A DNA stretch of 64,000 nucleotides from an uncultured Pelagibacteraceae bacterium (GTDB lineage Bacteria; Pseudomonadota; Alphaproteobacteria; Pelagibacterales; Pelagibacteraceae). Shown here in pieces: positions 1 to 64,000 of this stretch. The position numbers and the translations under genes were made by a program. The stretch is from assembly GCA_902571975.1 (NCBI GenBank), contig CACGED010000001.1, forward strand, positions 62,001-126,000. Direction: 5' to 3'. Position 1 is the first letter of the stretch; every line of letters begins with the position of its first letter. The notes under the pieces are model-generated. The model was not told the origin of the DNA, searched no databases, and saw only the letters and a program-made list of their open reading frames with translations.

Positions 1-234
1 AATTTTAGTTTCTATTCCATCTGAAAAAGTTATATTTAATAAGTCTTTTTCAATTATTGCTGATTTGATAATAACGTCTGATTCCATTGTGCTTGGATCA
101 AAAAGTCTTTGTTGTGTCTTTTGATCCAGTAATTCAACATTTTCTACTCTTTCTCTAAGCCAAAATGGATGAATTTCTTCATTCAGATTTTCATCTCTAA
201 AGAAAACCTTATTATTATCCAATTCAATTTTCAT
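1..234 (-). CDS. Gamma-butyrobetaine dioxygenase-like protein, N-terminal part (cut by window start)
   Basis: Only the first 78 codons lie inside the window; the gene runs leftward off the edge. The reading frame starts at an ATG and contains the HPFWLRERV stretch typical of the small N-terminal (DUF971) domain that precedes the Fe(II)/2-oxoglutarate dioxygenase domain of gamma-butyrobetaine and trimethyllysine hydroxylases. In the mammalian enzymes this domain binds zinc through cysteines just after WLRD; no cysteine is present here, as in many bacterial relatives. If the missing part is a TauD-like domain, the enzyme would hydroxylate a quaternary amine such as gamma-butyrobetaine. A stand-alone DUF971 protein is the alternative. 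The gene is divergent from the phosphatase gene beginning at 296. Confidence 0.6.
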   Translation of the reverse strand, partial: MKIELDNNKVFFRDENLNEEIHPFWLRERVENVELLDQKTQQRLFDPSTMESDVIIKSAIIEKDLLNITFSDGIETKI

Positions 235-295
235 AAAATTGAGCATTAATTAAAAAATATCTTTAATCAAGAGAAATTAAGTAGTATTTGGAATT

Positions 296-1099
296 ATGGA
301 TAACAAACTAACAATTAAAAATAATGAATTTCCAAAGTTTTTGAACCAACTAGCAATTGATTTAACGAATTTTTATTTTAAAAAACTTAATAAGCCTTTT
401 AAAGTTAATAATAAATTACTTGGCAAAGGATATGACCCTGTCACCACATGCGATAAAGCCTTTGAAAAATTTATTAGAGCAAAAATAAGTAAAAAATTTC
501 CTGGACATGAAATTATTGGAGAAGAATTTGGTTACAAAAAAACTAAGAGTGATTTTAGTTGGGTAATTGATCCCATTGATGGAACAAGGTCATTTGTTAT
601 AGGAAGTCCAACTTGGAGTAATTTAATATCACTAAATTATAAAGGCAATCCAATATTTGGTTTGGCAAACTTCCCTATGTTAAATAAGTATTATTATAAT
701 CAATCTTCAAAAATTGCATATGTTGTTGAAAATAAAAAAAGAAAAAAAATATCAGTAAACAAGAGTGTTAAATTTAAAGATATTAAATTGACTGCTGGTT
801 TTCATGGAGCAATTTCATTAAATCAACAAAAAAAAATTCCAAAACTTCTTAAATTGATACAATTCCCTTGTTCAGATGCATTGTCATATGCTCAGATATG
901 TGAAGGTAGAATTGATGTTGTATTACAATGCAATAATAAAATATGGGACATTCATCCACTAATACCAATTATCAATGCATCTGGTGGTATTACTACGACT
1001 TGGAAAAATAAGGATGCAAAGCAAGCAGGACATGTAGCGGTATCATCTAATAAAATAATTCATAAAAAAATATTAGGTTTGCTAAAACCCATCGTCTAA
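296..1099 (+). CDS. Inositol monophosphatase family phosphatase (histidinol-phosphatase-like)
   Basis: A 267-residue Mg2+-dependent phosphatase of the IMPase superfamily. Signature elements appear in the normal order: GEEFG near residue 77, the metal-binding WVIDPIDGTRSF loop near residues 90-101, and the C-terminal IWDIHPLIPIINASGG motif in which the Asp completes the active site. The TRSF variant after DPIDG is typical of the HisN/histidinol-phosphatase branch rather than of CysQ, but the substrate cannot be fixed from sequence. It is followed after 2 bp by the amidotransferase gene, so the two are probably co-transcribed. A second family member lies at 58655-59431 and is more CysQ-like. 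Confidence 0.85.
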   Translation: MDNKLTIKNNEFPKFLNQLAIDLTNFYFKKLNKPFKVNNKLLGKGYDPVTTCDKAFEKFIRAKISKKFPGHEIIGEEFGYKKTKSDFSWVIDPIDGTRSFVIGSPTWSNLISLNYKGNPIFGLANFPMLNKYYYNQSSKIAYVVENKKRKKISVNKSVKFKDIKLTAGFHGAISLNQQKKIPKLLKLIQFPCSDALSYAQICEGRIDVVLQCNNKIWDIHPLIPIINASGGITTTWKNKDAKQAGHVAVSSNKIIHKKILGLLKPIV

Positions 1100-1101
1100 T
1101 T

Positions 1102-1833
1102 ATGGAAATTCTTGTTCTTCAACACATAAATATTGAAGATCCTGGTTTTATTAAAGATTTAATGATCAAAGATGGAGTTAATATTACAACAATTGAATTA
1201 GATGAAGGTGAAAAAATTCCGAATAATTTAAATTTTTTTGATGGAATGCTTTGTATGGGTGGACCTATGGATACTTGGATGGAAAAGGATTATCCTTGGC
1301 TGATTGAAGAAAAAAAAAAGATTAAAGAGTTTGTTATAGATTTAAATAAGCCATACCTAGGTTTCTGTCTTGGATGTCAATTATTGGGAGAAGTAATAGG
1401 AGGAAAAGTAGTTAAAACTAATAATCCTGAAATTGGAATGCTAGTTGTAAACTTTTTAGATGAAAAAAAGAAAGATATACTTTTCGCAGATTTTCCTCAA
1501 AAAATTACATCATTGCAATGGCACTCTTATGAAGTTCAAGAATTAGAAAAAAATAAAGATGTAACATTAATTGCTTCATCAAAAGAGACAAAATACCAAA
1601 TATTTCGATATAAAAACAATGCTTATGGCATTCAATTCCACATAGAGGTCAAAGATACAACTGTAAATGATTGGGGTTGTGTCCCTGAATATAAGTCAGC
1701 ACTAGAAAATGAATTAGGACAGGGTGCTCTGGAAAAATTTGATAAAGAGGCCAGAGATAATATGAATAATATGAATAATTATTCAAAAATTTTATATACT
1801 AACTTCAAAAACGATATCATTCTTAACAATTAA
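1102..1833 (+). CDS. Class I glutamine amidotransferase domain protein
   Basis: A 243-residue stand-alone class I glutaminase. The nucleophile elbow GFCLGCQ places the catalytic Cys at residue 89, and GIQFHIEV gives His180 and Glu182, so the Cys-His-Glu triad is complete. The family is usually annotated as GMP-synthase-like amidotransferase, where ammonia released from glutamine is used on an unknown acceptor; some members instead hydrolyse gamma-glutamyl compounds. No synthase partner is encoded next to it. It follows the IMPase-family gene with a 2-bp gap. The C-terminus (about residues 190-243) is a charged helical extension rich in Asn and Met and is not part of the core fold. Confidence 0.85.
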   Translation: MEILVLQHINIEDPGFIKDLMIKDGVNITTIELDEGEKIPNNLNFFDGMLCMGGPMDTWMEKDYPWLIEEKKKIKEFVIDLNKPYLGFCLGCQLLGEVIGGKVVKTNNPEIGMLVVNFLDEKKKDILFADFPQKITSLQWHSYEVQELEKNKDVTLIASSKETKYQIFRYKNNAYGIQFHIEVKDTTVNDWGCVPEYKSALENELGQGALEKFDKEARDNMNNMNNYSKILYTNFKNDIILNN

Positions 1834-1904
1834 GTTACCTATTTTACCCTTGTAGTTAATCCATTTATCAGGTTTAATTTTATTTGTAATAATTAGGAGG
1901 AAAA

Positions 1905-3467
1905 ATGAAATTTAAAAATTTTATTAAAATTTTCTTTGCAGTTTTATTTGTTTTTGTATCAACACATTCATACGCGAAAACAATTAAATGGTCTATGCAA
2001 GGAGATAGTTTAACTTTGGATCCTCATGCCCAAAATGAAGGTCCTACAACACAAGTTTCAAGACAGGTTTATGAAGCACTTGTAACAAGAGGTCTAGATA
2101 TGAGTATTGAACCTCAACTTGCAACTGATTGGAAAACAACAGATCCAAATACTTGGGTATTTAATTTAAGAAAAGGTGTAAAATTTTCTGATGGTACTGA
2201 TATGACAGCAAAAGATGTTGTGTTTAGTATATTGAGAGCAAAACAACCTACATCAGATTTTAAAGAATACATAAGTACAATTTCTGATGTTAAAGAAATT
2301 GATAACTACACTGTTCAAGTGAGTACAAGTAAACCAAATCCAATTCTTTTAAACCAGTTATCAAATATATTTATAATGTCTAAAAAATGGTCTATTGATT
2401 TTGGAGCGACAGTTTCACAAAACTGGGATGGTGGAGAAGAAACATTCTCAGCAACTAATGCAATGGGAACTGGACCATTCAAAATTACTCTAAGAGAGCC
2501 TAATACTAAGACAGTATTTGAGAGAAATAGTAATTGGTGGGGTTCAATGAAAGATAATAGTGTTAGTGAAATACACCTATTACCAATTAAAAACTCAGCT
2601 ACAAGAGTTGCAGCATTATTATCTGGTGAAGTTGACTTAGTAACTGATGCTCCAGTTCAAGACTTAGCTAGAATTGGAAATTCTTCAGATCATGAAGTAG
2701 TGAGTACTGCTCAAATGCGTACAATCTTTTTAGGTATGGACCAAGCAGCAGATAAATTAAGATCTGGAAATACTGGTGATAATCCATTTAAGAAAAAAGA
2801 AGTAAGACAAGCCCTTTATCAAGCAATAGATATTGAAGCAATAAAGAAGAAAGTAATGAGAGGTCTCAGTGAACCTGCAGGAATCATAACTTTTCCTGGT
2901 GTAAATGGATACACACAAGATCTAGATAAAAGATTGCCTTATGATGTTGATGCTGCGAAAAAATTATTAGCTGATGCAGGATATCCAAAAGGTTTTGATG
3001 TTGAACTAAGATGCCCTAATGACAGGTATGTAAATGATGAAGCAATTTGCACTGCAGTAGTTGGAATGTTGGGTAAAATAGGTGTTAATGTAAACTTATT
3101 TGCTCAAACTAAAAGTAAACATTTTAAAGAGCTTAAAGAGGATAAAGGTGATTTCTATATGCTAGGATGGGGAGTTCCAACATTAGATAGTCATTATGTT
3201 TTTCATTATCTGTATGAGTCAGGTGCTAGCTGGAATAAAGTAAACTTTAGCAACAGCGAAGTTGATGCTGCTATAAGAATTATGGAAGGTGAAGTTGACT
3301 TAGATAAAAGAAATGCAGCTATTGCAAATGCTTGGAAAATTGTAAAAGATGATATTTCATATCTTCCTCTTCATCACCAAGTAATTTCTTGGGCAACTAA
3401 AAATAATGTAGATGTTCCAATAAGACCGAATAATGAACCATTATTCCGTTTTGCAAGTTTTAAATAA
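1905..3467 (+). CDS. Peptide/nickel-type ABC transporter substrate-binding protein
   Basis: A 520-residue periplasmic binding protein of the SBP_bac_5 (DppA/OppA) family. The first 24 residues form a signal peptide ending SYA, after which KTIKWSMQGD begins the mature protein; the segment with DPHAQNEGPTTQVSRQVYEAL is the family's N-terminal signature. A strong ribosome-binding site (AGGAGG) lies 6 bp before the ATG. Two permeases and a fused double ATPase follow, making a complete importer. A perfect hairpin immediately downstream (3479-3507) probably makes this gene more highly expressed than the membrane components. Substrate specificity (di- or oligopeptides, or another amino compound) cannot be deduced. 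Confidence 0.9.
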   Translation: MKFKNFIKIFFAVLFVFVSTHSYAKTIKWSMQGDSLTLDPHAQNEGPTTQVSRQVYEALVTRGLDMSIEPQLATDWKTTDPNTWVFNLRKGVKFSDGTDMTAKDVVFSILRAKQPTSDFKEYISTISDVKEIDNYTVQVSTSKPNPILLNQLSNIFIMSKKWSIDFGATVSQNWDGGEETFSATNAMGTGPFKITLREPNTKTVFERNSNWWGSMKDNSVSEIHLLPIKNSATRVAALLSGEVDLVTDAPVQDLARIGNSSDHEVVSTAQMRTIFLGMDQAADKLRSGNTGDNPFKKKEVRQALYQAIDIEAIKKKVMRGLSEPAGIITFPGVNGYTQDLDKRLPYDVDAAKKLLADAGYPKGFDVELRCPNDRYVNDEAICTAVVGMLGKIGVNVNLFAQTKSKHFKELKEDKGDFYMLGWGVPTLDSHYVFHYLYESGASWNKVNFSNSEVDAAIRIMEGEVDLDKRNAAIANAWKIVKDDISYLPLHHQVISWATKNNVDVPIRPNNEPLFRFASFK

Positions 3468-3478
3468 ATAACTTTTTT

Positions 3479-3507
3479 ATAAGCCCTTTGTTTAACAAAG
3501 GGCTTAT
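3479..3507 (+). terminator. Intercistronic hairpin after the peptide-type SBP gene
   Basis: A perfect 12-bp inverted repeat, ATAAGCCCTTTG and its complement, encloses a 5-nt TTTAA loop. There is no clear T-run after it, so it is more likely an mRNA-stabilising or attenuating structure between the binding-protein gene and the permease gene than a full terminator. Similar hairpins follow the binding-protein genes of the three other ABC importers in this window. Confidence 0.7.
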
Positions 3508-3527
3508 AAGTATAAATATTTCTTAAA

Positions 3528-4511
3528 TTGATAAAGTATTTTTTCAAACGTCTGATTCAGTCGGTAATAGTGATGCTTGTTGTGTCATTTGTTTCATTTT
3601 CTTTATTTAACTTTGTGGGTGATCCAATTAACAACATGGTTGGTGAAGAAACTTCTGATGAAGAAAGAGCAGAATTAAGAGAAACTCTTGGACTGACCGA
3701 TCCAATACATATTCAATTTTCAAGGTTTGTAGTTAATGCTTCCAAAGGGGAATTTGGGATTTCGTATCAGTTAAGAAGACCAGTTTCAGAATTAATTATT
3801 GAAAGATTACCAGCAACAATGGAATTAGTTTTAATTTCTGCATTAATTGCATTGGTTTCAGGAACATTATTAGGAGTATACACAGGCATTAATAGAAAAG
3901 GTTTTTTAAGTGATTTTATATTGGCCATATCCCTTTTGGGAGTATCTCTTCCAACTTTTGTAATTGGTATACTTTTTATTTATCTATTCGCAGTAATATT
4001 AGGTGTACTTCCATCTTTTGGAAGGGGAGAAGTGATTGACTTAGGCTTTTGGACTACTGGACTTTTAACAGTTTCAGGATTGAAAGCAATTATACTTCCA
4101 TCTGTAACACTAAGCCTCTTTCAAATGACTTATATAATTAGATTAGTAAGAGCAGAGATGATGGAAATATTACAAACTGATTATATAAAATTTGCTAGAG
4201 CTCGAGGTATAAGTGAAAAAAGTATTAACTATAAACATGCACTAAAAAATGGATTAATTCCTGTAATAACTATAGCAGGAATAAATATAGGTACATTAGT
4301 TGCCTTCTCAATAATTACTGAAACTGTTTTTCAATGGCCTGGCATGGGTTTTTTATTTATTCAGGCGGTCCAATTCGTAGATATACCAATTATGTCAGCT
4401 TATTTAGTATTTATAGCTTTTGTTTTTGTGATGATAAATTTCATTGTAGATATTCTATATTATTTTATTGATCCAAGAATTCGAGTTAAAGGGGATGCTA
4501 CAAGTGGATAA
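3528..4511 (+). CDS. Peptide-type ABC transporter permease (DppB/OppB-like)
   Basis: A 327-residue inner-membrane permease. The N-terminus MIKYFFKRLIQSVIVMLVVSF is the usual DppB-type first transmembrane segment, and the central DYIKFARARGIS stretch with GLIPVI downstream is the EAA loop that contacts the ATPase. The only start that preserves the conserved N-terminus is a TTG codon at 3528; the next ATG lies inside the first membrane helix. It sits 20 bp after the intercistronic hairpin and overlaps the start of the second permease by 17 bp when the ATG at 4495 is used. Together with the 4495-5433 gene it forms the translocation channel. Confidence 0.88.
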   Translation: MIKYFFKRLIQSVIVMLVVSFVSFSLFNFVGDPINNMVGEETSDEERAELRETLGLTDPIHIQFSRFVVNASKGEFGISYQLRRPVSELIIERLPATMELVLISALIALVSGTLLGVYTGINRKGFLSDFILAISLLGVSLPTFVIGILFIYLFAVILGVLPSFGRGEVIDLGFWTTGLLTVSGLKAIILPSVTLSLFQMTYIIRLVRAEMMEILQTDYIKFARARGISEKSINYKHALKNGLIPVITIAGINIGTLVAFSIITETVFQWPGMGFLFIQAVQFVDIPIMSAYLVFIAFVFVMINFIVDILYYFIDPRIRVKGDATSG

Positions 4512-5433
4512 TAAAACACTAAATTCTTGGGAAAGACTAAAAGATAGCGACATTTACTTTAGTTTTATTAAATCTCCAACTGCAATTGTATCGTCAGTAA
4601 TATTATTAATAATTTTCTTTTGTTCTTTTTTTGTTGAGTTTGTAACTCCTCATAACCCTTTTGACCCTGCATCATTATCTTTAATGGAAGCTTTTACTCC
4701 TCCTTCTTGGACTGAAGATGGTATGGCAAAATTTATTCTTGGTACTGATGGACAAGGAAGAGATATGCTTTCAACTATTCTTTATGGTTCAAGAATTTCT
4801 TTAATAGTTGGATTTTCTGCAATTATTTTTAGTCTAATTTTAGGTGTCTCCCTAGGTTTAACAGCAGGTTACTTTGGTGGAAAATATGAAATGATAGTAA
4901 TGAGATTAACAGATGTCCAATTAACTGTGCCAAGTATATTAATGGCTTTATTGGTTGATGGAATTGCAAGAGGTATCATCTCTAGAGAAATGCACGATGA
5001 GATGGCAATATATGTTTTAATTTTTGCTATAGGAATTTCGGAGTGGCCTCAATTTGCAAGAGTTTCTCGTGCAGCAACCTTAGTAGAAAAAAATAAAGAT
5101 TATGTTTCAGCCTCATCAATTATAGGTGTTTCAAATTTACTTATTATGTTTAAGCATATATTGCCAAATATAATGAGACCTATTTTGGTAATAGGCACAA
5201 TAGGTCTGGCTCTTGCTATAATTGCAGAGTCAACATTGAGCTTTTTGGGAGTGGGCGTTCCTCCTACAACACCTTCATTGGGCACTTTAATTAGATTAGG
5301 AAATGATTTTTTATTTTCAGGTGAATGGTGGATAACATTCTTTCCGGCAATATTCTTAGTTATTCTTGCTTTCTCAATTAATTTATTAGGAGATTGGATG
5401 AGAGATACGCTTAACCCAAGGCTAAAAAAATGA
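4495..5433 (+). CDS. Peptide-type ABC transporter permease (DppC/OppC-like)
   Basis: A 312-residue permease with the DppC layout: a short cytoplasmic N-terminus, a first membrane helix at about residues 24-45, a periplasmic loop containing HNPFDP and LGTDGQGRDMLS (the OppC_N signature), then the transport domain with DYVSASSIIGVSN as the EAA loop and FLGVGVPPTTPSLGTL near the C-terminus. The ATG at 4495 is chosen over an upstream in-frame TTG at 4468 because it has a purine-rich AAAGGGG just before it and gives the shorter overlap with the preceding gene. The last codons overlap the ATPase gene start in an ATGA arrangement, indicating translational coupling. Confidence 0.87.
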   Translation: MLQVDNKTLNSWERLKDSDIYFSFIKSPTAIVSSVILLIIFFCSFFVEFVTPHNPFDPASLSLMEAFTPPSWTEDGMAKFILGTDGQGRDMLSTILYGSRISLIVGFSAIIFSLILGVSLGLTAGYFGGKYEMIVMRLTDVQLTVPSILMALLVDGIARGIISREMHDEMAIYVLIFAIGISEWPQFARVSRAATLVEKNKDYVSASSIIGVSNLLIMFKHILPNIMRPILVIGTIGLALAIIAESTLSFLGVGVPPTTPSLGTLIRLGNDFLFSGEWWITFFPAIFLVILAFSINLLGDWMRDTLNPRLKK

Positions 5434-7112
5434 CTTTTTTAAAAATAAATAATTTGAGTGTCGATTATAAAATGAGAAAAGAAACTGTAAATGCTGCAAA
5501 GAATATCAATATTGATATAAAAAAAGGTGAAATTGTTGGATTAGTTGGAGAGTCTGGTTCTGGAAAAAGTACTGTCGCTAATGCCATTGTAAATTTAATT
5601 GATGAACCAGGTAAAGTTTCAAGTGGATCAATATTGATGGGAGAAACAAATATCAGCGAAAATCCAGAAGCAATTGTTCAGTATAGAGGAAAAAAAATTG
5701 GATTAATATTTCAAGATCCTCAAACTTCTTTAAATCCAATTTTAACTATTGGCGAACAGCTTATAGAAACAATACAAACTCACTTAAATTTAAGTTCAGA
5801 AGATGCAAAAAATAAAGCAATTAATCTATTAAAAGAGGTAGGGATCAAGGATGCCGAAAAAAGGTTTTATAATTACCCTCACCAATTTTCTGGTGGGATG
5901 AGACAAAGAGTTGTTATTTCTCTTGCTTTATGTTGCGAGCCTGAATTATTAATTGCAGATGAACCAACAACAGCACTAGACGTTTCTATTCAGTCTCAAA
6001 TTCTAGAATTAATTAAAAGACTAACAAAAGAGAGAAATTTAGCTGTAATACTTATTACTCACGATATGGGAGTTATCGCTGAAACTACAGACAGGGTAGC
6101 TGTCATGAAAAATGGAGACTTAGTTGAAATAGGTTTAACCAAACAGGTATTGGTTGAGCCTAAGGAAAAATACACAAAGAGTTTAGTTAGCTCTGTACCA
6201 CCGACTAATAAAAAAATATCTAGATTTACAATAATAGAAAAAGAGAATGTAAGTGATCAAAATAATAACGTTAAAATATTAAACAGATGGTCCAAAAAAA
6301 TAATTGTTGATCAAAATTTAATAGAAATAAAAAACTTGAGTAAATCTTTTGATGATAGTTTTTTCACAGAGAATACAAAGAATTCTGTAATGGCTGTAGA
6401 TGATGTCTCGCTAAATATAAAAGAAGGACAGTCTTTTGGCTTAGTTGGTGAGAGTGGAAGTGGTAAAACAACAATAGCAAAAATGGTTGTTAATTTGTTT
6501 AAGCCTAGTTCTGGAGATATTTATTTTGACAGTGTTAATGTTACCAAAATTAAAAAAAACAAAGATCTACTTAAATTTAGAAAACAAATTCAAATGATAT
6601 TTCAGGATCCATTTTCTTCGTTAAATGGAAGACTAAAAGTAAAGGAAATTATTGCAGAACCTATTAAACTTCATAATCCAGATATAAAATCTAGTGATTT
6701 AGATAGTTATATTCATGATTTATTAGAATCTGTTGAATTAACTCAACAGTCTGCAATCAGATATCCCCATGAATTTTCAGGGGGACAAAGACAAAGAATA
6801 TCAATAGCAAGGGCACTAGCAACCCAACCAAGACTTCTTGTTTGCGATGAACCTACATCAGCATTAGATGTGAGCATTCAAGCTCAAATACTAAACTTAT
6901 TAAAAGATCTTCAAGAACAGTTAAATCTTACTATTTTATTTATAAGCCACGATTTACCGGTTGTTAGACAAATGTGTGATAAGATAGCTGTGCTTAAAGA
7001 CGGAAAATTATGTGAAGTATCCGAAACAGAAGAGCTGTTTAAAAATCCTAAACATAATTATACTAAGGAACTACTAAAATTAATGCCAAAAATTGAATCA
7101 ATTTATAACTAA
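5430..7112 (+). CDS. Fused double ATP-binding subunit of the peptide-type ABC importer (DppD-DppF)
   Basis: A 560-residue protein with two complete ABC ATPase domains in tandem. The first has GESGSGKST (about residue 40), the signature QFSGGMRQR and Walker B LLIADEPTTALD; the second has GESGSGKTT (about 345), EFSGGQRQR and LLVCDEPTSALD. Each domain ends with the oligopeptide-transporter C-terminal extension. The two subunits are separate DppD and DppF proteins in many bacteria; the fused form is common in alphaproteobacteria. Its ATG overlaps the stop of the second permease by 4 bp. It energises import by the permeases encoded at 3528-5433. Both sites look catalytically intact. Confidence 0.92.
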   Translation: MTFLKINNLSVDYKMRKETVNAAKNINIDIKKGEIVGLVGESGSGKSTVANAIVNLIDEPGKVSSGSILMGETNISENPEAIVQYRGKKIGLIFQDPQTSLNPILTIGEQLIETIQTHLNLSSEDAKNKAINLLKEVGIKDAEKRFYNYPHQFSGGMRQRVVISLALCCEPELLIADEPTTALDVSIQSQILELIKRLTKERNLAVILITHDMGVIAETTDRVAVMKNGDLVEIGLTKQVLVEPKEKYTKSLVSSVPPTNKKISRFTIIEKENVSDQNNNVKILNRWSKKIIVDQNLIEIKNLSKSFDDSFFTENTKNSVMAVDDVSLNIKEGQSFGLVGESGSGKTTIAKMVVNLFKPSSGDIYFDSVNVTKIKKNKDLLKFRKQIQMIFQDPFSSLNGRLKVKEIIAEPIKLHNPDIKSSDLDSYIHDLLESVELTQQSAIRYPHEFSGGQRQRISIARALATQPRLLVCDEPTSALDVSIQAQILNLLKDLQEQLNLTILFISHDLPVVRQMCDKIAVLKDGKLCEVSETEELFKNPKHNYTKELLKLMPKIESIYN

Positions 7113-7124
7113 AAGGAGAAAACT

Positions 7125-7517
7125 ATGACAATATTTAAAAAAATTTCTGAAAATGAGGCTACTGGTAAAGTAAAAGAAATTTTTGATGAAATAAAAGAAG
7201 CACGACAAATAACAGAAATTCCAAATTTTTGGAAAACTATGGCTAATAGTCCGGAAACATTAGAAAGAACCTGGAGATCATTACAGCAAGTAATGGGAAA
7301 AGGTGAATTAGATCCTGCTGTAAAGGAACTTATTTATGTTGCAGTTTCAATTACAAACAATTGCGAATATTGTATTAAATCTCATTCTCTAGCTGCCAGA
7401 AAAAAAGGTGCGACAGATGGAATGATAAACGAAATGATCGCAATTGTAGGAATGGCAAATGAAACAAATCGTTTAGTTGAAGGTTATCAGGTAGAAGTAG
7501 ACGACTTTTTAAAATAA
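7125..7517 (+). CDS. Carboxymuconolactone decarboxylase / AhpD-like protein
   Basis: A 130-residue all-helical protein of the CMD family. The CEYCIKSHSLAARKKG segment contains the CxxC plus His arrangement of AhpD-like alkylhydroperoxidases, so a thiol redox activity is likelier than decarboxylation. It follows the ABC ATPase gene by 12 bp with a good ribosome-binding site (AAGGAG), so it belongs to the same transcription unit and may act on whatever the importer brings in or protect against peroxides formed in its catabolism. Its exact substrate is not known. The DUF952 gene starts 1 bp after its stop codon. Confidence 0.82.
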   Translation: MTIFKKISENEATGKVKEIFDEIKEARQITEIPNFWKTMANSPETLERTWRSLQQVMGKGELDPAVKELIYVAVSITNNCEYCIKSHSLAARKKGATDGMINEMIAIVGMANETNRLVEGYQVEVDDFLK

Positions 7518-7518
7518 A

Positions 7519-7863
7519 ATGAATTTTGATTTTGTTTACAAAATATGTACAAAATCTGAGTGGAGTGAGGCAAAACAAAATAATATTTTTAAAGGCACTG
7601 CATTAGATTTAGAAGATGGTTATATCCATTTCTCAGATAAAGATCAGATCAAGCAAACACTCAACAAGTTTTATGAGAAACAATCTAATCTAATAATACT
7701 TAAAGTAGATGCACTTAAATTAAAAAATTTAGTTTGGGAGCAATCAACTGATGGTAATATGTTTCCACATTTATACTCAGATCTAGATTTAGATTTTGTA
7801 GTTAAAGAATATATGATTGATTTAAAAGATGACGGTAAGCATGATCTGCCAGATGAACTTTAA
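7519..7863 (+). CDS. DUF952 domain protein
   Basis: A 114-residue protein matching the DUF952 pattern: VYKICTKSEW at the N-terminus, DLEDGYIHFSDKDQIKQTL in the middle, and MFPHLYSDL near the end. Members are small cytosolic proteins of unknown function, thought to share a fold with ADP-ribosyltransferase-like or glutathione-related proteins, but no reaction has been established. It begins 1 bp after the AhpD-like gene and ends the rightward peptide-importer unit; the next gene is convergent, with only 3 bp between the stop codons. Confidence 0.8.
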   Translation: MNFDFVYKICTKSEWSEAKQNNIFKGTALDLEDGYIHFSDKDQIKQTLNKFYEKQSNLIILKVDALKLKNLVWEQSTDGNMFPHLYSDLDLDFVVKEYMIDLKDDGKHDLPDEL

Positions 7864-7866
7864 TGT

Positions 7867-8202
7867 TTAATTTGATTTTCCAACCAAATTAACAATTAAA
7901 ACTCCAGATATAATTAATATTAGACCTATAATTGTAAAAAAGTCGGGAATTTGGTTAAATTTATAAATACCAACAACTGAAGTAGCTATTATACATAAGC
8001 CTGCAAATGAAGCATAAGTTACGCCAACAGGAATAGTTTTCATAACTAAAGACAGAGTATACATGCAAGCAACTATTGTTATTGCTGTAAAGACACTTGG
8101 TAAAAATATTGTAAAACCATTTGCAGCTTTGGCAAAACCATTTGATGCTGTGCCAAGGGCAACTGCAATAATTAAAATTATATAAGCAGTTAAATTACTC
8201 AT
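7867..8202 (-). CDS. Small multidrug resistance (SMR)-fold membrane protein lacking the conserved Glu
   Basis: A 111-residue protein with four predicted membrane helices and clear SMR-family features: a Lys followed by a GFT turn after helix 1, a second-helix segment with Pro, IPVGVTYASFAG in helix 3 and IIGLILIISGVLIVNL in helix 4, as in EmrE and SugE. Aligning on the conserved Lys (K25), the membrane-embedded Glu that is essential for proton-coupled export (Glu14 of EmrE, eight residues before the Lys) is Gly17 here. It may therefore be a non-canonical transporter or a lipid or small-solute facilitator. A paralogue with the same change is at 36963-37298. It is the last gene of a leftward small-gene cluster. 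Confidence 0.8.
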   Translation of the reverse strand: MSNLTAYIILIIAVALGTASNGFAKAANGFTIFLPSVFTAITIVACMYTLSLVMKTIPVGVTYASFAGLCIIATSVVGIYKFNQIPDFFTIIGLILIISGVLIVNLVGKSN

Positions 8203-8250
8203 AATTAAAGAATAATATATTCTTAATTAATATCTACAAACTTTTCTAAT

Positions 8251-8748
8251 TTATTTAAATGTTATAGGACCGACCATTCCACTTTCGTAGTGACCAGGAA
8301 TATTACATGCCATTTCTAAAGAAATATCTTTTGAAAATTTCCAAATAATTTCTCCTGTTTTATTTGGCTCTAGCATTACACTATTTGCGTGTTTGTGGCC
8401 CAATGAATGATCTTTTTTAGACATTTCTTTCATTTTTTTATGATCAATTCGGTCACCTAAAAGAATATCGTGTTCAATTAATCTTGCCATTTCGGGTTGG
8501 TGATCAATATGCATCTTTTTAGTGCCAATATTATATTCATGCACCAGTTCACCTAAATTTTTAACAATTATCTTTACTGTTTCGCCTTTTTTAACTTGAA
8601 TTGAACTTGGTTCATAATAATTGTCATACATCTTTACTTCTATTACTCTAGTAACATCTTTTGGATCGCCCTTAGATCCAATCATCTTCATTGAAGCTGC
8701 ATTTGAGTTAAAGGCGATAAAAATAAATAAAAGTATTAGTTTTTTCAT
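8251..8748 (-). CDS. Periplasmic cupredoxin-like copper protein
   Basis: A 165-residue secreted protein with a signal peptide of about 17 residues ending SNA. The mature part has a plastocyanin/azurin-like fold: NYYEPSSIQVKKGETVKI, the first His ligand in LVHEYNIG, and the C-terminal CNIPGHYESGM that supplies Cys, His and Met of a type 1 copper site. A His-rich insertion (about residues 85-120, containing HKKM and HSLGHKH) could bind extra metal. The start codon overlaps the stop codon of the upstream NTF2-like gene (TAATG), so translation is coupled. It may carry electrons or copper in the periplasm; the partner is not evident. Confidence 0.85.
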   Translation of the reverse strand: MKKLILLFIFIAFNSNAASMKMIGSKGDPKDVTRVIEVKMYDNYYEPSSIQVKKGETVKIIVKNLGELVHEYNIGTKKMHIDHQPEMARLIEHDILLGDRIDHKKMKEMSKKDHSLGHKHANSVMLEPNKTGEIIWKFSKDISLEMACNIPGHYESGMVGPITFK

Positions 8749-9068
8749 TACTTAGGCATTGGTGTTGCGCCAGTCTCTAAACTCATGATTTTTCCATTAT
8801 CGTATTTGTAGACTGCCATTACTGCTTCAACATTTCCATCATCAAATGTTACGAATGCATGGTGTACACCTACTTCATCGTTCTCATATACTACTCTAGT
8901 ATCTCTTTGGTTGATATCTCCGCTCATAGCCCATTTGATCACGTCAGCTTTGCCCAAAGTGTTTCCTGATTTATGCATTTTGAATTTGAAATCATCATGC
9001 AAAAGTTCATTCATAGCTGCCTCGTCTTTATTTTTCAATGCAGCACTGTATTTTTCTAATATTGACAT
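8748..9068 (-). CDS. NTF2-like (SnoaL-type) small protein, paralogue A
   Basis: A 106-residue single-domain NTF2-like protein of the SnoaL/ketosteroid-isomerase fold. The N-terminal helix MSILEKYSAALKNKDEAAMNELLHDDF and the strand-rich end with ETGATPMPK are typical. It is clearly paralogous to the 10037-10363 protein: they share MSILEK, an ENDE-G-H segment followed by VT-DGN-EA, and the ETGAT end. Such domains bind small ligands and may isomerise or hydrate them; no catalytic residues can be assigned. It is coupled to the downstream cupredoxin gene and lies 9 bp downstream of the DUF1330 gene, with CTCCTT (reverse of AAGGAG) as its ribosome-binding site. Confidence 0.75.
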   Translation of the reverse strand: MSILEKYSAALKNKDEAAMNELLHDDFKFKMHKSGNTLGKADVIKWAMSGDINQRDTRVVYENDEVGVHHAFVTFDDGNVEAVMAVYKYDNGKIMSLETGATPMPK

Positions 9069-9077
9069 TTTTCTCCT

Positions 9078-9365
9078 TTATATTCCTTCTATTATCATTC
9101 CATTAGAATCTGCGTTATCTAATCGAATTTGTTTTATTGGTTTATATTCTTCAGAATTATACCATTCCTTTGCTTTCTCGTAACTTGGAAATTTCATCAC
9201 AACTGTCCTTGGATGTTGCCATGAGCCTTCAATTGTCTCACTGGTACCACCTCTCACAAGATACTCCCCACCAAATTTTTCTGCAGTGGGCTTAACTTTG
9301 TTTATGTATTCCTTATAATTTTCAGGATTGTTAACATTAATGTTAAAAATTGCGTAACCATTCAT
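9078..9365 (-). CDS. DUF1330 family protein
   Basis: A 95-residue protein of the DUF1330 family, a ferredoxin-like dimeric alpha/beta-barrel. The pattern is complete: YAIFNINVNNPENYKEY at the start, KFGGEYLVRGG in the middle, then WQHPRTVVMKFPSYEKAKEWYNSEEYKPI. No enzymatic activity is established for the family; related dimeric barrels include monooxygenases and dehydratases. The gene lies 2 bp downstream of the GYD-type gene and 9 bp upstream of NTF2-like paralogue A in a tightly packed leftward cluster. Confidence 0.85.
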   Translation of the reverse strand: MNGYAIFNINVNNPENYKEYINKVKPTAEKFGGEYLVRGGTSETIEGSWQHPRTVVMKFPSYEKAKEWYNSEEYKPIKQIRLDNADSNGMIIEGI

Positions 9366-9367
9366 AA

Positions 9368-9691
9368 TTATTCTCCTGGTTTAATAACAGATTTTGTGGC
9401 ATCTGCAGCGTTTTCAAAAGCTTTATTGTAGTCAATAACTTCATGAACCATTAAATCATCCATAAGACCTGAATTTTTAAAAGCAATCTTCAAGGCAAGC
9501 GCTTGTTCATAATCTCCTTCTACACTTGAGATAACATCAAATCTACCTCTTACCCATTCATAGCTGATCAATTTTAAACCAGCAGCCTCGGTAACTTTCT
9601 TAGTCGATGCATATCTATCTGCAGAAGGATCATTTTGCATTCTTTTCATTAATTCTGCACTTATTTTGCCAATCAAATAAAATCTTGCCAT
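9368..9691 (-). CDS. GYD-domain-like dimeric barrel protein
   Basis: A 107-residue protein resembling the GYD family: MARFYLIGKIS at the start, a middle section with AAGLKLISYEWVRGRFDVISSVEGD, and a helix with ALALKIAF. The GYD name motif is changed to GRFDV. The start is taken as the ATG at 9691, 1 bp after the stop codon of the upstream gene; an in-frame TTG at 9703 would overlap that gene. The fold is probably a ferredoxin-like dimer as in DUF1330. No activity is known. Its place between an unknown 96-residue protein and DUF1330 puts three likely small alpha/beta-barrel proteins side by side. Confidence 0.7.
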   Translation of the reverse strand: MARFYLIGKISAELMKRMQNDPSADRYASTKKVTEAAGLKLISYEWVRGRFDVISSVEGDYEQALALKIAFKNSGLMDDLMVHEVIDYNKAFENAADATKSVIKPGE

Positions 9692-9692
9692 A

Positions 9693-9983
9693 TTACATTT
9701 CAACTTTTGTTAAATCCCAAGCAGTCATTTTGATAACACATTCATCGAAAATTTCCTTTCCAACTGGATGTGTACCAGATATTAGTTCCTTCATTTTTTC
9801 TTCATTGTGAACAAATACCTTAAACATAACACCGCTTTTGTCAGGTATTACCGCTCCTACTGTTTTTTCAGGATAAGCTGCAGATTTTCTTACACTCATG
9901 CCTTCATCTGACTGCATCCATCCCATAAACTTTTCAAACTTGCCTTCTTTTAATTCTGCAAGCACTAACATTTCTTTTTCCAT
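9693..9983 (-). CDS. Unknown small protein, probably an alpha/beta-barrel
   Basis: A 96-residue protein that I do not recognise with certainty. It begins MEKEMLVLAELKEGKFEKFMGWMQSDEG, continues with a segment containing VMFKVFVHNEEKMKELISG, and ends in a strand with DECVIKMTAWDL. The alternation of strand, helix, strand, strand, helix, strand fits a ferredoxin-like fold similar to its neighbours. It has a strong G-rich ribosome-binding site (reverse of CCCCCTT) and is followed after 1 bp by the GYD-type gene, so it is expressed with the small-gene cluster. It contains one Cys and no obvious metal site. Confidence 0.65.
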   Translation of the reverse strand: MEKEMLVLAELKEGKFEKFMGWMQSDEGMSVRKSAAYPEKTVGAVIPDKSGVMFKVFVHNEEKMKELISGTHPVGKEIFDECVIKMTAWDLTKVEM

Positions 9984-10036
9984 TTATTCCCCCTTTTTTT
10001 TATTTATTATTTTAAATCAATCTTATGATTATTCAA

Positions 10037-10363
10037 TTATTTTGGTAATTTGGTTGCACCTGTCTCGACTTCAATGATTTTACCGTCTTTAAACTTCCAA
10101 CAACACATCAAAGCTTCAGTGTTTCCATCTTGATAAGTAACATATGAATGATCAAAACCAATTTCATCATTCTCAAAAAGGATCCTGTATTTTGCGGGAC
10201 TCATCATACCTTTGCTTACAGCTTCAACCATACCTGTCTTACCCATATGGACATATTCTCCTTTAAGATGGGAAAACATTTTGTAGTCATCGTGCACCAG
10301 CTCACCAGCTGCTGCACCATCTTTTTCCATGATTGCTTTGTTTAGTTTTTCTAAAATTGACAT
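10037..10363 (-). CDS. NTF2-like (SnoaL-type) small protein, paralogue B
   Basis: A 108-residue NTF2-like protein and close paralogue of the 106-residue protein at 8748-9068. The shared blocks are MSILEKLNKAI, HDDYK, ENDEIGFDHSYVTYQDGNTEALM and ETGATKLPK. The conservation of the C-terminal half suggests a common ligand or that the two form a heterodimer, but this is inference. It starts 8 bp downstream of the 124-residue NTF2-like gene and is separated by about 50 bp from the next gene of the cluster. Confidence 0.75.
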   Translation of the reverse strand: MSILEKLNKAIMEKDGAAAGELVHDDYKMFSHLKGEYVHMGKTGMVEAVSKGMMSPAKYRILFENDEIGFDHSYVTYQDGNTEALMCCWKFKDGKIIEVETGATKLPK

Positions 10364-10371
10364 TCTGTTCC

Positions 10372-10746
10372 TTACTTCTTCATTGCATTGAACATGCTTA
10401 GTGTATCGTCAAAAGCAATAAACATTGTCAGTTTACCATCATCGCCTACTTCAAAGTAATGACCAAAAATTGTATCCATGCCATCTGCCTTAGCAGTTGC
10501 CTTAACAAAAACTTTGTTTCCCTCGCTAATCATCATATCTGGTGTTACTGAAAAATTACTCCAAAGTTGTGGTACTTGCATCATAGTTTTCATATATGCT
10601 TCTTTGCCTTTATGAGTTCCTGACATTGGATGTTTATCTCCAGGATAAATCCAAGTGATATCATCATGTACCATATCCATAAATGCCTCCATTTCTCCTT
10701 TTCCAAAAAGTTCATATCCTTTTTTAACTACTTCTTTTGCGTCCAT
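10372..10746 (-). CDS. NTF2-like / ketosteroid-isomerase-fold protein, first gene of the small-gene cluster
   Basis: A 124-residue NTF2-like domain: an N-terminal helix with VVKKGYELFGKGEMEAFMDM, then DDITWIYPGDKHPMSGTHKGKEAYMKTM, a pattern usual for SnoaL-like proteins with a His/Trp/Tyr-lined pocket. It is more distantly related to the other two NTF2-like proteins of the cluster than they are to each other. It has a good ribosome-binding site (reverse of CTCCTTT) and is the promoter-proximal gene. A -10 element (TATAAT at 10781-10786 on the minus strand) and a palindrome at 10796-10813 lie just upstream. Confidence 0.78.
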   Translation of the reverse strand: MDAKEVVKKGYELFGKGEMEAFMDMVHDDITWIYPGDKHPMSGTHKGKEAYMKTMMQVPQLWSNFSVTPDMMISEGNKVFVKATAKADGMDTIFGHYFEVGDDGKLTMFIAFDDTLSMFNAMKK

Positions 10747-10795
10747 AAAATCTCCTTTAATTTTTTTTGTATTAAATTTTATTATAAGATAGAAA

Positions 10796-10813
10796 TGTAA
10801 TGAATTTATTACA
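10796..10813. promoter_or_regulatory. Palindromic operator candidate upstream of the NTF2-like cluster
   Basis: TGTAATGAATTTATTACA is a palindrome with perfect 6-bp arms and one mismatched pair in the spacer. It lies 9 bp upstream of a minus-strand TATAAT (10781-10786), covering the position where a -35 hexamer would be; no good -35 is visible. A dimeric regulator bound here could replace the -35 contact as an activator, or block the polymerase. The regulator is not identified. Confidence 0.5.
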
Positions 10814-10829
10814 GTACTGGTATGCGTGA

Positions 10830-11831
10830 TTATATCCAGTGAGGATAGGGAAGACCTTTTTCTTTTAAAAAAGATTTATTAAACATCTTAGAGTTGTATT
10901 TATCAGATTTATCACAAAGTATTGTTACAATCGTTTTACCTGGACCTAAAAGTTTACCAAGTCTTATTGCTCCAGCAATATTTACACCACAACTTGTACC
11001 TAAACTTAAACCTTCTTTTTCAATTAAATCGAATAGAACAGGTAAAGACTCATGATCACTTATTGAAAATGCTCCATCAATATTTGCTTTTGCAAAGTTT
11101 GCTGTAACTCTACTTGATCCAATACCTTCAGTTATTGAGCCACCTTCACTCTTTAATTCACCATTTTCAATGTAATTATAAAGAGATGAGCCAGTTGGAT
11201 CTGATAAATATATTTTAATATCTTTATTCTTTTCTTTTAAAAAACTACTTACTCCTGCAATTGTACCACCAGTACCAGACGAACATACAAATCCATCAAT
11301 TTTGCCGTCAGTCTGTTCCCATATTTCTGGCCCAGTTGTTTCATAATGACCTTTTGAATTCGCAGTATTGTCAAATTGATTAGCCCAAACTACACCGTGA
11401 TTGTTACTACTTTTCAATTCATCGGCCAACCTTCCAGCATATTTAACAAAGTTATTTTCATCTTTATAAGGTTTTGGTGGAACCAACCTTAAATCAGCTC
11501 CAATATTTCTTAATAAATCTTTTTTTTCTTGTGTTTGATTATCGTTCATTACAATAATAGTTTTATAACCAATAGAATTTCCTAAAAGACATAATCCAAT
11601 TCCAGTATTACCTGCAGTTCCTTCAACAATTGTTCCACCTTTTGAAATTAGTTTTTTTTCTTCAGCATCTCTTATTAAAGCTAGAGCCGCTCTATCTTTT
11701 ACAGAGCCTCCTGGATTTAGGTACTCTGCTTTTCCATAAATATTACAACCAGTAATTTCTGATGCAGCTTTTAATTTAAATAAAGGGGTGTTTCCTATTG
11801 CTTCGACAAAATTATTTTGTAAAGTTTTCAT
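10830..11831 (-). CDS. cysK: Cysteine synthase (O-acetylserine sulfhydrylase)
   Basis: A 333-residue PLP enzyme that makes cysteine from O-acetylserine and sulfide. The N-terminus [15 protein letters not shown], the PLP-lysine motif [10 protein letters not shown] (Lys about 45), the substrate loop EGTAGNTG and the phosphate-binding loop [10 protein letters not shown] are all present. The gene overlaps the stop of cysE by 4 bp (ATGA), so the acetyltransferase and synthase are translated together. It is the last gene of a leftward sulfur unit that begins with sulfide:quinone oxidoreductase, suggesting that the same sulfide pool is either oxidised or assimilated. A specialised cystathionine beta-synthase-like enzyme is a less likely alternative. 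Confidence 0.9.
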
Positions 11832-12409
11832 ACATCAAGCTTTGTATCACCCCCTGGTGCAACACCATAGGGTTTAAATTCTTCGGATGCAGTTCCAACA
11901 TTTTTTGCAGGAATTCCAACCATTACTGCGTTTTCTGGAACATCTTTTGTAACAACAGCATTAGCTCCAATTTTTGCATTTTTACCAACCACAACTGGTC
12001 CAAGTATTTGTGCACCAGAACCTACTACAACATTTTCTTTTAGCGTTGGGTGTCTCTTAACATTTCTTTGATCATCTGAATTAATACTCGGAGCAATTCC
12101 ACCTAATGTTGCCATGTGATAGATGGTTACGTTATCTCCAATATCAGAAGTTTCCCCTATAACCACTCCCATACCATGATCTATAAAAAGATTTTTTCCA
12201 ATTTTAGCATTAGGATGAATTTCTATACCTGTTAGAAACCTTGAGAACTGAGAAATTATTCTTGCAACGAGATGAAATTTTGCAATCGAAAAAAAATTTG
12301 CAATTCGATGAAAAAATACAGCTTTAACACCAGGATAGGTAAGTATTAAACTTAACTTTGATCTTGCAGCTGGATCTCTTTTAATTATCGATTCTAAAAA
12401 ATCATTCAT
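11828..12409 (-). CDS. cysE: Serine O-acetyltransferase, short form
   Basis: A 193-residue serine acetyltransferase of the short type found in many bacteria: an N-terminal helical part with [28 protein letters not shown], then the left-handed beta-helix of hexapeptide repeats with [19 protein letters not shown] (catalytic His and Asp region), and [20 protein letters not shown]. It transfers acetyl from acetyl-CoA to serine, giving the acceptor used by CysK. The cysK start overlaps its 3' end by 4 bp. The C-terminal tail is short but long enough to reach the CysK active site in a synthase complex (inference). Confidence 0.93.
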
Positions 12410-12439
12410 GTTTATTTAAGATTAGTTATTAAAATTTAA

Positions 12440-12550
12440 CTACTTGTTACAACAGCAGTTTTCTGATGATGGTTTGCAATCACAATTTTTACAAACGTAT
12501 CTGTCACAAGAACAGTTTTTACATTTACAGTGTGAATTATTGCATGCCAT
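12440..12550 (-). CDS. Cysteine-rich metallothionein-like microprotein (36 aa, 11 Cys)
   Basis: An ATG-initiated frame of 36 codons with 11 cysteines: Cys at positions 3, 8, 10, 13, 15, 20, 23, 25, 32, 33 and 34, in CKCKNCSC, CKNCDC and CCC clusters, plus one His, with Lys and Asn as the main other residues. That density of CxC and CxxC pairs is what metal-thiolate cluster proteins show; it is unlikely by chance in AT-rich DNA because TGT/TGC must recur. It lies between the persulfide dioxygenase and cysE in the same direction. No Shine-Dalgarno is seen; the start codon follows directly after an inverted repeat (12552-12600). Function in metal, sulfide or persulfide binding is inference; I do not recognise the exact family. 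Confidence 0.65.
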   Translation of the reverse strand: MACNNSHCKCKNCSCDRYVCKNCDCKPSSENCCCNK

Positions 12551-12551
12551 A

Positions 12552-12600
12552 AGGGTTATATAATTGTATATTTTTTAAAAACAATACTAATAATAACCCT
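12552..12600 (-). promoter_or_regulatory. Inverted repeat in front of the cysteine-rich microprotein
   Basis: AGGGTTAT at one end and ATAACCCT at the other form 8-bp arms around a 33-bp AT-rich middle that can add an inner ATTGT/ACAAT stem. On the minus strand the structure ends 2 bases before the microprotein's start codon. It could be an RNA hairpin controlling translation or a bipartite protein site; neither is proven. Confidence 0.4.
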
Positions 12601-12604
12601 GATT

Positions 12605-13297
12605 TTAGAGTTCTTTAAGGGTTAATCCCTTTAAATTTGCAGGAACTGCAATATCCATCATTTTTGGATTAGCAAGATTAAGATTATCCATTATTTCAGC
12701 ATATTCCTCTTTTGAGCTAACTTGTAATCGAGGATTATTACTTTTTTCACTACCAATTGTGGAGTTTTTTTTCCCATTATAATCGTGAGCAGGATAAACA
12801 AGTGTTTCTTCTGGAAGTTTTAAAAGTTTACCAAATAATGAATCATAAGCCTCATGAGCACTACCATTTTGAAAGTCAGTTCTTCCAGTACCATTTATTA
12901 AAAGAGTATCGCCTGTAAAAACTCTATCATTCATTAAGTAACTATATGAACAATCTGTATGACCGGGAGTATAAATAGCTTTTAGCTCAATATTCTCGAT
13001 ATTTATATTTTCTTCATCTTTCAACTTTATATCAATAACTTCAGATTTAGAGTTTTCACCCATTATACGCACACATTTAGTTCTTTCATTAAGTTCATTT
13101 AATCCAGTTACATGATCTGCATGAATATGAGTATCAATTACTTTTACAAGTTTTAGATCTAAATTTTCTAAAACTTTTATGTATTCATCAGTATGCTCAA
13201 TTACTGGATCTATGATTAATGCCTCACGTCCTTTTCCACTAGAAATAATATAAGTATAAGTCGAGGATTTAGTATCAAATAGTTGTTCAAAAATCAT
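12605..13297 (-). CDS. Persulfide dioxygenase (ETHE1-like metallo-beta-lactamase fold)
   Basis: A 230-residue member of the ETHE1/SdoA branch of the metallo-beta-lactamase superfamily, which oxidises glutathione persulfide to sulfite. Iron-site motifs are present: THIHADHVTGL, YTPGHTDCSY and the Asp in VFTGDTLLINGTGRTDFQNG, the last matching the ETHE1 pattern closely; YPAHDYNG supplies the final His. It lies 35 bp downstream of the sulfide:quinone oxidoreductase gene, the standard partner that makes the persulfide. The related blh/gloB-type hydrolases lack the GTGRTDFQ signature, so those are less likely. Confidence 0.88.
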   Translation of the reverse strand: MIFEQLFDTKSSTYTYIISSGKGREALIIDPVIEHTDEYIKVLENLDLKLVKVIDTHIHADHVTGLNELNERTKCVRIMGENSKSEVIDIKLKDEENINIENIELKAIYTPGHTDCSYSYLMNDRVFTGDTLLINGTGRTDFQNGSAHEAYDSLFGKLLKLPEETLVYPAHDYNGKKNSTIGSEKSNNPRLQVSSKEEYAEIMDNLNLANPKMMDIAVPANLKGLTLKEL

Positions 13298-13332
13298 AAT
13301 TATAAAATAAATAAAATTTTATAAAATTGATA

Positions 13333-14574
13333 CTAATTTTCAATAGCTTTATGATTAGGCTTGCTCCATTCTTTTCCTTTAAACATTACATTCCATTGTA
13401 ACCAAGGAAAAAGCTTTGATTTCATTTGCCAATATAAAGAACTAGGTTTTGTTGGGTCAAAAGGCAAACTTGGAGTTACTTTTCCACCATAACAAAATTC
13501 TGCTAACATGACTTTACCATATGCAACTGTAAGAGGGCAGGCTCCATATCCATCATAAAGTCTATATGCTTCAGATGACTTATTGATATCTTTAATAATA
13601 TTATGAGCAACTATTGGAGCTTGTTTTCTTACTGCTGCTCCTGTTTTTGCATTAGGTGCATTCATTACATCACCCAAACTGTATATATTTTCATATTTAG
13701 TATGTCTTAATGTTCCTTCTTTATGATCTACATCAACCCATCCACCAGCATCAGCTAATGGGCTATTCTTAATAAAGTCTGGAGATGTTTGAGGTGGTGT
13801 TACATGTATAAAATCAAATTTCTTTGTAACCTCTTTAGAATTTCCATCTTTATCTGATTGTTTAAATACAGCCTCTTTGGCCTCACCATTTACTGAAATT
13901 AAATTATGCTGGAAGCTTCTTTTAATACCATACGAGTCACATATTTCATTAAGTGGACCTTGAAAGTGAGGCACACCAAAAATAACTGGTTTTGCACATA
14001 AAAATTCTAAATTACTATCTTTAAGAGCTCCTTTTTTCTTTAAGTGATCAGCAGCTAAGTAAGCTATTTTTTGAGGTGCTCCTGCACACTTAATTGGCAT
14101 TGGAGGTTCAGTAAATAATAAATTTCCTCCCTGCAAATTCTTTAAACATTCCCATGTATAAACAGCCATATCGGAACTGTAATTGGTACAAACATTATTT
14201 TTTCCTAAAGTTTCTTTTAACCCTGCCACTCCATCAAAGTTAATTTTTAGACCAGGACAAACTACTAAATAATCATAAGAATATTCACCACCTGAAGTCT
14301 TTACCGAATTAGACTCAGGAGAAAAACTTTCAGCATATTCTTTAATCCAATTAACATAACTAGGCATTACAGATGACATTGGTTTTATAGTGCTGTTTAC
14401 ATCATAAGCACCTGCACCTACTAAAGTCCATGCTGCTTGATATAAAGATTTTTCAGAAGGTTCTATAATTGATATTGATAAGTCAGACTTTAAACTTTTA
14501 AGTCTTGTGGCAACTGATATACCAGCGCATCCGCCACCGATAATCAAAATATTTGAGTGATTAGAGTTATTCAT
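13333..14574 (-). CDS. sqr: Sulfide:quinone oxidoreductase, type II (SQOR-like)
   Basis: A 413-residue FAD enzyme of the membrane periphery that oxidises sulfide and passes electrons to quinone. The dinucleotide fold IIGGGCAGIS starts at residue 11. The two redox cysteines typical of SQOR-like enzymes are visible: Cys163 in PPMPIKCAGAPQKIAYL, and the second in GYGACPLTVAYGKVMLAEF near residue 350. The amphipathic C-terminus with SKLFPWLQWNVMFKGKEW is the membrane-anchoring region. It heads a leftward unit with the persulfide dioxygenase. Its spacer to the divergent peroxiredoxin gene is 129 bp. Confidence 0.9.
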   Translation of the reverse strand: MNNSNHSNILIIGGGCAGISVATRLKSLKSDLSISIIEPSEKSLYQAAWTLVGAGAYDVNSTIKPMSSVMPSYVNWIKEYAESFSPESNSVKTSGGEYSYDYLVVCPGLKINFDGVAGLKETLGKNNVCTNYSSDMAVYTWECLKNLQGGNLLFTEPPMPIKCAGAPQKIAYLAADHLKKKGALKDSNLEFLCAKPVIFGVPHFQGPLNEICDSYGIKRSFQHNLISVNGEAKEAVFKQSDKDGNSKEVTKKFDFIHVTPPQTSPDFIKNSPLADAGGWVDVDHKEGTLRHTKYENIYSLGDVMNAPNAKTGAAVRKQAPIVAHNIIKDINKSSEAYRLYDGYGACPLTVAYGKVMLAEFCYGGKVTPSLPFDPTKPSSLYWQMKSKLFPWLQWNVMFKGKEWSKPNHKAIEN

Positions 14575-14646
14575 ATAAAAAAACTAACACTTATAATCTG
14601 CTTAAGATACACGTCTTATAAGTTGTTTTTTCAAACTTAAATATCG

Positions 14647-14674
14647 TTGATAAACTTACTCAATAATTTATAAT
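14647..14674 (+). promoter_or_regulatory. Promoter of the peroxiredoxin gene
   Basis: TTGATA at 14647-14652 and TATAAT at 14669-14674 are separated by 16 bp, a near-consensus housekeeping promoter. A ribosome-binding site (AAGGAGAG) follows 20 bp later in front of the ATG at 14704. The same spacer contains two CTTATAA-type repeats near 14590 and 14615 that may serve the divergent sqr promoter. Confidence 0.6.
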
Positions 14675-14703
14675 AGTTCTAATTAATTAAAGGAGAGTGA
14701 AGA

Positions 14704-15363
14704 ATGTTAAAAATAAACAGTATGTGTCCTGATTTTCAATGCAAAACTACAGAAGGAGATATCTCCTTTCATGAGTGGCTTGGAGATAGTTGGGGCGTAT
14801 TATTTTCTCACCCAAAAGATTTTACACCAGTTTGTACAACAGAATTAGGTTCATTAGGACAAATGAAAGCTGAGTTTGATGCAAGAAATGTAAAAGTAAT
14901 CGGACTAAGTGTAGATGGGGTTGAGGATCACAAAAAATGGTTAGAAGATATCAAAGATGTATCTGGAACTATGCCAGATTATCCTATTATCGCTGACGAA
15001 GACTTAAAGGTTGCAAAACTTTTCAATATGTTAGAAGGCGATGCAGGAACAACTTCAATGGGAAGAACAGCAGTTGATAATGAGACTGTTAGAACTATTT
15101 TTGTTGTAAGACCAGATAAAAGAATTGGTCTTTATTTAACTTATCCAATGGCTACAGGTAGAAATTTCCATGAAATTTTAAGAGCCATAGATTCAATGCA
15201 ACTAACTGCAAAACATAGAGTTGCTACTCCAGCTAATTGGAAAAAAGGTGAAGATGTAGTTATTCTTCCTGCTGTAAAAGATGAAGAAGCTAAAAAAATA
15301 TACCCAGATGGTTGGGAAACAGTTAAACCTTACTTAAGAAAAGTTCCAGATCCTACTAAGTAA
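14704..15363 (+). CDS. 1-Cys peroxiredoxin (Prx6-type)
   Basis: A 219-residue peroxiredoxin with the peroxidatic Cys44 in HPKDFTPVCTTELG and the long C-terminal domain (from about residue 160) typical of Prx6/AhpC2-type enzymes. It reduces H2O2 or organic peroxides; the usual resolving Cys of 2-Cys enzymes is absent, although two extra cysteines sit near the N-terminus at 8 and 13. It has its own strong promoter and ribosome-binding site, and a bidirectional hairpin terminator lies behind it. The position next to sqr fits a joint response to sulfide and oxidants, but that is inference. Confidence 0.93.
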   Translation: MLKINSMCPDFQCKTTEGDISFHEWLGDSWGVLFSHPKDFTPVCTTELGSLGQMKAEFDARNVKVIGLSVDGVEDHKKWLEDIKDVSGTMPDYPIIADEDLKVAKLFNMLEGDAGTTSMGRTAVDNETVRTIFVVRPDKRIGLYLTYPMATGRNFHEILRAIDSMQLTAKHRVATPANWKKGEDVVILPAVKDEEAKKIYPDGWETVKPYLRKVPDPTK

Positions 15364-15386
15364 TAAGGGTTTCGAATAAATTTAAT

Positions 15387-15420
15387 ATCTCAGTTCTATT
15401 TTAATAATTAGAACTGAGAT
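15387..15420. terminator. Bidirectional hairpin between convergent genes
   Basis: ATCTCAGTTCTA and its perfect complement form a 12-bp stem with a 10-nt AT loop, placed between the stop codons of the peroxiredoxin gene and the convergent racemase gene. There is no long T-run on either side, so termination efficiency is uncertain. Confidence 0.65.
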
Positions 15421-15424
15421 TAAA

Positions 15425-16123
15425 TTAAGACTTTTTATATTTTTTCATTGAAATATTTGCCAACAGAAGATTTGGATCTATAAATACTTTAGATTGCTTT
15501 ATTTTCTTAAAAGATTTGTATGCAAATATTGCAATTGGTAATTCAGTACATCCAAGAATTATTTTTTTACATTTAATTTTCATTAAGTAATTTACGGCTG
15601 GTCTAATTGCTTTTTCTGCTTCTTTAATTTTTCCCATTTTAACAAGCTTTATAGATTTATTTACTGAATTTTTTTGTAAATCTTTGCTAGGACTTACTAA
15701 ATTAAAATTTTTATCGAAATATTTATTATAAACTTTAGTACTTAATGTAGCTTCAGTAGATAAAATACCAATCTTAGAATTTTTCTTACAATTTTTTGAC
15801 GTATCTAAGTAGACTTCTTTAGGCATGCTAAGTATTGGTATTTTAACTTTTTTTCTTAAATCATCGTACCAATAGTGAGCTGTGTTGCATGGCATTACAA
15901 TGAATTTGCAATTGTTTTTTTGTAACATTTTACAACCCTCAACAAGTGAATTTAAAACGTTGTAATATTTTTTTAAATTTTCAGGTCGTTTTGGAATGTT
16001 AGATTTGTTATATAAAACAAACATAGGATACTGTTGATCGAGTTTACCAGCGTTTATTTTTGCAAGTTTATTGCAAAAATCTAATCCAGCCTGTGTTCCC
16101 ATTCCTCCAAGAATACCAATCAT
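15425..16123 (-). CDS. Aspartate/glutamate racemase family protein
   Basis: A 232-residue cofactor-independent racemase. The N-terminal MIGILGGMGTQAGLDF loop and the two catalytic-cysteine motifs MPCNTAHYW (Cys about 79) and LGCTELPIAI (Cys about 193) are both present, so the enzyme should be active. The first motif resembles aspartate racemases rather than MurI, and MurI-specific features are not evident, so it more likely acts on aspartate or another amino acid than in peptidoglycan synthesis. The gene is isolated, with the alpha/beta hydrolase gene divergent 60 bp away. Confidence 0.87.
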   Translation of the reverse strand: MIGILGGMGTQAGLDFCNKLAKINAGKLDQQYPMFVLYNKSNIPKRPENLKKYYNVLNSLVEGCKMLQKNNCKFIVMPCNTAHYWYDDLRKKVKIPILSMPKEVYLDTSKNCKKNSKIGILSTEATLSTKVYNKYFDKNFNLVSPSKDLQKNSVNKSIKLVKMGKIKEAEKAIRPAVNYLMKIKCKKIILGCTELPIAIFAYKSFKKIKQSKVFIDPNLLLANISMKKYKKS

Positions 16124-16183
16124 AAATCTACTTTGAATTTTGTTTTAAAAGTTACAATATACAACTATATTTTATAAACAATT

Positions 16184-16936
16184 ATGCAAGATATTTATAT
16201 TGATGATATTGGATCAGGATATCCACTAGTTTTAGTTCATGGATATTTAGGATCATCAGAAATGTGGAAACTCCAAAAAGATTATCTACAAAAAAAATTT
16301 AGAATTATTGCTCCAGCTTTACCAGGGTTTGGTGAAAGCTTTAATGCACAGTCTTTAAATAGTATTAGTTTAATGGCTAAATTCATTATCCAACAAATTG
16401 ATTTAAAAAATATAGATAAGTTTAATTTAATGGGGCACTCGATGGGTGGAATGATAGTACAAGAAATTACAAAACTATTTGGAGATAGAATAAATAAATT
16501 GATTTGTTTTGCTACAGGACCTATCGGTGACATTCCAGGAAGATTTGAACCTATAAATACATCGATAAAAAAGCTGGGTGAGGAAGGAATCAAAGAACAA
16601 GTAAAAAGAATACCACCGAAGTGGTTTGTTGATGGAGATCAAGCTAAATATTATTTTTTATGTGAAAATGCAGTTAAAAATACATCTGAAGAAACAGCAC
16701 GCAACGCCTTAATAGCCATGCGAGATTGGAATGGATTAGAAAATTTAAAAAAAATAAAAAATAAAACTTTGATAATTTGGGGAGATAAAGACAAATCTTA
16801 TAATTTTGAACAAGTCTCAACACTTAAAAATAATATTCCTGATAGTGATTTAAAAATATTTAAAAACTGCTGTCACAATGTACATCTTGAACAGCCCCAA
16901 AAATTCAATCAAGTTGTTGAGGATTTTCTTATTTAA
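16184..16936 (+). CDS. Alpha/beta-fold hydrolase
   Basis: A 250-residue hydrolase with the oxyanion region LVHGYLGSSEMW, the nucleophile elbow NLMGHSMGGM (Ser about 88), an acidic residue after IIWGDKD, and a C-terminal HNVHLEQP with the catalytic His, so the Ser-Asp-His triad is complete. No signal peptide. The family covers esterases, lipases and meta-cleavage hydrolases, and the substrate cannot be named. It starts 60 bp from the divergent racemase gene without a clear ribosome-binding site. Confidence 0.85.
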   Translation: MQDIYIDDIGSGYPLVLVHGYLGSSEMWKLQKDYLQKKFRIIAPALPGFGESFNAQSLNSISLMAKFIIQQIDLKNIDKFNLMGHSMGGMIVQEITKLFGDRINKLICFATGPIGDIPGRFEPINTSIKKLGEEGIKEQVKRIPPKWFVDGDQAKYYFLCENAVKNTSEETARNALIAMRDWNGLENLKKIKNKTLIIWGDKDKSYNFEQVSTLKNNIPDSDLKIFKNCCHNVHLEQPQKFNQVVEDFLI

Positions 16937-17054
16937 ATAGACCATTTTAGGCTTTTGCATAGCAGCATTTACTTTTTAGCTTATTAGAAAAGTTGACTCT
17001 AAATTTAAAACAAAGTTAGATTTTATTTATATAAATTAATTAAATGGAAAAAAT

Positions 17055-18017
17055 ATGAATATAATCAAAAAAATCCTTGTGGCTGGAATAATTTCATTGT
17101 TTGTGCCAGCTTCAAGTTTTGCCGAAAAGGTAAAAATAGGTGATCCTGGTTGGACAGGCGCAACTGCAATTGCAAATTTACTTGCTGCTGTTGTTATTGA
17201 TAAAATGGGTGGTGATGCTGAGTTAGTCCCTGGTAACAATACTGCAATCTATGGAGCGATTGATAGAAGTAAAGGTGAAATCGAAGTTCACCCTGATATT
17301 TGGCTACCAAATCAAGAAGCTTATACAAAAGATTTAGTACCAAAAGGAACTTTAAAATTAAGCAAAAATCCTTATGAAGGAAATCAAGGCTATTGTGTCT
17401 CTCAACAATTTGCAAAAAAAATGAATATTACTGCAATAGAAGATTTGGGAAGACCTGAAGTTGTAAAGGCAATGGACAGTGATGGAAATGGAAAAGGTGA
17501 GTTTTGGATTGGTGCAGATGGATGGGCTTCTGCAAATGTTAACCAAGTAAAACTTAGAGATTATAAATTATATGATGCTGGTATTGAGCCAATAAGAGCT
17601 GCTGAAGCTGTAAAAAATGCTAGAGTGTTAGACTCAATTAAAAAGGGTGAAGGATACGCATTTTACTGTTACAAACCTCACGCTATTTGGGGAATGGCTG
17701 ATGTAGTTATGCTCGAAGAACCAAAATATGATCCTGCAAAATATAAAATGATACAACCAAAGGCAGATGCTGATTGGTATCAAAAATCTTATGTAGCCTC
17801 AAAGGATGCTTTAAAACAAATCCAAATTGGATGGGGAACTTCTCTTGAAAGCAAGTCTCCAGCAATTGTAGATTTTTTTAATAACTTTCAAATTACAGCT
17901 GATGATGTTTCTTGGATGGCATACGAAGTTTCAGTCCAAAAAAGAGACCCAGGCGAAGTTGCAAGAGATTGGATGTCTAAAAACAAATCAACTGTTGACG
18001 GTTGGTTAGGTCTTTAA
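17055..18017 (+). CDS. Glycine betaine-type ABC transporter substrate-binding protein
   Basis: A 320-residue periplasmic protein with an OpuAC-type domain and a signal peptide of about 23 residues ending SFA. The mature protein begins EKVKIGDPGWTGATAIANLL, the usual start for glycine betaine or proline betaine binders, and contains several Trp residues in positions fit for an aromatic box (WLPNQ, GADGWASA, IWGMADV). It is the first gene of an SBP - ATPase - permease unit and is followed by a hairpin at 18039-18065. Substrates may include glycine betaine, choline or DMSP-like compounds; exact specificity is not readable. Confidence 0.88.
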   Translation: MNIIKKILVAGIISLFVPASSFAEKVKIGDPGWTGATAIANLLAAVVIDKMGGDAELVPGNNTAIYGAIDRSKGEIEVHPDIWLPNQEAYTKDLVPKGTLKLSKNPYEGNQGYCVSQQFAKKMNITAIEDLGRPEVVKAMDSDGNGKGEFWIGADGWASANVNQVKLRDYKLYDAGIEPIRAAEAVKNARVLDSIKKGEGYAFYCYKPHAIWGMADVVMLEEPKYDPAKYKMIQPKADADWYQKSYVASKDALKQIQIGWGTSLESKSPAIVDFFNNFQITADDVSWMAYEVSVQKRDPGEVARDWMSKNKSTVDGWLGL

Positions 18018-18038
18018 AATAGACAATTTAAATTTAAT

Positions 18039-18065
18039 TACCTGGCGACATTTAGTTGCCAGGTA
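18039..18065 (+). terminator. Intercistronic hairpin after the betaine-type SBP gene
   Basis: TACCTGGC and GCCAGGTA form an 8-bp perfect stem, extended by two weaker pairs, around a 7-nt loop. A short T-rich stretch follows. It lies between the binding-protein gene and the ATPase gene and probably lowers read-through or stabilises the upstream message. Confidence 0.6.
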
Positions 18066-18098
18066 TCATTTTCAATAATTTTAAGCTAAAAGCTTTAT

Positions 18099-19151
18099 AT
18101 GGAAGCTGCCATACAAATCCAAAATGTTTGGAAAATATTTGGGAATACATCTAAGGATGCGTTGAATGCTATTCAAAATAAAAAAATTACAAAACAACAA
18201 GCTCTAGAGGAATATAATTCAGTAATTGGAGTTTCAGATGTTTCATTTGACGTAAAAAAAGGTGAAATATTTTGTGTAATGGGACTATCTGGTAGTGGGA
18301 AGTCTACGTTAGTTAGACATATTAATAGACTATTAGAACCAACATCAGGAAAAATATTAATAAACAATCAAGATGTAATGCGATTTGATAAAAAAAATCT
18401 TCAAGATCTTAGAAATCAAAAAATTGGTATGGTTTTTCAAAATTTTGCATTAATGCCTCACAGATCAGTTTTAGATAATATTGCTATGCCATTAGAAATT
18501 AGAGGAGTTAGTAAAAATGATAGATTAGATGCAGCAAATAACATTTTAAATATTGTAGAATTACAAGGTTGGGGAAATAAATATGCTCACGAATTATCTG
18601 GAGGAATGCAACAAAGAGTAGGGTTGGCCAGAGCATTAGCTGCTGATCCTGAATTTTTGCTGATGGATGAGCCATTTAGTGCCTTAGATCCTCTTATTAG
18701 ACGTCAACTTCAAACTGAATTTATTAAACTTTCAAAACAAATGAAAAAGACAACTGTATTTATAACCCATGATCTTGATGAAGCAGTAAGAGTTGGTCAT
18801 AGAATAGCTATCATGAGAGATGGTAGTGTGGTTCAAATAGGCACTCCGGAGGAGATAGTTGTAAATCCTGCTGATGATTATGTTGCAGATTTTGTAAAAG
18901 GTATATCTAGACTAAAAGTCGTTCAGGCCAAAACTATTATGCAACCGTTAGATGATTATAAGAGAAATTTTGGAGAAAATGTTGGCAACAACGAAAGAGT
19001 TAACGAAAACGATATATTAAGTAAACTTATTGAGACATCAGTATCAGAGAATAAGCCAATTATAGTGCTTAATAATGACAACGAAGAAGTTGGAATTATT
19101 ACACAGTCAGATTTGTTGAAAGCGGTTGTTGAAGGAAATGACAATGAATAA
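18099..19151 (+). CDS. Glycine betaine-type ABC transporter ATP-binding protein with CBS region
   Basis: A 350-residue ATPase of the ProV/OpuAA family. After an N-terminal family-specific helix with WKIFGN, the Walker A motif is GLSGSGKST (about residue 63), the signature ELSGGMQQRVGLARAL and Walker B LLMDEPFSALDP follow, then the H-loop ITHDLDEA. Residues from about 270 to 350 form a reduced CBS-type region, which in OpuA-like systems senses ionic strength. The gene begins 34 bp after the hairpin and overlaps the permease start by 8 bp. It supplies energy for the betaine-type importer. Confidence 0.92.
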   Translation: MEAAIQIQNVWKIFGNTSKDALNAIQNKKITKQQALEEYNSVIGVSDVSFDVKKGEIFCVMGLSGSGKSTLVRHINRLLEPTSGKILINNQDVMRFDKKNLQDLRNQKIGMVFQNFALMPHRSVLDNIAMPLEIRGVSKNDRLDAANNILNIVELQGWGNKYAHELSGGMQQRVGLARALAADPEFLLMDEPFSALDPLIRRQLQTEFIKLSKQMKKTTVFITHDLDEAVRVGHRIAIMRDGSVVQIGTPEEIVVNPADDYVADFVKGISRLKVVQAKTIMQPLDDYKRNFGENVGNNERVNENDILSKLIETSVSENKPIIVLNNDNEEVGIITQSDLLKAVVEGNDNE

Positions 19152-20646
19152 GGAGATAAAAAATTTATCTAGGTCTGAGTTAATCAAAAATTTTGTAATC
19201 ACAAATCCAGACTATTATATTAAAGAATTTAAGAAAATTGGTAGCAAGCCATCTTACTCTTTTTCTTTTAATTTATTTGCTGCATTGTTTGGACCGATTT
19301 GGTTTGGGTTAAGAAATGTTTGGAATTATGCCTTAACATTTTTAATAGTTGAAACATTTGCAGTTGTTCAGATTATAAGAGGATTATTTGGCAATATCAC
19401 AAAAGACGCTTTAGAAAAAATTGATAAAATTCAGTCCACGATTGATTTTAGAAATAAGCAGCTGCAGTCAGCAATCGAAAATAATCCAGATAAGGTCGAA
19501 GTTTATGAAAGAGCAATAAAATCTCTTGAAAAGGCAATGAAAGAATATGTGGTAGATGTCCAAGTAATCGAGGCTTCAGCAATATGGATTACCATATCAG
19601 GAATTGCTTTATTAGTTTTTATTAAACTTATTCAGGGTGTACTCGCCAATACAATTTTAGAAAAAAGATATTCAGAATGGCTGTCCAATAAATTGATCAG
19701 CCCAGGAATGAAAACAAAAAACTACTTGTTAAGTATTGGATTTACAATAGTTATCATGTTTTTTTCAGTTATTCATTACAGTTTCCCTGGTTTTTTTTCT
19801 ATAATGAATGATTTTCCTACCCATCCAGAGATAAGACTTACATCCATAAAATGGGTTGAAACAATTTTTGATTATGCGGTGATAAAGGGGGACGCAGTAT
19901 TTACTGCTATAACTATTGGTATCAGATCAGTTCTAGACTTTTTAGAACTTTTATTTGTAAAAACTCCATGGATAGTAATTATAACCACCATTGTAGTTTT
20001 AACTGCTTTATCAGCTGGGATAAGAACTGCAATTTACTCAGCTGGATTTTTAGCTTACATGGGTTTTTTAGGTTTTTGGGTTAAGGCAATGACCACACTT
20101 GCTTTACTTGGTACAGCCGCAATTTTAAGTATTGCTATAGGAATACCTTTAGGAATTTATTGTGCTAGACGTCAAAGATTTTATTCAATGATAAGACCGA
20201 TAATGGATTTTATGCAAACTATGCCTGCATTTGTATTTATGATTCCTGTTATTGCATTTTTTGGAACAGGGAAGGTTGCAGCTGTCATCATTACAATGAT
20301 TTTTGGAGGAACACCTGTTGTAAGACTTACAGTTTTAGGTTTAAGAGGAGTACCTGAAACTATCAGAGAAGCTGCAATAGCTTATGGAGCATCTAAATGG
20401 TATTTACTTAGAAAAGTTGATTTACCATTAGCAACTCCATCAATACTTGCTGGAGTAAATCAAACTGTGATGTTAAGCTTAGCGATGGTTGTAGTAGCAT
20501 CATTAATAGGAGCTAAAGGCCTAGGACAAGATGTGCTTGAGGCACTACAATATGCAAATGTAGGCCAAGGTATTTTAGCTGGTGTTGCAATATTATTTGT
20601 TGCTTTAATATTGGACAGAGTAGTTCAAGGTAAGAAAAGAGTTTAA
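19144..20646 (+). CDS. Betaine-type ABC transporter permease with extra N-terminal membrane domain
   Basis: A 500-residue permease. The C-terminal half (about 300-495) is a ProW-type domain with GIPLGIYCARR, DFMQTMPAFVFMIPVIAFFGTGKVA and the EAA loop EAAIAYGASKWYLLRKVDLPLATPSI. The first 70 residues contain SYSFSFNLFAALFGPIWFGLRNVW, which resembles the DUF2628 small membrane-protein domain (F-N-AAF-FGP-W pattern), followed by a charged helix at about 90-140 and further membrane segments. ProW is normally 300-350 residues. ATG 19144 is chosen because GAAGGAA lies 6 bp upstream; ATG 19138 and a TTG at 19126 are alternatives. It overlaps the ATPase gene. Confidence 0.87.
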   Translation: MNKEIKNLSRSELIKNFVITNPDYYIKEFKKIGSKPSYSFSFNLFAALFGPIWFGLRNVWNYALTFLIVETFAVVQIIRGLFGNITKDALEKIDKIQSTIDFRNKQLQSAIENNPDKVEVYERAIKSLEKAMKEYVVDVQVIEASAIWITISGIALLVFIKLIQGVLANTILEKRYSEWLSNKLISPGMKTKNYLLSIGFTIVIMFFSVIHYSFPGFFSIMNDFPTHPEIRLTSIKWVETIFDYAVIKGDAVFTAITIGIRSVLDFLELLFVKTPWIVIITTIVVLTALSAGIRTAIYSAGFLAYMGFLGFWVKAMTTLALLGTAAILSIAIGIPLGIYCARRQRFYSMIRPIMDFMQTMPAFVFMIPVIAFFGTGKVAAVIITMIFGGTPVVRLTVLGLRGVPETIREAAIAYGASKWYLLRKVDLPLATPSILAGVNQTVMLSLAMVVVASLIGAKGLGQDVLEALQYANVGQGILAGVAILFVALILDRVVQGKKRV

Positions 20647-20653
20647 TACTTTA

Positions 20654-21820
20654 ATGAATAAAAATGTATGGTTGCTATTCGCTAGCAATGCATGTGCATT
20701 TTCAGTTGCACCTGTAACAGTGTTTTTAAGTGGAATAATTGGATCTAGCATAAGCCCAATTAAATCTTTGTCGACTTTACCAATGTCGTTATCAATTGTA
20801 GGCACAGCTCTTTTTATAATAGCTGCTTCCAAAATAATGAGTATCACTGGTAGAAAAAAAGGCTTTATATTATCATCCATAACAAGCTCATTGTTTGCTT
20901 TACTGGCAGCTTATGCAGTGATGAAACAAAATTTTATTCTTTATTCATTCTCATGCTTTTCACTTGGATTTGGGATGGCATTTGCTCATCAATATCGTTT
21001 TGCTGCTGCTGAAAGTGTAGATAAAAAACAGGCTCCAAAGGCTATTTCCTTATTACTCTTTGCAGGAATTTTATCAGCTCTATTAGGTCCTAATCTAGCA
21101 AATCTTGGAAAGAATATAATTTCAGAGGGTTTATATGTTGGCTCATATTTATGTTTGTCATTATTAACTTTATCATCAATTATTTTTTTAGTTTTTTACA
21201 ATGAAAAGAAAGTTACTGAGAAAAAAAAAATTTCAAGAGGAAGATCAATTTTAGAATTAATTTCTCAACCAAGGTTTCTTCAAGCTTTAGTCTCCTCATC
21301 TTTTGCTTATGCAGTAATGTCTTTTTTAATGACCGCTACTCCAATAAGCATGCATATTAATGATAATATGTCTTTAAACAGCACCAGTTTTGTAATTCAA
21401 TTGCACATAATTAGCATGTTCCTGCCAGCATTGGCTACTGGAAATCTAATAAAAAAATTCGGACACAGCAAAATTATGCATTTTGGCGTATTATTTTTTA
21501 TAATTACAATATTTCTGAGTTATCTTGATCAAACAGTTACAAACTATTTATTTTCGTTAATATTTTTAGGTCTTGGATGGAATTTTCTATTTATATCAGG
21601 GACAAGCTTACTTGTATTAAATTATAGAGAAGAAGAAAAGTTTAGAGCTCAAGGTTTTAATGATTTTATAGTTTTTTCAATTCAAGCTACTGCAAGTTTA
21701 ACAGCCGGTGTTGTTTTAAGTTATACTAGCTGGAAAACAATGAATATGCTTTGCATACCTTTTTTAATTATAATTATTTTTACAACACTAAGAGCAGATA
21801 GATTATCAAGAAAAGTTTAA
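20654..21820 (+). CDS. Major facilitator superfamily transporter
   Basis: A 388-residue membrane protein with about 12 hydrophobic helices in the MFS layout. The loop between helices 2 and 3 carries ITGRKKGF, the equivalent of the conserved G-x-x-x-D/N-R-x-G-R-R/K motif in a degenerate form, and ESVDKKQAPKAISLLLFAG resembles the helix 4-5 region of YbfB/NreB-like exporters. The gene starts 7 bp after the betaine permease gene and is likely co-transcribed with it. The direction of transport and the substrate are not evident. Confidence 0.85.
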   Translation: MNKNVWLLFASNACAFSVAPVTVFLSGIIGSSISPIKSLSTLPMSLSIVGTALFIIAASKIMSITGRKKGFILSSITSSLFALLAAYAVMKQNFILYSFSCFSLGFGMAFAHQYRFAAAESVDKKQAPKAISLLLFAGILSALLGPNLANLGKNIISEGLYVGSYLCLSLLTLSSIIFLVFYNEKKVTEKKKISRGRSILELISQPRFLQALVSSSFAYAVMSFLMTATPISMHINDNMSLNSTSFVIQLHIISMFLPALATGNLIKKFGHSKIMHFGVLFFIITIFLSYLDQTVTNYLFSLIFLGLGWNFLFISGTSLLVLNYREEEKFRAQGFNDFIVFSIQATASLTAGVVLSYTSWKTMNMLCIPFLIIIIFTTLRADRLSRKV

Positions 21821-21884
21821 TTCTTACAGACCGTGTCAACTTGTAACAGATATTACTTATTGTAAGATTATTTTTAAAGCATAT

Positions 21885-22337
21885 ATGCACCTTATGAAAT
21901 CACACAATAAATTTTTAATTATCACTACCTTTTTATTATCAACACTTTTTGCTAATATTGGTTTAGCTGCAGATGTAACAGTAGAAATGTTAAATAGACT
22001 GGATAAACAGTCAAATGTTTTTGAGCCAAAGATAGTAAGAGTAAACATTGGAGATACAGTTCTTTGGAAAGCTAAAGATAAAGGTCACAACGTTGAATTT
22101 ATTAAAAAAGGAGTTCCAGAAGGAGTTGGCAAATTTAAATCAAAATTCAATAAAGATGTTGAATATAAATTCGAAGTTCCGGGAATTTATGCATACTGGT
22201 GCACACCTCATAAAAATATGGGTATGATTGGTTTTGTGGTTGTTGGAGACGATAAATCAAACTTAGAAGCAATTAAAAAACTTAGATTTTCATCAAAATC
22301 TAAGAAAATGGCTCCAGATTTAATAAATTCACTCTAA
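21885..22337 (+). CDS. Pseudoazurin (blue copper electron carrier)
   Basis: A 150-residue periplasmic type 1 copper protein. After a signal peptide of about 28 residues ending GLAAD, the pseudoazurin pattern is clear: VTVEMLNR, FEPKIVRVNIGDTVLWKAKDKGHNVEF with the first His ligand, and YAYWCTPHKNMGMIGFVVVG with Cys, His and Met ligands. It carries electrons between the respiratory chain and periplasmic reductases or oxidases. ATG 21885 and ATG 21894 are both possible starts and neither has a strong ribosome-binding site. The 3' end overlaps the convergent HAD gene by 4 bp. Confidence 0.92.
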   Translation: MHLMKSHNKFLIITTFLLSTLFANIGLAADVTVEMLNRLDKQSNVFEPKIVRVNIGDTVLWKAKDKGHNVEFIKKGVPEGVGKFKSKFNKDVEYKFEVPGIYAYWCTPHKNMGMIGFVVVGDDKSNLEAIKKLRFSSKSKKMAPDLINSL

Positions 22338-22993
22338 TTAAATATTAGTTCAGTTTTTAACTTTCTTAACCTAATCATTGAGTTTTTGAACTTACTATCG
22401 GTGTGAAAATCTCCTGGAAAAGCAATACATTTAATTTTTGCTTTAACGGCTGATTTTAGGCTAATTTCGGTATCTTCAATTGCAATACATTCATCATTTT
22501 TTAATTCAAGTTTCTTTAAACAATCTTTGTAAACTTCTAATTTTGATTTTATATTTTTATTCCGAGTGGTATTACCAATATAATTAAAATCTTTCTTCTT
22601 AAGATATTTTACTGTGGATAAAAAAACTGAATCAATATTATTTTTTGTTGTAGATGTAGCAAATCCTATTTTTATTTTGTTTCTCTTACAGTAACTTATA
22701 ATATCTAAGACTCCAGGCCTTGGTTTTATTTTATTTTTTTTTAAATAATTATTAAATATTAATGTTTTTAAATTTCTTATTTTTTTTGCATTAGTAGATG
22801 TATTATTTTCTAAACTATATTTCCTAACTCTTTTCTCACCGCCTGGTTTTTTTAACATTGATTTATATATTTTTTTACTCCAGTACCAATTTAATCCTAC
22901 TTTTTGAAATGCTTGATTAAAACAATTTCTTTGTATATCAGAGGTCTCAATAATTGTTCCAATTGAACCAAATAAGACTGCTTTGATTGTCAT
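22334..22993 (-). CDS. HAD-superfamily protein lacking the catalytic aspartates of motif I
   Basis: A 219-residue protein with the CbbY/beta-phosphoglucomutase layout: alpha-helical cap, motif II in IGFATSTT, a Lys region, and motif III/IV in CIAIEDTEISLKSAVKA. In motif I the usual D-x-D-G-T is FGSIGT: the nucleophile is Gly9 and the acid/base Asp is Ile11, while ETSD that follows keeps the family's shape. The residues needed to form the phospho-aspartyl intermediate are therefore absent. I recall similar variants in other alphaproteobacteria, which suggests a conserved non-catalytic or altered role. Its start overlaps the stop of the MalG-type permease by 1 bp, placing it in the sugar-type ABC unit. 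Confidence 0.8.
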   Translation of the reverse strand: MTIKAVLFGSIGTIIETSDIQRNCFNQAFQKVGLNWYWSKKIYKSMLKKPGGEKRVRKYSLENNTSTNAKKIRNLKTLIFNNYLKKNKIKPRPGVLDIISYCKRNKIKIGFATSTTKNNIDSVFLSTVKYLKKKDFNYIGNTTRNKNIKSKLEVYKDCLKKLELKNDECIAIEDTEISLKSAVKAKIKCIAFPGDFHTDSKFKNSMIRLRKLKTELIFN

Positions 22994-23874
22994 TAGCCTT
23001 TTATGGCACCAGCAGTTAATCCACTAATAACCTGTCTTTGGAAAAACATTACTAATAAAAATAAAGGAGCGGTAGCAGATACAACTGCGGATACTGCCCA
23101 CATTAAATTGCCTTCATGCTGGTTGGTTCCAAGATAACTTTGAATTTTAGGAACCATAGTATGGTTCTCTTGATTTAATAATAAAGCTGTAACTGTAAAA
23201 TCATTATAAGCTAACATTAGACTAAACAATCCAGCTGTGATTACCCCGGGCCACATCACAGGCATTATTATATGTCTAAAGGCTTGGAAGTATGAGCAAC
23301 CATCTATCAAGGCACTCTCATCTAATTCTTTCGGCACAGTTTTAAAAAATGAATATAGAAGCCATAAGGTAAAAGGTTGATTGATTGCAACAAGAACTAC
23401 AATTGTAGTTGGTAAAATTCCCCAAATTTGTAATTGAAAAAAAGGGAATAGATAACCTGAAACCAATGTTATATGAGGCATTGCTCTAAAAATTAAAGCA
23501 ATGATTAAAATCCAAAAAGCATAATTTTTTGTAGACCTGGATAAAGCGTATGCACCTAATGTCCCAAGAAATAATGAAATTGAGACAACGCTTATTGTAA
23601 CTATTACTGTATTTCTTGATGCTTTCCAAAACTCACCCTCAAACCAAGCACCGCTATAAGCTTCTTTAGTAAAACTAGCTCCTGTTTCAATTAAAGTATT
23701 AAAAGCTGTTATTGCATACCACCAATCAGCTCTTGAGAAAAAATCAGCTCTTACTTTAAAGGATCCCCAAAACGTCCAAATAAATGGAAAACACGCAAGT
23801 AACAACCATATAACTATAAATATTGTGTTGAAAGTTTTTAAACTGTTTGATTTTTTATCTAATCCAAAATCCAT
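22993..23874 (-). CDS. Sugar-type ABC transporter permease (MalG-like)
   Basis: A 293-residue inner-membrane permease of the carbohydrate-uptake 1 family. Six membrane helices are visible and the EAA loop reads ELDESALIDGCSYFQAFRHIIMPVMWP. The C-terminus QRQVISGLTAGAIKG is the conserved MalG-type end. It is preceded by the MalF-like gene with a 2-bp gap and overlaps the HAD-like gene by one base. The partner ATPase is probably that at 30432-31481, encoded in the divergent arm. Confidence 0.9.
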   Translation of the reverse strand: MDFGLDKKSNSLKTFNTIFIVIWLLLACFPFIWTFWGSFKVRADFFSRADWWYAITAFNTLIETGASFTKEAYSGAWFEGEFWKASRNTVIVTISVVSISLFLGTLGAYALSRSTKNYAFWILIIALIFRAMPHITLVSGYLFPFFQLQIWGILPTTIVVLVAINQPFTLWLLYSFFKTVPKELDESALIDGCSYFQAFRHIIMPVMWPGVITAGLFSLMLAYNDFTVTALLLNQENHTMVPKIQSYLGTNQHEGNLMWAVSAVVSATAPLFLLVMFFQRQVISGLTAGAIKG

Positions 23875-23876
23875 AA

Positions 23877-24905
23877 TTATCTATTTGTTCTAAATTCTTT
23901 CCACGTTCTTAGTAAAACTGGTGTTAAAATTATTGATATTCCTACAATAGTCATGATCGATGTTGCTGCTGCTGATCCAAACAAGATAACCTCTTCATTA
24001 ACTAGGTTATCGTAAATTAACCAAGATAAAGATTGAGCACTACCCTCAGCACTAAAACCTATGATGGGTTCAAATACTCTAAAATTATCCATTAATGAAA
24101 TTAAAGCAACAAAAGTAACTACAGGATATATATGTGGTAAAACTATATGTTTAACCCTTTGAAATCTTGAAGCACCATCTATTATTGAAGCTTCCAATGG
24201 TTCTTGTGGAACAGTTTGAAGTGCTGCATAAAAAACAACAAAAGCAAAAGGGGAGTGATGCCAAACTCCATAAATAATAATTGTAATCCAAGTTAAAGCT
24301 TTTGACGATTTAACAGATAAGTAAGGATCATCCATTAATATTTGAAGATTTGCACCTATAATTCCTTCTGCATCAATCATCCAGAATAACACTAGAGAAC
24401 CTACCAAAGGAGTTACAATCATTGGTAAAATAGTACCAAAAATAAGGGGACCTCTAATTTTTCTAGAAATTGCGTTTAGACTAAGTGCAATAATAAATCC
24501 TAAAAGCAGAACGCAAGGTGTAACAATTACACAATAGGTTAAGGTAAATAATAAAGCTTTGTAAAATGGAAGATTTCCTACCTTGCCAATAAATTCACCT
24601 AACGATTTACTCTCACTCCAAAATTCTGACACTTGATCAGAAGCCAAGTGATTTCTATCAATGTATGTACCAAAACCATTAAATTTTCCTAATGGTTTCT
24701 CTTCTTTAATTTTTGAAGTAGCTTCTTGGTCTACAACTACTGATGTTTTGCATCCAAATGGATCACATTTTTTAACTTCAATAAGTATTTGGTCATGTTG
24801 AGCGTAAAAAGATTGAATACCTGTTGAAATAATTGGCAGCCCAATGAATAAAATCATTGCTAATCCTGCTGGGAAAAAAAACCAGAAAAAACTTCTATTG
24901 GGCAT
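23877..24905 (-). CDS. Sugar-type ABC transporter permease (MalF-like)
   Basis: A 342-residue permease. After the first helix (about residues 7-28) there is an unusually long periplasmic loop to about residue 120 with two cysteines (KKCDPFGCK) that could form a disulfide. The rest is a standard transport domain, with EPLEASIIDGASRFQRVKHIVLPHIYP as the EAA loop. It pairs with the MalG-like permease that begins 2 bp downstream. A hairpin (24915-24946) separates it from the binding-protein gene. The loop insertion is larger than in typical UgpA-type permeases but shorter than the P2 loop of E. coli MalF. Confidence 0.9.
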   Translation of the reverse strand: MPNRSFFWFFFPAGLAMILFIGLPIISTGIQSFYAQHDQILIEVKKCDPFGCKTSVVVDQEATSKIKEEKPLGKFNGFGTYIDRNHLASDQVSEFWSESKSLGEFIGKVGNLPFYKALLFTLTYCVIVTPCVLLLGFIIALSLNAISRKIRGPLIFGTILPMIVTPLVGSLVLFWMIDAEGIIGANLQILMDDPYLSVKSSKALTWITIIIYGVWHHSPFAFVVFYAALQTVPQEPLEASIIDGASRFQRVKHIVLPHIYPVVTFVALISLMDNFRVFEPIIGFSAEGSAQSLSWLIYDNLVNEEVILFGSAAATSIMTIVGISIILTPVLLRTWKEFRTNR

Positions 24906-24914
24906 GATAAATAT

Positions 24915-24946
24915 TTAAGTGGGGATAATTATACCCCCCCACTTAA
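24915..24946 (-). terminator. Intercistronic hairpin after the sugar-type SBP gene
   Basis: TTAAGTGGGG and CCCCACTTAA form a 10-bp stem with a 12-nt loop between the binding-protein gene and the MalF-like gene. It probably limits transcription into the permeases or protects the upstream message. Confidence 0.65.
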
Positions 24947-24958
24947 TTAATTTATGTT

Positions 24959-26179
24959 TTATAGAAAACCTTGTTCTTTTGCTTTAGTGATATAAGCGGC
25001 TTCAACATCTTTCAATGCTTGCTCAGCTGACTCATTTCCTTGCAAAAACTCAACAATTTCACTACCCAAAGCACCATGCATTAATCCCATTTGTGGCAAC
25101 ATCGGATAAGGTTTTGCTCCCATTTTAACTGCTTCAATTACTCCAACAGATTTTGGACCAGGTACAAAACCTTCTACTAACCAAACAGCTTGATCAGCTG
25201 CTTTTGCAACCATGTCTTTTGAAGATGCTGCATGAGCCATTGCTCTAAATGAAGCTTCTGCGTCTGCATCAGATCTATTTTTAGCAAGTGTAAATCCATC
25301 CCACCAAAGTGTTGCTGCTGGAATGTTACCACCACCAACTGTTGCAGGAGCAACTAATTTAGTAGCAGCAGTTATTTTCGCATCACCTTCATCGTCAAGC
25401 AATGTTCCAGATCTAGATGCCCATAAAGTCATAATTGCAACATTTCCAGATTCCCACTCAACTTTGATAGCTTCACTATCATGCGTTAAATAATCAGGGT
25501 TACTTAAATCAGCCAGTTTTTTTAACATATTCAAAGTTGCTACACCTTTAGCATTATTGATGTTTGGTTGTGCACCACCATCTTTAAAGAATTCACCACC
25601 ATGACCAATGTACATGTTTACAAATTCTTCAGCTAAATTCCAACCTGCTTTGTAAGCTGCTGCATAGGGATATTTCATTTTCCCAGCTGCTCTGATTTTT
25701 TCAGCAGCCGCTACAACTTCCTCGTAAGTTTTTGGAATAGCAATTCCATTTTCTTTTAAAACATCTGTTCTTACATAAAGATGTTGAGTATTAGCCATAA
25801 ATGCTACAGCCATTACTTTTCCATCAATTGTAATGAGTTGTGACTCTTGAATTCCTTTACCATATTTTTTAACTAGATCATTCATTGGTCTAATTAAATC
25901 AGCATTCATTAATGGAACTATAGAACTATTAGCAGCAACTCTAACTGAAAACTCTGAAGGATTTGCTGTTAAAGCTGGTACTGCAATTTTGTTGTGTTCA
26001 GCTGAGTGAGTGACTTTAAAGTCAGCACTTCCTTTACATTCTTTTGCAGTTTCAACTAAAGTTCTTAGAGCAGGAAAATCATTTGCTAAAATATTTATTG
26101 ATCCACTTTTAATGTTACAGTCAGCGTTAGCTACTGTTCCAAAAAGTAAAAACAATAAAGTAACTAGTATTTTTTTCAT
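24959..26179 (-). CDS. Sugar-type ABC transporter substrate-binding protein
   Basis: A 406-residue SBP_bac_1 family protein with a signal peptide of about 19 residues ending VANA. The mature part contains segments typical of carbohydrate binders: AVAFMANTQHLYVRTDVLKENGIAIPKTYEE, WESGNVAIMTLWASRSG and GGGNIPAATLWWDGFTLAKN. Many Trp residues may line the ligand pocket. Its ligand cannot be named, and the enzymes encoded upstream (MetE-like, SnoaL-like, cupin) argue against an ordinary sugar. A hairpin follows the gene; the 80-bp spacer upstream may hold a promoter. Confidence 0.9.
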   Translation of the reverse strand: MKKILVTLLFLLFGTVANADCNIKSGSINILANDFPALRTLVETAKECKGSADFKVTHSAEHNKIAVPALTANPSEFSVRVAANSSIVPLMNADLIRPMNDLVKKYGKGIQESQLITIDGKVMAVAFMANTQHLYVRTDVLKENGIAIPKTYEEVVAAAEKIRAAGKMKYPYAAAYKAGWNLAEEFVNMYIGHGGEFFKDGGAQPNINNAKGVATLNMLKKLADLSNPDYLTHDSEAIKVEWESGNVAIMTLWASRSGTLLDDEGDAKITAATKLVAPATVGGGNIPAATLWWDGFTLAKNRSDADAEASFRAMAHAASSKDMVAKAADQAVWLVEGFVPGPKSVGVIEAVKMGAKPYPMLPQMGLMHGALGSEIVEFLQGNESAEQALKDVEAAYITKAKEQGFL

Positions 26180-26259
26180 ATTATTCTCTCTTTTGTTAGT
26201 ATTAATTAGTTTTACTTGTGAAAAATATACATATACGGTTAAGTTTATAAAAGTAAAAA

Positions 26260-27387
26260 TTAGATTTGTTTTGACGCAAGTTCAGCACCTGCGACAAGTG
26301 CTTCAAGTTTTTTGTAAACAATATCTTCATCTACATTTCCATAGCCTGCAAAGGTACTAAATCCACAATCTGTTCCTGCCATTAATTGATTTGGCTCTAG
26401 TACTCTAGAAAAGGCTAAAATTCTATGTTTTACAACATCTGCATGTTCAATAAAGTTAGAAGTAGACTCAATAACCCCTGGAATTATCATCTTATCTTTG
26501 GGTACTTTTATATTTTCAAAAACTTCCCATTCATGGGCATGTCTAGGGTTAGCAGACTCTATTAAATATTTACTCACATTTGCCTTAAAAGCTAATCCAA
26601 TTATTTTATCTAAACCAATATCATGAGTATGAGGTCCTTCATAATTTCCCCAGCAAATATGCATTCTTACTCTAGTGGGGTCTATATTAGATAATGAATT
26701 ATTTAAAACTTCCACATGTTTGTTTGCTCTTTCCAAAAAATCTTTTTCTGAAATTTCCTTGTAAATCATATGTCTTGATAGTGCGAGATCTGGACAATCA
26801 ATTTGAATAGATAACCCACTCTCAGTTATTTTCTCATATTCAAACTTCATTATATCTGACAGTTTCTCAAGATACTCATCGTCGTTTTTATAAAACTTGT
26901 TGGGTAAAAAATTACATATAACTCCTGGAGATGGACAATTCATAAATCCATCATTATGTGTATTTTGTTCTAAAGCATTTTTAAAATTAAGAATATCTTT
27001 GTTAATTGAAACTTCATCTTTTATTTTCAATTCACTTGTACAACATGGTCTTTTATATGTTGGAGTACCACCTGATAGAATAAGTTTTTTTTTAAAAGAT
27101 GGAAAATCATCTAAGTCTTTTGGAGCTTTTCTTTCACTTTCTCCAGAGAAACCCTCAACTCTATCTTTAATGTAAGTTGCGTAACTTATTTTTGACATTT
27201 CTCCATCGCTAACAGAGTCTATTCCGGTATTAATTTGCTTTTTTACAACTTCAGATACATTTTTTTTAACCATTGCATCAAAGCTGCTAATATCTATTTT
27301 TTCTTGATTATCTTTAGAGGCAAGAAGACTGGAGAGTTCGTTTGATCTTGGCAGGCTTCCAACATGTGTAGTTTTTATTTTAACCAT
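26260..27387 (-). CDS. MetE-like cobalamin-independent methyltransferase-family protein
   Basis: A 375-residue protein corresponding to the catalytic C-terminal half of MetE. The start TTHVGSLPRS is diagnostic. The zinc ligands are all identifiable: His243 and Cys245 in VRMHICWGNYEG, Glu277 in YLIESANPRHAHEW, and Cys341 in MAGTDCGFSTF. Without the N-terminal MetE half it is probably not the housekeeping methionine synthase; stand-alone relatives transfer alkyl groups to various thiols, epoxyalkane:coenzyme M transferase being one example. It overlaps the SnoaL-like gene upstream by 8 bp and lies 80 bp ahead of the binding-protein gene, so its substrate may be the imported compound. Confidence 0.82.
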   Translation of the reverse strand: MVKIKTTHVGSLPRSNELSSLLASKDNQEKIDISSFDAMVKKNVSEVVKKQINTGIDSVSDGEMSKISYATYIKDRVEGFSGESERKAPKDLDDFPSFKKKLILSGGTPTYKRPCCTSELKIKDEVSINKDILNFKNALEQNTHNDGFMNCPSPGVICNFLPNKFYKNDDEYLEKLSDIMKFEYEKITESGLSIQIDCPDLALSRHMIYKEISEKDFLERANKHVEVLNNSLSNIDPTRVRMHICWGNYEGPHTHDIGLDKIIGLAFKANVSKYLIESANPRHAHEWEVFENIKVPKDKMIIPGVIESTSNFIEHADVVKHRILAFSRVLEPNQLMAGTDCGFSTFAGYGNVDEDIVYKKLEALVAGAELASKQI

Positions 27388-28348
27388 GGTTCAATAATAT
27401 TTGTTTCCATATAGCAACTTCATCAAATAAAACCCATTCTCTAATAATTGAGTTATTATTAAATTCAGCATGGTTAATACCCATTATAAATATTTTTTTA
27501 TTTGATGCTTTACCATATTCATCACTTTCATTAGCATGCTCCCCTTCTAAAAACCATCTGGCTGACACTCTTGGATTTTTCTCTGGCTCTTCTAAAAATC
27601 CAACATGCTCAATACTGAATTTTATATTTGTGAATATTTTCTTAATGGAATTCCATTTTTCAATAATATCTTCTCTTCCGTGACCAAGTTTATTTCCTGG
27701 CCAAAACAAATTTGCAGCTCTGTCATAATCTTCATATTCGTAACTTTTATTAAAGATATTACTTAACACCTGCGTATATTTCTCAGCGATTGATCCATCT
27801 TTATAACTCTCTGCTTTATAATCTGAATTTTTATCAGAATTAGCATCATACAATTTACTTGAATTTGATACGCCTCCTTCCTTTTCAATCATTTTTCTAG
27901 CAAACTCCTCTGGGGAATAACCAATCTGTCTGACCATTGCTCCTTGATCTCTGACGATCCATTCATCATAAACTTGATTATTCTTACAAGCACAATCAGC
28001 AATAACCCTATAATAAATATCTTTACCAGTGGGTTCACCATAAAAGCCTTTTCCAAGATGAGTTCCTTTGCTTAAAATTCTATGTGATGAGTGATATCCT
28101 ATTTCATCATTGCCATTCCAAATAACATCTTCACCTAGTAACTGCCTGTTTGGGAATTCTTTTAAAGTAGAATAGGTAGAGTTTATAACAGGTTTATTTC
28201 CATATGTTATACCAAATGGCGATCTAACAGGAATATTCTTAGTATAAAACTCACCAATAGACTCAACATCTTTATTTTCCCAAATTTGTTCTGTAATTTT
28301 TAAAATAAAGTCTGGAAAGTCTTTATATTTTTTATCAAAACCTTTCAT
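27380..28348 (-). CDS. Two-domain SnoaL-like protein
   Basis: A 322-residue protein made of two NTF2-like (SnoaL) domains of about 150 residues. The first has FYTKNIPVRSPFGITYGNKPV and GEDVIWNGNDEIGYHSSHRI; the second has DRAANLFWPGNKLGHG and ends IIREWVLFDEVAIWKQI. It resembles the 361-residue protein of the divergent arm (29345-30430), including the final I-R-E-W-x-x-x-D pattern. The ATG at 28348 is used because it overlaps the cupin stop codon as TAATG; an in-frame TTG lies 18 bp upstream. Such proteins are cyclases, hydratases or isomerases in other pathways; the reaction here is unknown. Confidence 0.75.
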   Translation of the reverse strand: MKGFDKKYKDFPDFILKITEQIWENKDVESIGEFYTKNIPVRSPFGITYGNKPVINSTYSTLKEFPNRQLLGEDVIWNGNDEIGYHSSHRILSKGTHLGKGFYGEPTGKDIYYRVIADCACKNNQVYDEWIVRDQGAMVRQIGYSPEEFARKMIEKEGGVSNSSKLYDANSDKNSDYKAESYKDGSIAEKYTQVLSNIFNKSYEYEDYDRAANLFWPGNKLGHGREDIIEKWNSIKKIFTNIKFSIEHVGFLEEPEKNPRVSARWFLEGEHANESDEYGKASNKKIFIMGINHAEFNNNSIIREWVLFDEVAIWKQILLNHG

Positions 28349-29292
28349 TAGATACTTGATACACAATTAAGATACGAAACTTCGCTTTCATTAATCTCAA
28401 TATTGATATTCACACCTAATGGAACTGAAAGAGTATCTTTAAAATTTATTTCTTTTGATAAATCTTCCATTTCAATTTTCCATTTTCCTTTTTGTGAGAA
28501 AAGTATTGTCGGTTTATTAAAAATTAAATCTTCAACTCTGCCTTTTTTTGATTTTAAAGTACTTAAACTAAAACCTGTATCTTGTTTTATTATTGGATTA
28601 ATAGACTTATCTTGAAATATGTTTCCTAGTATGTGTGAAATTTTAATATTATCTCCAATATCTATTTCATTTTGAATTCTATTGCTGAGACTAGATATAT
28701 TGCTTTGTAATTGATCTAACTTGTAATTATTAAATTTTTTTATTTCATCATTAGATATAGGTTCTAATAATCTCCTACCATTTGGTATTGCTTTAATATT
28801 TAGATCGATTAATGAATTATCATCTAAAAGCGCCATACCTGTCTTTTTTGCTCTCTCTAATACCTCAGGTATCCAAGTGACAATTCCTGGATCATCACCT
28901 CCTAGTACAACAAAAATTAAACCTTCTTCATCACCAGCATTTTCAAATGCTCTAAACATATTTGTTGGCATTGAAATAATGTCTCCTGGATTTAAAATCG
29001 TTTCATCTTTGCCCTCAGACCCCCAATAAAATCTCCATTTACCTGAATATATTATGAATACTTCTGCTGTTAAATGGCTATGTAAACCCGATCCATTAAA
29101 GGGTTTTGCTGATACTGCACCTAAATTAAAACCATGGGGCTCAGATATTTTTATTGATTGGTCAGCGTCTTCTGCGACACCTGGACCTAAAATAGAATAA
29201 TTTTTTCTTTCTTTGTGTCCATCTAATTTACCCTCAACAAATGGTAAAGTGCTTGGAATTAAATCTTTAAATTTTGCTAGTCTAATATTCAT
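28348..29292 (-). CDS. Cupin-domain protein
   Basis: A 314-residue protein with a clear cupin domain in the first half: LGAVSAKPFNGSGLHSHLTAEVFIIYSG carries the two His and the Glu of motif 1, and NPGDIISMPTNMFRAFEN forms motif 2, in which the usual metal-binding His is replaced (MFRAF). The second half may be a divergent second cupin domain. It is the promoter-proximal gene of the leftward arm and shares a 52-bp spacer with the rightward SnoaL-like gene. Function unknown; metal-dependent isomerase or dioxygenase activity, or ligand sensing, would fit. Confidence 0.75.
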   Translation of the reverse strand: MNIRLAKFKDLIPSTLPFVEGKLDGHKERKNYSILGPGVAEDADQSIKISEPHGFNLGAVSAKPFNGSGLHSHLTAEVFIIYSGKWRFYWGSEGKDETILNPGDIISMPTNMFRAFENAGDEEGLIFVVLGGDDPGIVTWIPEVLERAKKTGMALLDDNSLIDLNIKAIPNGRRLLEPISNDEIKKFNNYKLDQLQSNISSLSNRIQNEIDIGDNIKISHILGNIFQDKSINPIIKQDTGFSLSTLKSKKGRVEDLIFNKPTILFSQKGKWKIEMEDLSKEINFKDTLSVPLGVNINIEINESEVSYLNCVSSI

Positions 29293-29344
29293 ATTTTTTT
29301 AATTATAATATTGTGATACACGAATATTTCCAATAAATAAATAT

Positions 29345-30430
29345 ATGCAAATAGAACAATTTGATACAGGTCTAAAAACAAAAACAAATGTACAGAACAT
29401 TGTTCTTTCACCTGAAGAAAATTTAGAAAATAAAAAATTAGTTAGAGGTTATTTAAATAAAATCGTCACTTCAGGAATAAATGAAATCGATAGTAATTTA
29501 GATGAAGCTTTTACAGCTGATGTTAAGATAAATAGTTTTTATCCAATTAATGAATTTACAGGAGTTAAAAATTTAAAAGATAAAATTTGGTTACCATTAT
29601 TTGAAGCATTTCCTGATCTTGAAAGAAGAGAAAATATTGTTGTTGGAGGAGCCTTCAGAGATAAAATTTTAATAGGATCATACTCTGTTTTATCAGGTTA
29701 TTTTAGAAATTCATGGCTAGGAATAAAACCAAATCATAAAATGATAAATCTTCGATGTTGTGAAATTCATGAGCTTAAAGAAAAAAAAATAATCGAGAGT
29801 CATATCTTAATTGATGTAATGGACTTTTTAAGACAATGTGGAATTTCCTCAATCAATCCATCAAGAGGTTCAGAGGGAGCTTGGCTTCCACCAATAAATG
29901 CAGATGGGGTAAATTTTTTTGAAAAAGATTTAGAGGTTTCAAATTCAAATTTAAAACAAGCCTTGGAAATGGGAAGAAGTCTGAATATAAAACCAGAAAA
30001 AGAAAATCTCTCAGATAATGAATTAAAAGAAAGATTATTAAATCATCCCCAAAAAGAATATTGGCATGAAAAAATGATTTGGTACGGTCCATGTGGAATA
30101 GGCACTTCAAGATCACTAGAGGGATTTATTGATATGCATCAATTACCATTTAGAAGATCATTTACTGAAAGAGATTATTTTAAGCTAGGACATTATTGTG
30201 AAATAGGGGATGGTAAATTTTCACTATGTGCAGGTTGGCATAGTTTAGAGGCAAACTATGGCTCAAATGATTGGTTGGGATATAAAGCAAATAATCAGAA
30301 ATTAACTATGAGAGTTATGGATTTTTACCACCATGATGAAGGAAAAATCCGTGAAAATTGGGTACCAATTGATATACTTCATATTCTAAAACAAATCGGT
30401 ATTGATGTTTTAGATAATATTAAAGGCTAA
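29345..30430 (+). CDS. Two-domain SnoaL-like protein
   Basis: A 361-residue protein with two NTF2-like domains. The first (about 25-160) includes ENKKLVRGYLNKIV, FYPINEFTGVKNLKDKIWLPLFEAFPDLERRENIVVGG and CCEIHELKEKKIIESHILIDVMDFLRQCG; the second (about 205-355) includes MIWYGPCGIGTSRSLEGFIDMHQLPFRRSF and IRENWVPIDILHILKQIGI. These are the patterns of ester-cyclase/SnoaL-type proteins. It is related to the 322-residue protein of the opposite arm, and the pair may act on the same compound. It is followed by the ABC ATPase gene after 1 bp. Confidence 0.78.
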   Translation: MQIEQFDTGLKTKTNVQNIVLSPEENLENKKLVRGYLNKIVTSGINEIDSNLDEAFTADVKINSFYPINEFTGVKNLKDKIWLPLFEAFPDLERRENIVVGGAFRDKILIGSYSVLSGYFRNSWLGIKPNHKMINLRCCEIHELKEKKIIESHILIDVMDFLRQCGISSINPSRGSEGAWLPPINADGVNFFEKDLEVSNSNLKQALEMGRSLNIKPEKENLSDNELKERLLNHPQKEYWHEKMIWYGPCGIGTSRSLEGFIDMHQLPFRRSFTERDYFKLGHYCEIGDGKFSLCAGWHSLEANYGSNDWLGYKANNQKLTMRVMDFYHHDEGKIRENWVPIDILHILKQIGIDVLDNIKG

Positions 30431-30431
30431 A

Positions 30432-31481
30432 ATGGCAAATATAAAATTTACTGGAGTACATAAATCTTTTGGTTCTAATAAAATCATCACAGACTTTAAT
30501 TTATCAGGCAAGGATGACGAATTTCTTGTATTAGTTGGACCGTCTGGATGTGGAAAATCAACACTATTGAGAATGATTGCTGGTTTAGAAAAGATTGATG
30601 AAGGCGAAATATTTATTAATGATCAAAAAATAAATGATCTTCATCCTTCTAAACGACAAACAGCAATGGTATTTCAGTCATATGCTCTTTACCCTCACAT
30701 GAATGTTTATGAAAATATGTCATTCGGGTTAAAGATTGAAAAAAGATCTAAAGAAGAAATCCAAACAAAAGTTATGCAGGCAGCAAAAATTTTAAAGATA
30801 GAAGAGTTGTTGGAAAGAAGACCTAAACAATTGTCAGGAGGGCAGAGACAAAGGGTTGCAATTGGAAGAGCAATTACAAGAAATCCAAAAATATTTTTAT
30901 TTGATGAACCTTTATCAAATTTAGATGCAGCACTAAGATCAGAAATGAGAGTTGAGATTTCCAAATTACACAATCAAATTAAAACAAATATGATTTATGT
31001 TACTCATGATCAGGTAGAAGCAATGACCTTAGCAGATAGGATAGTAATATTAAATCTTGGTAATATTGAACAAGTTGGAACTCCAGACGAAATTTACAAC
31101 AATCCAGCAAATATTTTTGTTGCCCAATTTATTGGAACTCCAAAAATGAATATTTTACCATTAAACAACGAAAACATTATTTCAGATAATAAAATTAAGT
31201 TTTTAGGCAACGAAATCACTTTAGAAAAAACTAAATTTAATAAAAAAAAATATTTTTTAGGAATAAGACCTGAACATTTTAACCTATCTAATGAATCACA
31301 ATTTAAATTTAAGCCTAAAATTGATCTTGTTGAAAATTTAGGAAATGAAAAGATTGTCTATATGAGTAACGACAACTTAGAGCTTAGTGCAAAAATTTCT
31401 AGTCAGGAAGACTTTGAAAATCAGATTAATTTTGACTCGAAGGATATTTTTATTTTTGATGAAAACGGAAGAAGAATTTAA
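30432..31481 (+). CDS. Sugar-type ABC transporter ATP-binding protein (MalK/UgpC-like)
   Basis: A 349-residue ATPase with Walker A GPSGCGKST (about residue 36), signature QLSGGQRQRVAIGRAI, Walker B IFLFDEPLSNLDAAL and switch His in YVTHDQVEA, followed by the C-terminal regulatory domain (OB folds) of the MalK group (about 235-349) with GIRPEHF. It is the only ATPase near the MalFG-like permeases at 22993-24905, so it very likely energises that importer although it is transcribed in the opposite direction. It starts 1 bp after the SnoaL-like gene. Confidence 0.92.
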   Translation: MANIKFTGVHKSFGSNKIITDFNLSGKDDEFLVLVGPSGCGKSTLLRMIAGLEKIDEGEIFINDQKINDLHPSKRQTAMVFQSYALYPHMNVYENMSFGLKIEKRSKEEIQTKVMQAAKILKIEELLERRPKQLSGGQRQRVAIGRAITRNPKIFLFDEPLSNLDAALRSEMRVEISKLHNQIKTNMIYVTHDQVEAMTLADRIVILNLGNIEQVGTPDEIYNNPANIFVAQFIGTPKMNILPLNNENIISDNKIKFLGNEITLEKTKFNKKKYFLGIRPEHFNLSNESQFKFKPKIDLVENLGNEKIVYMSNDNLELSAKISSQEDFENQINFDSKDIFIFDENGRRI

Positions 31482-31518
31482 ATTTTTTTAAATATTATTG
31501 TTTCATTAATTATTTAAT

Positions 31519-32418
31519 ATGAATTGGATAGTTGTTACAGTTATTGCGGCTTTTTTTCAGAATTTAAGGTCCTCATTTCAAAAAAAAATTAATAAGGATG
31601 TTTCAACTATAGCATCTACTTATGTTAGGTTTTCTTTTGCTCTGCCTTTAGCATTAGTCTTATTTTTTACATATTTCAGAGAGGTTTCTGTAGTTCATGA
31701 AATACTTAATCAACCAGGCTTTTTAATAAATGTAACTTTAGCATCAATTTTTCAAGTAATATTTACTTTTGTATTATTATACTTGTTTAGGTTCTCAAAT
31801 TTTGTAGTTGGAACCTCGCTAAGTAAAACAGAAGTTGTCCAAGTTGCTATATTTGAATACTTAATATTAAATGAAAAATTAAGTAAGCTAGGCATAAGTG
31901 GAATTATAATATCAACTCTAGGCGTAATAATTTTATCTATAAAAGATTTAAAATTATTTCTTCAAAACATATTTTCAAAAACAACATTAATTGGGCTTTT
32001 ATCTGGTTTATTCTTAGCTTTGAGCATTGTTTATTTTAGATCTGCTGCATTATCATTAGAAAATTTTAATTCAAATTTTGAAAAAGTAATATCAACTTTA
32101 CTTTTTGGATTATTAATTCCGACGATTATTTTAACGATATACCTTTTAGTCTTTGAAAAAAAAGAATTTAAAAAACTATATAACGATAAATACGACTGTA
32201 TGTTAATTGGCATTGGAGGTTTTTTTGCATCTCTCTCATGGTTTTATGCATTTACATTAATCCAAGCATCCTTTGTAAGAGCAGTTGGTCAGATCGAATT
32301 ATTATTTAGTTATTTTTCCTCAAAATATTTATTTAAGGAAAAAGTAAAACTAACAGAAATTTTAGGTATTATTGTTTTTGTAGTTGGAGTTACAATTTTA
32401 CTAATTTCTAGAGTTTAA
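31519..32418 (+). CDS. EamA/DMT-family transporter
   Basis: A 299-residue membrane protein with ten predicted helices in two repeats, the layout of drug/metabolite transporters. The first half contains FFQNLRSSFQKKINKDVSTIASTYVRF and ALFEYLILNEKLS-like VAIFEYLILNEKLSKLGISG; the second half ends QIELLFSYFSSKYLFKEKVK, the conserved pre-helix-10 segment. It follows the ABC ATPase gene by 37 bp and may be an exporter of a pathway intermediate, but no substrate is evident. The end is convergent with the histidinol-dehydrogenase-family gene, 2 bp apart. Confidence 0.85.
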   Translation: MNWIVVTVIAAFFQNLRSSFQKKINKDVSTIASTYVRFSFALPLALVLFFTYFREVSVVHEILNQPGFLINVTLASIFQVIFTFVLLYLFRFSNFVVGTSLSKTEVVQVAIFEYLILNEKLSKLGISGIIISTLGVIILSIKDLKLFLQNIFSKTTLIGLLSGLFLALSIVYFRSAALSLENFNSNFEKVISTLLFGLLIPTIILTIYLLVFEKKEFKKLYNDKYDCMLIGIGGFFASLSWFYAFTLIQASFVRAVGQIELLFSYFSSKYLFKEKVKLTEILGIIVFVVGVTILLISRV

Positions 32419-32420
32419 AA

Positions 32421-33707
32421 CTAATTTGAAAATCCGTATTTTCTAAGTCTTACATCTCCAGTTCGAGCATGAGCTTCCATACCTTCATATCTTGAAATTC
32501 TTGCACAAGCTGCACCTACTTCTTTAGTTGATTCCTTTGTCATTCTTTGGAAACTCAATGTTTTAATGAATTTTCCGACAAATAAACCGCCTGTATATTT
32601 TCCAGCACCTTTTGTTGGTAAAATGTGGTTTGTTCCAGAGCATTTATCACCATAAGCAACTGTAGTTTCTTCTCCAATAAATAATGATCCGTAGTTTTTT
32701 AATCGATCATGAAACCATTGAAGGTTTTTAGTCTGTACCTCTAAATGTTCAGGAGCATATTCATCACTGATTTTAGCCATTTCTTCGTCTGTATCGCATA
32801 AAATAACTTCCCCATAATCTCTCCAAGCTGCACCAGAGTTTTCTCTTGGCAAGTCTGGTAAGTCTGCAATTAATTCTGGTACTCTTTTCATTACATATTC
32901 AGCTAATGATTTACTTGTAGTAAATAACCATGCAGGAGAATTGTAACCATGCTCAGCTTGACCAACTAAATCGAAAGCAACTAATTCTGGGTCTGCTGTT
33001 TCATCTGCTATAACTGCAATTTCTGTAGGACCAGCAAATAAATCTATACCTACTTTGCCAAATAAAATTCTTTTCGACTCTGCAACAAATTGATTTCCAG
33101 GACCAACAAGCATATCAGCAGGTGCATTACCAAAAAGACCATAAGTCATTGCAGCAATAGCTTGAACTCCACCTAAATTCATTATTACATCTGCTCCACA
33201 TAAGTCAGCGGTATAAACAATAGCTGGATGAACTCCAACACCAGGTTTTGGTGAACTGCAAACAATAATATTTTTAACACCAGCAACTTTAGCTGTAGTA
33301 ACACTCATTACTGCAGATGCTATGTGAGCATATCTTCCTGCAGGTACATAACAACCTGCTGTATTAACAGGAATTAATTTTTGTCCAGCAAATAATCCAT
33401 CTGAAAGTTCTACTTCAAAATCTTGGCCATAATTTTTTAATTGTGCTTCAGCAAACTTTCTTACTCTTTCATGAGAGAATTGAATGTCGTCTTTGGTTTT
33501 AGGATCTAAATTTTTTTTAATTTGTTCAATTTTTTCTCTTGTAACTACTACTTCTCCTTCATATTTATCAAACTTTTTTGATAACTCGATACATCCCTCT
33601 TCTTTTGTTTTCTCTATATCTTTTAGAATATTTTCTACAATCTCTCTTGTTTTTGTATCATCAGTAGAAGATGTTTTGGGTGATTTTTTTAAATAATTTA
33701 TTGCCAT
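32421..33707 (-). CDS. Histidinol-dehydrogenase-family oxidoreductase (possibly sulfopropanediol dehydrogenase HpsN)
   Basis: A 428-residue Zn- and NAD-dependent dehydrogenase of the HisD family. Metal and catalytic residues can be placed: Gln and His in LVGQAEHGYNSPAW, Glu-His in YAPEHLEVQ, Asp in YGDKCSGTNHILPT, and the C-terminal His in EGMEAHART. No other his genes are near. Segments such as VPAGRYAHIASAVMSVTTAKVAGVKN, GQAEHGYNSPAWL and GDKCSGTNH fit, as I recall them, the HpsN branch that oxidises 2,3-dihydroxypropane-1-sulfonate to sulfolactate better than biosynthetic HisD. The neighbourhood (phosphate acyltransferase, Tau-type transporter, sulfolactate-dehydrogenase-family protein) supports that, but it is inference. 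Confidence 0.82.
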   Translation of the reverse strand: MAINYLKKSPKTSSTDDTKTREIVENILKDIEKTKEEGCIELSKKFDKYEGEVVVTREKIEQIKKNLDPKTKDDIQFSHERVRKFAEAQLKNYGQDFEVELSDGLFAGQKLIPVNTAGCYVPAGRYAHIASAVMSVTTAKVAGVKNIIVCSSPKPGVGVHPAIVYTADLCGADVIMNLGGVQAIAAMTYGLFGNAPADMLVGPGNQFVAESKRILFGKVGIDLFAGPTEIAVIADETADPELVAFDLVGQAEHGYNSPAWLFTTSKSLAEYVMKRVPELIADLPDLPRENSGAAWRDYGEVILCDTDEEMAKISDEYAPEHLEVQTKNLQWFHDRLKNYGSLFIGEETTVAYGDKCSGTNHILPTKGAGKYTGGLFVGKFIKTLSFQRMTKESTKEVGAACARISRYEGMEAHARTGDVRLRKYGFSN

Positions 33708-33749
33708 GTCTAAATCCTAATTTAATTATTATTTTTTTTCAATATTCAT

Positions 33750-34661
33750 TTAATTCAAAGCTACCACAGCTGCCGCAATAGATGCTAGCCTTGCTGTCGC
33801 ATCATCTGATCTACTAGTAATTACCACTGGAACTTTTCCTCCTATAACCACTCCTGCCGCACACGCTCCCATAAAATAAATCATCATTTTAACTAGAGCG
33901 TTACCTGCTTCAACATTTGGAACTAACAATACATCTGCATCTCCTGCAACTATATTTTTTATACCTTTTATCTCTGCGGATTTTTTTGACACACTATTAT
34001 CAAATGCCAGAGGTCCAAATATATCTGCATTAAGACTCTCTTTTTCAGCTAATTCGCATATTTCTTTAGCATCAAGTGAACTTTGCATGCTGTCTAAAAC
34101 TTCTTCCGTTGCAGAAAGAATGGAGACTTTTGGTCTTGCTATTTTTATTCTATGACAAAAATCAACTACATTTTTTAAAATATGCATTTTTGTTTTAACA
34201 TTTGGATTAACGTTCAGAGCACCATCAGTTATTATTAATGGTTTGTCCTCTTTATCTAAAGTCATATGCCAAATATGACTCAATCTTTTTTTACCAATCA
34301 AATTATATTTTCGTAACAGAACTTCTTTCATTAAAATGTCAGTGTGTATATGACCTTTAACAATTATTTTGACTTTTCCATCACCAGCAAGCTTTGCCGC
34401 AATTTTGGCAGTGTTATTTTCAATTGGCTCATTTATTATTTCATATTCTGAGATATCGAATTTTAACTCCTCAGCAGTTTTTTTGATTTCTATTTCATCA
34501 CCTATAAAAACAGGGATGATCAATTTTTCTTTTACGCAATCCATTATAGATAGCATAGGAAGTCTTTTGCCTGCATTTACGATTGCTGCTTTGGCTCCTC
34601 TTTTTTGATGAGCGATATCAAGTAAATTGAATGGACAGACTGTTGATTTATCTGAAAGCAT
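33750..34661 (-). CDS. Phosphate acetyl/butyryltransferase family protein
   Basis: A 303-residue enzyme of the Pta/Ptb family, which exchanges phosphate and CoA on short acyl groups. Typical parts are KGHIHTDILMKEVL, LIITDGALNVNPNVKTK, SATEEVLDSMQSSLDA, LAFDNSVSKKSAEIKGI and ADVLLVPNVEAGNALVKMMIYFMGA. In sulfonate degraders a Pta converts the acetyl phosphate made by sulfoacetaldehyde acetyltransferase (Xsc) into acetyl-CoA; no xsc gene is in the window. The next leftward gene is the HisD-family gene 42 bp away, so they may be co-transcribed. The start at 34661 has no clear ribosome-binding site. Confidence 0.87.
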   Translation of the reverse strand: MLSDKSTVCPFNLLDIAHQKRGAKAAIVNAGKRLPMLSIMDCVKEKLIIPVFIGDEIEIKKTAEELKFDISEYEIINEPIENNTAKIAAKLAGDGKVKIIVKGHIHTDILMKEVLLRKYNLIGKKRLSHIWHMTLDKEDKPLIITDGALNVNPNVKTKMHILKNVVDFCHRIKIARPKVSILSATEEVLDSMQSSLDAKEICELAEKESLNADIFGPLAFDNSVSKKSAEIKGIKNIVAGDADVLLVPNVEAGNALVKMMIYFMGACAAGVVIGGKVPVVITSRSDDATARLASIAAAVVALN

Positions 34662-34725
34662 TTGAATTTATATATACTAAATTAATAAAAAAACTAATAT
34701 AGTATTATTAATATAAGGATAAATA

Positions 34726-35574
34726 GTGGAAGTAGTTACAAAAATAGCTCCGATCGCGCTAGCTCTTATAATGTTAGGTCTTGGATTAGGATTGAAGGGA
34801 CGTGACTTTTTGAGAGTAATCAATAATCCTAAAGATTTTATAATTGGCTTTGTCTGTCAATTGATACTTTTACCAATAGTTGCGTTTATAATTGTATTAA
34901 TATTAGATTTACCAATTGAAATCGCTGTAGGCGTTATGATTATTGCTGCAGCACCAGGAGGCGTTACTTCTAATGTAATGACAAAATTTGCAAATGGAGA
35001 TGTTGCGTTATCTGTCTCATTAACAGCTATAATAAGTTTGATTAGCATTATTTCAGTACCCTTTATTATTTTTAAATCAGCTGATTTATTAGGAGTTACA
35101 AATGTATCTTCTGATATCACCATGACTGGAATTGCATTAAAAATGGCTCTAGTTGTTACGGTGCCTGTAGTTTTAGGAATGATAATTAGAAAATTTGCAG
35201 AGAATTTCATTTCATCAAATATTTCTATAATCGAGAAGATTACATTTATTTTATTTGTAATTGTTTTTGCAGCAATATTAATTGAAGAAAAAGATAATAT
35301 TTTAAATTATTTCAAACAAGCAGGTATAGCAGTCCTTATTCTCAACATAGTTATGATGACATTGGCATATTATATAGCAAAGCTATTAGCTACTGGCATA
35401 AAACAAAGAAAGTGTATTTCAATTGAGTGTGGACTTCAAAATGGAACATTAGCAATATTTGTGGCTACACAAATATTTAGCGATATCACCTACATCATTC
35501 CAACAGCAGCATATGCTCTTATAATGTACATAACGGGATTTATTTTAATTTTTATTCTAAGAAGGTATAATTAG
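34726..35574 (+). CDS. Bile acid:sodium symporter (BASS)-family transporter
   Basis: A 282-residue membrane protein with eight or nine helices. IIAAAPGGVTSNVMTKFANGDVALSVSLTAIISLISI is the conserved BASS segment with the sodium-site crossover, and IECGLQNGTLAIFVATQIF near the C-terminus is its counterpart in the second repeat. The start codon is GTG with AAGGA 6 bp upstream. BASS proteins carry organic anions (bile acids, pyruvate, oxo acids); a sulfonate or carboxylate substrate would suit the neighbourhood. It is divergent from the phosphate acyltransferase gene and convergent with the regulator gene, 3 bp from its end. Confidence 0.87.
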   Translation: MEVVTKIAPIALALIMLGLGLGLKGRDFLRVINNPKDFIIGFVCQLILLPIVAFIIVLILDLPIEIAVGVMIIAAAPGGVTSNVMTKFANGDVALSVSLTAIISLISIISVPFIIFKSADLLGVTNVSSDITMTGIALKMALVVTVPVVLGMIIRKFAENFISSNISIIEKITFILFVIVFAAILIEEKDNILNYFKQAGIAVLILNIVMMTLAYYIAKLLATGIKQRKCISIECGLQNGTLAIFVATQIFSDITYIIPTAAYALIMYITGFILIFILRRYN

Positions 35575-35577
35575 GGC

Positions 35578-36537
35578 TTAATTAGTATCGATTTGCTCAA
35601 AAATCTTAGAAATTAAATAAGATAAAGACAGGAAGTTTTGCTGTTGTAATTTCAATGTATCGTTTAAAGCTTTACCTTGCATATTAATTGAAAATTGTTT
35701 CTTTTTATTAACAACTATATAATCGTTTTTTAATAAGTAAGTTAATTTTCTAACTACTGTTGGTCTAGGAATATGAGTTATTTCTGAAATTGACATTGTA
35801 TTAACGCCAATATCTTTATTTTTTAGGAAATTTTTATTCCATTCTACAAAATCTAAATTTTTTCCTTCAGACTTACTAGGGGCGTCACTTGCATTGATTG
35901 AATGACATACTATAACCATCCCAACAGAATATGTTTCAAGATCTCCTAACTGAATTTTCCATCTAGTTGTTAATGTAAAAATAAATTTATAAAAATAGTA
36001 CCAACAATATGAAAAATTATCCTTTATAAGAGTAGACATTTCATCAATATTAAATGATTTATTAGTTAATTTCTTATTTTCAAATATTTCAGAGATCTTT
36101 ACTAAAAGGACACTTAAATTTTTAAGAGTATTTTTAGGCTGAACTAATCTGTATGCAGATCTATCTATATAAATTTTTTTTCCTGTCTTTTGTAGAACTC
36201 CAATTTTTTCAAGGTCTATGATTTTTCTTCGGGTACTTTCTTTTGGAATATTTAAACTTTTAGATATTTCAATTATATTTATTCGATCTAATTCCAATGA
36301 TTTGTCATACAAAAAAAAATTATCGTAACTTTCTACTTTATTTGTTTTTATGTATTGCTCAAAATCTTTGTTAATTAAGTAAAGAATAATTCTATATTTA
36401 TCTATGTCATGGAATGTTTCATATGAAGAATTCATCCACTCCGACAAGAGTTTGATGTAACTTGGAGCTATTATTCTAAAATTTTCTCTAAATAATTTAT
36501 TTAACTTATTTTCGTTAAACTCTTTTAAATTTATCAT
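35578..36537 (-). CDS. Double winged-helix transcriptional regulator
   Basis: A 319-residue protein with two separate helix-turn-helix segments: residues 88-124 (IIEISKSLNIPKESTRRKI followed by a wing KTGKKIYI) and residues 248-285 (MSISEITHIPRPTVVRKL followed by KKKQFSI). Between them is a helical, aromatic-rich region (about 140-215) that may bind a ligand or dimerise. The two HTH units resemble each other (a S-R/P-x-x-R-K pattern), suggesting internal duplication. I cannot name the family. Three copies of a 14-bp motif lie in its upstream spacer and one upstream of the aminotransferase gene, so it probably regulates itself and that locus. Confidence 0.78.
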   Translation of the reverse strand: MINLKEFNENKLNKLFRENFRIIAPSYIKLLSEWMNSSYETFHDIDKYRIILYLINKDFEQYIKTNKVESYDNFFLYDKSLELDRINIIEISKSLNIPKESTRRKIIDLEKIGVLQKTGKKIYIDRSAYRLVQPKNTLKNLSVLLVKISEIFENKKLTNKSFNIDEMSTLIKDNFSYCWYYFYKFIFTLTTRWKIQLGDLETYSVGMVIVCHSINASDAPSKSEGKNLDFVEWNKNFLKNKDIGVNTMSISEITHIPRPTVVRKLTYLLKNDYIVVNKKKQFSINMQGKALNDTLKLQQQNFLSLSYLISKIFEQIDTN

Positions 36538-36551
36538 TAAATTTCCCGCAA

Positions 36552-36565
36552 TTCATTTTAGACAC
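36552..36565 (+). promoter_or_regulatory. Operator candidate, copy A
   Basis: TTCATTTTAGACAC, 14 bp upstream of the regulator's start codon. It shares ATTTT-GACA with copies C and D and the final GACAC with copies B and C. Its position close to the regulator start fits autorepression. Confidence 0.5.
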
Positions 36566-36570
36566 ACAAT

Positions 36571-36584
36571 CCCAAAATGGACAC
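36571..36584 (+). promoter_or_regulatory. Operator candidate, copy B
   Basis: CCCAAAATGGACAC. It equals copy C except that the central AAA is TTT there, so both have the form CCCA-WWW-TGGACAC and the two outer blocks are the conserved contacts. Confidence 0.55.
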
Positions 36585-36601
36585 AAAATAATTATTTGCA
36601 A

Positions 36602-36615
36602 CCCATTTTGGACAC
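36602..36615 (+). promoter_or_regulatory. Operator candidate, copy C
   Basis: CCCATTTTGGACAC, 31 bp after copy B start to start and 44 bp before the ATG of the small membrane protein at 36660. Read on the minus strand it is nearly the same as the site at 43319-43332. Confidence 0.55.
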
Positions 36616-36659
36616 TGATTAAATTTTATCATGATTTAATTGTGTTTTAATGATCGCTC

Positions 36660-36872
36660 ATGAGTTATAATAAAAACATAAGAGCATCTGATATTGAAAT
36701 TTCTTCTCAATTAACAGGTGACGTAAATATTGATACCCCTCAAAAAGTAGATATCAGTGCTCTTAAACTCAGATTAGCCAAAAAAGAAAAAAAAGAAAAT
36801 ATAAAGAGTAGAGTAATCATTTTATCAATTTTTTGTTTCTTAGGATCAATTGGATATTTTATATCCAATTAA
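36660..36872 (+). CDS. Small single-pass membrane protein of unknown function
   Basis: A 70-residue protein not recognised. The N-terminal 40 residues are polar (DIEISSQLTGDVNIDTPQKVD), followed by a strongly basic stretch with KLRLAKKEKKENIKSR and a C-terminal hydrophobic helix (about residues 51-68) that would anchor it in the membrane with the N-terminus in the cytosol. It is divergent from the regulator gene and shares the 122-bp spacer that holds three operator copies, so it is likely to be under the same regulator. The SMR-fold gene follows 90 bp downstream in the same direction. Confidence 0.6.
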   Translation: MSYNKNIRASDIEISSQLTGDVNIDTPQKVDISALKLRLAKKEKKENIKSRVIILSIFCFLGSIGYFISN

Positions 36873-36962
36873 TTTTAATCAAACTCTCATCTAATCAAAA
36901 ACTAAGCTTTATATGTGCATATCAGTTATTGTAAAAATTAATAATTAGTTAATAATATTATT

Positions 36963-37298
36963 ATGAAACCATTTGCAGGATATCTAATTTTGGCTTTAGG
37001 AATCATGACCGGAATAGCTGCAAACAGTTTTGCAAAGATTTCAGATGGTTTTACAAAGCTGACACCAACTATTGCTTGTTTACTTTTAATGAGCGTTACA
37101 ATGTTTTCTCTGGCTAAAGCAATGTCAGTGATACCTGTAGCATTTAGTTATTCAACTTACAGCGGGCTAACAGTTGCGGGTGTAGTTTTGTTTGGGATAT
37201 TAAAATATAATCAAGTTCCTAATATTTATGGATTAATTGGTATTTGCTTAATTGTAACTGGGGTTATAATGGTGAATTATCTAGGACGAGCAGGTTAA
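36963..37298 (+). CDS. SMR-fold membrane protein lacking the conserved Glu, second copy
   Basis: A 111-residue four-helix membrane protein, paralogous to the one at 7867-8202: both have the FAK...GFT turn after helix 1, a Pro-containing IPV segment in helix 3, and an IIG/LIG-LI-SGV-NLxG end. The Glu that sits eight residues before the conserved Lys in EmrE is Gly17 here too. The shared substitution in both copies argues for a distinct subfamily rather than random decay. The gene ends 9 bp before the end of the convergent dehydrogenase gene. Substrate unknown. Confidence 0.8.
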   Translation: MKPFAGYLILALGIMTGIAANSFAKISDGFTKLTPTIACLLLMSVTMFSLAKAMSVIPVAFSYSTYSGLTVAGVVLFGILKYNQVPNIYGLIGICLIVTGVIMVNYLGRAG

Positions 37299-37307
37299 CA
37301 ATTTAAT

Positions 37308-38312
37308 CTATTTCAATAGAATTCGAATATCCTCCATTATATTATCTGGAATTTTAATTTCAGATTTATAATTCTTTTTATATCTTCTTAATTTGTTTTC
37401 TCCTGGATATAATATTTCTTTAAGTCCTTTTAATTTAGGAAGTTTTTTAATTCTTTTTATATTTTCTTTAATTCTTTTTTTATAATTTTGTTGAAATAAG
37501 TTCGCTTTCATTACAATAAATAAATGACCAATATTTTGTGGGCCAGAAAAATCATCAAAAGGATCTTTTACTTTCCCACCATGGTTACCTCCTGTATAAA
37601 CACCGCTTAATATATCTACCATCCATGCAAGTCCTGATCCTCTAAACCCTGCTATAGGAAGTTGAACACCTTCAAGTGCTTTTTTAGCATCTGTTGTCGG
37701 ATTACCAAATTTATCCAAAGCAACACCTTCAGGTATTTTTGAATTAGATCTTGATGCAACTCTTATTTTTCCTCTATTAATCATTGAGACAGATGTATCT
37801 AATATAAATGGAACTTTAGAACCAGTTGGTGATCCAAAACAAATAGGATTTGTGCCAAATAAAGATTTTATAGCACCATGTGGAGCAATAGCCGGCGGTG
37901 CATTAGTGAATACTAAAGCTATCATGTTTTTTTTTACAGCTTGTTCAGCGTAATATCCAGACATTCCGTAATGGCCACTGTTTTTGACTGCAACCAATCC
38001 TATTCCTGTTTTCTTAGCATTTTTTATGGCTTTTTTTATTGCTGTATCCGCAGCAACAAATCCAATGCTGTCATCTGCATTTATATGAGTAACAGATTGG
38101 GAAATATTTTTTAGTTTGATTTTAGGTCTTGGATTAATCAGTTTTTTTTGAATACGATCACAGTACATTTTTAATCTAGATAATCCATGAGTTGGAGCAC
38201 CTACTAATTCAGCATTAATTATTGCATCAGCACAAATATCTGCGTGTTTTTTTGAAAGTTTAAATTTATGAAATATTTTAATAATAGTCTTTTTAAGTTT
38301 GTTTTTTTCCAT
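37308..38312 (-). CDS. Malate/L-lactate/sulfolactate dehydrogenase family protein
   Basis: A 334-residue NAD(P)-dependent dehydrogenase of the Ldh2/ComC family. Signature parts: ELVGAPTHGLSRLKMYCDRI near the N-terminus, VAVKNSGHYGMSGYYAEQA with the catalytic His region, TNAPPAIAPHGAIKSLFGTNPI, and GFRGSGLAWMVDILSGVYTG. The family includes malate, ureidoglycolate, 2,3-diketogulonate and (R)- or (L)-sulfolactate dehydrogenases. Proximity to a Tau-type importer, an HpsN candidate and an aminotransferase makes sulfolactate a plausible substrate, but the sequence alone does not decide. It follows the epoxide-hydrolase-like gene by 1 bp. Confidence 0.85.
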   Translation of the reverse strand: MEKNKLKKTIIKIFHKFKLSKKHADICADAIINAELVGAPTHGLSRLKMYCDRIQKKLINPRPKIKLKNISQSVTHINADDSIGFVAADTAIKKAIKNAKKTGIGLVAVKNSGHYGMSGYYAEQAVKKNMIALVFTNAPPAIAPHGAIKSLFGTNPICFGSPTGSKVPFILDTSVSMINRGKIRVASRSNSKIPEGVALDKFGNPTTDAKKALEGVQLPIAGFRGSGLAWMVDILSGVYTGGNHGGKVKDPFDDFSGPQNIGHLFIVMKANLFQQNYKKRIKENIKRIKKLPKLKGLKEILYPGENKLRRYKKNYKSEIKIPDNIMEDIRILLK

Positions 38313-38313
38313 C

Positions 38314-39462
38314 TTAAATATTTAAATCTTTATTAAAAAATGATCTTATATCATTAACTAATAAATCTGGCTCCTCAAGAGCCGCAAAGTGCCCACCTTT
38401 CTTCATTTTTGTCCATCTTTTAACATTAAAAATTCTTTTTACATAAGATTTAGGAGGCCAACTCAACATTTCTTTTGGAAATTCTGCAATTGCAGTAGGT
38501 ATTCTAATTTTCTTAAAATTTTTTGGGAAAGGTCTCCCACCTTCTTCTCTTCTGCCAAAATAAATCCAAGCTGCAGAATTAAAAGTTTTTGTTAATATAT
38601 AAATCATAATATTAGTTAGCAACAAATCCCTTGAGTAAACATTTTCAATATTACCTTTTTTTAAGTCTGACCATGCGTAAAACTTTTCTAATATCCATGC
38701 AGCAGTACCCACTGGGCTATCTATCATTGCATAACTCAATGACTGAGGTTTGGTTGCCTGTTGTGTCCTATATCCCTCTTGCATAATTTGCTCTTTAGCA
38801 AATCTTTTTTCCCATTTTTTTTCTTTTAAAGTTATTGCTCCTTTTGGATGTCTCATATTTAAACAATTTACATGAATAGCTTTACAATTATTATAATGAT
38901 CATGTCCTAACCAGTTACAAACAGCAGAACCCCAGTCTCCACCCTGAGCAAAATAATTTTTATATCCCAGTTTTTTAGTCATTAATTTATTCATAATTTT
39001 TGCAATTTTTTTTGGACCAATTGGTTTTTTAGGTGTTCCAGAAAATCCAAATCCAGGTAGAGAGGGGACTACTACATCAAAACTCTCTTCTTTATTCCCT
39101 CCAAATTTTTCAGGATGAGTTAGTTTTTCTAGGATATGTAAAAATTCAACAAAACTTCCAGGCCATCCATGAAGAATAAGCAATGGATTTGGTTTTTTCC
39201 CACTACCATTTTGCTTAATAAAATGAATATTAATGCCATCTACATTAGTAGTATAATTGTTAAATTTATTGATTTTTTTTTCTTGTAAATTCCAATTAAA
39301 TTTAGAGGTCCAGTATTTCGAAATTTTTTTTAAATAAGCATGATTTGTTCCATGTAACCATCCATTCATCTGTTGAATGTCATTAAATGGAAATTCCCTA
39401 ACTTTTTTATAGATATTATTTAAGGTTTTTTTTGAAACATTTACCTTAAATTTTTTTATCAT
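38314..39462 (-). CDS. Epoxide-hydrolase-like alpha/beta hydrolase
   Basis: A 382-residue enzyme with the N-terminal epoxide-hydrolase domain (VREFPFNDIQQMNGWLHG, WTSKFNW) followed by an alpha/beta-hydrolase core: LLILHGWPGSFVEF oxyanion motif, GGDWGSAV with the nucleophilic Asp, and a C-terminal KKGGHFAALEEP with the catalytic His. These agree with microsomal-type epoxide hydrolases, which open epoxides to diols. The N-terminus has no secretion signal. It lies 11 bp after the end of the Tau-type permease gene in the same direction, so it is probably co-transcribed with the importer, an unusual pairing. Confidence 0.85.
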   Translation of the reverse strand: MIKKFKVNVSKKTLNNIYKKVREFPFNDIQQMNGWLHGTNHAYLKKISKYWTSKFNWNLQEKKINKFNNYTTNVDGINIHFIKQNGSGKKPNPLLILHGWPGSFVEFLHILEKLTHPEKFGGNKEESFDVVVPSLPGFGFSGTPKKPIGPKKIAKIMNKLMTKKLGYKNYFAQGGDWGSAVCNWLGHDHYNNCKAIHVNCLNMRHPKGAITLKEKKWEKRFAKEQIMQEGYRTQQATKPQSLSYAMIDSPVGTAAWILEKFYAWSDLKKGNIENVYSRDLLLTNIMIYILTKTFNSAAWIYFGRREEGGRPFPKNFKKIRIPTAIAEFPKEMLSWPPKSYVKRIFNVKRWTKMKKGGHFAALEEPDLLVNDIRSFFNKDLNI

Positions 39463-39473
39463 TAATTATTGTA

Positions 39474-41399
39474 TTAACCCTTTCCTCGCCACGGAATAGT
39501 TCTGTCAATTATTTTTCTTAGAGTAATATCGAACAATAACCCCAACATTCCCATAATAAAAATCGTTATCCAAATTACTTCATATTGAAAATATTTTTTT
39601 GCAACATTTTCAACAAATCCAATACCCGTTGTTCCAGCTAAAAATTCAGCAGCAACCAAAGTTCCCCAACACATTCCAACAGCGACTCTAATTCCAGTAA
39701 GAATTTCAGGTAAAGAATTTGGAAATATAACATGTCTTAGTATTTGTCTTTTAGAAGCACCTAAAGAATGGGCAGCGTGAATTTTAGATAATTGTGTTCC
39801 TGATGCCCCAGCTCTTGCTGAAATAATCATAATTGATAGTGAAACCATGAATAACAAAAAAACTTTTCCAGTATTATCAATTCCAAGTACTGAAATTATA
39901 AGTGGAGCCCAAGCTAACGGAGGTACTGGTCTATATAACTCAATCAAGGGATCAAAGAAACCTTTAGCAAATCGGTTTAGACCCATAAACAAACCTAATG
40001 GAACCCCTATAATTATTCCAAAAACCAATCCTAAAAATACTCTTAAGAACGAGTCCCATATATGACCATAAGGAACAGGTATCTTGAATAGTTTAAAATC
40101 ACCAGTAACAACTTTTAAAACTTTACCTTTAAAGTTTTCTTTGACTATCCCTTCGCTTGTATGAACAGGGTATTCGCCTGGCAAAATATCAGCAATCCAA
40201 TCTGGTAAAATAAATCCAACTATTGAACTAACATCAATCATTTCTATCCAGAGAAGAGGTATATTTTTATAACCAACACTTGGATTAGACATTAGGATAA
40301 ATTTATTTAATGTGTCTGACGGTTTGGGTAACCATCTCCCAGAACCTTGTTCCGAGCAACTCGGACCACTCGCAACAATTGTTCCAGCTGGAAATAAAAC
40401 AATATCAATTAATCTAAGACCAGCTTGTTCTTTCTCCTGAAGATCATCAAATTCAATAATCGCATTTTGCATTTCATTTAGTGCATTTGGCGGATAAATG
40501 CTTGCAAATTCAATTCTTCTTGCAATTTTGACTATATTTTTAGCATAATCTGAAGCAATTTCCTCATTATCATCTAAACTTTTTCTATAAGCTTTAACTT
40601 CATCTTTCAGATCTTTTATTGAACTTTTGAACTGTGGATTATGATTTCTTAATTTAAAAAATTTATCATTAATTTTTTTTAGTTCCTCTGCAGCAGCTTG
40701 AAATTTTAAACCTTTTAAGGTTTCTGCAACAAATGGAACTTCAATAGTGTTTTCTATAGTACCAGTTCCTGATCTAACTGTTGTTATACCCCAGTTACCT
40801 TGTTCAGATATTGCTTTTAACCGTTCACTTTTTTTAACTTCTGTTTCAAATGGATAATCTTCTTTTTTAAAATCTGAACTTAATTGTTTAATCTCATTTG
40901 TCATTTCACTTATTTTAATTTTAGTATCCATTTCAATTAAATCCTCATTAGTTAATAAGGGAATTAATTTTTTTGTTTTATTTATATATCCAACCAAAAT
41001 TGTTTTTTGTTGATTACTAAGATCTTTAGAATTTTGTATTTCAGTTGTTATTTTTTGAAGATTTTTATTTTCAATCTTTATGATCGATGTACTTTTAAAC
41101 TCTCTTTCCTCTATCGGAAATTGATATTTTAATCCTAACAGTGATTCATTTATTTTAGCAACTTGACATAATTCATTTGCTGATTTTGGATAAAAACCTT
41201 TTGCTATATCCCAAGAGTAATAAAGCCATACTAGTAGTATTGCAGCGCTTCCAACAATAACCCAATGGGTTCCACCTTTGGCTCTTTCAGGATTACCAAA
41301 TACTGCATCAACTTTCTCAGTTTGTATTAATCTTCTGCCGTACATAATGCATCCAATTATGGATACAAATATAAGTATGGTTATTATTTGGGTTAACAT
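39474..41399 (-). CDS. tauC: Tau-type ABC transporter permease with large extracytoplasmic insertion
   Basis: A 641-residue permease, more than twice the usual TauC/SsuC length. Two membrane helices (about 4-20 and 47-64) are followed by about 350 mostly helical, Lys/Glu-rich residues that should lie outside the membrane and may form coiled coils. The standard transport domain starts near residue 440: GHIWDSFLRVFLGLVFGIIIGVPLGL, ELYRPVPPLAWAPLIISVLGI, EAA loop AAHSLGASKRQILRHVIFPNSLPEI, and the end IIDRTIPWRGKG. It is encoded directly after the ATPase gene with adjoining stop and start codons. The ligand is probably taurine or another sulfonate; nitrate or amino-sulfonate relatives are possible. 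Confidence 0.85.
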   Translation of the reverse strand: MLTQIITILIFVSIIGCIMYGRRLIQTEKVDAVFGNPERAKGGTHWVIVGSAAILLVWLYYSWDIAKGFYPKSANELCQVAKINESLLGLKYQFPIEEREFKSTSIIKIENKNLQKITTEIQNSKDLSNQQKTILVGYINKTKKLIPLLTNEDLIEMDTKIKISEMTNEIKQLSSDFKKEDYPFETEVKKSERLKAISEQGNWGITTVRSGTGTIENTIEVPFVAETLKGLKFQAAAEELKKINDKFFKLRNHNPQFKSSIKDLKDEVKAYRKSLDDNEEIASDYAKNIVKIARRIEFASIYPPNALNEMQNAIIEFDDLQEKEQAGLRLIDIVLFPAGTIVASGPSCSEQGSGRWLPKPSDTLNKFILMSNPSVGYKNIPLLWIEMIDVSSIVGFILPDWIADILPGEYPVHTSEGIVKENFKGKVLKVVTGDFKLFKIPVPYGHIWDSFLRVFLGLVFGIIIGVPLGLFMGLNRFAKGFFDPLIELYRPVPPLAWAPLIISVLGIDNTGKVFLLFMVSLSIMIISARAGASGTQLSKIHAAHSLGASKRQILRHVIFPNSLPEILTGIRVAVGMCWGTLVAAEFLAGTTGIGFVENVAKKYFQYEVIWITIFIMGMLGLLFDITLRKIIDRTIPWRGKG

Positions 41400-42197
41400 T
41401 TAGTTTTCTTTTCCCATAATTTCTTCTTCCATATTCCAAATCATGGATAAAATTTCTTCACGCTTAGATGAAAATTCTTTATTTTTTTTTATTTCTCTTA
41501 AATCTTCCTTTAAACCCATTTCTGCAAAAGGTAGATTGTATTCTTTATGTATCCTTCCTGGTCTTGGCGCCATTACATATAGTCTTTCACCAAGTAATAA
41601 CGCTTCTTCAACAGAGTGAGTAATTAAGATGATAGTTTTTCCTGTCTCTTTCCAAATTTTAAGAACTAAAGATTGCATCTTTTCTCTAGTTAATGCATCT
41701 AACGCACCTAATGGCTCATCCATCAATATTAAATCAGGATCATTTATTAAACATCTGGCAAGAGCTACTCTTTGCTGCATTCCACCTGATAATTGGTAAG
41801 TAGGAGTGTTACCAAACCCTTTTAGGCCAACAATTTCTAACCATTCTTCAACTCTTTTTGCAGTTTTTATTGGATCTTCTTTTTTCATCCTAAGTCCAAA
41901 ATCAACATTTTCTGCAACTGTTAACCACTCAAATAAAGCTCCTTGCTGGAAAACCATTCCTCTTTCAACTCCTGGACCATTAATTTCATTGCCAGCTAAA
42001 ACAATAGAGCCTGAGGTAGGTCTCAAAAATCCTGCAGCAATATTTAAAAGAGTGGTTTTTCCACATCCTGAAGGTCCAAGAACTGTTAGAAGTTCTCCCT
42101 TTTTTAGAGTAAAATTTACATCTTTTAAAGCGTGAACAGTTTCTCCTTTGGGAGTTTTAAAAATCATATTTAGATCTTTGGAAACTAAGTCACTCAT
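41400..42197 (-). CDS. tauB: Tau-type ABC transporter ATP-binding protein
   Basis: A 265-residue ATPase of the TauB/SsuB/NrtD group: Walker A GPSGCGKTT (about residue 41), the Q-loop MVFQQGALFEWLTVAENV, signature QLSGGMQQRVALARCL, Walker B LILMDEPLGALDA and switch His in LITHSVEEALLLG, with APRPGRIHKEY in the C-terminus as usual for this group. It lies between the binding-protein gene (81 bp upstream, with a hairpin in between) and the long permease gene that follows directly. It powers import of a sulfonate or similar compound. Confidence 0.92.
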   Translation of the reverse strand: MSDLVSKDLNMIFKTPKGETVHALKDVNFTLKKGELLTVLGPSGCGKTTLLNIAAGFLRPTSGSIVLAGNEINGPGVERGMVFQQGALFEWLTVAENVDFGLRMKKEDPIKTAKRVEEWLEIVGLKGFGNTPTYQLSGGMQQRVALARCLINDPDLILMDEPLGALDALTREKMQSLVLKIWKETGKTIILITHSVEEALLLGERLYVMAPRPGRIHKEYNLPFAEMGLKEDLREIKKNKEFSSKREEILSMIWNMEEEIMGKEN

Positions 42198-42222
42198 AGA
42201 AACTTTATATAAAACTTATGTT

Positions 42223-42256
42223 AAAAAAAATAGGCGCTAAATAATTAGCGCCTATT
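42223..42256 (-). terminator. Intercistronic terminator-like hairpin after tauA
   Basis: AATAGGCGCTAA and its complement form a 12-bp perfect stem with a 4-nt loop at 42229-42256. On the minus strand it is followed by a run of eight or more T residues (the A-run at 42223-42230), so it is a proper intrinsic terminator, presumably partly read through to allow tauB and tauC expression. Confidence 0.75.
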
Positions 42257-42278
42257 AAATTTGTTTTACTCTTTAATA

Positions 42279-43220
42279 TTATAAAGGTAAAAAACTAGTA
42301 TCAACGGCACCACCCGGAGTTCCCATACCTTTTAGGAATCCATCAAGATTACCGCTCTCCATTGACTGTTTAGTCTCTTCTGGAGTAAGAAATTTAAATC
42401 CATCTAATGTTTCTTTCATGTCAGCAACTTTCATTTCTGAAGCTTTAGACATTGAATTCATATCGCTTTTACCAGCTCTATATCTGTCATTTGCTTCATG
42501 AGTTACTTCTATAAAAGTTCTAAGCATGCCTGGATTTTCTTTCATGAATTTGTCAGTTACAGATGTAATATCTATACCTAAGATACCAGCATCTCTTGCT
42601 TCTTGAACTGTTAAAAGTCTTGAACCAACTGCAACTGCAGCTTTGATAGAATTTCCACCAAATAAACATGCCATCACAACATCACCACTTACTAATGCAG
42701 CAGCACCTTCTTCAGGATCCATTTGAATTATATCCATTTTACTTCTGTCAGCTCCAACAACTTTCATACTTTCATCAAAGACGTACTCAGCCATAGTTCC
42801 AAGTGGAACAGCAACTTTTTTGCCTTCTAATTCAGAACCGTTTGCTTTCGTAATTCCAGAAGCGTTAGATGTAACACAAGTTGTTCCACCCATTCCGTAT
42901 TCCATTGCAATATCAACTAATTTGATAGGTGCATTAGATTTTACAGCATTAATAAAAGGTACTAAACCTTGAGAATAAGAAATATCAATATCCCCAGCTA
43001 GCATTGCATCAGTCATAGCTCCACCGTTAGTGAAGTTAGTCCATTTTACTGGAACTCCTAGTGCTTTAGCAAAATTCTTTTTTTGCATGTCCTCTAAATT
43101 TGGACTTGGCCATTCTAGAAAGTAAGCAACTCTTACTTCATTTGCAGCGGCATTTGCAGCTGAAATTGACAAGTTAAGAGCGAATAAACTTCCTAAAATA
43201 AAGCTAATTAGTTTCTTCAT
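42279..43220 (-). CDS. tauA: Tau-type ABC transporter substrate-binding protein
   Basis: A 313-residue periplasmic protein of the TauA/SsuA/NMT1 type with a signal peptide of about 24 residues ending ANAA. The mature start EVRVAYFLEWPSPN, then NGGAMTDAMLAGDIDISYSQGLVPFINA and KKVAVPLGTMAEYVFDESM are the family's ligand-contacting regions. It has a strong ribosome-binding site (AAGGAGAT). The aminotransferase gene is divergent 230 bp away and the operator copy D lies in that spacer. Together with the omega-aminotransferase and alanine dehydrogenase the likely ligand is taurine or a similar omega-amino acid; this is inference from context. Confidence 0.87.
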   Translation of the reverse strand: MKKLISFILGSLFALNLSISAANAAANEVRVAYFLEWPSPNLEDMQKKNFAKALGVPVKWTNFTNGGAMTDAMLAGDIDISYSQGLVPFINAVKSNAPIKLVDIAMEYGMGGTTCVTSNASGITKANGSELEGKKVAVPLGTMAEYVFDESMKVVGADRSKMDIIQMDPEEGAAALVSGDVVMACLFGGNSIKAAVAVGSRLLTVQEARDAGILGIDITSVTDKFMKENPGMLRTFIEVTHEANDRYRAGKSDMNSMSKASEMKVADMKETLDGFKFLTPEETKQSMESGNLDGFLKGMGTPGGAVDTSFLPL

Positions 43221-43318
43221 TTTATCTCCTTAATTAAATTTAATTACCCTTATTTAAGTTCAATTTTGATTATAAGTAAATGTATTTTGTAAGCATATTA
43301 ATCATAGGTGATTTGAAG

Positions 43319-43332
43319 ATGTCTAAAATGGG
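43319..43332 (-). promoter_or_regulatory. Operator candidate, copy D, between tauA and the aminotransferase gene
   Basis: On the minus strand this reads CCCATTTTAGACAT, matching copy C at 12 of 14 positions and copy A at 11 of 14. Including flanks, the plus-strand TGTCTAAAATGGGTT aligns with TGTCCAAAATGGGTT of copy C read backwards. It lies 99 bp before the tauA start and 119 bp before the aminotransferase start, so it could control one or both. Confidence 0.55.
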
Positions 43333-43450
43333 TTCAACTTTTAGTTGTATTTAATATTACGTAATGACATACTAATAATGCACAGAAATTATTTTCTATT
43401 TTTTTATTTTAGTCTATGAGAGAGTGATAATAACAATTTAAAAATTTTTT

Positions 43451-44794
43451 ATGAGTTCAGAAAAGCCACAAATACCTAATTCTTTAAATGAGCATTGGAT
43501 GCCATTCTCTTCAAATAGAGACTTTAAAGCAAACCCAAGATTAATAGTTGAAGCAAAAGGTGTTTATTTAAAAAACCACCACGGTAAAACACAAATCGAT
43601 GCAAGTTCAGGATTATTTTGTAATCCATTAGGACATGGTAGAGAAGAAATTATTGAGGCAATAACTAAACAACTAAGAACAGTTGATTATGCACAACCAT
43701 TCCAACAAGGTTTTGGTGGGTCATTTGAATTAGCAACAAGAATTTCAAAACACACACCAGGAAACTTAAATAGAATTTTTTATACTATTTGTGGATCAAC
43801 TGCTGTTGAGACAGCAATAAAAATTTCAGTTGCATATCACAAAGCTAGAGGAGAAGGACAGAGATTTAGATTTGTAGGAAGAGAAAGGGCTTACCATGGC
43901 ATGAATATTGGAGCAACATCAGTTGGTGGTATGATCAACAATGTTAAAACATTTGCGAGTGTTTTAATGCCAGGGGTTGTTCATATGAGACATACTCATT
44001 TACCAGAACATAAATTTGTATCAGGTCAACCAGAAACAGGTGCAGAAATTGCAGATGATCTAGAGAGAATTTGTACAAACTTTGGATCAGAAAATATTGC
44101 TGCTTGCATCGTTGAACCGATTGCAGGATCAACAGGAACGCTTGTTCCACCAAAAGGATATTTACAAAGATTAAGAGAAATTTGTGATAAACATGGAATT
44201 CTTTTGATTTTTGACGAAGTTATCACTGGATGGGGAAGAACAGGTTCTCCGTTTGCATCACAAGAATATGGCGTTACTCCAGATATTATTACAATGGCAA
44301 AAGCAACAACAAACGGAATAAGCCCTTTAGGCGCTGTTGCTTGTAAAGAAGAAATCTATGATGCAGTAATGGATGCATCACCTCATGGGTCAGTTGAATT
44401 ATTTCATGGCTATACATATTCTGGAATTCCTGTCTCTGTAGCAGCTGGATTAGCAGTTCAAGATATTTTTGAAAAAGAAGATATATTTAATAGAGCTAAA
44501 AATTTAGCTCCATATTTCCAAGAAGGATTGATGTCATTAAAGGATATTGATGTTGTAGACAACATCAGAGGATATGGAATGATGGGTGGAATAGATATTA
44601 AAATGGATAAAAAACCTGGAGCAGCTGGATTTACATGTTTTAAACATTGTTATGATGCAGGCGTTAACTTCAAAGCAACAGGTGATTGTTTAATTATTGC
44701 GCCAATGTTTATTTGCGAGAAAAAACATATAGATGAAATAATTGATAAATTAAGAACTGGAATTACGAATTATTCTAAAAGTAAAAAAAATTAA
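43451..44794 (+). CDS. Omega-amino acid:pyruvate aminotransferase (class III), probable taurine or beta-alanine transaminase
   Basis: A 447-residue class III PLP aminotransferase. EHWMPFSSNRDFKANPRL at the N-terminus is typical of omega-amino acid:pyruvate aminotransferases. The Asp of the PLP site is in LLIFDEVITGWGRTG, and the PLP Lys in ITMAKATTNGISPLGA. Such enzymes take the amino group from taurine, hypotaurine, beta-alanine or amines and make alanine from pyruvate. The alanine dehydrogenase gene 9 bp downstream would regenerate pyruvate and release ammonium, the arrangement used in taurine dissimilation. With taurine the product would be sulfoacetaldehyde. Divergent from the Tau-type importer. 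Confidence 0.9.
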   Translation: MSSEKPQIPNSLNEHWMPFSSNRDFKANPRLIVEAKGVYLKNHHGKTQIDASSGLFCNPLGHGREEIIEAITKQLRTVDYAQPFQQGFGGSFELATRISKHTPGNLNRIFYTICGSTAVETAIKISVAYHKARGEGQRFRFVGRERAYHGMNIGATSVGGMINNVKTFASVLMPGVVHMRHTHLPEHKFVSGQPETGAEIADDLERICTNFGSENIAACIVEPIAGSTGTLVPPKGYLQRLREICDKHGILLIFDEVITGWGRTGSPFASQEYGVTPDIITMAKATTNGISPLGAVACKEEIYDAVMDASPHGSVELFHGYTYSGIPVSVAAGLAVQDIFEKEDIFNRAKNLAPYFQEGLMSLKDIDVVDNIRGYGMMGGIDIKMDKKPGAAGFTCFKHCYDAGVNFKATGDCLIIAPMFICEKKHIDEIIDKLRTGITNYSKSKKN

Positions 44795-44803
44795 TTCACT
44801 TAT

Positions 44804-45919
44804 ATGAAAATAGGTGTTCCTAAAGAGATAAAACCTCAAGAAAATAGAATTGGATTAACACCTGATAGTGTAAAGACACTTACTTCAAATGGTCATGAAG
44901 TTTTAGTTGAAAATGATGGTGGTTTTGAAGCAGGCTTTGATAACAATCAATATAAATCTGCAGGAGCTAAAATAATTGATAAGGCAGAAGATATTTTTAA
45001 TGATGCAGAGATAATTGTAAAAGTTAAAGAACCTCTTTCAAATGAAGTGAAAATGTTAAGAGAAAATCAAATTGTTTTTACCTATTTGCATTTAGCAGCT
45101 GCCAAAGAATTAACAAAAGGTTTAGTAGACTCTAAAGCTGTTTGTATAGCTTATGAGACAGTAACTGATAATAATGGCAGGTTACCTTTATTAGCACCTA
45201 TGAGTGCCGTTGCTGGAAGAATGTCGGTTCAAGCAGGCGCACATTGTTTAGAAAAAAATCAAAAAGGCAGAGGTATTTTATTAGGAGGTGCTCCAGGTGG
45301 AGAACCTGCAGAAGTGGTAATTCTTGGTGGAGGAGTTGTTGGAGAAAATGCTGCAATTATTGCAACTGGAATGAGAGCAAAAGTTCACGTTGTAGATAAG
45401 TCAGAAGCAAGACTAAAACAATTATCAGAAATATTTGGTGATAAAATCATTCCCCAGCTAAGTGATAAAACTGATTTAGAAAAATTAATTTCAGAATGTG
45501 ATTTATTAGTTGGAGGAGTTTTAATTCCAGGAGCAGAAGCACCAAAATTAGTTACTAAAAATATGATTAAGAATATGAAACGAGGATCAGTAATAGTTGA
45601 TGTTGCAATTGATCAAGGTGGATGTGTAGAGACCAGTAAACCCACAACTCATGCTGAACCAACTTATATAGTAGATGATATTGTTCATTATTGTGTAGCA
45701 AATATGCCAGGTGGTGTCCCTAGAACATCAACCATCGCATTAAATAATGCTACGCTTCCTTTTTTAAACAAATTAGCTAGTGATGGTTATTACAAAGCTT
45801 TAAAAGATGATCCAAATTTCTTAGCTGGTTTAAATGTTCATAAGGGTGAAGTAACATACAAAGCAGTTGCAGATGTTTTTGGATATAATTATTTAAGCGC
45901 TGGTGAGGCTTTAAATTAA
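44804..45919 (+). CDS. ald: Alanine dehydrogenase
   Basis: A 371-residue NAD-dependent L-alanine dehydrogenase. The N-terminus MKIGVPKEIKPQENRIGLTP contains the conserved substrate-binding Arg and is followed by KVKEPL (catalytic Lys) and YLHLAA (catalytic His). The Rossmann segment is VVILGGGVVGENAA, and DVAIDQGGC and HYCVANMPGGVPRTST close the active site. It lies 9 bp downstream of the aminotransferase gene and probably recycles the alanine formed there into pyruvate plus ammonium. The 3' end overlaps the convergent tesA gene by 4 bp. Confidence 0.95.
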   Translation: MKIGVPKEIKPQENRIGLTPDSVKTLTSNGHEVLVENDGGFEAGFDNNQYKSAGAKIIDKAEDIFNDAEIIVKVKEPLSNEVKMLRENQIVFTYLHLAAAKELTKGLVDSKAVCIAYETVTDNNGRLPLLAPMSAVAGRMSVQAGAHCLEKNQKGRGILLGGAPGGEPAEVVILGGGVVGENAAIIATGMRAKVHVVDKSEARLKQLSEIFGDKIIPQLSDKTDLEKLISECDLLVGGVLIPGAEAPKLVTKNMIKNMKRGSVIVDVAIDQGGCVETSKPTTHAEPTYIVDDIVHYCVANMPGGVPRTSTIALNNATLPFLNKLASDGYYKALKDDPNFLAGLNVHKGEVTYKAVADVFGYNYLSAGEALN

Positions 45920-46527
45920 TTAATCAAACTAGTTATCTTTTTTTCAATATTTTTACTTATAATTTGAACACCTTTAGGATTTGGATGCATTCCATCCTCT
46001 AGATTTAGCTCTTGCTTCAAGGCAACACCTTCCAGAAGAAAAGGTAAAAAAGTTAAGCTATATTTATCAGAAAGGTTAGAATAAATTATATTAAATTTAT
46101 CCCTGTATTCTTTACCATGACTTTCGGGGGCAATCATACCTGCTAATATAATTTTAATATTTTTATCAATTATAATTTTAATTATTTTCTCTAAATTTTC
46201 TTTTGTCTCGTTTGGTTTTATACCTCTTAACATATCATTTGCACCTAAACCCAAAACTAAAATATCAATATTCTTTTCAGATAGAGTCCAATTTATTCTA
46301 TTTAAACCTCCTGCAGTTGTATCACCTGAGACACTTGCATTTATAATTCTGACATCTAGTCCATTATTATTTAAATTTTTTTCAAGCACTGTAGACAAAT
46401 GATCTTCTTTATTAAGTCCATAACCAGCCATCAAACTATCTCCAAATAAAACAACTTTATTCTCAGCATTTACTCCAAATGCTACTAGACATAATATAAT
46501 TATTTTAATAATACATTTTTTAAACAT
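45916..46527 (-). CDS. tesA: GDSL-type esterase / acyl-CoA thioesterase I (TesA-like), periplasmic
   Basis: A 203-residue SGNH hydrolase with a signal peptide of about 21 residues ending VNA. Block I is VVLFGDSLMAGYG with the nucleophilic Ser, block III is LGLGANDMLRG with the Asn, and the Asp-His pair is in EDGMHPNPKGVQ. E. coli TesA is a periplasmic thioesterase, lysophospholipase and arylesterase. As in E. coli, the gene is divergent from a YbbA/YbbP-type ABC system. Its start codon overlaps the start codon of that ATPase gene by two bases, so neither gene can have a private 5' spacer. Confidence 0.9.
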   Translation of the reverse strand: MFKKCIIKIIILCLVAFGVNAENKVVLFGDSLMAGYGLNKEDHLSTVLEKNLNNNGLDVRIINASVSGDTTAGGLNRINWTLSEKNIDILVLGLGANDMLRGIKPNETKENLEKIIKIIIDKNIKIILAGMIAPESHGKEYRDKFNIIYSNLSDKYSLTFLPFLLEGVALKQELNLEDGMHPNPKGVQIISKNIEKKITSLIN

Positions 46528-47191
46528 GACTAAACTTCTTAAACTATCAGATGTGAACTTAAACTATAATACTGATAACAATCTTATAAATGTTTTACAA
46601 GATGTAAGCTTTGAAGTTGATTATAAGGAAACAATTTCTGTAGTAGGAGAAAGTGGGTCAGGAAAGACAAGCTTAATAATGTTGATAGGTGGTTTGGAAA
46701 AAGCATCTTCAGGAAAAATTGAATTTAAAAACTTTGAGATTTCGAGTTTAAAAGAAGATAAGATTTCAGAGATAAGACGAAAGGATATTGGCATTGTTTT
46801 TCAATCATTTTATTTAATTCCCAATTATACAGCTATAGAAAATGTGAGTTTAGCATTAGAAATTAATAAAATTACAGATCCAACTAATAAAGCAAAAGAA
46901 ATTCTAGATAAATTTGGCCTTGGAAAGAGGTTAAATAATTTACCCAGTCAATTATCTGGAGGAGAACAGCAGAGAGTAGCAATTGCACGTTCAATTGTTA
47001 TGAAGCCTGAATTAATTTTAGCAGATGAGCCTACTGGAAATTTAGATAGTGAAAATTCTGAGCTAATATCAAATATTCTTTTTGATTATGTTAAAGAAGA
47101 AAATGCAAGTTTAATTATGGTGACGCACGATAATAAATTGGCAAATCTTTCTAAGAGAATTATTAAAATAAAGGATGGTAAAATTGAATAA
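46526..47191 (+). CDS. ABC transporter ATP-binding protein (YbbA/LolD-like)
   Basis: A 221-residue ATPase of the LolD/MacB group: Walker A GESGSGKTS (about residue 40), signature QLSGGEQQRVAIARSI, Walker B LILADEPTGNLDSEN and the final MVTHDNKLA switch. The divergent tesA gene and the following large FtsX-type permease gene match the E. coli tesA-ybbA-ybbP arrangement, so this is the YbbA counterpart rather than LolD. Exporters of this group move lipids or act mechanically on the envelope; the substrate is unknown. The permease start overlaps the 3' end by 17 bp. Confidence 0.9.
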   Translation: MTKLLKLSDVNLNYNTDNNLINVLQDVSFEVDYKETISVVGESGSGKTSLIMLIGGLEKASSGKIEFKNFEISSLKEDKISEIRRKDIGIVFQSFYLIPNYTAIENVSLALEINKITDPTNKAKEILDKFGLGKRLNNLPSQLSGGEQQRVAIARSIVMKPELILADEPTGNLDSENSELISNILFDYVKEENASLIMVTHDNKLANLSKRIIKIKDGKIE

Positions 47192-49709
47192 AAATCAAAA
47201 TTTTGGTCTTTATTTTAAATATGCTCTTAGAGATTTAACCAGAAGTTACAATAAGATCTCAAGTATAATTATTACTCTTTTTATAAGTCTCTTTATTTTA
47301 AGTTCTATAATGACAATTGAAGATAGTCTAGAAAATGAACTTAATGAAAATGCAAAATTATTATTAGGGGGTGATATAGAAATTGACTACAACAACAGAG
47401 AAGGTGATCAAACTAAAATAGATAAAATTACTAAATTTGCTACAGTCTCTCAAATGGTTGAATTTAGCACAATGATTTCAACTGTTAATAAAAAAATCAA
47501 TAAAACTTCATTTACTAGAGTAAAATCAGTTGATCAATTTTATCCATTGTATGGAAAAGCACTTTATGAACCCAATGACGCTTTAGAAAAATTAAATCAG
47601 ATAGAAAGTTCAATATTAGTAAATGAAAACATTTTTAAAAATTTAAACTTAAAAATAAATGATATTGTAAAAGTTCAAGACAAAGAGTTTAAAGTTATTG
47701 GTATAGTTAAAGTTTTACCAGATATAGGCGGCGCATTTGTATTTGGAGATTTTGCTTTAACAGGAAAAAAAACCTTAGATAAGCTAGATTTAAATACCCT
47801 CGGTAGTTTTTTAAATTATGAATATAAAGTTAAATTTAATAAATCTGTTAACAGTAAAGAGGGTATTAAAACAGTAGAGAGCTTATTTAAAGATCAAAAT
47901 AAAGTTAGATTAAGATACCCCGAAAACTCAGCAGGAGGCATTAGACGGATTGTTGATAATTTTTCACAATTTTTATCACTTGTATCAATAAGTGCTATGT
48001 TAATTGCTGGTATTGGTATAGCGAATACTCTTTTATCGTTTATAAATCAAAAAAATTCATCAATTGCAGTTCAAAAAGCAATAGGTGTATTTTCTGGAAA
48101 TATAAAAACAATATATTATTTACAATTAGCTATCCTACTAGTCTTAATCACCGTATTTTCATATGGGTTAAGTTTTATTTTAATCCCAATAGTCGATAAA
48201 TATATTTCAGATGGTTTGGGTTTAAATATAGAAGCAAGTTTTTCTATTCTAAATTTAATTACAGTTTTTTTGGTTGGAATGTTGGTAATGATAATTTTTT
48301 CTATACCAACTGTTAATTCCATAGATCAAGTTAAAGCATCAAATTTATTTAGAAATGTATTTCAAAGTCTGCAATTTAATTACTCAGTGAAATCAGTAAT
48401 AATTAGTATAATATTATTGCTAATATTAATTAGTCTTTTTGCAATTAGGTCTTCAATACCATTTTATAGTGTTGCGTATTTTGTATCATTTTTTATCTGT
48501 TTATTAATTTTTTATTATCTTTCTGTCACAATTATTCATTTATTAAAAAAATATAAAAATTCAAAGATTTCAGTAAAAATAGCTGTTAAAAATATAACTC
48601 AATCAAAAAGTATCACACCTATTACAATAATGTCTTTAGGTCTTGGAATGACACTTTTGTTAACACTGGCATTTGTTGGTTCAAACTTTAAAAGAGAAAT
48701 TTCCAAATCTATTCCAGAAATTGCGCCAGATTATTTTTTCTTAGGAATTCAAAATGGTCAACGAGAAAAATTCGAAAAAATGATATTCAATTCTGATAAT
48801 AAGTCAAAAATAGAGGTAGTTCCTATGGTTTCAGCAGGACTTGTAAAAATTAATGGGATAGATCCTAATTCTTATATCAAAAATACTAATGATAGTTATT
48901 GGGTTATAATGAATGATAGAAGAATATCTTGGTCAGATGAGATACCAAAAGATAATCCTTTAACACAAGGTAGCTGGTGGGATTTATCAAGCCCAGACAA
49001 ACTACAAATTTCTTTGGACAGCAAAGTGGCACAAGATTTTGGAGTAAAAATTGGAGATATATTCACTCTAAACATTTATGGAAGAGAAATAGATGGTGAG
49101 GTAGTTAATTTTAGATTAGTTGATTATAGAGATCTTAGCATTAATTTTGCAATGTTACTAAACCCTCAATTTGCAAATAAAATTCCTCATGAGTACCTTT
49201 CGACAGTGAAGTTTAATAATATTGATAAATTTGATGATATTAATTTTCTAGATGAATTTCCTAGCGTTTCTATTGTAAAAATCTCTGATTACTTAAAAAA
49301 AGTTACCGATGTTCTTAACAAAGTATTTATAGCGGTCATTATAATTTCAACTGTTACAGTGATAATAGGATTGGTTGTAATATCGAGTGCAATTATAGTG
49401 CAAGGAAAAATAAAAACTTTCCAAAATTTAATTTTTAAGATTCTGGGATTTTCAAAAAAAGAAATAATTTATTCATCTTTAATTGAATTTGTAATTACAT
49501 TTTTTTCTATAATTCTTTTTTCTACAATTTTTTCTATAATTTCATCAAAATTTATTATTGAAAATATTTTTCAACTTAAATGGTTATTTGAATTTGATAT
49601 ATTCTTAAATGTAACAATTACAGTTGGATTAGTAACAATGATATTGATAGTTTTTACAAACCTTAAGTATTTAAGTCCAAAAGTTTATCCACTTGTCAGA
49701 AATGAATAA
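47175..49709 (+). CDS. FtsX-type ABC transporter permease (YbbP-like)
   Basis: An 844-residue membrane protein with the duplicated FtsX layout: N-terminal helix (about 25-45), a long extracytoplasmic domain (about 50-255, starting GGDIEIDYN), three helices with SISAMLIAGIGIANTLLSFINQK, a central pair of helices, a second extracytoplasmic domain (about 505-715) and three C-terminal helices. E. coli YbbP has a similar size and plan. It pairs with the ATPase gene that overlaps it. A second helix-rich region (about 400-465) links the halves. Function probably concerns lipids or envelope thioesters in cooperation with TesA; this is not shown by the sequence. Confidence 0.88.
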   Translation: MVKLNKNQNFGLYFKYALRDLTRSYNKISSIIITLFISLFILSSIMTIEDSLENELNENAKLLLGGDIEIDYNNREGDQTKIDKITKFATVSQMVEFSTMISTVNKKINKTSFTRVKSVDQFYPLYGKALYEPNDALEKLNQIESSILVNENIFKNLNLKINDIVKVQDKEFKVIGIVKVLPDIGGAFVFGDFALTGKKTLDKLDLNTLGSFLNYEYKVKFNKSVNSKEGIKTVESLFKDQNKVRLRYPENSAGGIRRIVDNFSQFLSLVSISAMLIAGIGIANTLLSFINQKNSSIAVQKAIGVFSGNIKTIYYLQLAILLVLITVFSYGLSFILIPIVDKYISDGLGLNIEASFSILNLITVFLVGMLVMIIFSIPTVNSIDQVKASNLFRNVFQSLQFNYSVKSVIISIILLLILISLFAIRSSIPFYSVAYFVSFFICLLIFYYLSVTIIHLLKKYKNSKISVKIAVKNITQSKSITPITIMSLGLGMTLLLTLAFVGSNFKREISKSIPEIAPDYFFLGIQNGQREKFEKMIFNSDNKSKIEVVPMVSAGLVKINGIDPNSYIKNTNDSYWVIMNDRRISWSDEIPKDNPLTQGSWWDLSSPDKLQISLDSKVAQDFGVKIGDIFTLNIYGREIDGEVVNFRLVDYRDLSINFAMLLNPQFANKIPHEYLSTVKFNNIDKFDDINFLDEFPSVSIVKISDYLKKVTDVLNKVFIAVIIISTVTVIIGLVVISSAIIVQGKIKTFQNLIFKILGFSKKEIIYSSLIEFVITFFSIILFSTIFSIISSKFIIENIFQLKWLFEFDIFLNVTITVGLVTMILIVFTNLKYLSPKVYPLVRNE

Positions 49710-49734
49710 GATTTAATATTTTAAGATTTTGGTT

Positions 49735-50130
49735 TTAAATAGAAGCTTTTAAAGCTTCGTAAATTAAATCCTCTGTAGTTTCACCAATACTTCTATAAAC
49801 TTCTGTATCACCTTTGAAAATTAATAGAGTAGTTTGATAAAGAACATCAAACGAATCTGCTATATCTCTGTTTGTTACATCAAATGCAAAATATTCGATG
49901 TTATCGAATTTAATATCTAATAATTCACCATTTTTTTTTGCTTTTTGCAAAACTTTCATTTGATTTGCACAAGATCCACAATATTCGATCCAAGAACTGA
50001 TAACTATAATTTTACCCTCAGACTGGGCTTTACTGAACAAATCTTTATCAAATGTAGTTTTCTTTTCCATTGAATTTGCAGCAAATGCAAAAAAACAGAA
50101 AATAAAAATAAAAAACTTTTTCATAGACAT
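49735..50130 (-). CDS. Secreted thioredoxin-like protein (DsbD C-terminal type)
   Basis: A 131-residue thioredoxin-fold protein with a signal peptide of about 20 residues ending ANS. The redox motif is WIEYCGSCANQM (Cys-Gly-Ser-Cys), similar to the C-terminal domain of DsbD. The position of the usual cis-proline before the fourth strand (normally T-P-T) reads YQTTLLIFKG, with Thr in place of Pro, an uncommon change that alters substrate interaction. It may reduce periplasmic thiols; no DsbD-like membrane partner is present nearby. ATG 50130 and ATG 50124 are both possible starts. Confidence 0.8.
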   Translation of the reverse strand: MSMKKFFIFIFCFFAFAANSMEKKTTFDKDLFSKAQSEGKIIVISSWIEYCGSCANQMKVLQKAKKNGELLDIKFDNIEYFAFDVTNRDIADSFDVLYQTTLLIFKGDTEVYRSIGETTEDLIYEALKASI

Positions 50131-50396
50131 TGTAAATTTACACCTTTAGGCAACTAAAGAAAATAATTTATAGTGACACATCTGTTTCCAATTTAGGCTG
50201 AAAATTCAATAAAATTTCTTCTCTAGGCTTCAATCTACGAAGCCTAGTATTATAATTAACTTATAATAAGAGAGAGAAATTACTAATTACAACATTATTT
50301 ATATTTTAGGAGCGCTAATAGTGAATAATAGCTATGTATAATTCATATAGTTGCTTAACATCTCTCTTTACTTATATACCATTTAATATAAAAATT
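50131..50396. other. Long gene-free spacer and riboswitch leader
   Basis: This 266-bp stretch between the thioredoxin-like gene and the TPP aptamer holds no convincing gene. It contains one clear hairpin at 50223-50247 (CTAGGCTTC and its complement, 7-nt loop) without a T-run, and complementary AGAGAG (near 50269) and CTCTCT (near 50372) tracts. A promoter for the riboswitch transcript must lie here; TATAAT-like sequences occur near 50250 and 50262. Confidence 0.4.
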
Positions 50397-50464
50397 ATTT
50401 TGGGGTGCCATATGGCTGAGAAATACCCAAAGAACCTGTCCGGTAATTCAGAAAGGGAAAAATG
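50397..50464 (+). promoter_or_regulatory. TPP riboswitch (THI-box aptamer) overlapping the start codon
   Basis: The conserved THI-box blocks are all present in order: GGGGTGCC, GGCTGAGA, AATACCC, GAACCTG, GGTAATTCAG and AAGGGAA. The variable stem between GGGGTGCC and GGCTGAGA is minimal (4-nt loop). The P1 helix can be drawn as ATTTT (50397-50401) with AAAAT (50459-50463), which uses the first two bases of the ATG at 50462, and AAGGGA within the aptamer is the apparent Shine-Dalgarno. Thiamine pyrophosphate binding would directly hide the start site, i.e. translational repression. Confidence 0.93.
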
Positions 50465-51892
50465 GATCAAATAAACATATTAAATCAATCATCTGCAATT
50501 TTATTAACCTTAATTATTAGTATCACTTTTGTAATAGTTGGCCTTGTATATTCAAAAAAATATCAAGGGTTAAACAATTATTTAGTTGCAAGTAGATCTG
50601 TAGGGACTTTTTCACTAACAACTAGTTTAGTTGCATCTGCTCTAGGTGCGTGGATTTTATTCGGTCCGGCATCAGCAGCAACCTGGGGAGGAGTAGGGGC
50701 TGTTATTGGATATTCTTTAGGGACAGCGTTTCCTCTTTTTGCATTAATTTATTTAGGAAAAAAATTTAGAGATAAATATTCAACAGGAAAATCATTAATT
50801 GAGGTGATTAGATCTAGATTTGGCTCACAATTATTTAAGTTAATTTTGTTTTTATCTATTTTCTATATGACTATTTTTTTAATAGCAGAAGTTACCGCCG
50901 TTTCAATTTTAATTAATTACATTTCAGGAACTGATCTATGGATCACGGCATTTATTGTAATTGTCAGCTCACTTGTCTACACTTTGTATGGTGGTCTTAG
51001 AGCTTCAATATTTACAGATAATATTCAATTTATAGTTTTTGGTTTGCTCTTAATAATTGCATTTTCTTATTTAATTTCTTTTAATTCTAATGATTTTAGT
51101 TTTGAGTTTGTAAAACAGAACAAACCCTATTTGTTAAGCTCAGGTTATTTGCCTAACTTTACTGCAGGCCTAACTTTTTTTATAGCTGTTGCAGCAACTA
51201 ATCTTTTTCATCAAGGTAACTGGCAAAGAGTTTATGCTGCTAAAAATAATAAAGTTTTAAAAAATAGCTTAATAGTTTCTTTTATAATTATTATACCAAT
51301 AGTATTCATGATGGGCTTTTCAGGTTTAGTTGCAACCTCCCAAAATCCAAGCGTAGTTCCTGACCTTGCATTCTTTTCTTTATTGTTAAAAGACCAAGCC
51401 ATCTTTTTATCAATAATAATAACTATTTTAGCAATTTCACTGACAGTGAGCAGTATAGATACACTGGTAAATGCTATCTCTAGTTTGATTATTGTTGATG
51501 GAAATAAAGTTATAAAATTTAAAGGTAATTATTTAAAATTATCTAAAAAAATTATAATAATTTTATCCTTGATTTCATTTTTTGTTGCATCAAAAGGATT
51601 AAGTATTTTATATCTATTTTTATTAGCTGATTTATTTTGTTGTGCAGCAGTATTAAGTGTATTTTATGGTTTTTATTCAAAATCATTTAATGAAAAAAAT
51701 GCATATGTTTCAATTATAGTTGGTTTAATTGGTGGAATTCTATTATTTCCTAGTCCCGATTTCTCAAAATCAATACTAGTAGGAATAATATTACCTGCTG
51801 ATTTTTTTCCAATATTTATCTCACAATCTTTGTTGTTTTGCTCATTTATTGTTGCAACACTCTTACCCATGGTTACGTGGAAATTGAGGTAA
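50462..51892 (+). CDS. thiV: Sodium:solute symporter under TPP control, probable thiamine-precursor transporter ThiV
   Basis: A 476-residue SSS-family transporter with about 13 helices. Typical segments: NNYLVASRSVGTFSLTTSLVASALGAW, the sodium-site region GPASAATWGGVGAVIGYSLGTAFP, VYTLYGGLRASIFTDNIQF and HQGNWQRVYAAKN. The TPP riboswitch in front of it ties it to thiamine or its precursor. SAR11 bacteria are known to need the pyrimidine precursor HMP and to carry such a riboswitch-controlled SSS transporter called ThiV; assignment here rests on that parallel. The gene ends 1 bp before the convergent helicase gene. Confidence 0.87.
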   Translation: MDQINILNQSSAILLTLIISITFVIVGLVYSKKYQGLNNYLVASRSVGTFSLTTSLVASALGAWILFGPASAATWGGVGAVIGYSLGTAFPLFALIYLGKKFRDKYSTGKSLIEVIRSRFGSQLFKLILFLSIFYMTIFLIAEVTAVSILINYISGTDLWITAFIVIVSSLVYTLYGGLRASIFTDNIQFIVFGLLLIIAFSYLISFNSNDFSFEFVKQNKPYLLSSGYLPNFTAGLTFFIAVAATNLFHQGNWQRVYAAKNNKVLKNSLIVSFIIIIPIVFMMGFSGLVATSQNPSVVPDLAFFSLLLKDQAIFLSIIITILAISLTVSSIDTLVNAISSLIIVDGNKVIKFKGNYLKLSKKIIIILSLISFFVASKGLSILYLFLLADLFCCAAVLSVFYGFYSKSFNEKNAYVSIIVGLIGGILLFPSPDFSKSILVGIILPADFFPIFISQSLLFCSFIVATLLPMVTWKLR

Positions 51893-51893
51893 T

Positions 51894-53339
51894 TTAATTT
51901 TTTTTAAATTTTTTAAAGGAGAAGTTTCTTGGTCTTTTTCTATTCTTAAATTTTTTCTTAAATTTAAATTTTTTTCTACTATCAGGATTATCACTTTGCT
52001 CTTTTAAGTTATCAGTATGAAATTTTTTAAATTTTTTATTTTTAAACTTAAAATTCTTTTTTTTATCAAATTCACTACCACTGTTGTTTGGCTTATCTGA
52101 ATTAGACTTTTTAAATTTATTACTTTTAAACTTAAATTTTCTTTTGTTATCCCGCCTATCGTTTCTATTTCCGCTATCTTTGAATGATTTACCTCTTTTT
52201 TTAAATTTTTTATTTTTTTTGTTAGATTTTCTATTAAAACTTTCTTCTAATTTAAAATTTGGATTTATTAATTTCTGAATTTCTCTCCACATACTACGAT
52301 CATTATTTGTTAAGAAGGTAAGTGCCGATCCTTCTTTACCTGCTCTACCTGTTCTACCAACTCTATGAATATAATCCTCAGGTACTTGTGGCAGATCATA
52401 ATTTATTACATGTTGAATTAATGGAATATCCAATCCTCTAGCAGCAACATCAGTTGCAACTAAAATTCTATTTTTACCAGATCTGAATCCTCTAATAACT
52501 CTGTCTCTTTTACTTTGTCTTAGATTTCCATGAATTGCCTCTGCTGAATGAGCATCATATTTTAATCTTTTTACAATTTTATCTGCACCATGTTTTGTTT
52601 TAACAAAAACTAATATTGAACCTTGTCTCTCAACTAATTGATTGATTAATTCATGATATTTTTTATCTGGAGTTATCTGAAAGGTTTCTTGTTTAATTTT
52701 TTCTATTGGAGTTGAAACTGATCCAACTGAAATTCTTTCTGGTTTTCTCAAATATTTTTCAGAAATTTTTAATATATTATTCGGCAAAGTGGCTGAAAAT
52801 AATAATGTTTGATGTTCCTTTGGGATAAATTTTAAAATTATTTCAATTTGAGGCGTAAACCCCATATCAAGCATTCTATCAGTTTCATCTAAAACTAAGT
52901 AATTAACTCTTGATAAATTTAAGCTTTTTCTTTTTAAATGATCGTTAATTCTGCCTGGTGTTCCAACAATTATTCGAGCTCTTTTATTTAACTGTCTTAG
53001 TTGTTTTTGCATACTTTCTCCACCAATCAAAAGAGCATTGCCAATTCTTATATCTCCTAAAGTAAGTTTAGATATCGTACCCATTACCTGACTAGCTAAT
53101 TCTCTCGTTGGGCATATGATTAAAGCCATTGCATTTTTATTGATGATCAATTTATTTATCAGTGGAATTGTAAAAGCTAAGGTTTTGCCAGTACCAGTTT
53201 GTGCAGTTCCAAGAACATCTTTTCCCTCAAGTGCAATCGGTATTGCTTGAGATTGAATTGGTGTGGGTGTGATAAAATTTGAATACTTAATTGAACTCTT
53301 TAGTTTGTTTTCTATGTCTAATTCATTAAAGTTTTTCAT
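51894..53339 (-). CDS. DEAD-box RNA helicase with Lys/Phe-rich tail
   Basis: A 481-residue ATP-dependent RNA helicase. Conserved motifs in order: Q motif TPTPIQSQAIP, AQTGTGKT, PTRELASQ, TPGRI, DETD in place of DEAD, SATLP, VATDVAARGLDIP and HRVGRTGRAG. The last 110 residues are a low-complexity basic tail built from repeated KFKFK and KFKK units with Asn and Asp spacers, probably for RNA binding. It resembles RhlE-type helicases of cold-adapted ribosome assembly. The ATG at 53339 is chosen over an in-frame TTG 51 bp upstream because the Q-motif domain begins just after it. Confidence 0.92.
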   Translation of the reverse strand: MKNFNELDIENKLKSSIKYSNFITPTPIQSQAIPIALEGKDVLGTAQTGTGKTLAFTIPLINKLIINKNAMALIICPTRELASQVMGTISKLTLGDIRIGNALLIGGESMQKQLRQLNKRARIIVGTPGRINDHLKRKSLNLSRVNYLVLDETDRMLDMGFTPQIEIILKFIPKEHQTLLFSATLPNNILKISEKYLRKPERISVGSVSTPIEKIKQETFQITPDKKYHELINQLVERQGSILVFVKTKHGADKIVKRLKYDAHSAEAIHGNLRQSKRDRVIRGFRSGKNRILVATDVAARGLDIPLIQHVINYDLPQVPEDYIHRVGRTGRAGKEGSALTFLTNNDRSMWREIQKLINPNFKLEESFNRKSNKKNKKFKKRGKSFKDSGNRNDRRDNKRKFKFKSNKFKKSNSDKPNNSGSEFDKKKNFKFKNKKFKKFHTDNLKEQSDNPDSRKKFKFKKKFKNRKRPRNFSFKKFKKN

Positions 53340-53494
53340 GCTTGATTCTTTTAAAGATATATAGAAAATGCTTATATGTTCTAATGCCAATTACAATAAA
53401 TCATTTATTTAGAACTTTAGAATGCTTATAATTGACATAAACTGGACACTTTGAAACTTGTAGGAAACCAATATAATTTATATAAATAACTATA

Positions 53495-54604
53495 ATGCTC
53501 TCTTTTATATTGCCATTTATTGTACTGATTTTGGTAGTTGTTTTCATACATGAATATGGTCATTATTATTTTGCAAAAAGATATGGAGTTGGTGTAACTG
53601 ACTTTTCAATAGGTTTTGGCAGAGAATTGATTGGTTGGAATGATAAATCGGGAACTAGATGGAAAATTTGCTGGATACCTCTTGGAGGCTATGTCAAATT
53701 TTTTGGTGACAGAAATGTATTTTCTCAAGCTGATCAAGGAGAATTGTTAAAAAAATATAACAAAGAGGACCAAGAAAAACTCTTTGTAACAAAACCTTTA
53801 TATCAAAGGTCTTTAATTGTAGCAGGTGGGCCAATAGCAAATTTCGTTTTAGCAATATTTATTTTTTTATTCATATATATGTTTGCCGGAAAAGACTTTA
53901 CGCCAGCAGTTATTGATGAAGTTCAAAAAGATAGTCCAGCAGAAGTAGCGGGGATGCAAAAAAATGATGTGATACTTGAAATAGACAACAATAAAGTTGA
54001 GAGTATTCTTGATGTTTCTAAACTGATTTTAATGTCAACATCTGAGATAGTTGATTTCAAAATTTCTAGATATGATCAAGAGGTATTATTAAAGGTTAAA
54101 CCAAAAATTGTTGCAGGCGTTGATAATTTAGGAAATAAAATTAATAAAAGAATAGTTGGTATTAAACTAAGTCCATATAACAATGAAATAAATCATAAAC
54201 GATTAGGGCCAGCAAATGCATTAATAGAGTCTGTTAAAGAAGTCTATTTTGTAACTACTTCATCTCTTAAATATATGGGTTCAATGCTTACTGGATCTGG
54301 AGATAGTTCACAGTTAGGTGGGCCAATTAGAATAGCAAAAATTTCAGGACAAGTAGCAGAATTTGGAATATTACCATTTATTAGTATGATGGCCTATATA
54401 TCGATAAGTTTAGGCTTAATTAACCTATTTCCAATCCCACTTTTAGATGGGGGTCATTTAATGTTTTATGCATTTGAAAAAGTTTTAGGGAAGCCATTAA
54501 GTCAAAAAACACAAGAAGGTTTTTTTCGAATCGGAATGTTTTTATTGTTAACTTTAATGTTTTTTGCAACATTCAATGACCTTAAAGATTTAGGCTTATT
54601 TTAA
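53495..54604 (+). CDS. rseP: Site-2 protease RseP/MmpA
   Basis: A 369-residue intramembrane zinc protease. The HEYGH metal-binding motif lies in the first helix (VVVFIHEYGHYYFAKRYG), followed by PLGGYVKFFGD; one PDZ domain (about 130-210) contains the DSPAEVAGMQKNDVI turn; the second metal site is in LGLINLFPIPLLDGGHLMFY. It cleaves membrane-bound regulators and signal-peptide remnants. In most proteobacteria rseP is between dxr and bamA; here it stands alone between a divergent helicase gene and the HU gene. The start has no strong ribosome-binding site. Confidence 0.95.
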   Translation: MLSFILPFIVLILVVVFIHEYGHYYFAKRYGVGVTDFSIGFGRELIGWNDKSGTRWKICWIPLGGYVKFFGDRNVFSQADQGELLKKYNKEDQEKLFVTKPLYQRSLIVAGGPIANFVLAIFIFLFIYMFAGKDFTPAVIDEVQKDSPAEVAGMQKNDVILEIDNNKVESILDVSKLILMSTSEIVDFKISRYDQEVLLKVKPKIVAGVDNLGNKINKRIVGIKLSPYNNEINHKRLGPANALIESVKEVYFVTTSSLKYMGSMLTGSGDSSQLGGPIRIAKISGQVAEFGILPFISMMAYISISLGLINLFPIPLLDGGHLMFYAFEKVLGKPLSQKTQEGFFRIGMFLLLTLMFFATFNDLKDLGLF

Positions 54605-54755
54605 AGGGATTTTCGAACGTTAAAAAAGCTATATAAATCAATACTTATTTACAACTATATGTTGTGGTAAATTTAATTAGAGACACAAAAAAAAAGCTTG
54701 AATTATCAACGATTTTGTTAAGTATATAAATATAACCTTTAAAACCGGAGCTAAA

Positions 54756-55031
54756 ATGAACAAAAAACAACTTATAGCAAAATTAGCAGGGTCATTAAAT
54801 CAAAGTAAAGCTGATGCTGAGCGTACGTTTGATACGATTACCAACACTATTTTGGACGCTTTAAAAGGCGACGATAATGTTAAAATTGCTGGTTTTGGAA
54901 CATATAAAGTGGCTAAACGAAAAGCCCGAATTGGTCGAAATCCAAGAACTGGAGAACAAATCCAAATCGCTGCTTCTCAAAAGGTAAAGTTTTTACCTGC
55001 AAAAGCGCTTAAAGAAGTTTTCAATAAATAA
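54756..55031 (+). CDS. hup: HU-family nucleoid protein
   Basis: A 91-residue DNA-binding protein. The N-terminal helices start MNKKQLIAKLAGSLNQSKADAERTFD, and the beta-arm carries the HU/IHF signature KIAGFGTYKVAKRKARIGRNPRTGE with the intercalating Pro in RNPRTG. It bends and compacts DNA as a homodimer. A ribosome-binding site (CCGGAG) precedes the ATG by 6 bp and a strong intrinsic terminator follows, so it is a single-gene unit. GC content is noticeably higher in the DNA-binding arm codons than in neighbours, as usual for highly expressed genes. Confidence 0.95.
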   Translation: MNKKQLIAKLAGSLNQSKADAERTFDTITNTILDALKGDDNVKIAGFGTYKVAKRKARIGRNPRTGEQIQIAASQKVKFLPAKALKEVFNK

Positions 55032-55040
55032 ACTTTTTAA

Positions 55041-55085
55041 AACAGCCTTTATTAAAAATTAAAATTTAATAAAGGCTGTTTTTTT
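55041..55085 (+). terminator. Intrinsic terminator of the HU gene
   Basis: AACAGCCTTTATTAAA and its complement form a 16-bp perfect stem with an 8-nt loop, followed by seven T residues (55079-55085). This is the clearest rho-independent terminator in the window apart from that of amt. Confidence 0.92.
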
Positions 55086-55198
55086 ATACTAGCATACGGT
55101 GTACTACATGCAAATACTGCATATCTCTTTTAAATAACAATCAATAGTTTTTAGTTTTATTAAATCTATAACAACCTCTTTAATTAAATGGAGGTGAA

Positions 55199-56500
55199 AT
55201 GGTTAAACTTTTAAAAAAACTGGCTGGTCCATTAGTAAGTTTATTTTTCTTACTAAATATGACTAGTGCAGGTTATGCTGAAACTACAGTTTCAGCAGAA
55301 GTTGGTTTCATATTCAATACATTTCTTTTCTTGGTTTGTGGTTTCTTAGTAATGTTTATGGCAGCAGGTTTTGCCATGCTCGAATCAGGGATGGTAACAT
55401 CAAAAAGTGTATCAGTAATATGTGCCAAAAATATTGGATTATTTTCAATAGCTGGAATTATGTTCTGGATGGTTGGATATAATTTAGCATACGGAATCCC
55501 AGAAGGTGGATACATTGGAAGCTTTACTCCATGGTCTGATGCAAGTTCAGTTGATACTGGATATGCAGATGGATCTGATTGGTATTTCCAAATGGTTTTC
55601 TGTGCAACGACAGTTTCAATTGTATCTGGAACATTAGCTGAAAGAATTAAATTATGGCCGTTCTTTTTATTTGCGGCTATTCTATCAGGAATTATCTATC
55701 CAATCGTTATGGGTTGGCAGTGGGGAGGTGGCTGGTTAGCAGCTGCTGGTTTCTCTGACTTTGCTGGTTCAACACTTGTTCACTCAACTGGAGGTGCAGC
55801 AGCATTAGCTGGAGCAATTCTTTTAGGAGCTAGAACTGGTAGATTTGATAAATCTGGAGCAGCTAAACCTATGAAGCCATTTGCAGCATCTTCTGTACCA
55901 TTGGTAACAGTTGGTGTATTTATTTTGTGGCTAGGTTGGTTCGGATTTAATGGTGGATCACAATTAGCGATGGGAACATTTGATGATGCAGTAGCAGTCT
56001 CAAATATTTTCATTAATACAAACTTAGCAGCCTGTGGTGGTGTATTAGCAGCTGGTGCAATAACAAGATTAATGTCGGGTAAAACTGATGTCATTCAAAT
56101 GCTTAACGGAGCAATTGGTGGTCTTGTTGCAATTACAGCTGAACCATTAATGCCTTCACCGCTAGCAGCAATTCTTATAGGTGCGATCGGTGGAATAATA
56201 GTTGTCTTTGGAACTAAATTATTATTCTCACTAAAAATCGATGATGTAGTAGGTGCAGTACCTGCTCACTTGTTTGCTGGAATTTGGGGAACTTTAGCAG
56301 TTCCACTAACTAACGGTGATGCATCATTCGGAGCGCAGCTTCTAGGAGTAATCTCAATCAATGCATTTGTATTCGTAGTATCTCTAATAGTATGGGGAAT
56401 TATGAAGGGAACAATGGGTATAAGATTGAGTAAAGAAGCAGAAAGACTTGGTACAGATGTTACAGAGTCTGGAGTAATCGCATACGCAATAAGAGACTAA
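55199..56500 (+). CDS. amt: Ammonium transporter
   Basis: A 433-residue Amt-family channel with an N-terminal signal-like segment ending GYAE and eleven helices. Family landmarks: FAMLESGMVTSKSV in helix 1-2, SGTLAERIKLWPF, the DFAGSTLVHSTGGAAALAGAI segment with the first pore His, and VVGAVPAHLFAGIWGTLAVPL with the second. It imports ammonium or methylammonium. The ribosome-binding site is TGGAGGTG. The upstream spacer (55086-55198) has no obvious sigma-54 site. No glnK gene follows, so post-translational control by a PII protein would be from elsewhere. Confidence 0.95.
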   Translation: MVKLLKKLAGPLVSLFFLLNMTSAGYAETTVSAEVGFIFNTFLFLVCGFLVMFMAAGFAMLESGMVTSKSVSVICAKNIGLFSIAGIMFWMVGYNLAYGIPEGGYIGSFTPWSDASSVDTGYADGSDWYFQMVFCATTVSIVSGTLAERIKLWPFFLFAAILSGIIYPIVMGWQWGGGWLAAAGFSDFAGSTLVHSTGGAAALAGAILLGARTGRFDKSGAAKPMKPFAASSVPLVTVGVFILWLGWFGFNGGSQLAMGTFDDAVAVSNIFINTNLAACGGVLAAGAITRLMSGKTDVIQMLNGAIGGLVAITAEPLMPSPLAAILIGAIGGIIVVFGTKLLFSLKIDDVVGAVPAHLFAGIWGTLAVPLTNGDASFGAQLLGVISINAFVFVVSLIVWGIMKGTMGIRLSKEAERLGTDVTESGVIAYAIRD

Positions 56501-56530
56501 AGAATAACTATCTCTCTCTCTATAGTTGAT

Positions 56531-56560
56531 AAAAGGCCCCTTAACTGGGGCCTTTTTTTT
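56531..56560 (+). terminator. Intrinsic terminator of amt
   Basis: AAAAGGCCCC and GGGGCCTTTT form a 10-bp GC-rich stem with a 6-nt loop followed by a run of T residues to 56560. The stem overlaps the stop region of the convergent bcp gene by two bases. Confidence 0.93.
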
Positions 56561-57002
56561 AGATATTTTTTATGAAGTCTAAAACCTCTGCAGCATGGCC
56601 CGCTGCCTTAACGTTTCTCCATTCCTTAATGATTTTATTTTTCTCAATAATAAAAGTACTTCTTACTGTACCCATAAATTCTCGACCCATAAATTTCTTT
56701 TTGGCCCAAGCTTTATAAGCTTTTAAAGAAGTTTTATCTTCGTCTGCTAATAGTTCAAATTTTAAATTAAGTTTTTTACTCCATTTTTCGTGACTTTCTA
56801 AACTATCTTTAGATATTCCAAAAATAGTGCATCCAAGTTTCTCAAATTTACTCAATAGTTTATTAAAATCATTTGTTTCAATTGTACATCCACTTGTATT
56901 ATCTTTCGGATAGAAATAGACGATGATAAATTTTGATTTTACTTTACTTAATTCAACAGTTTTACCTGACGTAGATGATAATTTAAAATTTGGAGCTTTC
57001 AT
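56559..57002 (-). CDS. bcp: Thioredoxin-dependent thiol peroxidase (BCP/PrxQ)
   Basis: A 147-residue peroxiredoxin. The active site YFYPKDNTSGCTIETNDF contains the peroxidatic Cys; the resolving Cys that follows five residues later in E. coli BCP is replaced (TIETN), so this is a 1-Cys or atypical form. GKTVELSKVKSKFIIVYFYP and the later GREFMGTVRSTFII are the usual family segments. It reduces hydroperoxides with thioredoxin. Divergent from the rhodanese gene across 58 bp. Confidence 0.92.
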   Translation of the reverse strand: MKAPNFKLSSTSGKTVELSKVKSKFIIVYFYPKDNTSGCTIETNDFNKLLSKFEKLGCTIFGISKDSLESHEKWSKKLNLKFELLADEDKTSLKAYKAWAKKKFMGREFMGTVRSTFIIEKNKIIKEWRNVKAAGHAAEVLDFIKNI

Positions 57003-57060
57003 TTAATAACCTTTATTTAATTTATATAGTAATATTTTTAATTTTGTGTAATAAACATTT

Positions 57061-57447
57061 ATGACAATAAAATCAGCATCAACTTTAGTCGCAGAAGCTT
57101 TAAAAGAAATTAAAACAATATCACCTGAGGAAGCTCTAGAAAAATTAAATAATGATAAATGTAATCTTATCGATATCAGGGATGTAAGAGAGTTAGAAAG
57201 ATTAGGAAGAATAGAAAAGTCTTCTCACATACCAAGAGGAATGCTGGAATTTTGGATGGATCCAGATAGTCAATATTTTAAAGATGGTAAAATTGATATG
57301 AATAAGGAAATGGTTCTTTTTTGTGCTGGCGGTCTAAGATCAGCACTAGCAACAAAAACATTACAAAGTATGGGTTTTAAAAATATTTGCCATGTAGATG
57401 GTGGTTTTGGATCAATGCAAAATTCAGGTTTTAAAGTAGTAAAGTAA
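57061..57447 (+). CDS. Rhodanese-domain protein
   Basis: A 128-residue single rhodanese domain. CNLIDIRDVRELERLGRIEKSSHIPRGMLEFW is the entry segment with the Arg contacts, and the active-site loop LFCAGGLRSALATK holds the persulfide-carrying Cys. It transfers sulfane sulfur to thiols or to another acceptor. No signal peptide. The neighbouring genes give no partner, though the sulfide unit at 10.8-14.6 kb could supply persulfides. Confidence 0.9.
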   Translation: MTIKSASTLVAEALKEIKTISPEEALEKLNNDKCNLIDIRDVRELERLGRIEKSSHIPRGMLEFWMDPDSQYFKDGKIDMNKEMVLFCAGGLRSALATKTLQSMGFKNICHVDGGFGSMQNSGFKVVK

Positions 57448-57455
57448 TTTAGCTT

Positions 57456-57929
57456 TTAATCTAACAAACTTATTCTTTTAGCGTAGAACATTCTTATTAT
57501 CCAATAAATAACTAAACCTAAAGGACCAATAAAGTAAGTAATTATTATTGGAACAAACACTATATATTTAGACATAAATAATTTTTGACTATCTTTCATC
57601 ATCCACGCTCCACAAAATAAATTTATTGCTAAAAAATGTGTCCAGAACATAATTAGAAAAGCTTCAGCCTCAAAAAGATTTCTCAAGTCATACAGACCAA
57701 GGTACAACGTAAAATTATAATCAAAATCATATCCAGAAATATAGAAATAATAACCTAGATAAATATAGACAGCTGTTAAAACAAAAAATGGAAACACAGA
57801 AGTAACCAATAATCCACAAATCTTTGACTGTGGAAAAATAATCAGAATTAACCAGAAGGGTATTACACCTATATTTAACCACAAATAAATCATCTCAATA
57901 GTAAAAAAAGCTGCTATTTGTTCAATCAT
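57456..57929 (-). CDS. ABA4-like (DUF4281) membrane protein
   Basis: A 157-residue membrane protein with four or five helices. The segment FLIMFWTHFLAINLFCGAWMM followed by FVPIIITYFIGPLGLVIYWIIR matches the W-H-F-L-A and GP-GLL-Y patterns of the ABA4-like family. In plants ABA4 is needed for neoxanthin synthesis; bacterial members have no assigned activity but are often linked to carotenoids. No carotenoid gene is nearby here. The gene is convergent with the rhodanese gene and divergent from recX. Confidence 0.75.
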   Translation of the reverse strand: MIEQIAAFFTIEMIYLWLNIGVIPFWLILIIFPQSKICGLLVTSVFPFFVLTAVYIYLGYYFYISGYDFDYNFTLYLGLYDLRNLFEAEAFLIMFWTHFLAINLFCGAWMMKDSQKLFMSKYIVFVPIIITYFIGPLGLVIYWIIRMFYAKRISLLD

Positions 57930-57958
57930 ATTATTTTTATATTATATTAAATAAAACA

Positions 57959-58522
57959 ATGATTCCCATAAAAAATAAAAAAAAGACTTTAGAAGTAACC
58001 GTTGATGAGATGACGAATTTTGCACTTAATTATGTAGAAAAATTTGCACCATCTAAACAACAATTAAGAACTTATTTATTAAAAAAATATTTAACATCAA
58101 GGAGCCCTAATATAAAAAAAAACGATGTTTCTAATCTCATAGATATTGTTCTTGAGGATTTAGAGAAATCAAAGTTTATAAACGATAAGTTTTATTCAGA
58201 GTCTAAAGCAAAAAGTTTAATACAAAGAGGATCATCTATAAACAAAATAAGAAATTACTTAATGAATAAAGGTGTAGGTGAAAAATATATTAAAAATACA
58301 ATTGAACAAATAAAAGACAAGAATGAAGATCAGGATTTTTTTTCAGCCATAAAAATCTGTAAAAAGAAAAGAATTGGACCATCAAGACAAGAGGATAATC
58401 GACCTTTGTTTTATAAAAAGGATATAGGAGTATTAGCTCGTTCAGGTTTCGATTTTGAAGTTTCAAGAAGAGTTATGGATCTTGAAAAAGATGAATATTT
58501 AAAAATAATTAATCTTCTTTAG
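57959..58522 (+). CDS. recX: RecX-family regulatory protein
   Basis: A 187-residue protein of the RecX family, made of three-helix repeats: NFALNYVEKFAPSKQQLRTYLLKK, then DLEKSKFINDKFYSESKAKSLIQRGSSINKIRNYL, and GFDFEVSRRVMDL near the C-terminus. RecX binds RecA filaments and moderates recombination. recA is not adjacent. The 3' end overlaps the convergent 48-residue microprotein gene by 14 bp. The C-terminal repeat is less conserved but complete. Confidence 0.82.
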   Translation: MIPIKNKKKTLEVTVDEMTNFALNYVEKFAPSKQQLRTYLLKKYLTSRSPNIKKNDVSNLIDIVLEDLEKSKFINDKFYSESKAKSLIQRGSSINKIRNYLMNKGVGEKYIKNTIEQIKDKNEDQDFFSAIKICKKKRIGPSRQEDNRPLFYKKDIGVLARSGFDFEVSRRVMDLEKDEYLKIINLL

Positions 58523-58655
58523 TTTTTTTATTTTTTTCTTCTAAATAGTATTGAATTTTATTTCTAATATAATTTTTAACCATCACAAATACAATTAAAC
58601 CAAATATTGATACAGATACAATTATAATTAAAATTATTCTTAATTGTTCGCTCAT
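58509..58655 (-). CDS. 48-residue single-pass membrane microprotein
   Basis: An ATG frame of 48 codons: a short polar start MSEQLR, a hydrophobic helix at residues 7-26 (IILIIIVSVSIFGLIVFVMV) and a charged tail with NYIRNKIQYYLEEKNKK. The start codon overlaps the stop codon of the cysQ-type gene as TAATG, as in other coupled genes in this window, which supports its reality. It is the last gene of a leftward three-gene unit. The function is unknown; it may be a small subunit or regulator in the membrane. Confidence 0.6.
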   Translation of the reverse strand: MSEQLRIILIIIVSVSIFGLIVFVMVKNYIRNKIQYYLEEKNKKTKED

Positions 58656-59431
58656 TATAAATTTTTACTTCTCTTTAAAATTATACTTGGATTTTTAAAA
58701 TCTTTTTTACCATACGTAATTTCATTGCCATTAAAATCTGTTACTATCCCACCTGCGTTTTCAAGTATCGCATGCCCTGCAGCTATATCCCATTCGCAAG
58801 CTCTTGGCTCAGCAACATACCCATCAAATTCTCCTGTAGCTATTACACAAAATTTAAGAGAACTTTTCATTCGAACGTGTTGCGTAACTCCTAAATCTTT
58901 ATGTATTTTTTCAATTTCAGGTTTAAGTTTATTTGAATATGAAACTACTTTTATTGAATCTTTAGGAGTAATTTTTTTACAGTCTAACTTTATAGTTTTG
59001 TTTGAAGTAAATTCATATGATTGATCTTTTCCAAAACTATAAAACATCCTTTTTTTTGCAGGCACATTAATTAAACCAGCAATAGCTTTTCCATTTAATA
59101 TTAATCCAGCATTAATAGTGAATTCCTCACCATCATTTATATAGTCGTATGTTCCGTCAATTGGATCAACTAGCCAGAAGTTTTTTAAATTAGTTTTAGA
59201 TTTATTGTGCGAAGTTTCCTCAGAAACAACAGGGATATCTGGCGTCAACTCTAGTAATTTTTTTGTGATAATTTTATTTACCTCAAGATCACCATTGCTA
59301 ACAGGAGTATTGTCCGATTTGACTTCCTTATTTAAACCCTCATTTCTTAGTTTTATTGAAACTTCTCCAGCTTCTAAAAAAGTATCGATTAGACTTTCCA
59401 CAACATTTTTTATTTTATCATCATCAATCAT
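58655..59431 (-). CDS. cysQ: 3'(2'),5'-bisphosphate nucleotidase / IMPase-family enzyme
   Basis: A 258-residue phosphatase of the IMPase family closest to CysQ: VVSEETSHN with the metal-binding Glu, LVDPIDGTYDYINDGEEFTIN, and the C-terminal ACEWDIAAGHAILENAGG. CysQ degrades the phosphoadenosine phosphate left by sulfate and sulfonate metabolism. The ATG at 59431 is used because it lies inside the 3' end of the DUF3553 gene and avoids a TTG start 21 bp upstream. It is coupled to both neighbours by overlapping codons. A histidinol phosphatase-like paralogue is at 296-1099. Confidence 0.85.
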   Translation of the reverse strand: MIDDDKIKNVVESLIDTFLEAGEVSIKLRNEGLNKEVKSDNTPVSNGDLEVNKIITKKLLELTPDIPVVSEETSHNKSKTNLKNFWLVDPIDGTYDYINDGEEFTINAGLILNGKAIAGLINVPAKKRMFYSFGKDQSYEFTSNKTIKLDCKKITPKDSIKVVSYSNKLKPEIEKIHKDLGVTQHVRMKSSLKFCVIATGEFDGYVAEPRACEWDIAAGHAILENAGGIVTDFNGNEITYGKKDFKNPSIILKRSKNL

Positions 59432-59597
59432 TACTAATTCTTTCAAGTTCAATATTATTTGAGTTTATTACTTTTTTTCCAACATTTTGGAAATTAACAG
59501 TTACTTTGTTATTAATTATTGACTGGACTTGACCAATTCCCCAACCTTTATTTGCCGGATTAATAACTTTGTCACCTGGCTCAAAATCTAAAATCAT
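59424..59597 (-). CDS. DUF3553 small protein
   Basis: A 57-residue protein with the complete DUF3553 pattern: [41 protein letters not shown]. These are small Tudor/CarD-like beta-barrels, in some organisms fused to the C-terminus of helicases such as UvrD-type proteins. Here it stands alone as the first gene of a leftward unit with cysQ, whose start codon lies inside its 3' end (8-bp overlap). Its role is unknown; binding to nucleic acid or RNA polymerase is possible by analogy. Confidence 0.8.
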
Positions 59598-59638
59598 TTA
59601 ATTTAACTTATAATAGAAATAAGTATAAATACCATCAA

Positions 59639-60757
59639 ATGAATTTACAAACTAACTCATTAGGATTTAATAAAAAAACATCAGAAACAACTGTTGTAGT
59701 TGCCATGTCAGGGGGCGTTGACTCGTCTACAGTGGCAGGAATGATGAAAAAAGAAGGGTATAAAGTTATTGGAATTACTTTGAAACTATATAACGATGGC
59801 AAAGAAGTTGCCGCTTCAAAACAATGCTGTTCTGGTCAAGATATTATGGATGCAAAAAGAGTTGCACATAAATTAGATATTGAACATAAGATTTTATATT
59901 ACCAAGATAAGTTTAAACAAGGTGTTATAGATAACTTTGTTGAAAGTTATTTAAAGGGCGAAACACCAATACCATGCGTACAATGTAACCAGACAGTTAA
60001 ATTCAAAGATTTGTTTGAATTTTCAAAAGATTTAAATGCTGATGCGCTAATCACAGGTCACTATGTAAAAAGTTATACAGAAAATAATTTAACTAATATG
60101 TATAGAGCTATTGATGAAAATCGAGATCAAAGCTATTTTTTATTTAATACAACAAGAGAGCAATTAAATTATATTAGATTTCCACTAGGTGGACTTCTTA
60201 AAGACAAAACGAGAGAAATTGCAAAAAATCTGAATTTGAATGTTGCTGATAAACCAGATAGTCAAGATATATGCTTTGTACCCAATGGAGATTATGCATC
60301 AGTAATTAAAAAGTTCAAGCCAGAGTCATACAAAAAAGGAAATATAAAAAATTTGGATGGTAAAGTGGTCGGAGTACACGATGGAATAGTTAATTTTACT
60401 ATTGGACAAAGAAAAGGTATTAAGGTTTCAAACGAAGAACCATTTTATGTAATAAAAATTGATGCTAATAAAAATGAAATATTTATTGGCCCGAAAGAAG
60501 AATTATCAAAAACAAGTATTAATTTAAGAGATTTAAATTTACTAGTTGAAAGAGAAGAGTTTAGTGAGAATATTTTAGTAAAAGTTAGATCGACTGGAAA
60601 ACTTTTAGATGCAAAAATACATATTCAAAATGAAAATTCTGCAAATGTTGATTTATTAAATCCAGAATATGGTATTTCACCTGGTCAAGCTTGTGTATTT
60701 TACAAGAAAGACCAATTTGGTCATAAAGTTTTAGGTGGTGGTTGGATTAAAGATTAA
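59639..60757 (+). CDS. mnmA: tRNA-uridine 2-sulfurtransferase
   Basis: A 372-residue ATP-dependent enzyme that thiolates U34 of tRNA-Glu, -Gln and -Lys. The PP-loop [11 protein letters not shown] lies at about residue 25, the first catalytic Cys is in [13 protein letters not shown] (about residue 118), and the second in [13 protein letters not shown] (about 217); IGQRKGI and SPGQACVFY are further signatures. The N-terminal 15 residues before [12 protein letters not shown] are an extension of unsure relevance. It uses sulfur delivered by a cysteine desulfurase. The downstream strand holds a possible antisense-oriented microprotein (60764-60847). Confidence 0.95.
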
Positions 60758-60763
60758 AAATTT

Positions 60764-60847
60764 CTATTTCTTTTTATTTTTTTTTCTAGCTCTTCTCTTT
60801 TTCGAGCCCATTTTTCTTCGGCCTCTGTGCTTTTTTGGGTATCCCAT
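60764..60847 (-). CDS. Possible 27-residue basic microprotein
   Basis: An ATG frame of 27 codons preceded by the near-perfect ribosome-binding site AAGGAG at a 3-bp distance. The product is extremely basic (MGYPKKHRGRRKMG followed by SKKRRARKKNKKK) and reminiscent in size and charge of tiny ribosomal proteins. A competing frame in the same DNA (60754-60876) reads like a charged helix but has no ATG, GTG or TTG. Either may be real; both may be accidental in A-rich DNA. Confidence 0.35.
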   Translation of the reverse strand: MGYPKKHRGRRKMGSKKRRARKKNKKK

Positions 60848-60922
60848 AATCTCCTTAGTTTTACTATTTTATTGACTTATTTGGTGGATATAGCATTGTC
60901 CTAACTACATATCAAATTTTTT

Positions 60923-62098
60923 ATGGACTATTCCTTTAAAACTTTTTTAAAGCATACTGCTAAAGATTTTCATAACCAATCAGTAAATCCACCAGTTGTT
61001 AGGGCATCTACTATAATTTTTAAATCTATGCAAGATTTAAGAAGAACTCAAAGAATGGCTTTAAAGAAACCATTAGGAGGACACCATGACTATGGCAGAA
61101 AAGGTACATCAACAACTTTCATATTGCAAAAAATACTCACAAAACTAGAAGAGTCTTATAATGTATTCTTAACACCAACTGGATTTGGTTCTGTTTTTCT
61201 TTCTATCTTCAGCGTGACTAGACCAGGAGATGAGATATTAATTTCAGATCCATTATACAATCCAACCAGAAATTTAAGCGAAAACTATCTTAAAGAGTTT
61301 GGTATCAAAACAAAATTTTATAACCCACATGACTTAAAGTCACTAGAAAAAAGTGTAACAAATAAAACAAAATTAATTTATGTTGAGTGCCCAGGCAGTA
61401 ACACCTTTGAGTTTCAAGATCTTTCCAAGATTATTTCTATTGCAAAAAAAAATAATATATTTACAGCAATTGATAACACATGGGCCACACCTTACTTTTT
61501 AAAACCTATCAAATTAGGGTTTGACATGTCCATTGTATCTGCAACAAAATATTATTCAGGTCATTCTGATGTAATGGGTGGTAGCTTAGCAGTTAATAAA
61601 AAAGTTTATAAACATGTAAAAAAAGCAGATGATATTTTAGGATTGAGACTTGGACCAGATGATGCTTACTTAATTACCAGAGGCTTGAGAACCTTGGATA
61701 TAAGATTAGATAAACATGAATCCAATGCTAAAAAAGTTTGCGAGTTCCTTTCAAAAAGTAAAAAAGTAAAACTTTTATACCCTTATAAAAAGAGTTCATT
61801 TAATTTTAAAATGTGGAAAAAATATTATTCAGGGTCTTCAGGTCTTATGGGTTTAATCATAAAATCAAAAAGTAGAAAATCAGTTTTAAAATTTGTAAAT
61901 TCGTTAAAATTGTTTGGTCATGGATATAGTTGGGGAGGCTTTGAAAGTTTAGCATTGCTGCAAAGTGATATTGAGATGGGAGATAGAAAATTCCTTAATT
62001 TAAACAAAAATGAACACTTAGTAAGATTACATATAGGACTAGAAGACCCAAAAGATTTAATTGCAGATATCAGAAAAAGCCTTATGCTCGTTAAATGA
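60923..62098 (+). CDS. metC: Cystathionine beta-lyase-type PLP enzyme
   Basis: A 391-residue member of the Cys/Met-metabolism PLP family. The start VNPPVVRASTIIFKSM, DYGRKGTST, TPTGFGSVFLSIFSV, IDNTWATPYFLKP and the PLP-lysine segment SIVSATKYYSGHSDVMGG match the MetC/cystathionine beta-lyase branch of alphaproteobacteria. It would split cystathionine to homocysteine, or act as a cysteine desulfhydrase. The MFS gene begins inside its stop region (ATGA overlap), so the two are translationally coupled, which suggests that the transporter handles a related sulfur compound or amino acid. Confidence 0.88.
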   Translation: MDYSFKTFLKHTAKDFHNQSVNPPVVRASTIIFKSMQDLRRTQRMALKKPLGGHHDYGRKGTSTTFILQKILTKLEESYNVFLTPTGFGSVFLSIFSVTRPGDEILISDPLYNPTRNLSENYLKEFGIKTKFYNPHDLKSLEKSVTNKTKLIYVECPGSNTFEFQDLSKIISIAKKNNIFTAIDNTWATPYFLKPIKLGFDMSIVSATKYYSGHSDVMGGSLAVNKKVYKHVKKADDILGLRLGPDDAYLITRGLRTLDIRLDKHESNAKKVCEFLSKSKKVKLLYPYKKSSFNFKMWKKYYSGSSGLMGLIIKSKSRKSVLKFVNSLKLFGHGYSWGGFESLALLQSDIEMGDRKFLNLNKNEHLVRLHIGLEDPKDLIADIRKSLMLVK

Positions 62099-63318
62099 GC
62101 GTAGAAAAATTTTTCACTAGTAAAAAGGCCCTAATCACACTTGCAGCAGCTTCATTAACAGTTATTTTTGCAATGGGTATTAGGCAAACATTTGGTCTTT
62201 TTTTTTTTGATTTCAATGCAGATCTAAATATTTCTATTTCACATTTTGGTTTTGTAATCGGGTTGCAACTTTTAATGTGGGGGATATTTAGTCCAGTTTT
62301 TGGTTTCATCACTGATAAATATGGAGGAGCAACAGCTATTTTTGTTGGTTTTTTATTTTTTTTAGCGGGGCTATTACTTTTTTACTCAGGTCTTAACACT
62401 GGGCACTATTTTACACTTACAATTGGAGTGTTAATAGGTATTGGACTAGGTGGCACCGCTATTAGCATTCCTGTATCTGTTGTAGCCAAACATTTTCCAG
62501 CTTCGAATAGAACAATTGCTACAGGCATTGTTACTTGCGCAGGATCTTTTGGTTTTTTTGTTTCACCTTTATTGGTCAGATATTCTCTAATTGAAATGGG
62601 TTGGGAAATTACCATCTTATACTTTTGCTTTCTTTTAGGCATGGGATTAATTGTTGCTTTATTTGTCAATACACCCAAAGTTCCAGTAGGTAGTAGTAAT
62701 CTAGATAATAATCAAACAGCATCGGAAGCTCTTAAAGAAGCTTTTGGAAATAAAAGCTTTATTTTTTTAACTCTTGGATTTTTTGTTTGTGGTTGGCACA
62801 TTGCTTTAGTTGCAACACATATCCCAACTTATATGATGGATAGAGGTTTGCCTGATTGGACGGCCGCAATGATATTAGCATTAGTTGGTGTATTTAATAT
62901 GATAGGAACAATTGGGGCAGGATTTTTAGCCACTAGGTATAGTAAAAAAAAAGTACTAAGCGCAATCTATTTTTTAAGAGGTGTATCATTAATTTATTTT
63001 ATATTTTTACCACCAAGCGTATTTAATTGTGTTGTCTTTGGAGTTACCTTTGGCCTTCTATGGCTTTCTACAGTACCTCCAACAAATGGGATAGTTGGGC
63101 ATATATTTGGAACAAAACATCTAGGTCTTTTATACGGTATAGTTTTTGTTAGTCATCAAGTTGGATCTTTCCTTGGAGCATATCTAGGGGGAGTTTTTTA
63201 TGAGATGCATGGTAATTTTGACTATGCTTGGTACGCATCTATCGCATTATCAATTTTTGCAGGTGTGATACACTTACCTATAATAGAGAAAACAATTGAA
63301 AGAGTTCAGCCAGCATAA
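62095..63318 (+). CDS. Major facilitator superfamily transporter (OFA/monocarboxylate-like)
   Basis: A 407-residue transporter with twelve helices. FAMGIRQTFGLFFFDFNADLNISISHFGFVIG at the start and FGFITDKYGGATAIFVGF between helices 2 and 3 are typical of the oxalate/formate or monocarboxylate branch of the MFS; GGTAISIPVSVVAKHFPASNRTIATGIV is the helix 4-5 region. It overlaps metC by 4 bp. Candidate substrates are small carboxylates; direction of transport is not evident. Its 3' end overlaps the start of the PabB/TrpE-family gene by about 23 bp. Confidence 0.87.
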   Translation: MSVEKFFTSKKALITLAAASLTVIFAMGIRQTFGLFFFDFNADLNISISHFGFVIGLQLLMWGIFSPVFGFITDKYGGATAIFVGFLFFLAGLLLFYSGLNTGHYFTLTIGVLIGIGLGGTAISIPVSVVAKHFPASNRTIATGIVTCAGSFGFFVSPLLVRYSLIEMGWEITILYFCFLLGMGLIVALFVNTPKVPVGSSNLDNNQTASEALKEAFGNKSFIFLTLGFFVCGWHIALVATHIPTYMMDRGLPDWTAAMILALVGVFNMIGTIGAGFLATRYSKKKVLSAIYFLRGVSLIYFIFLPPSVFNCVVFGVTFGLLWLSTVPPTNGIVGHIFGTKHLGLLYGIVFVSHQVGSFLGAYLGGVFYEMHGNFDYAWYASIALSIFAGVIHLPIIEKTIERVQPA

Positions 63319-64000
63319 ATTTAAGTATAATAAATATTTAGAAAAACTTTATCAGTCTAATAAGCCCCTTATTATCTATAAAGTTGATGGGGGCTATAAT
63401 ATTTATACGGATTTTTCAAAGAAAATAACTCTTAATAAAAATAACATTGCAAAATTTTTAGATAGCTTTTCTTCAAAAAAATATAGAAAAGAAACCGACT
63501 TATATGTGGGATTTTTTGGTTATGAGATTTTATGTAATCTTTTAAATTTATCTTTAAAAAATCAAAAAAAAATGAACTTCTACAAAGGTATTTTTTATAA
63601 GCCTGAAACTTTAATCAAAATAAGAAACAAAATTATAATTCATTCAAATTTAAAAAAAGATGAATTCAATGAAGTTTTTCAAAAAACTAAAATTCTTAGC
63701 CCTTTCAAACTAAATATAGAATTTAATAAATACCAAAAAATATTTGATGCATTTTCTAGAAAAATTAGAGAAGGAGAAACTTATCAAATAAAAATATGTA
63801 CAAAATATAAGAACAAATCGACTATTAATTCAATAAATTTCTTTTGGAAACTAATGAAGATTAACTCATCACCCGAGTCTTTTATGATCAGAGATAAAGA
63901 TTACTCTATAGTTAGCTGTTCCCCTGAGACTTTAATCAATAGAGTTGGCAATTTTATTAATACTAAACCTATTGCTGGCACCTTAAAAAAAAATAAATAT
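63296..64000 (+). CDS. Chorismate-binding enzyme (PabB/TrpE family), 5' part cut by the window end
   Basis: An open frame of 235 codons to the window edge. FSRKIREGETYQIKICTKYKNKS near residue 160 and the stretch SPESFMIRDKDYSIVSCSPETLINR followed by NTKPIAGTLKKNK are the hallmark of chorismate-utilising enzymes such as aminodeoxychorismate synthase component I and anthranilate synthase component I. The IAGT context with the short N-terminal part favours PabB. No ATG precedes the conserved region; a TTG at 63296, the first possible start after the in-frame stop at 63284, would give the full N-terminus and overlaps the MFS gene. Confidence 0.82.
   Translation, partial: MKEFSQHKFKYNKYLEKLYQSNKPLIIYKVDGGYNIYTDFSKKITLNKNNIAKFLDSFSSKKYRKETDLYVGFFGYEILCNLLNLSLKNQKKMNFYKGIFYKPETLIKIRNKIIIHSNLKKDEFNEVFQKTKILSPFKLNIEFNKYQKIFDAFSRKIREGETYQIKICTKYKNKSTINSINFFWKLMKINSSPESFMIRDKDYSIVSCSPETLINRVGNFINTKPIAGTLKKNKY

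Follow-up and report, generated by a model that had tools for sequence, protein, structure and literature searches.

The window, by which we mean the whole 64,000-nucleotide stretch of DNA from an uncultured Pelagibacteraceae bacterium that was analysed here, contains a short minus-strand frame that runs from ATG to TAG over 36 codons and reads MACNNSHCKCKNCSCDRYVCKNCDCKPSSENCCCNK followed by the stop. Eleven of its 36 residues are Cys (positions 3, 8, 10, 13, 15, 20, 23, 25, 32, 33 and 34). A first-pass annotation of the same DNA had reported an ATG frame of 36 codons, 11 of them for Cys in CxC, CxxC and CCC arrangements, lying on the same strand as its neighbours between a persulfide dioxygenase gene and cysE. 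Our reading of the minus strand confirmed both the frame and its setting, all of these genes being encoded on that strand. The frame, which we call MT, is preceded by genes for a persulfide dioxygenase (PDO) and a sulfide:quinone oxidoreductase (SQR), and is followed by the cysteine synthesis genes cysE and cysK, the second of which overlaps the end of the first by 4 nt (Table 1). At 8748-10746, also on the minus strand, lie six consecutive small frames of 95-124 aa that by eye have a SnoaL/NTF2-like and DUF1330-like appearance.

Table 1. Features at and around MT in the window
Feature	Position	Strand	Evidence
Predicted metallothionein-like gene (MT)	12440..12550	-	36 codons + TAG, 11 Cys; intact in 90 loci
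cysE, serine O-acetyltransferase, downstream cistron	11828..12409	-	TIGR01172 214.1 bits, cut-off 210.65; NF041874 225.7 over 150
cysK, cysteine synthase A	10830..11831	-	NF007989 517.1 bits, cut-off 387
ETHE1-type persulfide dioxygenase (PDO)	12605..13297	-	PDB 4chl (ETHE1) E 1.7e-50; 4ysb E 3e-70
SQOR-type sulfide:quinone oxidoreductase (SQR)	13333..14574	-	6oi5 E 6.9e-99
1-Cys-type peroxiredoxin, divergent, context only	14704..15363	+	AhpC-TSA and 1-cysPrx_C above Pfam cut-offs
Promoter-like element	12555..12584	-	-35 TTGTTT 12584-12579, 18 nt spacer, -10 TATAAC 12560-12555; consensus match only
Weak AU-only stem-loop	12423..12442	-	begins at MT stop codon; TAGTTA/TAACTA

The window holds 405 frames that start with ATG and encode 15-80 aa; among them MT had a Cys fraction of 0.31, against 0.21 for the runner-up. 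When 40 windows were simulated with a first-order Markov model, the top Cys count among frames of 20-50 aa was 4-7 per window and, since the simulated maximum was 7 Cys and MT has 11, we consider chance to be excluded. The idea that MT is a chance or non-coding frame could still appeal to the failure of family models to match it (see below); it is opposed by this chance test, by the conservation of the frame and by the omega values at its codons, and has next to no probability.

The 90 loci yielded 79 distinct coding sequences and 71 distinct peptides, distinct sequences being counted because some genomes occur twice, once as a named locus and once under a G handle. Across these peptides, which range from 36 to 44 aa with 10-13 Cys and a conserved CxC/CxxC/CCC spacing, 11 core columns are each Cys in 70 or 71 of the 71, and 68 of the 71 carry 11 or 12 Cys in all. 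The metallothionein-like Cys spacing proposed in the first-pass annotation is thus conserved in relatives. Several other residues are conserved as well, namely N5 (68 of 71 peptides), P27 (65), N12 (62) and D16 (58). The window copy has 11 Cys where those of close relatives mostly have 12; at its codon 18 (12497-12499) it encodes Tyr, at a position that is Cys in every one of the 70 other distinct peptides. A 44-aa variant with 13 Cys, in which a Cys-rich stretch has been inserted, was seen at locus L142 (5758 onward); metallothioneins gain further Cys-rich stretches, as the L142 lineage does.

The substitution pattern likewise bore out the synonymous bias that had been suggested as a check. 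Cys codons vary synonymously while the Cys is retained, with omega of 0-0.026 for frames of lengths 36-38; at length 39, pS was saturated and pN was 0.025, so that omega is not computable. At non-Cys codons, omega was 0.30, 0.22, 0.37 and 0.45 for lengths 36, 37, 38 and 39, respectively, against medians of 0.72-0.80 in neutral simulations of AT-rich composition, in which values at or below those observed occurred in 5/200, 0/200, 10/199 and 3/200 runs. Purifying selection on the non-Cys positions is therefore moderate, and borderline at length 38. Frameshifts or stops in relatives, which the first-pass annotation had named as what would speak against the frame, did not appear: no broken copy was found among the loci examined.

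When the peptide was used as the query, 26 of 397 Candidatus Pelagibacteraceae genomes gave nominal matches, of which 10 were judged on reading to be chance and excluded, leaving 16 real copies. A profile built from these 16 matched 33 of the 397 family genomes, 32 of them credibly; G245 was excluded (E 0.19, internal stop). The 32 comprise 24 genomes of the window's genus, six of genus g4 and one each of g3 and g14. An order-level sample of 297 genomes, which overlaps the family sample, gave 37 matches, 35 of them credible (G482 and G448, with E 0.41 and 0.48, were excluded). In a class-level sample of 289 genomes only the window's own genome and a chance match, G732 (E 0.09), were recovered, and in a phylum-level sample of 249 genomes only the window's own genome was credible, with none outside the family; these last two samples overlap, each includes the window's own genome, and the class sample holds at least two further family members. 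Among family genomes that are at least 90% complete, 16 of 140 had an MT match; of the single-contig genomes among the rows listed, none of seven had a credible one. MT is therefore a conserved gene in part of Candidatus Pelagibacteraceae (SAR11), found here in that family only. Most of the 80 named PDO loci described below carry the label uncultured Pelagibacteraceae, which likewise places the host group in SAR11; the AG- and AH- isolates among them we take to be single-cell genomes. Since four genera carry MT, the gene is probably old and has been lost several times.

MT matches no known family. None of 12 MT-bearing genomes had a match to PF02069 (Metallothio_Pro) over cut-off, and none lay at the MT locus, the two sub-cut-off matches being elsewhere; the same search was positive in four of 14 control genomes, Synechococcus elongatus among them, and over cut-off in one. 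None of 38 aligned members matched any Pfam family, and against NCBIfam the same 38 gave nothing meaningful, in a search whose HMMER filters may hide weak matches of such biased sequences. Solved metallothioneins showed no sequence match to the peptide, and the best PDB profile match, to LDL-receptor class A repeats, had an E of 0.11 and was treated as chance. A phage origin was considered and rejected: tblastn of phage records with MT, run with the low-complexity filter on, gave no match, the window peptide had no match in PHROGs, and two pattern scans of viral contigs returned 1 and 26 stretches, none of which was credible in a profile search of the 27 loci (best E 0.016, from peptides that have only the searched motif in common). 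A structure model built from five sequences had a mean pLDDT of 55.6, which would be compatible with an unmetalated MT and proves nothing.

MT nevertheless has the sequence features by which the metallothionein class is recognised, being short, very high in Cys and rich in CxC, CxxC and CC motifs. SmtA has an N-terminal CxCxxC motif. MT resembles SmtA and BmtA (PF02069) in being small and Cys-rich with an N-terminal CxCxxC and in being presumed to be a cytoplasmic metal-thiolate peptide; it differs from them in its length of 36-44 aa with mostly 11-12 Cys, in the absence of a conserved His and in its failure to match PF02069. The alpha domain of vertebrate metallothioneins (Zn4S11), which has CxC motifs and adjacent Cys, shares with MT the number of 11 Cys, a ligand number that would suit one four-metal cluster, whereas MT shows no sequence match to it and has another spacing and another gene context. 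On these grounds MT appears to represent a metallothionein-like family distinct from those described.

Turning to the neighbourhood, 26 of the 32 family genomes with a credible MT have the order PDO-MT-cysE-cysK. We also compared named PDO loci, namely the best 80 of 523 relatives, a set that was fetched by PDO and is biased towards relatives of the window. Of these best 80 of 523, 49 have an intact MT between PDO and cysE, 22 have PDO and cysE with MT cleanly absent, and eight have PDO with neither cysE nor MT (the loci in which neither adjoins PDO are L087, L088, L089, L096, L098, L103, L125 and L131); L115, which stops at a contig end, was counted separately. Thus MT usually adjoins pdo and cysE in relatives, which the first-pass annotation had proposed to check. 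Within the same best 80 of 523, the gap between PDO and cysE was 195-213 nt in 47 of the 49 loci with MT and 251 and 322 nt in the other two, the value of 322 nt, in L126, being due to a late tblastn start of cysE; in the 22 loci without MT it was 23-51 nt. Merging identical proteins reduced the 71 loci that have PDO, cysE and cysK to 65 distinct rows (48 with MT and 17 without), and on a PDO+CysE tree of these rows the presence of MT changed at least five times, four of the changes being forced by well-supported branches, compared with a mean of 15.2 when presence was shuffled.

Genus g4 offers a different setting. Three of its genomes have the order MT-cysE-msrB and three others have MT-msrB, with no pdo within the 10 kb examined. 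In the MT-msrB genomes (G273, G305 and G227) the two genes are 3 nt apart; these genomes are 70-80% complete and gave no match to cysE, so that its absence is likely, not certain. PDO-like matches across the six g4 genomes were of 36-40% identity in four and lacking in two; of the three genomes without a cysE match, two had no PDO-like match and one had a match of 36%. All three g4 msrB copies tested (L054, L056 and L058) scored above the TIGR00357 cut-off. At L053-L058, the divergent neighbour of MT is a frame of 810 aa that combines FAD-oxidase and GcvT-like parts, and further frames resemble, by eye, an electron-transfer-flavoprotein pair and CcdA.

These two settings bear on the suggestion that MT carries sulfide or persulfide, passing SQR-made sulfane sulfur to PDO or CysK. 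The neighbours of MT in the window do belong to the families of the SQOR-ETHE1 sulfide oxidation pair, and the frequency with which MT sits between PDO and cysE, in the family genomes and in the 49 PDO-fetched loci alike, is in keeping with such a role. So is the finding that, in the best 80 of 523, SQR is present at 21 of the 49 MT-bearing PDO-cysE loci versus one of the 22 without MT (19/42 versus 1/19 when at least 4 kb lies before PDO), a raw association that favours a link to sulfide. Moreover, mammalian metallothioneins can hold sulfane sulfur on Cys and bind zinc through it, according to passages of PMC12618007. Against a carrier, 23 of the 42 MT-bearing loci that have 4 kb or more ahead of PDO show no SQR (best 80 of 523), the 22 PDO-cysE-cysK units of that set do without MT, and on the tree the association reduces to at most five independent pairs that show no trend and are too few to tell. 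MT is also independent of both enzymes of the pair: they are absent nearby in some loci, or a close PDO is missing from the available assembly, as in g4, which keeps MT without a close PDO; three of its genomes also give no cysE match. We therefore regard a carrier as very unlikely, and the dedicated route from SQR/PDO to CysK put forward in the first-pass annotation is unsupported; MT may still be a general buffer for metal, sulfide or persulfide.

The g4 arrangement raises a second alternative, in which metal-free MT serves as a reductant, for MsrB in g4 and elsewhere for the peroxiredoxin encoded near PDO. MT is directly linked to msrB in G273, G305 and G227, a passage of a review (PMC6316033) credits thionein, in its metal-free form, with the ability to reduce human MsrB2 and MsrB3, and all 49 MT-bearing named loci (best 80 of 523) have a peroxiredoxin gene. 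The peroxiredoxin, however, accompanies 77 of the 80 PDO loci of that same set, MT being present or absent, and the chief linkage of MT is to cysE rather than msrB. A reductant of this kind thus seems highly improbable.

Upstream of MT, the -10 hexamer of the promoter-like element in the window ends 4 nt before the ATG. The placement recurs: in 48 of 69 distinct upstreams, 4-7 nt separate the end of the best -10 from the MT ATG, compared with 0/195 control upstreams (PDO 61, cysE 57, cysK 49, SQR 17, peroxiredoxin 11). A looser test, in which five of six positions of TATAAT had to match and the hexamer to end 3-9 nt before the ATG, gave 51/69 for MT versus 31/195 for the controls (PDO 11/61, cysE 15/57, cysK 1/49, SQR 2/17, peroxiredoxin 2/11). 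The promoter match score itself was unexceptional (mean 8.38 for MT, 7.42 for shuffled sequence and 9.13 for PDO), and a general promoter scan of the region found 20 sites versus 19.9 in shuffled sequence, with the MT element not among them. No Shine-Dalgarno-like motif precedes MT in any of the 69 upstreams; PDO, cysE and SQR mostly lack one too. Since the -10 almost touches the ATG, the MT mRNA is probably leaderless. At the loci without MT (L104-L143), the cysE ATG is often closely preceded by a stretch resembling TATATA or TATAAA (by eye, unscored), as if the promoter had been kept and the MT frame lost, with cysE now the leaderless first gene; this weakened the idea that a promoter and gene move together as a cassette. 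Ahead of the window MT lies an inverted repeat, GGGTTAT/ATAACCC, which was considered as an operator and set aside, as its second arm is lacking from most of the upstreams listed (by eye).

A leaderless, Cys-rich frame ahead of sulfur genes recalls the polycysteine leaderless frames of mycobacteria, which, in the passages of PMC9094748 that describe them (the work is also cited in PMC13236596), are cysteine-responsive attenuators. By this analogy MT might be a leader whose Cys codons, above all the CCC, sense cysteinyl-tRNA and set the expression of cysE-cysK, with the peptide as a by-product. Beyond the probable lack of a leader, the recurrent placement of the -10 and the sulfur genes downstream, the likeness extends to a run of Cys close to the stop: in 88 of 90 loci no more than 0-3 residues separate the CCC from the MT stop, and cysE, where its start was found, begins 25-38 nt past that stop. 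Weak AU-only stem-loops also recur in the gap between MT and cysE, where 53 distinct gaps had a mean folding z of -1.20, with 13 of 53 at p<0.05. Their sequences differ (TAGTTA/TAACTA, TTTTTAG/CTAAAAA, ATTTAAAT and GTTTTTG/CAAAAAC pairs).

Several observations oppose this account. The gap stem-loops vary in position between groups and are inconstant relative to the cysE start, six of the 53 gaps, including all three from g4, fold to nothing, and wider folds (MT with 75 nt, and the junction) were no more structured than expected, with mean z of -0.24 and -0.25 (n=79). MT seems to lack a consistent attenuator structure, in contrast to the mycobacterial frames, from which it also differs in that its Cys spacing is conserved along the entire frame; the eight Cys distant from the stop are conserved equally with the CCC. 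Furthermore, a leader frame is expected to show no selection outside the sensed codons, whereas the non-Cys omega of MT falls in the lowest 0-5% of neutral simulations, and MT is retained before msrB in the three genomes without a cysE match. Taken together, these points make it unlikely that MT acts as a cysteine-responsive leader.

The reading that we favour on balance is that MT founds a new metallothionein-like family, acting as a metal-thiolate buffer that is made together with cysteine enzymes. Its support comes from the conservation of the frame and its Cys, the all-or-none pattern of the gap between PDO and cysE, the added Cys-rich stretch in L142 and the retention of MT before msrB; it is weakened by the absence of MT from most relatives, by the lack of a match to known metallothioneins, by the moderate non-Cys selection and by the features that MT has in common with a cysteine-sensing leader, its main rival, and no metal regulator was noticed next to MT. 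The peptide, which is presumably cytoplasmic, would use its thiolates to hold some four divalent ions (Zn, Cd), or else several Cu(I), judging from its 11-12 Cys. The four-metal figure follows the Zn4S11 cluster, likewise with 11 ligands, which parts of PMC12618007 describe for animal metallothioneins. MT would then buffer these metals and act as a thiol and redox reserve; standing first on an mRNA with the cysteine synthesis genes, it would let the peptide and the cysteine that it uses rise jointly, and where a cell also has SQR and PDO, the thiolates of MT could additionally carry sulfane sulfur. For Pseudomonas aeruginosa, a portion of PMC13256707 speculates that the metallothionein PmtA depends on CysE, and in marine Synechococcus the metallothionein BmtA is held, in passages of PMC9337993, to permit the safe accumulation of zinc. 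A dual role would combine two of the readings above: leaderless translation of MT would report cysteine supply to cysE-cysK, and its product would be a metallothionein holding zinc and the sulfane sulfur of SQR and PDO. We think this quite improbable; if true, it would join metal, sulfide and cysteine status in a single 36-codon cistron of abundant ocean bacteria.

In the open-licence literature on metallothionein with SAR11, Pelagibacter or a cysE/cysK operon, the MT gene is undescribed as far as titles and some passages go, and searches of that literature for SAR11 with cysteine-rich small proteins returned nothing. A Pfam-profile survey credits Candidatus Pelagibacter ubique with few detoxification systems, according to passages of PMC4161860. 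MT offers contrasts in its repeated clean absence, its probable leaderless start and its settings in a cysE unit and an msrB unit, and the presence of such a gene in part of SAR11 would alter the description of metal and sulfur handling there.
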